Below are positions 1 to 25,776 of a DNA stretch of 25,776 bases, one piece after another; within the stretch, counting starts at the first letter, position 1, and every line of letters begins with the position of its first letter. This DNA comes from a virus, in IMG/VR virus record IMGVR_UViG_3300046167_000308, positions 1-25,776 of that record, one strand, 5' to 3'. A model generated the notes under the pieces. That model was not told the origin of the DNA, did not search any database, and worked only from the letters and a program-made list of their open reading frames with translations. The translations under genes and the position numbers were made by a program.

Positions 1-62
1 GAGGATATAAGGATTGTGGTTTGGATAGTAAATACCTTCAAGAGGGATTATCAGGTTCTTAA
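1..62 (+). CDS. Possible 3' end of an upstream gene (partial)
   Basis: Frame 3 is open from the window edge to a TAA at 60-62 and would encode about 19 residues ending in LSGS. Frame 1 is also open, to a TAA at 64-66, and the minus strand is open too, so the piece is too short to choose between them. In temperate T7-like phages a tyrosine integrase often lies just upstream of the attachment site and RNA polymerase, and the tRNA-like att core at 135-173 fits that. No integrase motif is visible here, so the identity is inference from context only. Confidence 0.25.
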   Translation, partial: GYKDCGLDSKYLQEGLSGS

Positions 63-87
63 TTAAAAAAATTTTACTTATTACCAC

Positions 88-116
88 TTGTTCAATTATA
101 AATATTAGCATAAATA
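88..116 (+). promoter_or_regulatory. Candidate sigma70 promoter upstream of the tRNA-Leu 5' half
   Basis: TTGTTC (88-93) and TAAATA (111-116) are separated by 17 bases, with the tRNA-like 5' end at 135. A TATAAA at 97-102 is an alternative -10. Both hexamers are weak matches in AT-rich DNA, so chance is a real alternative. The interest is positional: after integration this would be the promoter in front of the rebuilt host tRNA-Leu. Confidence 0.3.
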
Positions 117-134
117 CACATGAAATTCATTAAT

Positions 135-173
135 GCCCTCGTGGTGAAATTGGTAGACACAAAGGACTTAAAA
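135..173 (+). other. attP: Putative attP core: 5' half of tRNA-Leu(UAA)
   Basis: These 39 bases read as the 5' acceptor strand, D arm, 5' anticodon stem and the whole anticodon loop (CTTAAAA, anticodon TAA) of a tRNA-Leu. They stop there: the next bases, ACTACGA, do not give the 3' anticodon stem, and no T arm or 3' acceptor strand follows. The first 35 bases match exon 1 of the complete tRNA-Leu at 8297-8577 with one difference (G instead of A at the seventh acceptor base). Tyrosine integrases commonly use tRNA genes as attB, with a tRNA fragment as attP, so this is best read as the phage attachment core. Crossover would join this 5' half to the host 3' half. A decayed tRNA gene is the alternative. 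Confidence 0.72.
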
Positions 174-319
174 ACTACGAACACAATTTACGCCTCCGAC
201 ATATCTACTCTGGCGTAGTAGAATAACATATAATCCAAGCCTTTTAAACTGTTGCGTAGTCAATTCGTGATAGTTACGCTGTCGTAGTAGATGTGCACTT
301 CAATGCACAAAGACTACGA
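173..319. repeat. Cluster of five (G/T)CGTAGT repeats
   Basis: Five copies of a 7-base motif (G/T)CGTAGT lie within 147 bp. The forward copies are 213-219, 254-260 and 282-288. The reverse-strand copies (ACTACGA) are 173-179 and 313-319. The first touches the att core. The bases after the motif are also similar (A/C, any, then A/T-rich). Only about three further copies with ACTACG(A/C) were noticed in the rest of the window (3055-3061, 14932-14938, 19077-19083). Clustering beside an att core fits integrase arm-type sites; operators for a repressor acting on the early promoter are the alternative. Confidence 0.6.
229..234 (+). promoter_or_regulatory. Candidate early host-type -10 box (TATAAT)
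   Basis: A perfect TATAAT occurs about 114 bases before the RNA polymerase start. No good -35 is present at 16-18 bases; TACTCT at 206-211 is the nearest and is poor. It lies between two (G/T)CGTAGT copies, so a protein bound there could occlude it. Early T7-like genes are read by host polymerase, so a host promoter is expected somewhere in 174-340. Confidence 0.35.
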
Positions 320-347
320 ACAAACTATAAACACACATGAGGTAAAT

Positions 348-1325
348 ATGGATATAGACGCTAAAATACTTGAGAAATTTAACATTCTTAAAAGAGACAA
401 GAGTGTGCCTTCAACTCAACATGAAAAAATAGAGGCTCAAAAGACGCTAGAAATAGCTATGGTTAAAAGTGGTATCAAAAGGTTCCACAAGAATATTAAT
501 AAATCCAGAGCTAAACTATCAGACAAAGGCAAAGCCAGGGAAAGTAGTGAGAGCACTACAATTTATGGCCAAGTGCTAATACAGACAGGCTTGGAGCCTT
601 TAAACAGTGCTTTAAACAAATACTTCATAGAAGCATTTGATGGGCATGCCAAAAGATATGCAACTGAAGCTACTTTGTTAGCTAAATGTATTCCTATCCA
701 GGAAGTAGAAACAGAAAATCCAGAGAGGTGGTCTAGTATTAGTTTTATATGTTTAAAAGCTGTACTGGATAGCATCACTGTTTCATCAACCCAAACAAAA
801 GCAGTATTGAAAATAGCTAGTGCTATTGAGGATGAAGCTAGGCTCTTATATTTTAAGGAAAGTGATAACAAGACCTACAGCCAGACTAAAGAATGGCTTA
901 AAACTAAGAACAATTACAGGCATAAAAGGAAGGTATTCCAATATGCTATGAACAAACACCAGTTGGAATACACTGGTTGGTCTAAAGAAGAGAGGGTCAA
1001 ACTAGGTAAATTGTTGCTGGAAATGTTAGCCAGCACCACTGGTTTTATCAAACTTACCAAGACTTATGCTCAAAAGAACAAGTCAATTGTCTATGTCCAG
1101 GCCACTGAAAAAACAATGGAATGGATTGAGCAGAAAAAATTACATGCAGAAATTTTAAAACCATTTAGGGAGCCCATGGTTATTGCACCTAAAAGGTGGG
1201 ACAACAATCCTTATTCTGGTGGGTATGTAATTAAAGATTTGAGGCCAGCTCAATTAGGTTCCACTGTAGGAGAACTTACATCCAAAAATCAACAATCAAC
1301 TGACGAGGTAAAACATGCACTATAA
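348..1325 (+). CDS. T7-type RNA polymerase, N-terminal domain part
   Basis: This 325-residue product matches the N-terminal domain of single-subunit phage RNA polymerase, which binds and melts the promoter. Recognisable blocks are the AIEDEAR segment, a WSKEERVKLGKLLLEML...TTGF block (compare T7 WHKED...CIEMLIESTGM) and APKRW...GGYV (compare PPKPW...GGGYW). The start at 348 is preceded by GAGG at 339-342 with a 5-base gap; an in-frame ATG at 291 lacks such a site. The frame stops at the T7 boundary between N-terminal and polymerase domains, and the polymerase part continues in another frame from 1315. Ten of its 13 arginine codons are AGG, against 4 of 19 in the next gene. Either a real two-polypeptide enzyme or one gene broken by a single-base insertion. 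Confidence 0.88.
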   Translation: MDIDAKILEKFNILKRDKSVPSTQHEKIEAQKTLEIAMVKSGIKRFHKNINKSRAKLSDKGKARESSESTTIYGQVLIQTGLEPLNSALNKYFIEAFDGHAKRYATEATLLAKCIPIQEVETENPERWSSISFICLKAVLDSITVSSTQTKAVLKIASAIEDEARLLYFKESDNKTYSQTKEWLKTKNNYRHKRKVFQYAMNKHQLEYTGWSKEERVKLGKLLLEMLASTTGFIKLTKTYAQKNKSIVYVQATEKTMEWIEQKKLHAEILKPFREPMVIAPKRWDNNPYSGGYVIKDLRPAQLGSTVGELTSKNQQSTDEVKHAL

Positions 1326-3051
1326 TATGGTGAAAAGAGCATCCAGAGCTTATCTGGAAGAAATAGCAAACAGAGCACATGAAATGCCAGAGGTTTATAA
1401 ATGTATAAACACTCTACAGGAAACACCTTTTAAGGTTAATGTTTCTGTTTATCAGGTACTAAAAACAATCCATGAAAAAGGTTTACCACTTGCTGGTTTA
1501 CCTAGTAGTAAAATACCACTACCACCAAAACCTTTTGATATTGGAACCAATGAAGAAGCTAGAAAAGATTATAGTAGGAAAGCTTTAGCTGTTCATAATT
1601 ACAATGCAACAATTGATAGTAAGGCTTTACTTACTGAAAAAATATTTAGTGTTGCAGATACATATGAACAATTTGAAGAATTTTATTTTCCTCTTCAATA
1701 TGATTTTCGTGGCAGAATTTATTGTGTGCCAGAAGGATTAAACTATCAGCAAAATGATTTAGCTAAAGGTTTATTACTTTTTAGAAATGGTAAAAAGATT
1801 GGAACCCAATTAGCTGTAGATAGATTAGCTGTGCATGGTGCCAATATGTATGGTCATGATAAAGATACTTTAGAGAACAGAATAAAATGGGTTAGAGAAA
1901 ATGAAAAATTTATTTTGCAATCTGCTGAAGACCCACATAATAATTATGAGTTCTGGGCTGAAGCATCTGAACCAGTACAATTCTTATCATTTTGTTTTGA
2001 GTGGAATGACTTCTGTAAATCTGGAAAAAGTTTAGACTTTATAACTAATGTAATTTGTTATTCTGATTGTACTAATTCTGGTCTACAAATTTTTTCAGCA
2101 TTACTAAAAGATGAAAAAGGTGGTAATGCAGTAAACCTGGTACCATCTAATAAAGTTCAAGATGTATATGGTGAAGTTGCAAATGCTACTATTGAGTTGC
2201 TTGAAGCAGAACCAGACAGCCAATTAAAAAAGATATGGTTGGACTATGGTATCAACAGGAAGACTACAAAAAAAGTTACCATGTGTATTGTATATGGACT
2301 AACTCAATTTTCTTGTAGGAAATATATTCAAGACCACCTGGAGGAACTTCAAGAAGATGGTATTAAAGATATACCATTCTCTACTGACAGAAATCCTATG
2401 CCTGGTGTGCCTAATATATTTAAAGGTTCAGCATACTTATCTAGGTTTGTATGGAAGGCCTTGGATGAAGTAATTGTATCAGCTAAAGAAGCGATGAAAT
2501 GGTTACAGGATACATCTAAATTAGTTTCAGAAAATGGATTGCCAGTTGTTTGGACTACACCTACAGGGTTTAAAGTTCAGCTAGTTTGTCCAGTATTAGA
2601 AACTAAGAGAATAAATACTTATATGGGAGAAAAAATATTTAGACCCAAAAGTAATACCTATACTCCAGACATCAAGAAAACTACAATAGCAGTGGAGACT
2701 AACAAGATAGACAAGCGTAAAGTATCTAATAGTATTTCACCTTGTTTTGTTCACGCACTCGATGGCGCTGTCCTTCAAAAGGCTGTGAGTAAAGCTAAAG
2801 ATTACAACATAGAAAACTTTGCTTGTGTCCATGATAGCTTTGGTGTCCTGGCAACAGATGTTCAATTGATGAACCAATCATTAAGAGAAGCGTTTGTTGA
2901 AATATTTGATGGGAAAAATTTACTTGAAGAATTTAAAGATGAAATGCTCCCACAAATTCAAAAAGAAAAACAACACAAAATAAAACCTACTCCAAAACAA
3001 GGCACTCTGGAATTGAAGAATGTATTGGGTAGTTATTATTTCTGTAGTTAA
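1315..3051 (+). CDS. T7-type RNA polymerase, catalytic domain part
   Basis: This 578-residue product holds the palm and fingers of T7-family RNA polymerase, which transcribes the middle and late phage genes. Visible motifs are MPEVYKCIN near the start, the motif A aspartate D251 (YSDCTNSGLQIFSALLKDE), motif B R315...K319...Y327 with T7 spacing (R627, K631, Y639), H480 in PCFVHALDG, and motif C HDSFG with D507. The C-terminus ends with an aromatic foot (YYFCS; T7 ends FAFA). The ATG at 1315 has GAGG at 1305-1308 six bases upstream and overlaps the preceding stop by 11 bases, so translational coupling is possible. Removing one base in 1312-1325 would fuse both parts into a 900-residue protein, close to T7's 883. 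Confidence 0.93.
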   Translation: MHYNMVKRASRAYLEEIANRAHEMPEVYKCINTLQETPFKVNVSVYQVLKTIHEKGLPLAGLPSSKIPLPPKPFDIGTNEEARKDYSRKALAVHNYNATIDSKALLTEKIFSVADTYEQFEEFYFPLQYDFRGRIYCVPEGLNYQQNDLAKGLLLFRNGKKIGTQLAVDRLAVHGANMYGHDKDTLENRIKWVRENEKFILQSAEDPHNNYEFWAEASEPVQFLSFCFEWNDFCKSGKSLDFITNVICYSDCTNSGLQIFSALLKDEKGGNAVNLVPSNKVQDVYGEVANATIELLEAEPDSQLKKIWLDYGINRKTTKKVTMCIVYGLTQFSCRKYIQDHLEELQEDGIKDIPFSTDRNPMPGVPNIFKGSAYLSRFVWKALDEVIVSAKEAMKWLQDTSKLVSENGLPVVWTTPTGFKVQLVCPVLETKRINTYMGEKIFRPKSNTYTPDIKKTTIAVETNKIDKRKVSNSISPCFVHALDGAVLQKAVSKAKDYNIENFACVHDSFGVLATDVQLMNQSLREAFVEIFDGKNLLEEFKDEMLPQIQKEKQHKIKPTPKQGTLELKNVLGSYYFCS

Positions 3052-3069
3052 ATGACTACGCTAGCGTTT

Positions 3070-3091
3070 ATAACAAGACACTATAGATGAA
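3070..3091 (+). promoter_or_regulatory. Phage RNA polymerase promoter 1 (phi2.5 position)
   Basis: The segment ATAACAAGACACTATAG (3070-3086) aligns without gaps to T7 promoter positions -16 to +1, with 12 of 17 identities including CACTATAG. It shares 17 of 22 positions with the other two promoters in this window (10428 and 24207). The predicted +1 is G3086. It precedes the gp2.5-like gene, the place of phi2.5 in T7. Confidence 0.75.
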
Positions 3092-3106
3092 CTGAAACTT
3101 CATCAG

Positions 3107-3161
3107 TGTTGGGCTGGGCAATTATTTGTTGTGTGCGAAAAATATTAACCACAGCCCAACA
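3107..3161. promoter_or_regulatory. Perfect 10-bp inverted repeat upstream of gp2.5
   Basis: TGTTGGGCTG (3107-3116) is followed by its exact reverse complement CAGCCCAACA (3152-3161), 35 bases apart. It lies between promoter 1 and the gp2.5 start, so it would form a 5' leader hairpin in that transcript. There is no T-run after it, so a simple intrinsic terminator is unlikely. It may be an RNA-processing or stability element. Confidence 0.55.
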
Positions 3162-3196
3162 TTAAATTTAACTTACATACCTAGGAGGGTATAATT

Positions 3197-3799
3197 ATGC
3201 AAAAAGCAAAAACCTTTACTTCTCCTTTTGGCAAAGCCATCTATCCACATTTAACTAAATGTGATGTGAGGTTCAAACCAGAAGGTGAATACAAAGTAGA
3301 CTTGGAACTTGGTGAAGCTCCAGCAAATAATCTTGTAAAAATTTTAAAAGAATATCAAGTTAAAGCTGTATCAGAAGCCAAAGACAAGACAGGTAAAAAA
3401 GAAATTAAAACAGCTCCTTTACCTTATAAAAAAGAAGATGATAAATATGTCTTCAAATTTAAAATGAAGGCCAGTGGTACCAATGGTAAAACTGGTGAGA
3501 CTTTTAAACAAAGACCAGCTTTATTCGATAGTGAATTAAAACCAATTAGTCCAGAAGACACAAGTATCTGGGGTGGTTCAATTTTAAGAGTAAGCTTTCA
3601 ACCATTCCCTTGGTTTACTCCAGCACTTGGTGCAGGTGTATCCTTAAGACTTAAATCAGTTCAAGTAAAAGAATTAGTTGAAGGTGGTGGACAAACTGCT
3701 GAAGCCAGTGGTTTCGATAAAGTAGATGGTTACTCCAATAATACAGGGTCGGACAATGTGGAAGTACAAGAAGAAGTTTCCAGCGCAACCGACTTCTAA
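3197..3799 (+). CDS. Single-stranded DNA-binding protein (T7 gp2.5-like)
   Basis: The 200-residue protein resembles T7 gp2.5, which coats ssDNA and coordinates the polymerase and helicase at the fork. Shared features are the N-terminal TSPFGKAIYP (T7 TSALGTAEPY), GEYKVDL (T7 GVYKVDL), YVFKFKMKAS, a W-F aromatic patch near residue 140, and an acidic tail ending in phenylalanine (TDF), which in T7 binds gp4 and gp5. T7 gp2.5 has 232 residues; this tail is shorter and less acidic. A strong AGGAGG sits at 3183-3188 before the ATG. Its 3' end overlaps the endonuclease gene. Confidence 0.9.
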   Translation: MQKAKTFTSPFGKAIYPHLTKCDVRFKPEGEYKVDLELGEAPANNLVKILKEYQVKAVSEAKDKTGKKEIKTAPLPYKKEDDKYVFKFKMKASGTNGKTGETFKQRPALFDSELKPISPEDTSIWGGSILRVSFQPFPWFTPALGAGVSLRLKSVQVKELVEGGGQTAEASGFDKVDGYSNNTGSDNVEVQEEVSSATDF

Positions 3800-4208
3800 A
3801 TTCAAATCTAAACTTGAGGAAGATTTTAATAATTTTCTTGAGCAGAATAATATTTTATTTGGCTACGAAGATTATAAAGTAAACTTCCTCAAGCCAGAAA
3901 AACCTTCCAAATATACTCCAGATTTTAACTGTCCAGCTAAAGATAAATTTAAAATTATATTTGAAACTAAAGGACAGTTCTTAACTTCAGATAGGAAGAA
4001 ACATTTATTAATCAAAGAACAACATCCAGATTTAGATATTAGATTTGTGTTTTCTAATTCAAGAACAAAAATTGGAAAGAAATCTAAAACAACTTATGGC
4101 AGATGGTGTGAACTTAAAGGGTTTAAATACCACTGCATTTATTCAACAAAAACTTTCTTACCAGATGAGTGGGTAAAAGAAATTAAACAACAACAAAAAG
4201 GATTTTAA
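3756..4208 (+). CDS. Endonuclease I, Holliday-junction resolvase (T7 gp3-like)
   Basis: This 150-residue protein (T7 gp3 has 149) belongs to the T7 endonuclease I family, which cuts branched DNA and helps degrade host DNA. The catalytic set is present: E21 (KLE), D56 (YTPDF), E70 and K72 (FETKG), matching T7 E20, D55, E65 and K67. The block DRKKHLLIKEQHPDLDIRFVFSNSRTK is nearly the T7 sequence. The ATG at 3756 is chosen over 3726 because AGGG at 3745-3748 is seven bases upstream and the length then matches T7. The gene starts inside the gp2.5 gene in another frame. Confidence 0.93.
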   Translation: MWKYKKKFPAQPTSKFKSKLEEDFNNFLEQNNILFGYEDYKVNFLKPEKPSKYTPDFNCPAKDKFKIIFETKGQFLTSDRKKHLLIKEQHPDLDIRFVFSNSRTKIGKKSKTTYGRWCELKGFKYHCIYSTKTFLPDEWVKEIKQQQKGF

Positions 4209-4210
4209 TT

Positions 4211-4690
4211 ATGAGTAGAAAATCTACAGATTATTTTATTATACATTGTACAGCAACTAGACCTTCAATGGATATTGGTTATGAAGAAATCAACCGATGG
4301 CATAGAGAGCGAGGTTGGTTATCTTGTGGGTACCATTTTATTATTAGAAGAAATGGTGTCATTGAAGATGGTAGAACAACTGATGCAGTTGGAGCTCACT
4401 GTCGTGGAAAAAATCATAACAGCATAGGTATTGCTATGGTTGGTGGTGTTGCAGAAGATGACATATCAATTGCAGATGCAAATTACACTGGTGAACAATG
4501 GACAAGCTTAAAGAATTTAATTGAGGAATTACACAAAACATATCCTCATGCAGAAGTAAAAGGCCACAATAATTTTTCAGATAAACACTGTCCTTCATTC
4601 GATGTTGATGACTATGCTAAGACAGAGTTTTTATGGGTAGAAGGAGACTTAATACCTGGTGATGAGGGTTATGAAGAGCCAGGAGAATAA
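4211..4690 (+). CDS. N-acetylmuramoyl-L-alanine amidase (T7 lysozyme, gp3.5-like)
   Basis: This 159-residue amidase cleaves the amide bond between muramic acid and the peptide in peptidoglycan. Zinc ligands are H12 (IIHCTA), H119 (KGHNNF) and C127 (HCPSFD); Y41 and K125 correspond to T7 Y46 and K128. In T7 this protein also inhibits RNA polymerase; whether that holds here cannot be seen. There is no signal peptide, so export needs a holin; a holin-like gene lies at 13378. It starts two bases after the endonuclease stop and its end overlaps the primase-helicase start. Confidence 0.93.
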   Translation: MSRKSTDYFIIHCTATRPSMDIGYEEINRWHRERGWLSCGYHFIIRRNGVIEDGRTTDAVGAHCRGKNHNSIGIAMVGGVAEDDISIADANYTGEQWTSLKNLIEELHKTYPHAEVKGHNNFSDKHCPSFDVDDYAKTEFLWVEGDLIPGDEGYEEPGE

Positions 4691-6260
4691 TTCAGAATTT
4701 ATTAGGCACGAGGCCTGTCCCAATTGTAACTCAAGAGATAACCTAGCCAGGTACTCTGATGGACACGCTTACTGTTTTGGTTGTGAGTATAGAGAAACAG
4801 CCAATGGCGAAGTAAACGAATTTATTAATACAAAGGAAAAATCAGATATGATTACAGGTGAAGTGCATGCGTTATCAAAACGACAAATAGATTTTGATAC
4901 ATGTAAATTTTTTAATTATCAAACTGGCACCTACAATGGTCAGCCAGTTCAAATAGCTCCATACTATAATTCTAATTATAAGATGGTTGCTCAACACATT
5001 CGATTTCCAAACAAAGATTTTATTTGGTTAGGAGATATGAATGAAGTTGGATTGTTCGGACAGCACAAATGGAAGGGCAATCAAAAAATGATTACAATTA
5101 CAGAAGGCGAAATTGATTGTATGTCAGTTTCTAAAATTCAAGGTAATCGCTGGCCAACAGTAAGTGTACCATCTGGTGCAAAGTCAGCTAAAAAATATAT
5201 TAAAAAGAATTTAGAATATTTAGAAAGTTTTGAAAATGTAGTTTTAATGTTCGATAATGATGAAGCAGGTAATCAAGCTTCAATCGAATGTGCTCAATTG
5301 TTTAGTCCAAAAAAAGCTCTTATCTCAAAGTTACCTTTAAAGGATGCCAACGATATGTTGGTGTCCAATAGAGGTAAAGATATTATCAGCCATATATGGA
5401 ACGCTAAAGCTTACACACCAGAAGGTATAGTTGCTGGTGCAGACACTTGGGATTTAGTTATCAAAGATGATAGCAAAGAAAGTACACCTTATGTTTGGCA
5501 TGGACTAAATAAGAAAACAAAAGGTATTCGTAAAGGTGAAATAGTTTTATTTACAGCAGGCAGTGGAACTGGAAAGAGCCAGGTCTGTAGAGAAATTGCA
5601 TTTGATTTAATTAATAAAAATAAAAATGTTGGCTACATAGCTTTAGAAGAAAGCGTAGCTAGAACTGTAAGAGGTTTAATGAGTATTGATTTAAACCAAA
5701 AGATACACGAAGAAGATATTAGAAAAGATATTGATGAAGAAACTCTAAAAACTTCTTGGAATAAAATTCAAGGTAAAACATATTTTCACAAACACTTTGG
5801 TTCAACAGATAGTGAAAACTTAATGTCTAAAATTAGATATTTAGTTAGAGGATGTGATTGTGATTATATTGTATTAGACCATATCAACATGGTTGTCTCT
5901 GGTATTGAAGGAGACGAAAGAAAATTAATTGATTATACGATGACCAGGCTACGAAGTTTAGTTGAAGAATTAAACTTTGGATTAATATTGGTTTGTCACT
6001 TAAAAAGAATTGAAAGTAAGTCTGGTCACGAAGAAGGTGCTATTACTTCCTTAAGTCATTTAAGAGGTAGCCATGCTTTGGCACAGCTTACAGATATTTG
6101 TATTGGTTTAGAACGAAACCAGCAATCAGAAGAAACCCAAGACATATTAACAGTTAGAGTTTTAAAGAACAGATACTGTGGAGATACAGGAGTTGCATGT
6201 GCATTACATTATAACAAAGAAACTGGAAGATTATCTGAAGGTGATTTCAGTAATGGCTAA
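4671..6260 (+). CDS. Primase-helicase (T7 gp4-like)
   Basis: The 529-residue protein unwinds DNA and makes RNA primers at the fork (T7 gp4A has 566). In order: a zinc-binding module C16-x2-C19...C35-x2-C38; a TOPRIM primase domain with TEGEID (E145 region) and MFDNDEAG (D195, D197); a hexameric helicase domain with Walker A GSGTGKS (297-303), LEES, a DHINM Walker B and CHLKR. The start is uncertain. ATG 4671 places the first cysteine as in T7 but has GAGG only three bases upstream; GTG 4659 and ATG 4662 are in frame. An in-frame ATG at 4848 with AAAGGA at 4832-4837 could make a form without the zinc module, as T7 gp4B. The C-terminus lacks the strongly acidic T7 tail. Confidence 0.95.
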   Translation: MKSQENNSEFIRHEACPNCNSRDNLARYSDGHAYCFGCEYRETANGEVNEFINTKEKSDMITGEVHALSKRQIDFDTCKFFNYQTGTYNGQPVQIAPYYNSNYKMVAQHIRFPNKDFIWLGDMNEVGLFGQHKWKGNQKMITITEGEIDCMSVSKIQGNRWPTVSVPSGAKSAKKYIKKNLEYLESFENVVLMFDNDEAGNQASIECAQLFSPKKALISKLPLKDANDMLVSNRGKDIISHIWNAKAYTPEGIVAGADTWDLVIKDDSKESTPYVWHGLNKKTKGIRKGEIVLFTAGSGTGKSQVCREIAFDLINKNKNVGYIALEESVARTVRGLMSIDLNQKIHEEDIRKDIDEETLKTSWNKIQGKTYFHKHFGSTDSENLMSKIRYLVRGCDCDYIVLDHINMVVSGIEGDERKLIDYTMTRLRSLVEELNFGLILVCHLKRIESKSGHEEGAITSLSHLRGSHALAQLTDICIGLERNQQSEETQDILTVRVLKNRYCGDTGVACALHYNKETGRLSEGDFSNG

Positions 6261-6525
6261 AGAAAAACAGATAGATGATATTCTTAAAGAATTTATAGAA
6301 CAAGATAGAGATTTTGAGCACCTAGAAGAGGATGACAAAATCTATATGTATTCAACATTAAAAAAGATTTTAAAATTAATTCATTTAGTTTTGAAATATC
6401 CAAATGTATGTCCAATATTATTTGTTCATACACCATTAACCAAAAGAATTTTGGAAGACGCATTTTATAATGTAGCTCCAACAATTCCAACAATCTTAAA
6501 TATAAAGATAGAAGTGATGCAATAA
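6253..6525 (+). CDS. Hypothetical protein, 90 residues
   Basis: The product begins MAKEKQIDDILKEF and is not recognised. The N-terminal third is acidic and helical (EFIEQDRDFEHLEEDD), the rest hydrophobic and lysine-rich (LKKILKLIHLVLKYPNVCPILFV). The ATG overlaps the primase-helicase stop (AATGGCTAA) and AAGG lies at 6238-6241; an earlier in-frame ATG at 6178 lies deep inside the helicase gene. Four bases separate it from the DNA polymerase. Position between gp4 and gp5 suggests a replication accessory role, which is inference. Confidence 0.7.
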   Translation: MAKEKQIDDILKEFIEQDRDFEHLEEDDKIYMYSTLKKILKLIHLVLKYPNVCPILFVHTPLTKRILEDAFYNVAPTIPTILNIKIEVMQ

Positions 6526-6528
6526 ATT

Positions 6529-8292
6529 ATGAGAGTAATATTTGATTTAGAAACAAATGGTTTCTTATCAGATGCAACCAAAATACATTCAATTGTAATT
6601 AAAGATATAGATACCAAACAAGTCTTCTCATATCATGGAGATAAAATTGGTAGAGGTTTATATATTTTAAGTGGCGCTAGCTTATTAGTTGGCCACAATA
6701 TTTTAAAATTTGATTTACCTGTCATAGAAAAATTATATCCAGAATATAAAATTGAAGGTGAAGTGTTTGACACTTTACTGGTTAGCAGATTGATATGGAC
6801 TAATAGAAAAGAACTAGACTTTCAAATGAAAGAACTGCCATTAAATTTAGCAGGAAGACATTCATTAGAAAGCTGGGGTTATAGACTAGGTTTAAGAAAA
6901 GGTGACTATGCGAAAGAGAATGACTTCTCTGTATGGACACCAGCTATGCAAACATATTGTGAGAGGGATGTAGAAGTAACTTATGAATTTTTCAAATTAA
7001 TTGAAAAACAAAATTACTCTACTGAAGCAATCAAGTTAGAGCACGACTTTGCCAGATGTATATATCTGCAAGAAGCACATGGATTTCATTTTGATGTGGC
7101 TTCTGCAAAGAAGCTGTATGCCTCACTTGCAAACAGGAGGTTGGAGCTAGAGAAATCTTTAGTTTCAACCTTCCCAAATTGGAAAAAATATATTGGTACC
7201 TTCATACCTAAAAGAGACAACAAAACTCTTGGTTATAAAAAAGGTGTGCCAATTAAAAGGTATAAAGAATTAACTTTTAATCCTAATTCAAGAGACCACA
7301 TATCTGATAGGTTAATGAACAAAGGATGGAAGCCTAGAGAATTTACACCAGATGGTAAACCAAAAGTGGATGAAAGTGTTTTATCAAAACTAATTTATCC
7401 AGAAGCTAAATTATTAGCTGAACATTTTTTAATACAAAAACGAATAGGACAACTAGCCGAAGGAAACAACGCCTGGTTAAAATTACAAAGGGATGGAATA
7501 TTATATGGAAGCGTTATCACAAATGGTGCGAACACTGGTAGGTGCACTCACCAAAAACCTAATGTTGCTCAAACACCTTCAGTTGGTGTTCCTTATGGTA
7601 AAGAATGTAGGTCTCTATTTACTGTTCCTAATGGTTTTCAGCTTATTGGTTGTGACGCTAGTGGTCTCGAACTTCGTTGTCTTGCTCATTATATCGGTGC
7701 GTTCGATGAAGGAAGTTTTACGAAGCAATTACTCCATGGGGATATTCACACCTACAATCAAAAACAGATTGGCTTACCAACAAGAGATTTGGCGAAGAGG
7801 GTCATCTATGGTTGCATCTATGGCATCGGAGATACAAGGCTTGGTGCAGTTGTTGGGAAAAGCTCCCAAGAAGGAAAAAGAATAAAAGCAAAATTATTTG
7901 AAGCATTACCAGCATTAAAACAATTGAGAGATAATGTTATTATTGCAACAAGAAATAAAAAATATTTATTAGGTTTAGACAAAAGAAAATTAATTCCAAG
8001 GTCTGAACATTCAAGTTTAAATTTATTAATACAAAGCTGTGGCGCATTAATTATAAAAATGGCTACAGTTATTTTACATAAAAAATTAGAGGAAAAAAAA
8101 TATGATAAGAATATCTGTACTATGGTTGCTCATGTTCATGATGAGTTACAACTTCAGTGTAAGTCTGATTACGCTGATGAAGTAGGAAAGATTGCTGTGC
8201 AATCAATTAAAGATGCAGGTACATATTTTAATTTAAGATGTCCTTTAGATGCTGAATATAAAATAGGAAACAATTGGGCTAGTACCCATTAG
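6529..8292 (+). CDS. DNA polymerase, family A with 3'-5' exonuclease (T7 gp5-like)
   Basis: The 587-residue replicative polymerase has an N-terminal proofreading domain: D6 and E8 (FDLET), D62 (HNILKFD), Y143...D147 (YCERD). The polymerase core has motif A D376 (DASGLELRCLAHY), motif B K423...Y427 (KRVIYG; T7 K522, Y526) and motif C H537-D538 (HVHDEL), ending NNWASTH like T7. It is shorter than T7 gp5 (704). The segment before FNPNSRDH (about residues 212-249) is clearly shorter than the T7 thioredoxin-binding loop, so host thioredoxin may not bind in the T7 way. Codon use changes locally at about 7560-7870, towards CTT, CTC and CGT. The stop is four bases from the 3' end of the opposing tRNA gene. 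Confidence 0.96.
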   Translation: MRVIFDLETNGFLSDATKIHSIVIKDIDTKQVFSYHGDKIGRGLYILSGASLLVGHNILKFDLPVIEKLYPEYKIEGEVFDTLLVSRLIWTNRKELDFQMKELPLNLAGRHSLESWGYRLGLRKGDYAKENDFSVWTPAMQTYCERDVEVTYEFFKLIEKQNYSTEAIKLEHDFARCIYLQEAHGFHFDVASAKKLYASLANRRLELEKSLVSTFPNWKKYIGTFIPKRDNKTLGYKKGVPIKRYKELTFNPNSRDHISDRLMNKGWKPREFTPDGKPKVDESVLSKLIYPEAKLLAEHFLIQKRIGQLAEGNNAWLKLQRDGILYGSVITNGANTGRCTHQKPNVAQTPSVGVPYGKECRSLFTVPNGFQLIGCDASGLELRCLAHYIGAFDEGSFTKQLLHGDIHTYNQKQIGLPTRDLAKRVIYGCIYGIGDTRLGAVVGKSSQEGKRIKAKLFEALPALKQLRDNVIIATRNKKYLLGLDKRKLIPRSEHSSLNLLIQSCGALIIKMATVILHKKLEEKKYDKNICTMVAHVHDELQLQCKSDYADEVGKIAVQSIKDAGTYFNLRCPLDAEYKIGNNWASTH

Positions 8293-8296
8293 TTGT

Positions 8297-8577
8297 TGGT
8301 GCCCTCAGACAGACTCGAACTGTCACTCCCAAAAGGGCAAGGATTTTCGTACCACTATAGCTTTCGCTACACTTTCGTTTTGTGGTCTGGACTATACCTT
8401 AAGCAGTTAAGCTTCCTAGTGTCTAGTCTCTACACCTCACATTCCTCAAAATGTTTTGGCTCGGTATTAGCATTTAAAAGCTTTCACCGAATTTACCAGG
8501 TTCTACTTCCGAGCTTTCGCTTGGAGCACTCAAATTAAATTTAAGTCCTTTGTGTCTACCAATTTCACCATGAGGGC
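8297..8577 (-). tRNA. tRNA-Leu(UAA) interrupted by a group I intron
   Basis: On the minus strand, exon 1 is 8577-8543 and exon 2 is 8347-8297. Joined, they give an 86-nt tRNA-Leu. It has a 7-bp acceptor stem (GCCCTCA with TGAGGGC), discriminator A and an encoded CCA. The anticodon stem is AAGGA/TCCTT with loop CTTAAAA (anticodon TAA). There is a leucine-type long variable arm (CCC TTTT GGG), and the T stem is GACAG/CTGTC with loop TTCGAGT. The intron falls between U34 and A35, the same place as the cyanobacterial and plastid tRNA-Leu(UAA) intron. It is the only clear gene on the minus strand, so it is not read by the phage late transcripts and needs its own promoter. Confidence 0.93.
8348..8542 (-). 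ncRNA. Compact group I intron in tRNA-Leu(UAA)
   Basis: The 195-nt intron has the conserved group I core on the minus strand. A Q-like element (AATACCGAGCC) is followed by an R-like element (GTGTAGAGACTAGACAC) and an S-like element (AAGGTATAGTCC). P7 can form from GACTA and TAGTC. The exon end ACTT pairs with GAGT near the intron 5' end, leaving the U-G wobble at the splice site (P1). The last intron base is G, as required. A GCGAAAGC hairpin near the 3' end resembles one in cyanobacterial tRNA-Leu introns. There is no endonuclease gene inside. Size is slightly below the 250-nt class, implying reduced peripheral helices. Confidence 0.9.
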
Positions 8578-8611
8578 AATCAACAACAAAAAGGTTTTAC
8601 AAAATATAATC

Positions 8612-9052
8612 ATGTTTAACAACAATAAAGATTTCGATTTTGATTTAGCGAGAGGAGTAAAATCCGAACACTCGTTAGCTCAAATATTAGGATTAAGTAA
8701 GGATAAATTCGAGGTTAAATCAGAATTTGGTTTTTGGCAGAAGTCTGGAAACATTTGTATTGAGCTTGCATATAAAGGAAAACCTAGTGGATTAAGAACA
8801 ACCAAAGCAAAATACTGGGTACACAGATTTATGTTTAATAAAGATGTGTGCGTAGGTCAGTGGCTTGTACCAGTTAAGAATTTAAAACAGATAGTTAAAA
8901 TTTTTATTAAAGAAAATAAAAAAAGAAAATCACAAATCATAAGGATGCTTGGAGACAATTATCAATCCAGGTGTGTCTTAATTCCAATGTCAGAATTTCT
9001 AAATTTATGGAGGAAAGTTGAAATTAAAACCAAAGATACCAAAACTAAATAG
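8612..9052 (+). CDS. Putative PD-(D/E)XK nuclease-like protein
   Basis: The 146-residue product has the layout of small PD-(D/E)XK-fold phage proteins: D11...E19 (ARGVKSEHSLA), then E34-V-K36 (FEVKSE), then W42...SGNICIE with E51, then KPSGLRTTKAKYW. The spacing E19, ExK and a distal E suggests a metal-dependent nuclease, but an aspartate before ExK is not obvious, so the assignment is from motif shape only. The frame is open from 8552, inside the tRNA on the other strand; ATG 8612 is the first start beyond it, though it has no close ribosome site. Its end overlaps the next gene, and the exonuclease gene follows, so a DNA-metabolism role fits. Confidence 0.65.
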   Translation: MFNNNKDFDFDLARGVKSEHSLAQILGLSKDKFEVKSEFGFWQKSGNICIELAYKGKPSGLRTTKAKYWVHRFMFNKDVCVGQWLVPVKNLKQIVKIFIKENKKRKSQIIRMLGDNYQSRCVLIPMSEFLNLWRKVEIKTKDTKTK

Positions 9053-9311
9053 AAAAAATTTTCCATACAATTTCTGTTTAGCTTATTGGATTGATACGAA
9101 CTCCAGTTCTACTTGGGAAAATTTAGAGAGTATTAAAAAAAGCATACCAAGTATTTGTATTACTACAGGTTGGTTAGTCTCTAAAGAAAACAACTCACAT
9201 ACATTTATAGGTGACTTAAGTTTTAATGACGATGGTTCCATAAGTGAATGTGGAAACACAACCTGCATACCTACACAAAATATAATTAAATTGAAAAGGA
9301 TAAAAATATAA
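9018..9311 (+). CDS. Hypothetical protein, 97 residues (TTG start)
   Basis: The product is unrecognised beyond resemblance to short phage proteins of the form LAYWIDTNSSSTW...ITTGWLV...IPTQNIIKLKRI. It is read from TTG at 9018, with GGAGG at 9009-9013 four bases upstream; no in-frame ATG is available near the N-terminus. It overlaps the preceding gene by 35 bases and its TAA shares bases with the ATG of the exonuclease (TAATG at 9309-9313). The tight overlaps indicate translational coupling with gp6. Confidence 0.7.
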   Translation: MKLKPKIPKLNRKNFPYNFCLAYWIDTNSSSTWENLESIKKSIPSICITTGWLVSKENNSHTFIGDLSFNDDGSISECGNTTCIPTQNIIKLKRIKI

Positions 9312-10075
9312 TGATTAGAAGAATAGACCAAAGCAAAAGAACTTTAATAGTAGATGGTTCTTTATTTGTTTACAGGATAGCTTCAGCATTAGAAGAGGCC
9401 ACACAATGGGAAGATGATATGTGGACTTTACATGCAGATGCTAAACTTGGAAAAAAAGTAGTTGATACAACATTAGGAAATTATAAATCAAAATTAAATT
9501 GTGATAAAATAATTATAGCTGAAGACCATAAGAAAAATTTTAGACACGACATTTATCCTAAATATAAATCACATAGAAAAAAAGTTAGAAAACCAATTAT
9601 AGTAAAACCTCTTAAGGAATACTTACAAAAAAATTATGAGTGTGTTTCGTTACCTAATTTAGAAGGTGATGATGTGTGTGGAATATTAGCAACTAAACCA
9701 GAGAATAAAGACAAGGTTGTCGTTTTATCTGGTGATAAAGATATGAGAACTATTCCAGGTATTCATCATTTTATACATGATGACAGCACTGAAGTTGTTG
9801 ATGAAAAAACAGCTAATTATAATTTTATGTATCAAACATTAGTTGGAGATTTAACTGATGGGTTTGGAGGCTGTCCAACAATTGGTGGTGTTAAAGCTTC
9901 AAGAGTTTTAGCAAACAAAAAAGACCTTCCAGAAATGTGGGAAGCTGTTGTTGGTGAATATAAAAAACAAAAACTAGATTTAGATTATGCGCTTACTCAA
10001 GCAAGACTAGCTAGAATATTAAGAGCAACTGATTGGAATAACAAAACAAAGGAGCCAATATTATGGAAACTATAA
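9311..10075 (+). CDS. 5'-3' exonuclease (T7 gp6-like)
   Basis: The 254-residue protein belongs to the FEN/PolI-type 5' nuclease family. It removes RNA primers and degrades host DNA. Metal-binding acidic residues are visible: D15 (IVDGS), E118-D120-D121 (LEGDD), D142 and D144 (SGDKD), D180 and D183 (GDLTDG). A helix-3-turn-helix segment follows (GGCPTIGGVKASRVL). It also has the helical-arch basic stretch YPKYKSHRKKVRK (82-94). It is somewhat shorter than T7 gp6 (300). Its 3' end overlaps a small membrane protein gene. Confidence 0.92.
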   Translation: MIRRIDQSKRTLIVDGSLFVYRIASALEEATQWEDDMWTLHADAKLGKKVVDTTLGNYKSKLNCDKIIIAEDHKKNFRHDIYPKYKSHRKKVRKPIIVKPLKEYLQKNYECVSLPNLEGDDVCGILATKPENKDKVVVLSGDKDMRTIPGIHHFIHDDSTEVVDEKTANYNFMYQTLVGDLTDGFGGCPTIGGVKASRVLANKKDLPEMWEAVVGEYKKQKLDLDYALTQARLARILRATDWNNKTKEPILWKL

Positions 10076-10203
10076 TTAGAGATGTATTGTTAATAGCAAT
10101 AGGTTTTATTTCATGTGGTCTCATTAGCTTTTGGATTGACTTAAATAAAGATAAAGAAAAAAGACGATGGGAACAATGGTATCAAAACAGAAACAAAAGA
10201 TGA
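10063..10203 (+). CDS. Small single-pass membrane protein, 46 residues
   Basis: The reading frame starts with ATG at 10063, overlapping the end of the exonuclease gene by 13 bases, with AAGGAG at 10049-10054 eight bases upstream. It encodes a hydrophobic segment at residues 8-25 (VLLIAIGFISCGLISFWI) followed by a highly charged tail (KDKEKRRWEQWY). Its TGA overlaps the ATG of the next gene. Function is not known; a small membrane protein could act in lysis or superinfection exclusion, which is speculation. Confidence 0.65.
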   Translation: METIIRDVLLIAIGFISCGLISFWIDLNKDKEKRRWEQWYQNRNKR

Positions 10204-10424
10204 CTAATAAAGATATATTTGAAAGCTTAAAGTACCAAGAAGGTGGCAATCATTATTCTAAAATGAAGGTACAACCAGCATACTTTATTAATGAAAACAA
10301 TCTTCCATTTGCTGAAGGTAATGCCATTAAATACATTTGCAGGCACAAACATAAAGGTAAAGAAGAAGACATTAAAAAAGCCATTCATTACTTAAATATG
10401 ATTTTAGATAGAGACTATTCATAG
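10200..10424 (+). CDS. DUF3310 family protein (T7 gp1.7-like region)
   Basis: The 74-residue product contains the hallmark of DUF3310: GGNHYSKMKVQP, FAEGNAIKYICRHKHKGKEEDIKKAIHYL. In T7 the related gp1.7 is a nucleoside monophosphate kinase that makes dTDP and dGDP, but the DUF3310 core alone is widespread in phages and its own activity is unclear. ATG 10200 is chosen because it overlaps the previous TGA (ATGA); an earlier in-frame ATG at 10167 lies in the previous gene. A phage promoter follows directly. Confidence 0.85.
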   Translation: MTNKDIFESLKYQEGGNHYSKMKVQPAYFINENNLPFAEGNAIKYICRHKHKGKEEDIKKAIHYLNMILDRDYS

Positions 10425-10427
10425 TCG

Positions 10428-10450
10428 ATAAAAGGACACTTTAGATATAT
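10428..10450 (+). promoter_or_regulatory. Phage RNA polymerase promoter 2 (ahead of structural genes)
   Basis: The 23 bases are identical to promoter 3 (24207-24229) except at one position (A10432 against G24211); shared core GGACACTTTAGATATAT. Aligned to T7, +1 is G10444. The next gene's ATG is at 10449, so its transcript would have only a 5-nt leader with no ribosome site. Confidence 0.85.
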
Positions 10451-10646
10451 GCAACCAAAACAACAAAAACTACCAGTTATAACTAATGAACTATTAGAAG
10501 CATTAGACGAATTATTTCCAGAAAGAACTCCAGAAATAAATATGGAACCAAAGGAAATGTATTACAGAATTGGTCAAAGAAGCGTTGTTCGTTTCTTACA
10601 TCAAAAACAAAAAGAGCAATCAGAAAACATTATGGAGAAAAAATAA
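10449..10646 (+). CDS. Hypothetical protein, 65 residues
   Basis: The protein contains NELLEALDELFPERTPE followed by YRIGQRSVVRFL, a short pattern seen in many phage hypothetical proteins (leucine-rich helix, FP(D/E)R turn, G-R-VV-L helix). No function is known to me. The ATG lies inside promoter 2, five bases after the predicted +1, with no ribosome site; read-through transcripts could supply a normal leader (GGACAC is the only purine-rich stretch upstream). The stop is followed by the next ATG after one base. Confidence 0.7.
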   Translation: MQPKQQKLPVITNELLEALDELFPERTPEINMEPKEMYYRIGQRSVVRFLHQKQKEQSENIMEKK

Positions 10647-10647
10647 T

Positions 10648-10854
10648 ATGTGTTCATTCAAACAACCTAGTCCTCCACCTATGCCAGAGCCAGCTCCAGT
10701 AGCTCCACCACCAGTAACGCAAAATACTCAAGGTAGTGCTAGACCAGCAGGTTATTCAGATGGTAGTGGCAGAAGTAGAAATACTGCTACATCTGCTGAC
10801 AGGAAGAGAACAGGGTCATCGAATTTAAGAATACCAATTATTGGTGGACTATAA
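10648..10854 (+). CDS. Small proline-rich protein, 68 residues
   Basis: The product starts MCSFKQPSPPPMPEPAPVAPPPV and continues into a Gly/Ser/Arg-rich low-complexity segment (ARPAGYSDGSGRSRNTATSADRKR) and a terminal LRIPIIGGL. Similar short Pro-rich proteins with an MC start lie just before the portal gene in marine T7-like phages, as I recall; function unknown. GGAG at 10634-10637 precedes the ATG. The frame extends upstream to 10570 but there lies inside the previous gene. Its MCS start resembles that of the gp14-like virion protein at 18345. It may be a minor virion component; that is inference. Confidence 0.7.
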   Translation: MCSFKQPSPPPMPEPAPVAPPPVTQNTQGSARPAGYSDGSGRSRNTATSADRKRTGSSNLRIPIIGGL

Positions 10855-10858
10855 ATTA

Positions 10859-12448
10859 ATGGAAAAATATCCAAGTGGTTCAATGAACCAAGCTGACACT
10901 TTAGAAAGTAGATACAATTCTAAATCACAAGAGCGAGAAATTTATCTTGAAAGAGCAAGAGATTGCAGTGAATTAACTATACCTACACTTATACCAGAAA
11001 GTGGCTCAACATATTCAGAAGAATTTCAGACTACCTATCAAGGTATCGGAGCTAGAGGTGTCAATAATCTATCATCTAAATTATTATTATCATTATTACC
11101 ACCCAATGCTCCATTCTTTAGATTAGGTATCGATACATTTGCAGTTAAAGAAATTGAAGAAGATGAGAATTTAAGAACACAAATAGATAGTGGATTAGTT
11201 CAAATTGAAAAAGCTGTCATGGATGATGTTGAAATGTCTAATGATAGAGTTGCTGTATTTGAAGCATTAAAACATCTTATTGTAGGTGGTAATGTTTTAT
11301 TATTTGTAAGCAAAGAAGGTTTAAGAGTATTTCCATTATCTCATTATGTAATTCAAAGAGACCCAATGGGTAATGTGTTAGAGATAATTACTAAAGAAAG
11401 TATTCATTATTCAGCATTACCAGAGCATATTAATGAATTACTACAATCCCAACACAAAGATTATAAGACAGATGGTACTTGTGATTTATACACATGTGTC
11501 AAAAGAAAAGACAATAAGTTTGTAGTTCATCAAGAAGTAAAAGGAATTGATATTCCAGAAAGTCATGGTGAATATAAATTAGATAACTCTCCATACATTC
11601 CATTAAGAATGATTAGAGTTGATAGTGAAAGTTATGGAAGAAGTTATGTTGAAGAATATTTAGGAGACCTAATATCATTAGAAGGTCTTACAAAAGCTAT
11701 TGTAGAAGGTTCATCAGCATCTGCAAAAACATTATTTATGGTGGCTCCCAATGGAACTACTAGAGCCAAAGCATTAGCTGAAAGTGAAAATGGTGGAATT
11801 ATTGAAGGTAATGCTACAGATGTATCAGTATTACAAGTAGGTAAGTTTCCAGATTTTAGAGTTGCTCAAGAGACAATGGCTAAAATTGAACAAAGATTAT
11901 CTTACGCATTTTTATTAAATGCTTCAGTTGTTAGAGATAGTGAAAGAACTACAGCAGAAGAAGTAAGAATGACAGCACAAGAATTACAAGATAGCCTTGG
12001 TGGCATCTATGGAATTTTATCACAAGAATTTCAATTACCATTTGTTAAAAGAAAATTATCAATATTAAACAAAACTAAAAAATTACCTCAACTACCTAAA
12101 GGAATTGTATTTCCAAAAGTTATTACTGGAATAGAAGCTTTAGGTAGAACAACAGATAGAAATAAATTAATTGCATTTTTACAAACATTAGCTGGCACAT
12201 TAGGTGCTGAAGCTATTGGTAAATATGTAAATGTAACTGAAGCTATAAAAAGATTAGCAACAGCCGATGGTATAGAAACTAAAGGCTTAATAAGAACTGA
12301 AGAAGATTTACAAGCTGAAGCACAAGCTCAACAACAAGCTATGATGGATGGGCAACAACAATCAGCATTGTTAAACGCAGGTGAGAAAATTGCAGGTAAC
12401 ATACCTCCTCAAGCATTAGGAGAAGCATTAACTCAACAACCCGAATAA
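10859..12448 (+). CDS. Portal protein, head-tail connector (T7 gp8-like)
   Basis: The 529-residue product (T7 gp8 has 536) is the dodecameric portal through which DNA enters and leaves the capsid. Recognisable segments are the early LESRYNSKSQERE...RARDCSELTIPTLIP, GARGVNNLSSKLLLSLLPPNAPFFRL, the middle ESYGRSYVEEYLGDLISLEGLTKAIVEG, and RTTAEEVRMTAQELQDSLGGIYGILSQEFQLP near the clip and wing. The C-terminal end is Gln/Ala-rich. ATG 10859 is preferred; a TTG at 10841 is in frame. GGTGG at 10844-10848 is ten bases upstream. Confidence 0.94.
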   Translation: MEKYPSGSMNQADTLESRYNSKSQEREIYLERARDCSELTIPTLIPESGSTYSEEFQTTYQGIGARGVNNLSSKLLLSLLPPNAPFFRLGIDTFAVKEIEEDENLRTQIDSGLVQIEKAVMDDVEMSNDRVAVFEALKHLIVGGNVLLFVSKEGLRVFPLSHYVIQRDPMGNVLEIITKESIHYSALPEHINELLQSQHKDYKTDGTCDLYTCVKRKDNKFVVHQEVKGIDIPESHGEYKLDNSPYIPLRMIRVDSESYGRSYVEEYLGDLISLEGLTKAIVEGSSASAKTLFMVAPNGTTRAKALAESENGGIIEGNATDVSVLQVGKFPDFRVAQETMAKIEQRLSYAFLLNASVVRDSERTTAEEVRMTAQELQDSLGGIYGILSQEFQLPFVKRKLSILNKTKKLPQLPKGIVFPKVITGIEALGRTTDRNKLIAFLQTLAGTLGAEAIGKYVNVTEAIKRLATADGIETKGLIRTEEDLQAEAQAQQQAMMDGQQQSALLNAGEKIAGNIPPQALGEALTQQPE

Positions 12449-12458
12449 GGAGAAATAA

Positions 12459-13217
12459 ATGGTTGATAAAGTAGAAATGACTACTGAAGAAAATAATCCT
12501 TCATTAGAACAACAAGCAGAACAACAAGAAACAAACTCACAAAGCACTCAAGAAGCTCAAACTACAGAGACTTCTAGTGAGAGACCAGAATGGCTTCCAG
12601 AAAAATTTGGAAACGCTGAAGAATTAGCTAAAGCTTATGGTGAACTTGAAAAGAAATTCTCAAGTAATCCAGAGGAACCAGCTAAAGCAGAAGACTTAAA
12701 CATAAAAGAAAACAAACCAGAAGAAACACAATCTGGCCAAATGGATAAATTTTATCAAGAGTTTGCTGACAAAGGTGAATTATCAGAAAACAGTTACACA
12801 GAATTATCAAAGATAGGATTGAGTAAAGAAGTAGTTGATACTTATATTTCTGGCCAACAAGCTTTAATAGACCAAAAAGCAAATAAGATAATGGCTACTG
12901 TTGGTGGTCAAGAGCAGTACAGTGAAATGGTAAACTGGGCATCAAAGAATTTAGAAGCTCAAGAAATAAAAGCATTTAACAACACATTAGATAATGGAAC
13001 TATAGAACAAGCTCAATTAGCTATTGCTGGTGTTCAAGCAAAATATAATCAAAACAATGCAGAGCCTAATTTATTTACAGGTAATAAAGCTGAAGCAAAT
13101 GTTGGTTATAGGTCTGTTGGTGAAATGCTTACTGACATCAACGACCCAAGATATTCTACAGACAGTGCATTTAGACAAGATGTAGAAAACAAAGTTAAAC
13201 AATCAAACACATTATAA
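12459..13217 (+). CDS. Capsid assembly scaffolding protein (T7 gp9-like)
   Basis: The 252-residue acidic protein begins with a Glu/Gln/Thr-rich, disordered segment (EENNPSLEQQAEQQETNSQSTQEAQ), then RPEWLPEKFGNAEELAKAYGELEKKF, a block typical of T7-like scaffolds, and a helical C-terminal half. Scaffolds guide procapsid assembly and then leave. AAGGAG just upstream of the ATG gives a good ribosome site. It lies between portal and capsid genes, as in T7, although two small genes intervene before the capsid. Confidence 0.88.
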   Translation: MVDKVEMTTEENNPSLEQQAEQQETNSQSTQEAQTTETSSERPEWLPEKFGNAEELAKAYGELEKKFSSNPEEPAKAEDLNIKENKPEETQSGQMDKFYQEFADKGELSENSYTELSKIGLSKEVVDTYISGQQALIDQKANKIMATVGGQEQYSEMVNWASKNLEAQEIKAFNNTLDNGTIEQAQLAIAGVQAKYNQNNAEPNLFTGNKAEANVGYRSVGEMLTDINDPRYSTDSAFRQDVENKVKQSNTL

Positions 13218-13220
13218 TAA

Positions 13221-13234
13221 CACCTACTTAGGTG
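13221..13234 (+). promoter_or_regulatory. Small hairpin before the 42-residue gene
   Basis: CACCT, loop ACTT, AGGTG forms a 5-bp hairpin with a tetraloop, directly after the scaffold stop and 12 bases before the next ATG. The ribosome site GAAGGAG follows it. It may separate translation of scaffold and downstream genes or mark an RNA-processing site. Confidence 0.4.
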
Positions 13235-13246
13235 GGAAGGAGAAAC

Positions 13247-13375
13247 ATGTCATTATATAGAAATATTAATGCTAGGAAAAAAGCTGGTACTTCAAGACCA
13301 AAATCTAAAAGTACAATATCAGCAAAATCTTATTCAAACATGAAAAAAGGTTTTCCTAAAAAGAAAAAGAAATAG
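13247..13375 (+). CDS. Small basic protein, 42 residues
   Basis: ATG 13247 follows GAAGGAG (13237-13243) by three bases. The product is very basic: it contains NARKKAGTSRPKSKSTIS in the middle and ends KKGFPKKKKK. I recall similar short proteins next to capsid genes in marine T7-like phages, with no assigned function. The charge suggests binding to DNA or to the acidic scaffold or capsid interior, which is inference. The stop is two bases before the holin-like gene. Confidence 0.75.
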   Translation: MSLYRNINARKKAGTSRPKSKSTISAKSYSNMKKGFPKKKKK

Positions 13376-13377
13376 TT

Positions 13378-13743
13378 ATGTTAAATTTTCTATTGCCTTT
13401 AATGAAAAATCCTCTGGCTAAATTAGTCGTAGATAGAAGCATTAACGCTATCAATCATTCAATGGAGAAAAAGAAAATCATTAGGGCAAAAGAAATTGAA
13501 GCAGAACAAAATGTAAGTTTAGAACAAATTAAAAGTTCAAACTCTAGTATTAAAGATGAAGTATTAACTATAAAAATAACTTTAATCTTTATTGCTTTAT
13601 TTATTCCATACACACAGCCATGGATGGAAAAAGGATTTGAAATCCTAAAAAATGCACCACAAGAATTTTGGTGGGCTGTTCTAATTGTCTACTCTGGAAG
13701 TTTTGGTTTATCCACTGTTAGCAAAATTAGAGGAAAAAAATAA
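13378..13743 (+). CDS. Holin-like protein, 3TM family
   Basis: The 121-residue product has a basic, amphipathic N-terminal half and two clear hydrophobic segments at about 62-80 (VLTIKITLIFIALFIPYTQ) and 98-114 (WWAVLIVYSGSFGLSTV), with a weaker one at the N-terminus (LNFLLPLM). The pattern of two membrane segments joined by a loop containing W and ending in SFGL resembles the GTA-type 3TM holin family. A holin would permeabilise the inner membrane so that the amidase made from 4211 reaches the cell wall. It lies before the capsid gene rather than with the lysis gene. The ATG lacks a clear ribosome site. Confidence 0.68.
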   Translation: MLNFLLPLMKNPLAKLVVDRSINAINHSMEKKKIIRAKEIEAEQNVSLEQIKSSNSSIKDEVLTIKITLIFIALFIPYTQPWMEKGFEILKNAPQEFWWAVLIVYSGSFGLSTVSKIRGKK

Positions 13744-13751
13744 CTCACACA

Positions 13752-13836
13752 CTCTTCTTTAAGAGGAGTGAGCCTTCACAAAGATAAAAATTGCCTCGAA
13801 TGTTTACTTGCGAGTAAACAATAAGAGATAACTCTT
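13752..13836 (+). promoter_or_regulatory. Three tandem hairpins in the capsid gene leader
   Basis: Within the 148-base gap before the capsid gene three hairpins follow each other. The first is CACTCTTCT/AGAGGAGTG with loop TTA (9 bp, one G-U, about 13752-13772). The second is TGTTTACT/AGTAAACA with loop TGCG (13801-13820, perfect 8 bp). The third is AAGAG/CTCTT with loop ATAA (13823-13836). None is followed by a T-run. They probably act on the late mRNA, as stability or processing elements upstream of the most highly expressed gene. Confidence 0.55.
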
Positions 13837-13891
13837 TGAAGTATGTGCAGGAACTAAAAACAAACCAATCATAATTTAAAGGAGAATAATT

Positions 13892-14842
13892 ATGGCAAAC
13901 GCAACAGTGTCCAGAATTGGACAAGTAAATGGTGCTAACGATGTCAATCAACTTTTCTTAAAAGTATGGTCAGGTGAAGTTTTAGCTACTTTCATGAGAG
14001 AAAACAAAATGCTTGGTATGACCCAAGTAAGAAGTATCTCTTCTGGTAAGTCAGCACAGTTCCCAGTAATTGGAACAACTTCAGCTAGTTACCATACTCC
14101 AGGAAATGAGATTGTTGGAACATCTGTTAAGCATAACGAAAAGACAATAAATATAGATGACCTTTTGGTTTCATCTGCATTTATTGCAAACATAGATGAA
14201 GCTAAAAACCATTACGATGTAAGAAGTACATATACATCTGAAATGGGTAGAGCACTTGCTAATACAGTAGACAAAAATCTACTTCAATTAGCTGTGTTAT
14301 CTGCACAAGCTTCAGCTACAATAACAGGTGGTTCGGGTGGAACTCAAATCACAGACGCAGATGCTAACACAAATGCTACTTCACTAATCGCATCAATTTT
14401 CGAATGTGCTCAAGCACTTGATGAAAAAGATGTACCTAGCGAAGATAGATTTTGTGTGGTCAAGCCAGATATTTATTATCAAATCGTACAAAACGATAAG
14501 ATTTTAAATAGAGACTTCGGTGCAAATGGTAATGGTGTTTACTCTGATGGTACAGTAATTAAAGTTGCTGGTATCAACATTGTTAAATCAAACACTGCTG
14601 TCACTGCATACGCAGATAACTCGGCTTCAGTATCTGGAACTAATAACACTTATAATGTAGATGCTTCAAATGTTGTAGCTACAGTTTTCCATAAGAGTGC
14701 CATCGGTACTGTTAAGCTAATGGATTTAGCTATGGAAAGTGAGTACGATATTAGACGCCAAGGCAGTCTAATGGTCGGAAAAATGGCATTAGGAAGTGGC
14801 ATAATTAGACCAGAAAGTGCAACGCTAATTAAAACAGCATAA
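13892..14842 (+). CDS. Major capsid protein (T7 gp10A-like)
   Basis: The 316-residue product is the HK97-fold shell protein of T7-like phages (T7 gp10A has 345). Matching segments are the N-terminal NDVNQLFLKVWSGEVLATF, RSISSGKSAQFPVIGTTSASYHTPG, the DDLLVSSAFIANIDEAKNHYDVRS block and the C-terminal ESEYDIRRQGSLMVGKMALGSGIIRPE. The ribosome site AAGGAG is seven or so bases before the ATG. Codons here include more C-ending choices than in neighbours, as expected for a highly expressed gene. Hairpins flank the gene on both sides. Confidence 0.95.
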   Translation: MANATVSRIGQVNGANDVNQLFLKVWSGEVLATFMRENKMLGMTQVRSISSGKSAQFPVIGTTSASYHTPGNEIVGTSVKHNEKTINIDDLLVSSAFIANIDEAKNHYDVRSTYTSEMGRALANTVDKNLLQLAVLSAQASATITGGSGGTQITDADANTNATSLIASIFECAQALDEKDVPSEDRFCVVKPDIYYQIVQNDKILNRDFGANGNGVYSDGTVIKVAGINIVKSNTAVTAYADNSASVSGTNNTYNVDASNVVATVFHKSAIGTVKLMDLAMESEYDIRRQGSLMVGKMALGSGIIRPESATLIKTA

Positions 14843-14860
14843 TCACTTTAACGAATACAT

Positions 14861-14898
14861 AGGCGCAGAGATTAACACAGACAATCTGCGCCTGTGTT
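14861..14898 (+). terminator. Terminator-like hairpin after the capsid gene
   Basis: AGGCGCAGA (14861-14869) pairs perfectly with TCTGCGCCT (14885-14893), a GC-rich 9-bp stem in otherwise AT-rich DNA, 19 bases after the capsid stop. T7 has its Tphi terminator in the same place. Only a weak T-rich tail follows (TGTTATT). A second pairing, AACACAG (14874-14880) with CTGTGTT (14892-14898), shares two bases with the first stem and would compete with it. Confidence 0.7.
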
Positions 14899-14910
14899 AT
14901 TAAAAAATTT

Positions 14911-15528
14911 ATGGCAACAATCACAACAAGAACTACGCAGTTAGAAGCAATTAATACTATGCTTTCAACTATAGGAGAAGCTCCAGTAAATACATTGTCT
15001 GGTTCATTACCTACAGATGCAAGTATGGCTAAAAATATTTTAGATGAAGTAAATAGAGAAGTACAATCAAGTGGTTGGAAATTTAATACTTCATACAAAG
15101 CAACATTAAGCAGAAACACAGACAACAAAATAGTTGTAGCTAGTGATGTCATGTTAATAGAATTTAATCCTTTAATAGAAAGTAAAAGTTCTTATGACCC
15201 AGTTATAAGAGGAAACTTTTTATTTAATTTAGCAAAAGAAAGTTATGTATTTGATAAAAACTTTGACAATGTAACTATTGTATCTTTATTAGATTTTGAA
15301 AATATACCAGAACAAGCAAGAAGATATGTAACAATAAGAGCATCAAGAATATTTCACGACAGAACTTTAGGAGCAAATGCTCTACACAGATTTAGTCAGC
15401 AAGATGAATTAGTTGCTTTATCAATATTAAAACAAGCAGAAGCATCTGTAGCAGACCATAATATATTTAATAGTTATGACCAGTACACAACAGTTGCAAG
15501 AAGCAGGTCTTACAAACTAATAGATTAA
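14911..15528 (+). CDS. Tail tubular protein A, adaptor (T7 gp11-like)
   Basis: The 205-residue protein (T7 gp11 has 196) forms the ring joining portal and nozzle. It shows the family pattern: LEAINTMLSTIGEAPVNTL near the N-terminus, AKNILDEVNREVQSSGWKFNT, and RYVTIRASRIFHDRTLGANALHRFSQQDELVA in the C-terminal half. There is no clear ribosome site before ATG 14911, which follows an A/T-rich tract just after the terminator-like hairpin. Its TAA overlaps the ATG of the next gene (TAATG). Confidence 0.92.
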   Translation: MATITTRTTQLEAINTMLSTIGEAPVNTLSGSLPTDASMAKNILDEVNREVQSSGWKFNTSYKATLSRNTDNKIVVASDVMLIEFNPLIESKSSYDPVIRGNFLFNLAKESYVFDKNFDNVTIVSLLDFENIPEQARRYVTIRASRIFHDRTLGANALHRFSQQDELVALSILKQAEASVADHNIFNSYDQYTTVARSRSYKLID

Positions 15529-17900
15529 TGCCTTTAATAACTAGAAGTATCCCTAATTTAATTGGGGGAGTGTCTCAACAACCAGAAATTTTAAGATTAG
15601 AAAATCAAGCAACAGAACAAGTTAATGGTTTTTCTGGTGTAGTTGAAGGTCTAAAAAAAAGACCTCCGACAGAGCATGTAGCAAAGATTTTTAATTCAAC
15701 TTTAACAAACGCTTTTATTCATACAATTAATAGAGATACAAATGAACGATACATTGTGGTTATTAGTAATGGCAGTGTTACTGTGCATACTGTTAATGGA
15801 GTTTCTAAAACAGTTGTAAGTCAAACAAATGCTTCTAATTATTTAACTTCTAGTAATCCTAGAACAGACTTTAAAGCACTCACAGTTAATGATTACACAT
15901 ACATATTAAATACAAGTAAAACAGTAGCTATGGACAGCTCAACAACAAGTCCAGCTAAAATAGAACAAGCAGTTTATACAGTAAATCAAGGTATAAATGA
16001 CACGCCTTATTCAATAACAGTTGATGGAACTACCTATTCATTTACTTCATCAAATTCAAATACTAAAGATATTAGAAATGGAGTTAAAGGTGCAGTAAGT
16101 GCATCTGGTGTAACTTTAGCTGATATTGGTGATAGTAGTTTTTCACTTATAAAAGCATCTGGTACCTTATCAGTATCAGCTTCAGATGGTTATGGTAATC
16201 AAGCTTCACAAGTAATTAAAGACACAGTACAAAATTTTACAGATTTACCAGCACAAGCAATTAATAATATGGTTGTGGAAGTGCAGGGTGATGCTTCAAA
16301 TAGTTTTGATAACTATTATGTAGTGTTTAAAACAAGCACTAATGTTTGGGAAGAAACAGTAGCTCCTGGCGTTGAGATTAAACTTGACCCAAATACAATG
16401 CCTCATGTTTTAATAAGAACTGCTGATGGTAATTTTAGATTTACACAAGTCGATGGTTCTAGTTATACAGTTAGTTCAACAAGTTATGATGTACCTTCGT
16501 GGGGTGAAAGAATAGCAGGTGATTTAGACAGCTCACCAACACCAAGTTTTGTAGATACAAAAATTAACGACATTTATTTTCATAGAAATAGATTAGGTTT
16601 TCTTGCAGATGAAAATGTTATCTTGTCTAGGTCTGGAGAAAATTTTGAATTTTTTAATGAAACAGTTACAGATGCTTTAGACACAGACCCTATTGATGTA
16701 AATGTATCTCACACTAAAGTTTCAATTTTAAAACATGCAGTTGCATTTGATGAAAAGCTTTTATTATTTAGTGACCAAACACAATTTATTTTAACTGGTG
16801 GTGCAAGTTTATCTCCAGGAAGTGTTTCAGTTAATGTCACTACTGAATATGAAACATTAGATACAGTGTCACCAGTTGGTTCTGGTAACAATGTATTCTT
16901 TGCTTTTAACAAAGGACAGTTCACAGGTGTAAGAGAAATGTATGTTGAAAGTGATGGAGAAACAAATCAAGGTGAAGATATAACAGCAAACATTCCTAAA
17001 TATGTTCCTTCAGATGTTTTTAAATTTGCTATTGCATCTAATGAAAATATCTTAGTTTGTTTAAGTAGTAAGACAGGACAACTTAATAGTTTATATATTT
17101 ATCAATGGTTCTTCTCTAATAGCAAAAGATTACAAAGTGCTTGGCATAAATGGACAATTGGTGATGATGATGACACTAAAATTTTAAATGTAGATTTTAT
17201 AGGAACTACTTTATATTTAGTTATAGAGAGGTCTGATGGAGTTTATATTGAAACTGTTGATTGTGCTCCAGCTTCAGTTGATGTTGGAGAAACTTATTTA
17301 ACTCATTTAGATAGAAAATTAAGTAATGCAGATATTACTGAAAGTTATGATGCAGGAACAAATTTAACTACAATAACTTTACCTTACACAATTGATGCTA
17401 CTATGAAATTAGTAGGTAAAAGTGGAGCCTCAAATAAAGCTGGAAGAGATATATCTTTAGCTTCACAAACAGGAACTACTGTTACTGTAAGTGGTGATAT
17501 AACAACCTTTAATTACTTTATTGGTGAACAATACCAATTTGATTATACATTTTCTCAACAATATCTAGCACTTGGAACTAACACTCAAGGCTCAAGAACA
17601 AGAATTAGAGAAGGTAGATTACAGATAAGAAACTGGACAGTTTCATTTAATGATACAGGATTTTTTCAATCTTCAGTAACACCAGTTGGTAGAGACGCTT
17701 CAGTTGCTACATTCACAGGTACCATTGTAGGTACAGGTTTAGCTGGTTCAGTTAATTTAGAAGATGGAGATTTTACTTTTGCAGTTCAAAGTAGAAATGA
17801 AAACTTAACTATTAGTCTTACTAATAATAGTCATCTACCATGTAACTTTGTTAATGCAGAGTGGGAAGGATATTATGTCTCCCAGGCATCAAATTCTTAA
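15528..17900 (+). CDS. Tail tubular protein B, nozzle (T7 gp12-like)
   Basis: The 790-residue protein (T7 gp12 has 794) forms the tail nozzle. The N-terminus carries the family signature SIPNLIGGVSQQPEILRLENQATEQVNGFSGVVEGLKKRPPTEHV. Later come FHRNRLGFLADENVILSRSGENFEFF, DALDTDPIDVNVSH and LLLFSDQTQFILTG, all typical of gp12. The middle region is Ser/Thr/Asn-rich beta structure. The start overlaps the gp11 stop, and its last 26 bases overlap the gp13-like gene. Confidence 0.95.
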   Translation: MPLITRSIPNLIGGVSQQPEILRLENQATEQVNGFSGVVEGLKKRPPTEHVAKIFNSTLTNAFIHTINRDTNERYIVVISNGSVTVHTVNGVSKTVVSQTNASNYLTSSNPRTDFKALTVNDYTYILNTSKTVAMDSSTTSPAKIEQAVYTVNQGINDTPYSITVDGTTYSFTSSNSNTKDIRNGVKGAVSASGVTLADIGDSSFSLIKASGTLSVSASDGYGNQASQVIKDTVQNFTDLPAQAINNMVVEVQGDASNSFDNYYVVFKTSTNVWEETVAPGVEIKLDPNTMPHVLIRTADGNFRFTQVDGSSYTVSSTSYDVPSWGERIAGDLDSSPTPSFVDTKINDIYFHRNRLGFLADENVILSRSGENFEFFNETVTDALDTDPIDVNVSHTKVSILKHAVAFDEKLLLFSDQTQFILTGGASLSPGSVSVNVTTEYETLDTVSPVGSGNNVFFAFNKGQFTGVREMYVESDGETNQGEDITANIPKYVPSDVFKFAIASNENILVCLSSKTGQLNSLYIYQWFFSNSKRLQSAWHKWTIGDDDDTKILNVDFIGTTLYLVIERSDGVYIETVDCAPASVDVGETYLTHLDRKLSNADITESYDAGTNLTTITLPYTIDATMKLVGKSGASNKAGRDISLASQTGTTVTVSGDITTFNYFIGEQYQFDYTFSQQYLALGTNTQGSRTRIREGRLQIRNWTVSFNDTGFFQSSVTPVGRDASVATFTGTIVGTGLAGSVNLEDGDFTFAVQSRNENLTISLTNNSHLPCNFVNAEWEGYYVSQASNS

Positions 17901-18345
17901 ACCACACTTAAGAGTAGCTACAGAAGAAGATTGTATTTATTTATCTAAAAATTTAAGAGAAGAAGATATTAGAGAAATAAAAGCAGTTACAGGTTTACCA
18001 ACATTATTATCATTATTAATTGGACTTAAAATAAGTTCAGTACCTTTAGTTATATGTGATGAGAATAGTAAACCAGTTGCTATGCTTGGTGTTGTACCTA
18101 CTGGAGTAATTGGTTTTATTTGGATGGTAGGAACAAAAGATTTAAAAAAAATAAGCTTGTCTTTTTTAAGACATTCTAAAAAAGTTTGTGATGTACTTAA
18201 AGGAAAACATCAAGTTCTACATAACTATGTAGATAAAAGAAATAAACTTCATATCACTTGGTTGAAATGGATGGGATTTACCATTTTAAAAGAAGTTGAT
18301 TATGGAATTGAAAATAGAAAATTTTATGAATTTATTAAAATATAA
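17875..18345 (+). CDS. Internal virion protein A, GNAT-like (T7 gp13-like)
   Basis: The 156-residue protein lies in the gp13 position and has an acetyltransferase-like layout: LRVATEEDCIYLSKNLREED at the start, PLVICDENSKPVAMLGVVPTG and IGFIWMVGT in the middle, then NYVDKRNKLHITWLKWMGFTIL near the end, close to T7 gp13 WVGNTSHIRFLKTIGA. The typical acetyl-CoA loop (Q/RxxGxG/A) is not visible, so it is probably structural. ATG 17875 is chosen because GGAAGGA at 17864-17870 is four bases upstream; an earlier in-frame ATG at 17848 lacks this. Confidence 0.78.
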   Translation: MSPRHQILKPHLRVATEEDCIYLSKNLREEDIREIKAVTGLPTLLSLLIGLKISSVPLVICDENSKPVAMLGVVPTGVIGFIWMVGTKDLKKISLSFLRHSKKVCDVLKGKHQVLHNYVDKRNKLHITWLKWMGFTILKEVDYGIENRKFYEFIKI

Positions 18346-18917
18346 TGTGTAGCCCAACTTTAGTAGTCGCTGGTGCATCTGCTGTTTTGCAATATCAAGT
18401 TGCTAATGAACAACAGAAGTCAGCACAACAACAAGCACAAAGACAAAATGAATTAGCATTAAAAAATAGAGATGCTAAAATTACAACTTCACAAAGACAG
18501 TTAATAGAAAAAACAAAAGCAAGATTAACTAGAATTGGTGATGCTGAAAAGACTAGCAGAAAGAAAAGGTCTATCTTTAAAACTAATAGAGAAAATATTA
18601 CTGGTAATTCTTATGATTTTTTATTAGCAAATTATTATAGCACTGAAGGTGATTATAAGAATAGAGTTTTAGGAAATATTGAAAGAAGTAAATTTAATTA
18701 TTTATATGGAACATTACCTGCAATAGATAATCAATATGAAGGTCAAAGCACTTATGTGCCTCAAGTAAACCGAGGCTACAATGCTTTAAATTCAGGATTA
18801 ACTTTTGCTTCAACTTATTACGATTATAAATCTAAACAAAACAGATATGAAACTAATGTAGACCCATACGATTATGGAAGTTCTGAAAGTCTGTCATACG
18901 ATGGATGGGAGGACTAA
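18345..18917 (+). CDS. Internal virion protein B (T7 gp14-like)
   Basis: The 190-residue product starts MCSPTLVVAGASAVLQYQVANEQQ, the short hydrophobic N-terminus followed by a Gln-rich helix that marks gp14-type proteins (T7 gp14, 196 residues, starts MCWAAAIPIAISGAQAI). The C-terminal third is tyrosine-rich (YDYKSKQNRYETNVDPYDYGSSESLSYDGW). In T7, gp14 forms the outer-membrane pore during DNA ejection. Start and stop overlap the neighbouring genes (TAATG on both sides). Confidence 0.83.
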   Translation: MCSPTLVVAGASAVLQYQVANEQQKSAQQQAQRQNELALKNRDAKITTSQRQLIEKTKARLTRIGDAEKTSRKKRSIFKTNRENITGNSYDFLLANYYSTEGDYKNRVLGNIERSKFNYLYGTLPAIDNQYEGQSTYVPQVNRGYNALNSGLTFASTYYDYKSKQNRYETNVDPYDYGSSESLSYDGWED

Positions 18918-20560
18918 TGGCTAAAAGAGACCCAAACGCAGAGTTTAATCAAATGCCAGAAATGACTATAGAAACTGTTGATTACAACATGTTCTATAAG
19001 CCAGAGGCAAAACCAGTTAGTGCTGGTTTACAACAATTATCTAAATCATTAGCTGGATTAGTGCCTTCTTTAACTAACTACGCTATTACTGAAGAAATTA
19101 AAGCATCAGAAAAAGAGAAAAACAAAGCAATAGCTGATTACAATTCTAACAAAAATGCTTTTAAAGATTTAGTCAAGTCTGGAAAAATACCAGAAGGAGC
19201 TAACCCTCATTACTTTAATAAAATGATGGAGTTAGATTTAACAAACAAAGCTAGAAAATTTAAAAATGAATTTGATTTGTTTGCTTCAGAAAATAGCCTT
19301 GAAGAAAATTTAACACCAGATGCTTGGAATGAAGTTTATGAAACTCAATTAAAATCTTTTTTTGAAAGAGAAAACATTGGTAAGTATGACCAAATAGCTC
19401 AAGCTAAAGCATTTTTTAATAATACTTCTGCTTTTAGAAATGAAAGAGAACAACAGTTTATGGCTAGTAGAATGTCTTTTATTAAAAAGAATACACAAAA
19501 CAATGCCATTAAAAATTATGCTGGGATGTTTATTGAAGCTCAATCAGATGGATTAGATAATAATACTTTGTTTGGTAAAATTAAAGATGAAACAAAATCT
19601 TTTATGGACACTGGAACAAGTGGTGAAAGAGCTAATGATTTATTCCTAGGTGGTTTTAAAAAATATTTAGATGTAATTAATGACCAAGATGGATTTGATT
19701 ATGCAAGACAAGTTCTTAATGGGATGGGTGACTTAAAATTAGGTACAGGTTATTTTGCTGGTGAAAAAGGTAGAAGAAGAAATGAAACTGTAAGATTAGA
19801 ATTAATAGATGAGCTTAATGCTAAAGAGTTAGAATTTTTAGATGGAGCGAAAAAACTTTCTAATGTTAGAGACGATAGACAAAAACAAAAGTTAGGTGAA
19901 GATTTCTTTAGAGCATTTAATGAAGAGGATTTTGATTTATCAACTTTTAATAATCAATTAATTGAAAATGATAATGGTGAGTTAGTTTCTAAATATACTA
20001 AAAAAGACCAATTTTATATTAGAGGTTTAAATGAAGCTTTACAGAAAACAGTTACAATAACCACAAGTGACATTGGTGCCTTACAAACTTTAATAGAATT
20101 AGAAGAAAACAATCCATATCTTGTAAAACAAAAAGCTTCAGAGTTTGCTAGAGATGGAAAGTTAAGTAATTCTGATTTTAAATATTATTATAATTCTACA
20201 AATAGAAAACAGATTACAGAGAAAAATAATTTCTTTATTTTAAGTTCACCATTTCAAGATTACATGTCTTTGTTTAAAGATAAAAACATAGCAAGTGTTC
20301 CTGGATTTGCATTGGAGTTACCAATGTTAAAAAGTAAATTTAATACAGATATGGTTGCTTGGCATAGAGAAAATTCTACTAAAGAAGAATATAAAGACCA
20401 ACCTTACAAATACCAAAACGCTTTTGATGCCCAAGTTAAATTCTTAATGGGGGATATATTAGCTGACAGTAAATTTATACAGGCTGTCTACGATACTTTT
20501 GGTATGGAAATATCTAAAAAATATAGCATCGTTATTGAACGAAGAGGAGACGCATTATAA
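18917..20560 (+). CDS. Internal virion protein C (T7 gp15-like)
   Basis: The 547-residue product is long, helical and charged, lies between gp14- and gp16-like genes, and starts MAKRDPNAEFNQMPEM. T7 gp15 has 747 residues; this version is clearly shorter. In T7 it forms the periplasmic part of the ejection channel with gp16. GGGAGG at 18907-18912 is four bases before ATG 18917, which overlaps the gp14 stop; an in-frame ATG at 18905 is less well placed. Assignment rests mostly on position and composition. Confidence 0.75.
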   Translation: MAKRDPNAEFNQMPEMTIETVDYNMFYKPEAKPVSAGLQQLSKSLAGLVPSLTNYAITEEIKASEKEKNKAIADYNSNKNAFKDLVKSGKIPEGANPHYFNKMMELDLTNKARKFKNEFDLFASENSLEENLTPDAWNEVYETQLKSFFERENIGKYDQIAQAKAFFNNTSAFRNEREQQFMASRMSFIKKNTQNNAIKNYAGMFIEAQSDGLDNNTLFGKIKDETKSFMDTGTSGERANDLFLGGFKKYLDVINDQDGFDYARQVLNGMGDLKLGTGYFAGEKGRRRNETVRLELIDELNAKELEFLDGAKKLSNVRDDRQKQKLGEDFFRAFNEEDFDLSTFNNQLIENDNGELVSKYTKKDQFYIRGLNEALQKTVTITTSDIGALQTLIELEENNPYLVKQKASEFARDGKLSNSDFKYYYNSTNRKQITEKNNFFILSSPFQDYMSLFKDKNIASVPGFALELPMLKSKFNTDMVAWHRENSTKEEYKDQPYKYQNAFDAQVKFLMGDILADSKFIQAVYDTFGMEISKKYSIVIERRGDAL

Positions 20561-20562
20561 CA

Positions 20563-21738
20563 ATGGCACAAATAGTAAATAGAAATGGGCAAGAGTTTCC
20601 ATTTCCAGACGATTATACTCAAGAGCAGATAGATGCTTACTTTGATAATTTAGAAAACAATAATCAAAATACAGAGGAACCTAAAGAAGAAGAAGAGGGC
20701 AGAGGTATTTTAACTGATGTACCAGTTCAAGCTGTAGGTGGTGTTACTGATGCTAGTAAATCTGCATTAAGATTAGTTGAAGGTGTAGGCCAAGATTTAA
20801 AAAGAAAATTCAATGTTGGTGGTTTTACCTTTGGTGATAATGCTAGTAATGGTTTTGCAGAATATCATACTTATGACGATGTAATTAAAAACAATATTAA
20901 ATTACCTGTATCTGGAGACCCAACTAAAGTTGGTGATAGTGCATTTGAAGAAATGCTTCCAGGCATAGATGAAGCCGATACATTAACAGGTTCAGTCACT
21001 AGAAGTATGTCACAATTCTTATCTGGTTGGTATTTAACTAAACCAGCTAAAGCTTTAAGATTTGCTTCAGGTGGAAGTAAAGTTGCTAACTTTGCAAAAG
21101 CTTCTACTAGAGGAGCAGTTGCAGACTTTGTAGCTTTTGATGAAGAGACAGGAAGATTTATGGATATGGTTAATACAAACTTTCCATCATTACAAAATCC
21201 ATTATTTGAATATTTATCTTCAGAAGGTAAAGAAGAAAGTTTTTATGAAGCAAGATTTAAAAATGCACTTGAAGGAGCATTATTAGGTGGAGTAGTAGAA
21301 GGTACAATAAGAGGTACAGCTCCATTCTTAAAAGAACAATTATCAGGATTTGCTAATTGGATTAAATTAAAAAGAAAAGCAATAGCTGGAGATAAAGTAG
21401 ATATTTCTAAATTAGCAAAAGTAGAAAAAGAATTATTAAAACAAGCTGAAGAAAACTTTACAGCTTCAGGTAAGAAGAGCACACAAAAATTAGTTGAAAG
21501 TATTATTAAAGATAGTGGTTCAGATAAAATTTCAGGTGTTGTTAAAGATATTCAAAAAACAGCTACAGATGAAGTATTAAGTAAAAGAATAGTTGATAAT
21601 TTTTCTGGCTATATGGAAAGAGTTAGAAAAGGTGGAAAGACAAATTGGAGAACTATTGATGAAGCTTTAGATTTAGGTTTATCACCAAGAGCCTACGCAG
21701 ATACAGACTTTTGGAATAATTGCATTAAACGCTATTAG
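20563..21738 (+). CDS. gp16-like fragment 1 (N-terminal, 391 residues)
   Basis: ATG 20563 follows the gp15 stop by two bases. The piece starts MAQIVNRNGQEFPFPDDYTQEQIDAYF, a short motif often found at the N-terminus of phage virion proteins, then a Glu-rich linker (about 38-46), then Gly/Ala-rich hydrophobic segments (ALEGALLGGVVEGTIRG). No lytic transglycosylase motif is seen. True coding ends at about 21712; the last nine residues (from WNNCIKRY) are read in the wrong frame. Confidence 0.8.
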   Translation: MAQIVNRNGQEFPFPDDYTQEQIDAYFDNLENNNQNTEEPKEEEEGRGILTDVPVQAVGGVTDASKSALRLVEGVGQDLKRKFNVGGFTFGDNASNGFAEYHTYDDVIKNNIKLPVSGDPTKVGDSAFEEMLPGIDEADTLTGSVTRSMSQFLSGWYLTKPAKALRFASGGSKVANFAKASTRGAVADFVAFDEETGRFMDMVNTNFPSLQNPLFEYLSSEGKEESFYEARFKNALEGALLGGVVEGTIRGTAPFLKEQLSGFANWIKLKRKAIAGDKVDISKLAKVEKELLKQAEENFTASGKKSTQKLVESIIKDSGSDKISGVVKDIQKTATDEVLSKRIVDNFSGYMERVRKGGKTNWRTIDEALDLGLSPRAYADTDFWNNCIKRY

Positions 21739-21769
21739 AAAAGTTATTAATTCAGAAAAGAAATTTGAT

Positions 21770-23419
21770 GTGATGTCTACAGAAATTATTGAAAGACAAG
21801 CAACAAAAGCTGGTTATGACATTATTCAAACAACTAAAATGTTAGGCCAACTTGGTAAGAAAATGGAAGAAGGTCTTAAGTTTATGTATGGCTCTCAAGC
21901 TATTCAACAAAACCTTGCAGATGCTCTATACAAAATGTCTGTCGGTTTAAAGACAGGAACTAAAGAATTTACAGAAAATGAAGCTAAAATAACTACTGCT
22001 TTATTAATGAGACTAATGAGATTTGATGACAAAGTTGCAACAAATCTAGGTAGAGGTCTTAATTTAAGAGGAATATTAAAAGACAGAAATGTTGATTTAG
22101 GTAATGACCAAATACTAGGTTTAGTTAAAAACATGGATACTTGGCCAGGAGATTTTAAAACTTTTATTGATGGCATAGCTCAAGTTAGAGATAAGAATAT
22201 GCTTTCAAGAATAGTTGATTTCATGTTTAGAAATAAATTTTGGAATAGAGCCAATGAAGTATGGATGTCATTTGCATTATCAAATCCTAAAACACAAATA
22301 ATAAATGTCGTATCTACTGCTAATAACTTATTTTTAAGACCAGCTCAATCATGGGTAGGAAGTAAATTAACTTGGGGATTAGATGATTTCACAGTAGGAG
22401 AAATGAAAAAACATGGAACAGATATTGCTCATACTGTTGCTGGATACAGAAGTTATTTATCAGACGCATTAGTATTTACAAAAAAAGCATTTAATGATGA
22501 AGACAGTATTTTATTTGCAGGTAGTACAAAGTTTGACACAAATACAAAAGCATTAGGAGATAGTAAGTGGGCTAAAGGTATTAGAACTCCTTTAAGAGGT
22601 CTTACTGCTATGGATGAATTTTTTAAACAAATTTCTTATAGAGCAAGATTAAGTTCAATATCAACTAGAGAAGCAATTGAAGCAGGAGCTTCACAAGATA
22701 AAATTGTAATGAAATTACAGGATGGAACTAAAATTTCTGAATTTGATGAAATGGTTGCTAAAAGATTTAGAGCAGGCTTTGATGAAAGTGGTGTAATTGC
22801 TATGGACAAAGAAGCTTCAAGATTTGCTAAAGAAGTTACATTTACAAAAGAATTAGATGGTGTTCTTGGTTATATACAAAGAATAACTAATGAAGTGCCA
22901 ATCATAAAACAGATTTTACCATTTGTAAAAACTCCAGCTAACCTTGCAATACAAGCAATTGAAATGACACCAGCAGGTCTTGTTGGAAAGAATTGGAAAC
23001 ATTTTACAGGTGCATCAAGAGAAGCTGTTAAGATTGCAGAAGTAAGAGGAAGAGTGGCTGTTGGAACAACAATATTAAGTTCTATTGCTATGTTAAATTT
23101 AACTGGTGCTATTACTGGTGGTTATCATCCAGATAAAAATATTAGAAGATTACAACAATCACAAGGCTTTCAACCTTATTCAATTAAATTAGGAGATACT
23201 TTTATTGAGTATGGAAGATTAGACCCAATAGGTATGTTAGTTGGTTTAGTAGCTGATTATGGAAATATCTATAGTGACCTTAATGACAAAGATAGAGAGA
23301 AAGTAGAAAACAATCTTTTATCTTTTATGGTTAATCAACAAACTGGTGCTGAAGAAGATTTAAGTATGGGTAATAAAATTTCTAATATGACTATTGCTGG
23401 ACTACAAAACAGCATTTAA
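21770..23419 (+). CDS. gp16-like fragment 2 (middle, 549 residues)
   Basis: The frame is open back to 21710, so ATG 21770 is merely the first methionine after the frame change and has no ribosome site. The piece contains the best conserved gp16-type region: NRANEVWMSFALSNPKTQIINVVSTANNLFLRPAQSW (about 158-194), then RGLTAMDEFFKQISYRARL, then EVPIIKQILPFVKTPANLAIQAIEMTPAG and GYHPDKNIRRLQQSQGFQPYSIKLG, with hydrophobic stretches able to enter a membrane. The frame is lost at the A4 run 23406-23409. Confidence 0.8.
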   Translation: MMSTEIIERQATKAGYDIIQTTKMLGQLGKKMEEGLKFMYGSQAIQQNLADALYKMSVGLKTGTKEFTENEAKITTALLMRLMRFDDKVATNLGRGLNLRGILKDRNVDLGNDQILGLVKNMDTWPGDFKTFIDGIAQVRDKNMLSRIVDFMFRNKFWNRANEVWMSFALSNPKTQIINVVSTANNLFLRPAQSWVGSKLTWGLDDFTVGEMKKHGTDIAHTVAGYRSYLSDALVFTKKAFNDEDSILFAGSTKFDTNTKALGDSKWAKGIRTPLRGLTAMDEFFKQISYRARLSSISTREAIEAGASQDKIVMKLQDGTKISEFDEMVAKRFRAGFDESGVIAMDKEASRFAKEVTFTKELDGVLGYIQRITNEVPIIKQILPFVKTPANLAIQAIEMTPAGLVGKNWKHFTGASREAVKIAEVRGRVAVGTTILSSIAMLNLTGAITGGYHPDKNIRRLQQSQGFQPYSIKLGDTFIEYGRLDPIGMLVGLVADYGNIYSDLNDKDREKVENNLLSFMVNQQTGAEEDLSMGNKISNMTIAGLQNSI

Positions 23420-23522
23420 AAATATTGCATCTAAAACTTATTTAAAAGGTTTAGTTGATTTTGTTACTTCATTTGATGGAAACCAAGTAGATAAAAAAGG
23501 TGCTATGGTGGTTAGAAAATAA
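23403..23522 (+). pseudogene. gp16-like fragment 3 (frame-shifted piece)
   Basis: Frame 3 continues the gp16 protein for about 36 codons: YKTAFKNIASKTYLKGLVDF, then VTSFDGNQVDKKGAM, until a TAA at 23520-23522. It has no start codon with a ribosome site and is too short for a separate gene. The coding sense passes to frame 1 near 23510. Confidence 0.7.
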
Positions 23523-23640
23523 AGCAGGTTCTTATGTTCCTAATATTTTATCTAAAGTAATGAATGACCCATTCTTAAGAGAAACAGATGGATTTATACA
23601 AGCATTTCAAAAAAGACTTAGGTGGTGTTGGTTTACCTAA
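23512..23640 (+). pseudogene. gp16-like fragment 4 (frame-shifted piece)
   Basis: Frame 1 carries the protein from LENKAGSYVPNILSKVMNDP to FIQAFQK, up to the A6 run at 23609-23614. Beyond that it reads RLRWCWFT and stops at 23638-23640, in non-coding style. The coding sense passes to frame 2. Confidence 0.7.
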
Positions 23641-24202
23641 AACTTATAATTTACTTGGTGAAGCAATAGTTAATTCACAAAATGCTCCAGGAAGATTGTT
23701 TAACAGTATGTTTAATCCAGTGTCTATTAAAGGACAAAAGGATGACAAGGTTTTAAAATCATTTATTGAAAATGATATTAACCTTCCAGCTTTAGAACCA
23801 AAAATTAAAGGTGTGGATTTATCTAAATTTCTAAACCCAAAAACAGGTAAAACTGCATTTGAAGAATATAATGAATTAATTGGTAACTCTGGATTAAGAA
23901 AAAGTTTAGAAAAATTAGTACAAAGTAAAAGATATAATGATGCACCTACTCGAGTTGTGCTAGATGAGAATAATAAATTTGGTGGTAAACAAGCTATTGT
24001 TTACGATAAGATTAAATTTTATAGAGATTTAGAATTTAATAAAATTCAATTTTCTAGCAAATATGTTTCTAAAATGAACCCAGATATTACATTGGGTCAA
24101 GCGTACATTAACAAAGGCATTATCACTACAATAGGTAAAGCCACTAATAAATACCCAAAAGTTAAAACAGGAATTTACGATTTTATAGACCAGAGCAAGT
24201 AA
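23588..24202 (+). CDS. gp16-like fragment 5 (C-terminal, about 200 residues)
   Basis: This frame holds the C-terminal part, from DLGGVGLPKTYNLLGEA through RLFNSMFNPVSIKGQKDD to GIYDFIDQSK. The ATG at 23588 lies before the frame change, so the first eight or nine residues (MDLYKHFKK) are read in the wrong frame. The FNP(V)S motif before a Lys/Gly-rich loop is typical of phage large virion protein C-termini that I recall. The stop is followed directly by promoter 3. Confidence 0.75.
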   Translation: MDLYKHFKKDLGGVGLPKTYNLLGEAIVNSQNAPGRLFNSMFNPVSIKGQKDDKVLKSFIENDINLPALEPKIKGVDLSKFLNPKTGKTAFEEYNELIGNSGLRKSLEKLVQSKRYNDAPTRVVLDENNKFGGKQAIVYDKIKFYRDLEFNKIQFSSKYVSKMNPDITLGQAYINKGIITTIGKATNKYPKVKTGIYDFIDQSK

Positions 24203-24206
24203 GGTC

Positions 24207-24229
24207 ATAAGAGGACACTTTAGATATAT
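24207..24229 (+). promoter_or_regulatory. Phage RNA polymerase promoter 3 (phi17 position)
   Basis: ATAAGAGGACACTTTAGATA and the next three bases match promoter 2 at 22 of 23 positions. The predicted +1 is G24223, twelve bases before the tail fibre ATG. T7 has phi17 in the same place. The leader lacks a ribosome site. Confidence 0.87.
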
Positions 24230-24234
24230 AAACC

Positions 24235-25776
24235 ATGTCATTTTTAGCTCGTGTGTCGTACACAGCAAATGGAAGTACCGACACATTTTCATTTTCGTTT
24301 CCTTATATTCTATCATCACATGTAAAAGTGTATGTTGGTGGAGTACAAGATACTGGCATTACATTTCCAACTACATCTACAGTTCAATTGTCATCAACGC
24401 CAGCTAATGGAGCTGTTGTTCTTATTCAAAGAACGACACCTTCAGATGCTAGGCTGACAGACTTTCAAGATGGGTCGGTTTTAACTTCAGCAGATTTAGA
24501 CCAGAGCGCAGACCAAAACTTTTATTTGTCTCAAGAGACTTCAGATAATGTTGCTTCTAAATTAAGCCTAGATGCTTCAGACAGATTTGATGCAATAAAT
24601 AAAAGAATTATAAATGTTGCTAACCCAGTTGATAATAATGATGCTGTTAATAAAACTTATTTAGAAAACACATGGTTATCTACTACAGATAAAGCTACTC
24701 TAAATAATGTTAATAGTAATATTACAGCTATAAATACAGTAAATAGCAATATATCAGCTATTACCACAACAAATTCTAATGCTACAAACATCAACACAGT
24801 AGCAACCAACATTGGTTCAGTAAATACAGTAGCAACAGATATTACAAAAGTAATTGCAGTAGCTAATGATTTAGCAGAAGCAGTTTCAGAAGTAGAAACT
24901 GTTGCAGATGATTTGAATGAGACAAGTTCGGAGATTGATACAGTAGCTACTAATATTGCTAATGTTAATGTAGTTGGAAATGATATTACAAATGTTAATT
25001 CAGTAGCAACCAATATTGCAAATGTAAATGCTGTAAATTCTAACGCTTCTAATATTAATGCAGTAAATTCAAATTCAAGCAACATCAATACAGTTGCAGG
25101 TCAAAATTCAAATATTACAACACTAGCAGGAATATCAGCTAACATCACGACAGTTGCAGGAATTTCTAGCAATGTGACTTCGGTTGCAAACAATGAAACA
25201 AATATTAATGCTGTAAACTCTAACAGTTCAAATATTAATACAGTAGCAGGTGCAATTACCAATGTTAATAATGTTGGTGGTTCAATTGCTAACGTAAACA
25301 CAGTAGCTACAAATATTTCTAGTGTAAATGATTTTGCACAAAGATACAGAGTTCAATCTGGTACACCAACATCAAATAATGATGTAGGAGATTTGGTATT
25401 CGATACAGCTTCGAACACCATGAAAGTCTTCTCGTCAGGTGGTTTTATAAATGCAGGTTCTTCAGTAAATGGAACAGCAAATAGATTTGAGTACACAGCA
25501 ACAGCAGGACAAACGACATTTAGTGGTGCAGATAGTAATGGAAATACTTTAGCCTACGATAGTGGATTTACAGATATTTATTTAAATGGTGTAAAATTAG
25601 CAAATGCAGACTTTACAGCAAATACAGGAAACAGCGTAGTACTTGCTAATGGTGCTTCGGTTAATGATATTTTAATGGTGGTTGCCTATGGCACTTTCCA
25701 ATTATCGAATTTTAGTATTACAGATGCTAATGATGTACCTGCAATAGGAACAGCAGGACAAGCATTAATAGTTAAT
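24235..25776 (+). CDS. Tail fibre protein (T7 gp17-like), 3' end outside the window
   Basis: The frame is open from ATG 24235 to the window end (514 codons). The N-terminal 150 residues match the T7 gp17 tail-attachment domain: VSYTANGSTDTFSFSFPYI, then RLTDFQDGSVLTSADLDQSAQDQNFYLSQE (T7 RLVDFTDGSILRAYDLNVAQ). INKRIINVANPVDNNDAVNKTYLE is a common fibre neck motif. A 208-residue repeat region follows (24712-25335), then FAQRYRVQSGTPTSNNDVGDLVFDT, a typical phage fibre module, and a beta-rich segment. It mediates host recognition; the receptor-binding tip is not in the window. No ribosome site is seen before the ATG. Confidence 0.92.
   Translation, partial: MSFLARVSYTANGSTDTFSFSFPYILSSHVKVYVGGVQDTGITFPTTSTVQLSSTPANGAVVLIQRTTPSDARLTDFQDGSVLTSADLDQSADQNFYLSQETSDNVASKLSLDASDRFDAINKRIINVANPVDNNDAVNKTYLENTWLSTTDKATLNNVNSNITAINTVNSNISAITTTNSNATNINTVATNIGSVNTVATDITKVIAVANDLAEAVSEVETVADDLNETSSEIDTVATNIANVNVVGNDITNVNSVATNIANVNAVNSNASNINAVNSNSSNINTVAGQNSNITTLAGISANITTVAGISSNVTSVANNETNINAVNSNSSNINTVAGAITNVNNVGGSIANVNTVATNISSVNDFAQRYRVQSGTPTSNNDVGDLVFDTASNTMKVFSSGGFINAGSSVNGTANRFEYTATAGQTTFSGADSNGNTLAYDSGFTDIYLNGVKLANADFTANTGNSVVLANGASVNDILMVVAYGTFQLSNFSITDANDVPAIGTAGQALIVN
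24712..25335 (+). repeat. Decapeptide repeat (30-base period) in the tail fibre
   Basis: The region encodes 18 ten-residue units of the type (N/A)(S/T)N-I-x-x-V/I-N-x-V, with hydrophobic residues spaced 4-3-3. Two 14-residue units (ANDLAEAVSEVETV, ADDLNETSSEIDTV) interrupt them after the fifth unit. The 14-residue units fit two heptads; the decads fit a right-handed or hybrid trimeric coil. The count adds up exactly to 208 residues. Confidence 0.85.

Follow-up and report, generated by a model that had tools for sequence, protein, structure and literature searches.

Gene content of the window

We analysed positions 1 to 25,776 of IMG/VR record IMGVR_UViG_3300046167_000308, a stretch of 25,776 nucleotides that is hereafter called the window. 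It appears to be the left end of a prophage lying inside the anticodon loop of the tRNA-Leu(UAA) gene of a SAR11 host, and it carries the following features.

1-134, no strand assigned: SAR11 host chromosome flanking the prophage on the left, in which 61-134 matches the sequence that precedes the tRNA-Leu(UAA) gene in the host
135-173, plus strand: attL, in which the 5' half of the host tRNA-Leu(UAA) runs into the 9-bp core GACTTAAAA (165-173), with phage sequence from 174 (comparison with phage L128)
291-1325, plus strand: T7-like RNA polymerase encoded in two ORFs, N-terminal part (Pfam RPOL_N, 1.7e-9)
1315-3051, plus strand: C-terminal catalytic part of the RNA polymerase (Pfam RNA_pol, 4.3e-86)
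6529-8292, plus strand: DNA polymerase A, whose 3' end adjoins the antisense tRNA gene (Pfam DNA_pol_A, 1.6e-45)
8297-8347, minus strand: exon 2 of the phage tRNA-Leu(UAA), from A35 to CCA (read from the sequence)
8348-8542, minus strand: group I intron of 195 nt between U34 and A35 (RF00028, 51.3 bits for 8552-8367; covariation among relatives)
8543-8577, minus strand: exon 1 of the phage tRNA-Leu(UAA), ending at U34 (read from the sequence)

From the junction onward, the window runs through RNA polymerase, replication and structural genes. The phage belongs to the Autographiviridae, and its nearest named record is KT997847 (Chosvirus), with an RNA polymerase 54% identical to that of the window. 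There is no integrase gene within the window. A tyrosine integrase (PF00589, E = 2e-11) is found in phage L128, whose RNA polymerase is 100% identical to that of the window; in the window, which begins at attL, the integrase would be expected past the right end. We also observed that the T7-like RNA polymerase is split over two overlapping ORFs (291-3051), that this split recurs in the SAR11 prophage G110, where the C-terminal half is 43% identical, and that the annotation of KT997847 has two adjacent RNA polymerase genes.

The left junction

The first-pass annotation had read 135-173 as a likely attP core formed by the 5' half of tRNA-Leu(UAA). The tRNA half is indeed there, but the site is attL and not attP. 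A blastn search of 1-134 against SAR11 loci gave matches of up to 95.9% identity over 74 bases (E = 1.3e-28; L180, L223 and L289), and no match was found in the phage loci L127-L169 and L421-L462. Where the window has AAAGGACTTAAAAACTACG, L128 reads GGAGGTAGACTTAAAAACTACG, and only GACTTAAAA is common to both. An attP with a tRNA 5' half between the integrase and the RNA polymerase does exist in HTVC105P and HTVC109P, so that a long, tRNA-restoring core at 135-173 was a reading worth weighing; given that the sequence to its left matches the SAR11 chromosome, and that the near-identical phage L128 has phage sequence and no tRNA half at that place, we reject it as having next to no chance of being correct.

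Similar attL-like junctions occur in L145 and L436 and, for tRNA-Leu(UAG), in L450. Their left flanks match SAR11 sequences weakly in L145 and L450 and not at all in L436. The attP sites of the window clade carry only GTAGACTTAAAA or similar sequences, tRNA halves being present only at host junctions (the window, L145 and L436), so that these attP sites lack the long tRNA half of the HTVC105P type. The core shared by attP and attB is about 9 bp long and lies inside the tRNA gene; it consists of the anticodon loop and one or two further bases. The junction sequences show that integration cuts the host tRNA-Leu(UAA) in half at the anticodon loop and does not rebuild it, since about 9 bp are all that attP and attB share.

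The right junction and the host tRNA gene

A strict attR pattern gave no matches in IMG/VR. A DNA search of 397 SAR11 genomes yielded one attR instead, in G287, where a related prophage has an integrase 78% identical to that of L128, followed by ATTTGTCGGTAGACTTAAAA joined to the 3' half of the host tRNA. On this contig, 9 of the 11 window proteins used as queries were matched at 67-93% identity; the two unmatched proteins, RNA polymerase and DNA polymerase, both come from the left half of the prophage, which is missing from the assembly. Neither a group I intron nor a phage DNA polymerase was matched in G287, and an intact tRNA-Leu(UAA) was not found in this incomplete assembly with the patterns used. 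The evidence that the host tRNA is not rebuilt thus combines attL from the window with attR from G287, two separate genomes of the UAA type; among the assemblies examined, none held a UAA prophage with both junctions and the intron-bearing tRNA.

The tRNA-Leu(UAA) pattern was present in 308 of the 397 SAR11 genomes and occurred twice, by our reading of the matches, in only 11; genomes in which the gene is found thus nearly always have one copy. UUA codons are decoded solely by tRNA-Leu(UAA). In the window, TTA is the dominant leucine codon, as had been noted from the sequence, with 367 of the 543 leucine codons across 17 ORFs. Given a host gene that is almost always single, a codon that needs it and a phage rich in that codon, the phage tRNA-Leu(UAA) probably replaces the lost host function. 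The earlier suggestion that the spare tRNA keeps UUA decoding going is plausible in this light, because integration splits the host gene.

Several side observations concern the same host gene. In the SAR11 loci L171-L288, tRNA-Leu(UAA) looks like an integration hotspot, with 47 of 148 tRNA-half matches running into other sequence, and many of these junctions have AGTC-type repeats that resemble integrase arm sites by eye. In L207 (4476-5700) and L265 (3827-4300, minus strand), an intact tRNA-Leu(UAA) is followed by a second 3' half behind GAGTAGACTTAAAA; these second halves were probably left behind by elements whose core, a 3' half, restores the tRNA.

The intron-split tRNA-Leu(UAA) of the window

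The minus strand from 8577 to 8297 encodes a tRNA-Leu(UAA) split at U34|A35 by a 195-nt intron with G as its last base, exactly as first described. The Infernal check against Rfam RF00028 that had been proposed gave 51.3 bits (E = 1.7e-10), barely above the gathering score of 50. With cmscan, the intron loci of 7 of 10 relatives were above the cut-off (L012, L033, L048, L092, L130, L141 and L154), and those of L137, L145 and L421 did not reach it; the introns of two unrelated phages, L003 and L004, were also below it. The splice junctions read CTT|AAATTTAATTTGAG...GTACG|AAAA, where the U at the 5' splice site pairs, by eye, with a guide G and the intron ends in G. In an alignment of 13 introns, 26 of the 54 predicted pairs showed at least one compensatory change, which suggests that the intron structure is probably under selection.

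ARAGORN with default settings called no tRNA in the window, as expected for a tRNA interrupted by an intron. Compared with the nearest SAR11 host tRNA, the spliced product has no differences at the 10 anticodon-stem sites and 4 at the other 69. A promoter scan near the tRNA found 3 sites against 2.9 expected and thus gave no signal; one terminator-like hairpin lies directly after the tRNA, against 0.4 expected.

Intron and anticodon stem among relatives

Before the second scan, we set the prediction that intron-bearing tRNAs keep the host anticodon stem and intronless ones do not. The scan covered 80 of the 288 loci found by DNA polymerase, overlapping the first set in some contigs; a tRNA-Leu(UAA) was present in 46, and in the other 34 no tRNA lay within reach. 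The stem AAGGA/TCCTT was kept in all 23 intron-bearing loci, while a different stem was found in 20 of the 23 intronless loci. Among SAR11 hosts, 125 of the 131 tRNA-Leu(UAA) stems read were AAGGA/TCCTT, although 101 of these tRNAs had been fetched with a pattern that requires the 5' side of this stem; the other 30, from a looser pattern, comprised 24 with AAGGA/TCCTT, 3 with ACGGA and 3 with CGAGA. Two of the 20 differing intronless loci (L550 and L553) have ACGGA/TCCGT, a stem shared by 3 of the 131 host tRNAs. Three distinct intronless tRNAs (L551, L555 and L564) keep AAGGA/TCCTT and so break the prediction. They have 12-23 other differences from the sampled SAR11 tRNAs, and no integrase was matched in their contigs, which are fragments.

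Next, we compared the phage tRNAs with their nearest host alleles. Six distinct intron-bearing tRNAs, pooled from both sets with the flanking base left out and L524 included (the earlier set counted without that base gives five), showed 0 differences at 60 stem sites and 20 at 414 sites elsewhere, and two of them, once spliced, equal host alleles exactly. None of the intronless phage tRNAs examined equals a sampled host allele. Six intronless tRNAs are near-host, defined by a cut-off of at most 8 differences that was chosen afterwards, and these showed 15 differences at 60 stem sites against 10 at 414 sites elsewhere (Fisher, 8e-9). In three of them, the differences from the host are confined to the stem: the L427 type and L544 are host alleles but for one compensatory anticodon-stem pair, and the L424 type but for one stem base. 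When all 19 distinct intronless tRNAs were taken, the excess was weak (stem 41/190, elsewhere 199/1312, p = 0.03). For L424 and L427, two of these three cleanest recoded tRNAs, the attP core is preceded by GT and not by GA (GTCTTAAAA), which makes their target less certain.

At least three changes in intron presence are needed on an RNA polymerase tree, and three independent contrasts all agree with the stem state; for the stem trait, the values of the intron trait were used, the two being identical in these 23 rows, and the L012 row is poor, with a broken frame (16 stops in the best frame, masked). The phylogenetic sign test gave p = 0.25, three switches being too few to reach significance.

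A tRNA-Leu(UAA) that is absent from the feature table of the record was also seen in HTVC119P (L419, 2947-3032); its stem is CACGA/TCGTG, it adjoins the integrase, and a short GACTTAAAATC motif stands before the RNA polymerase. HTVC200P has a nearly identical tRNA.

A parallel system at tRNA-Leu(UAG)

An RNA polymerase search of the 397 SAR11 genomes gave only three positives (G110, G181 and G186), all from a distant UAG group with RNA polymerases 42-43% identical. Here integration has taken place in tRNA-Leu(UAG) with the core GTCTTAG, both junctions are visible and the host tRNA is not rebuilt. A complete tRNA-Leu(UAG) lies directly inside the right junction. In each genome, the tRNA pattern matches only this recoded tRNA of the prophage and the split host 5' half. 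The isotype of the phage tRNA is that of the tRNA containing the att core, in the UAA group as well as in the UAG group.

These genomes allow the phage tRNA to be compared with the 5' half of its own host. G186 has 4 differing sites, of which the five-base stem contains 3. In G110, 2 of the 5 stem sites and 6 of the 27 sites in the rest of the 5' half differ, and in G181, 3 of 5 and 8 of 26. Two of the three same-genome comparisons (G110 and G181) thus have many changes outside the stem too, which counts against stem-specific rewriting. Among IMG/VR phages of the UAG group, 11 of the 12 tRNAs called have the stem CCAGT/ACTGG, and CTGGT or TTGGT is read in the host half at each of the four UAG junctions observed. 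A survey of UAG hosts (48 of 147 genomes) relied on a pattern unable to match the phage-type stem, and is uninformative on its presence in hosts.

Proposed guarding of the spare tRNA

Taken together, we consider it rather likely that the SAR11 prophage breaks the host tRNA-Leu(UAA) and carries a complementing copy that is guarded by an intron or by a rewritten stem. The prophage's own tRNA-Leu(UAA), antisense to the replication genes, would supply the lost reader of UUA. To the phage integrase, a spare copy with the host anticodon arm would be one more attB, so that the self-directed attack envisaged in the first-pass annotation seems a real problem: the 8.4 kb from attP to the tRNA would be inverted, or another copy could integrate into the tRNA, and the complementing gene would be killed. 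Inserted at U34|A35 inside the anticodon loop, the intron does split the stretch that would serve as the recombination core, as had been pointed out. It may act as a guard by parting the half-sites, namely the two arms of the anticodon stem, by about 195 bp in the DNA, with splicing restoring a normal tRNA. Rewriting of the anticodon stem, with the rest of the tRNA staying near that of the host, may be the other guard. This protective reading draws its support from the alternation of intron and changed stem among relatives, and not from the presence of the intron alone. We lean slightly towards a wider statement, that phages breaking an essential host tRNA must hide the replacement from their own integrase, and that an intron in the anticodon loop and a pair-preserving rewrite of the stem are interchangeable means to this end in SAR11 phages.

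If this speculation is true, then a group I intron would have a natural role as the guard of a recombination site, and a selfish element would gain a use at the DNA level, splitting the site without altering the RNA product. It would also extend tRNA-dependent lysogeny to phages that use the SAR11 tRNA-Leu(UAA), and would account for odd anticodon stems in phage tRNAs. The general prediction would be that the spare tRNA of a target-destroying phage differs from attB in the integrase-bound arms or is interrupted, a rule that also predicts sequences in known tRNA-dependent phages.

We also considered that the tRNA complements the broken host gene while the intron is a neutral selfish passenger and the stem changes of the intronless tRNAs come from drift or a foreign origin. 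In about 50 of 120 IMG/VR stretches among the matches listed, a group I intron with this core has tRNA-like sequence, of several tRNAs, nearby, and the same insertion site is used in huge or jumbo phages; the independent switches number only three, three intronless tRNAs are exceptions and two loci have a stem that some hosts share. Such a passenger is possible, if doubtful. Drift, however, would not place 15 of 25 differences in 10 of 79 sites, and three intronless tRNAs match a host allele save for one compensatory stem pair (the L427 type, L544) or one stem base (the L424 type). Moreover, identity to a host allele is found in two intron-bearing tRNAs and in no intronless one examined.

That the tRNA serves mainly lytic translation, with the match to the integration site being incidental, would suit the dominance of TTA among the phage leucine codons (367/543). 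We regard this as improbable, since SAR11 hosts already have a tRNA-Leu(UAA) (308 of 397 genomes by pattern), the gene runs antisense to the phage genes around it and has the isotype of the att core in both groups, and no tRNA was called anywhere in the genome of HTVC109P, whose long core restores the gene. The anticodon-arm changes and the intron might also evade host defences that cut tRNAs, and van den Berg (2023) reportedly described phage tRNAs with anticodon-loop mutations of that kind. Here, all 25 distinct phage tRNA-Leu(UAA) sequences have an unaltered anticodon loop and two spliced intron-bearing tRNAs equal the host tRNA, so that a nuclease acting on mature tRNA would cut phage and host molecules alike; evasion of this kind seems very improbable.

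Relation to known systems

The first-pass annotation knew of no description of the pairing of such an integration site with a phage tRNA and its intron. Part of it is known: a short core with a phage copy of the broken tRNA has been published (PMC10865867; PMC6811365), and a link to the intron was not found in the literature searched. Dependence of lysogeny on a phage tRNA was named and genetically proved in mycobacteriophages in 2024 (Guerrero-Bustamante & Hatfull, PMC10865867). According to the sections on the system, Fionnbharth, LeBron and others, like the window phage, use a tyrosine integrase and recombine within a host tRNA gene at a core of about 10 bp, do not rebuild the gene and carry a phage tRNA of the same isotype; the hosts and the phage family are different, and a group I intron in the core of the spare is a feature of the window. 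Those sections discuss no protection of the spare tRNA, and the word 'intron' occurs only in the reference list. They do contain the speculation that colony variation arose from a second plasmid using the plasmid-borne phage tRNA gene as attB (PMC10865867), which, by analogy, is the very danger proposed here.

With the host attB taken from the core descriptions in that paper, LeBron has GGACTTTTAATCC in attP against CGCCTTTTAAGCG in its own tRNA, and Fionnbharth has AACTTTTAATC against GGCTTTTAACC. A segment of 17 bp in LeBron is described there as identical to the host tRNA gene (PMC10865867). The mismatch between attP and tRNA fits the guarding rule, and a foreign origin of the tRNAs could explain it too. 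The attP core of Gaia was not found by eye.

Closer to SAR11, a 2019 report placed the Fonsibacter prophage uv-Fonsiphage-EPL, HTVC011P and HTVC025P at tRNA-Leu(TAG), with an 11-bp core and a replacement tRNA-Leu (PMC6811365). The hosts are of the SAR11 group, the phages are related podoviruses and our UAG group resembles them; this system differs in using UAG and not UAA, and the parts of the report consulted mention neither an intron nor a phage/host difference in the anticodon stem. The Pelagivirus phages HTVC105P and HTVC109P likewise have an integrase and attP before the RNA polymerase and the same target tRNA, judged by its 5' half; unlike in the window clade, their attP holds a tRNA 5' half able to rebuild the gene, and no spare tRNA was called in the whole genome of HTVC109P or in the first 12.7 kb of HTVC105P. 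In the literature searched, which mostly leaves out subscription papers, no paper linked a group I intron to tRNA-dependent lysogeny, so the new part may be how the spare tRNA escapes the integrase.

Distribution of the intron beyond the clade

It had been proposed to check whether the intron occurs only in phages with a tRNA-Leu(UAA) att site. It does not: a huge phage of 735 kb and Agrobacterium phage Atu_ph07 share this insertion. The figure of about 50 in 120 given above comes from a crude motif test of L290-L405, among the matches listed, where introns with this core lie near several kinds of phage tRNA; one early intron pattern was too loose, with an intron in few of the stretches it found and a chance TTGAG in intronless tRNAs in the others. 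As the intron is common in phage tRNAs and uses the same site in unrelated phages, it would at most have been co-opted, and not invented, for guarding.

The tRNA-Leu(UAA) genes of cyanobacteria and plastids also have group I introns at U34|A35 with a similar core. The gene and the insertion site are thus the same, but those introns are chromosomal, whereas that of the window is phage-borne and lies in a prophage recombination core. According to the part consulted of a 2014 review, all phage introns observed by then were in protein genes, despite the many phage tRNAs (PMC3984707). In the capsid gene region of HTVC120P (MH598807.1, 19655-19807), we found a match to the intron core at 69%, which suggests a related intron in a structural gene.
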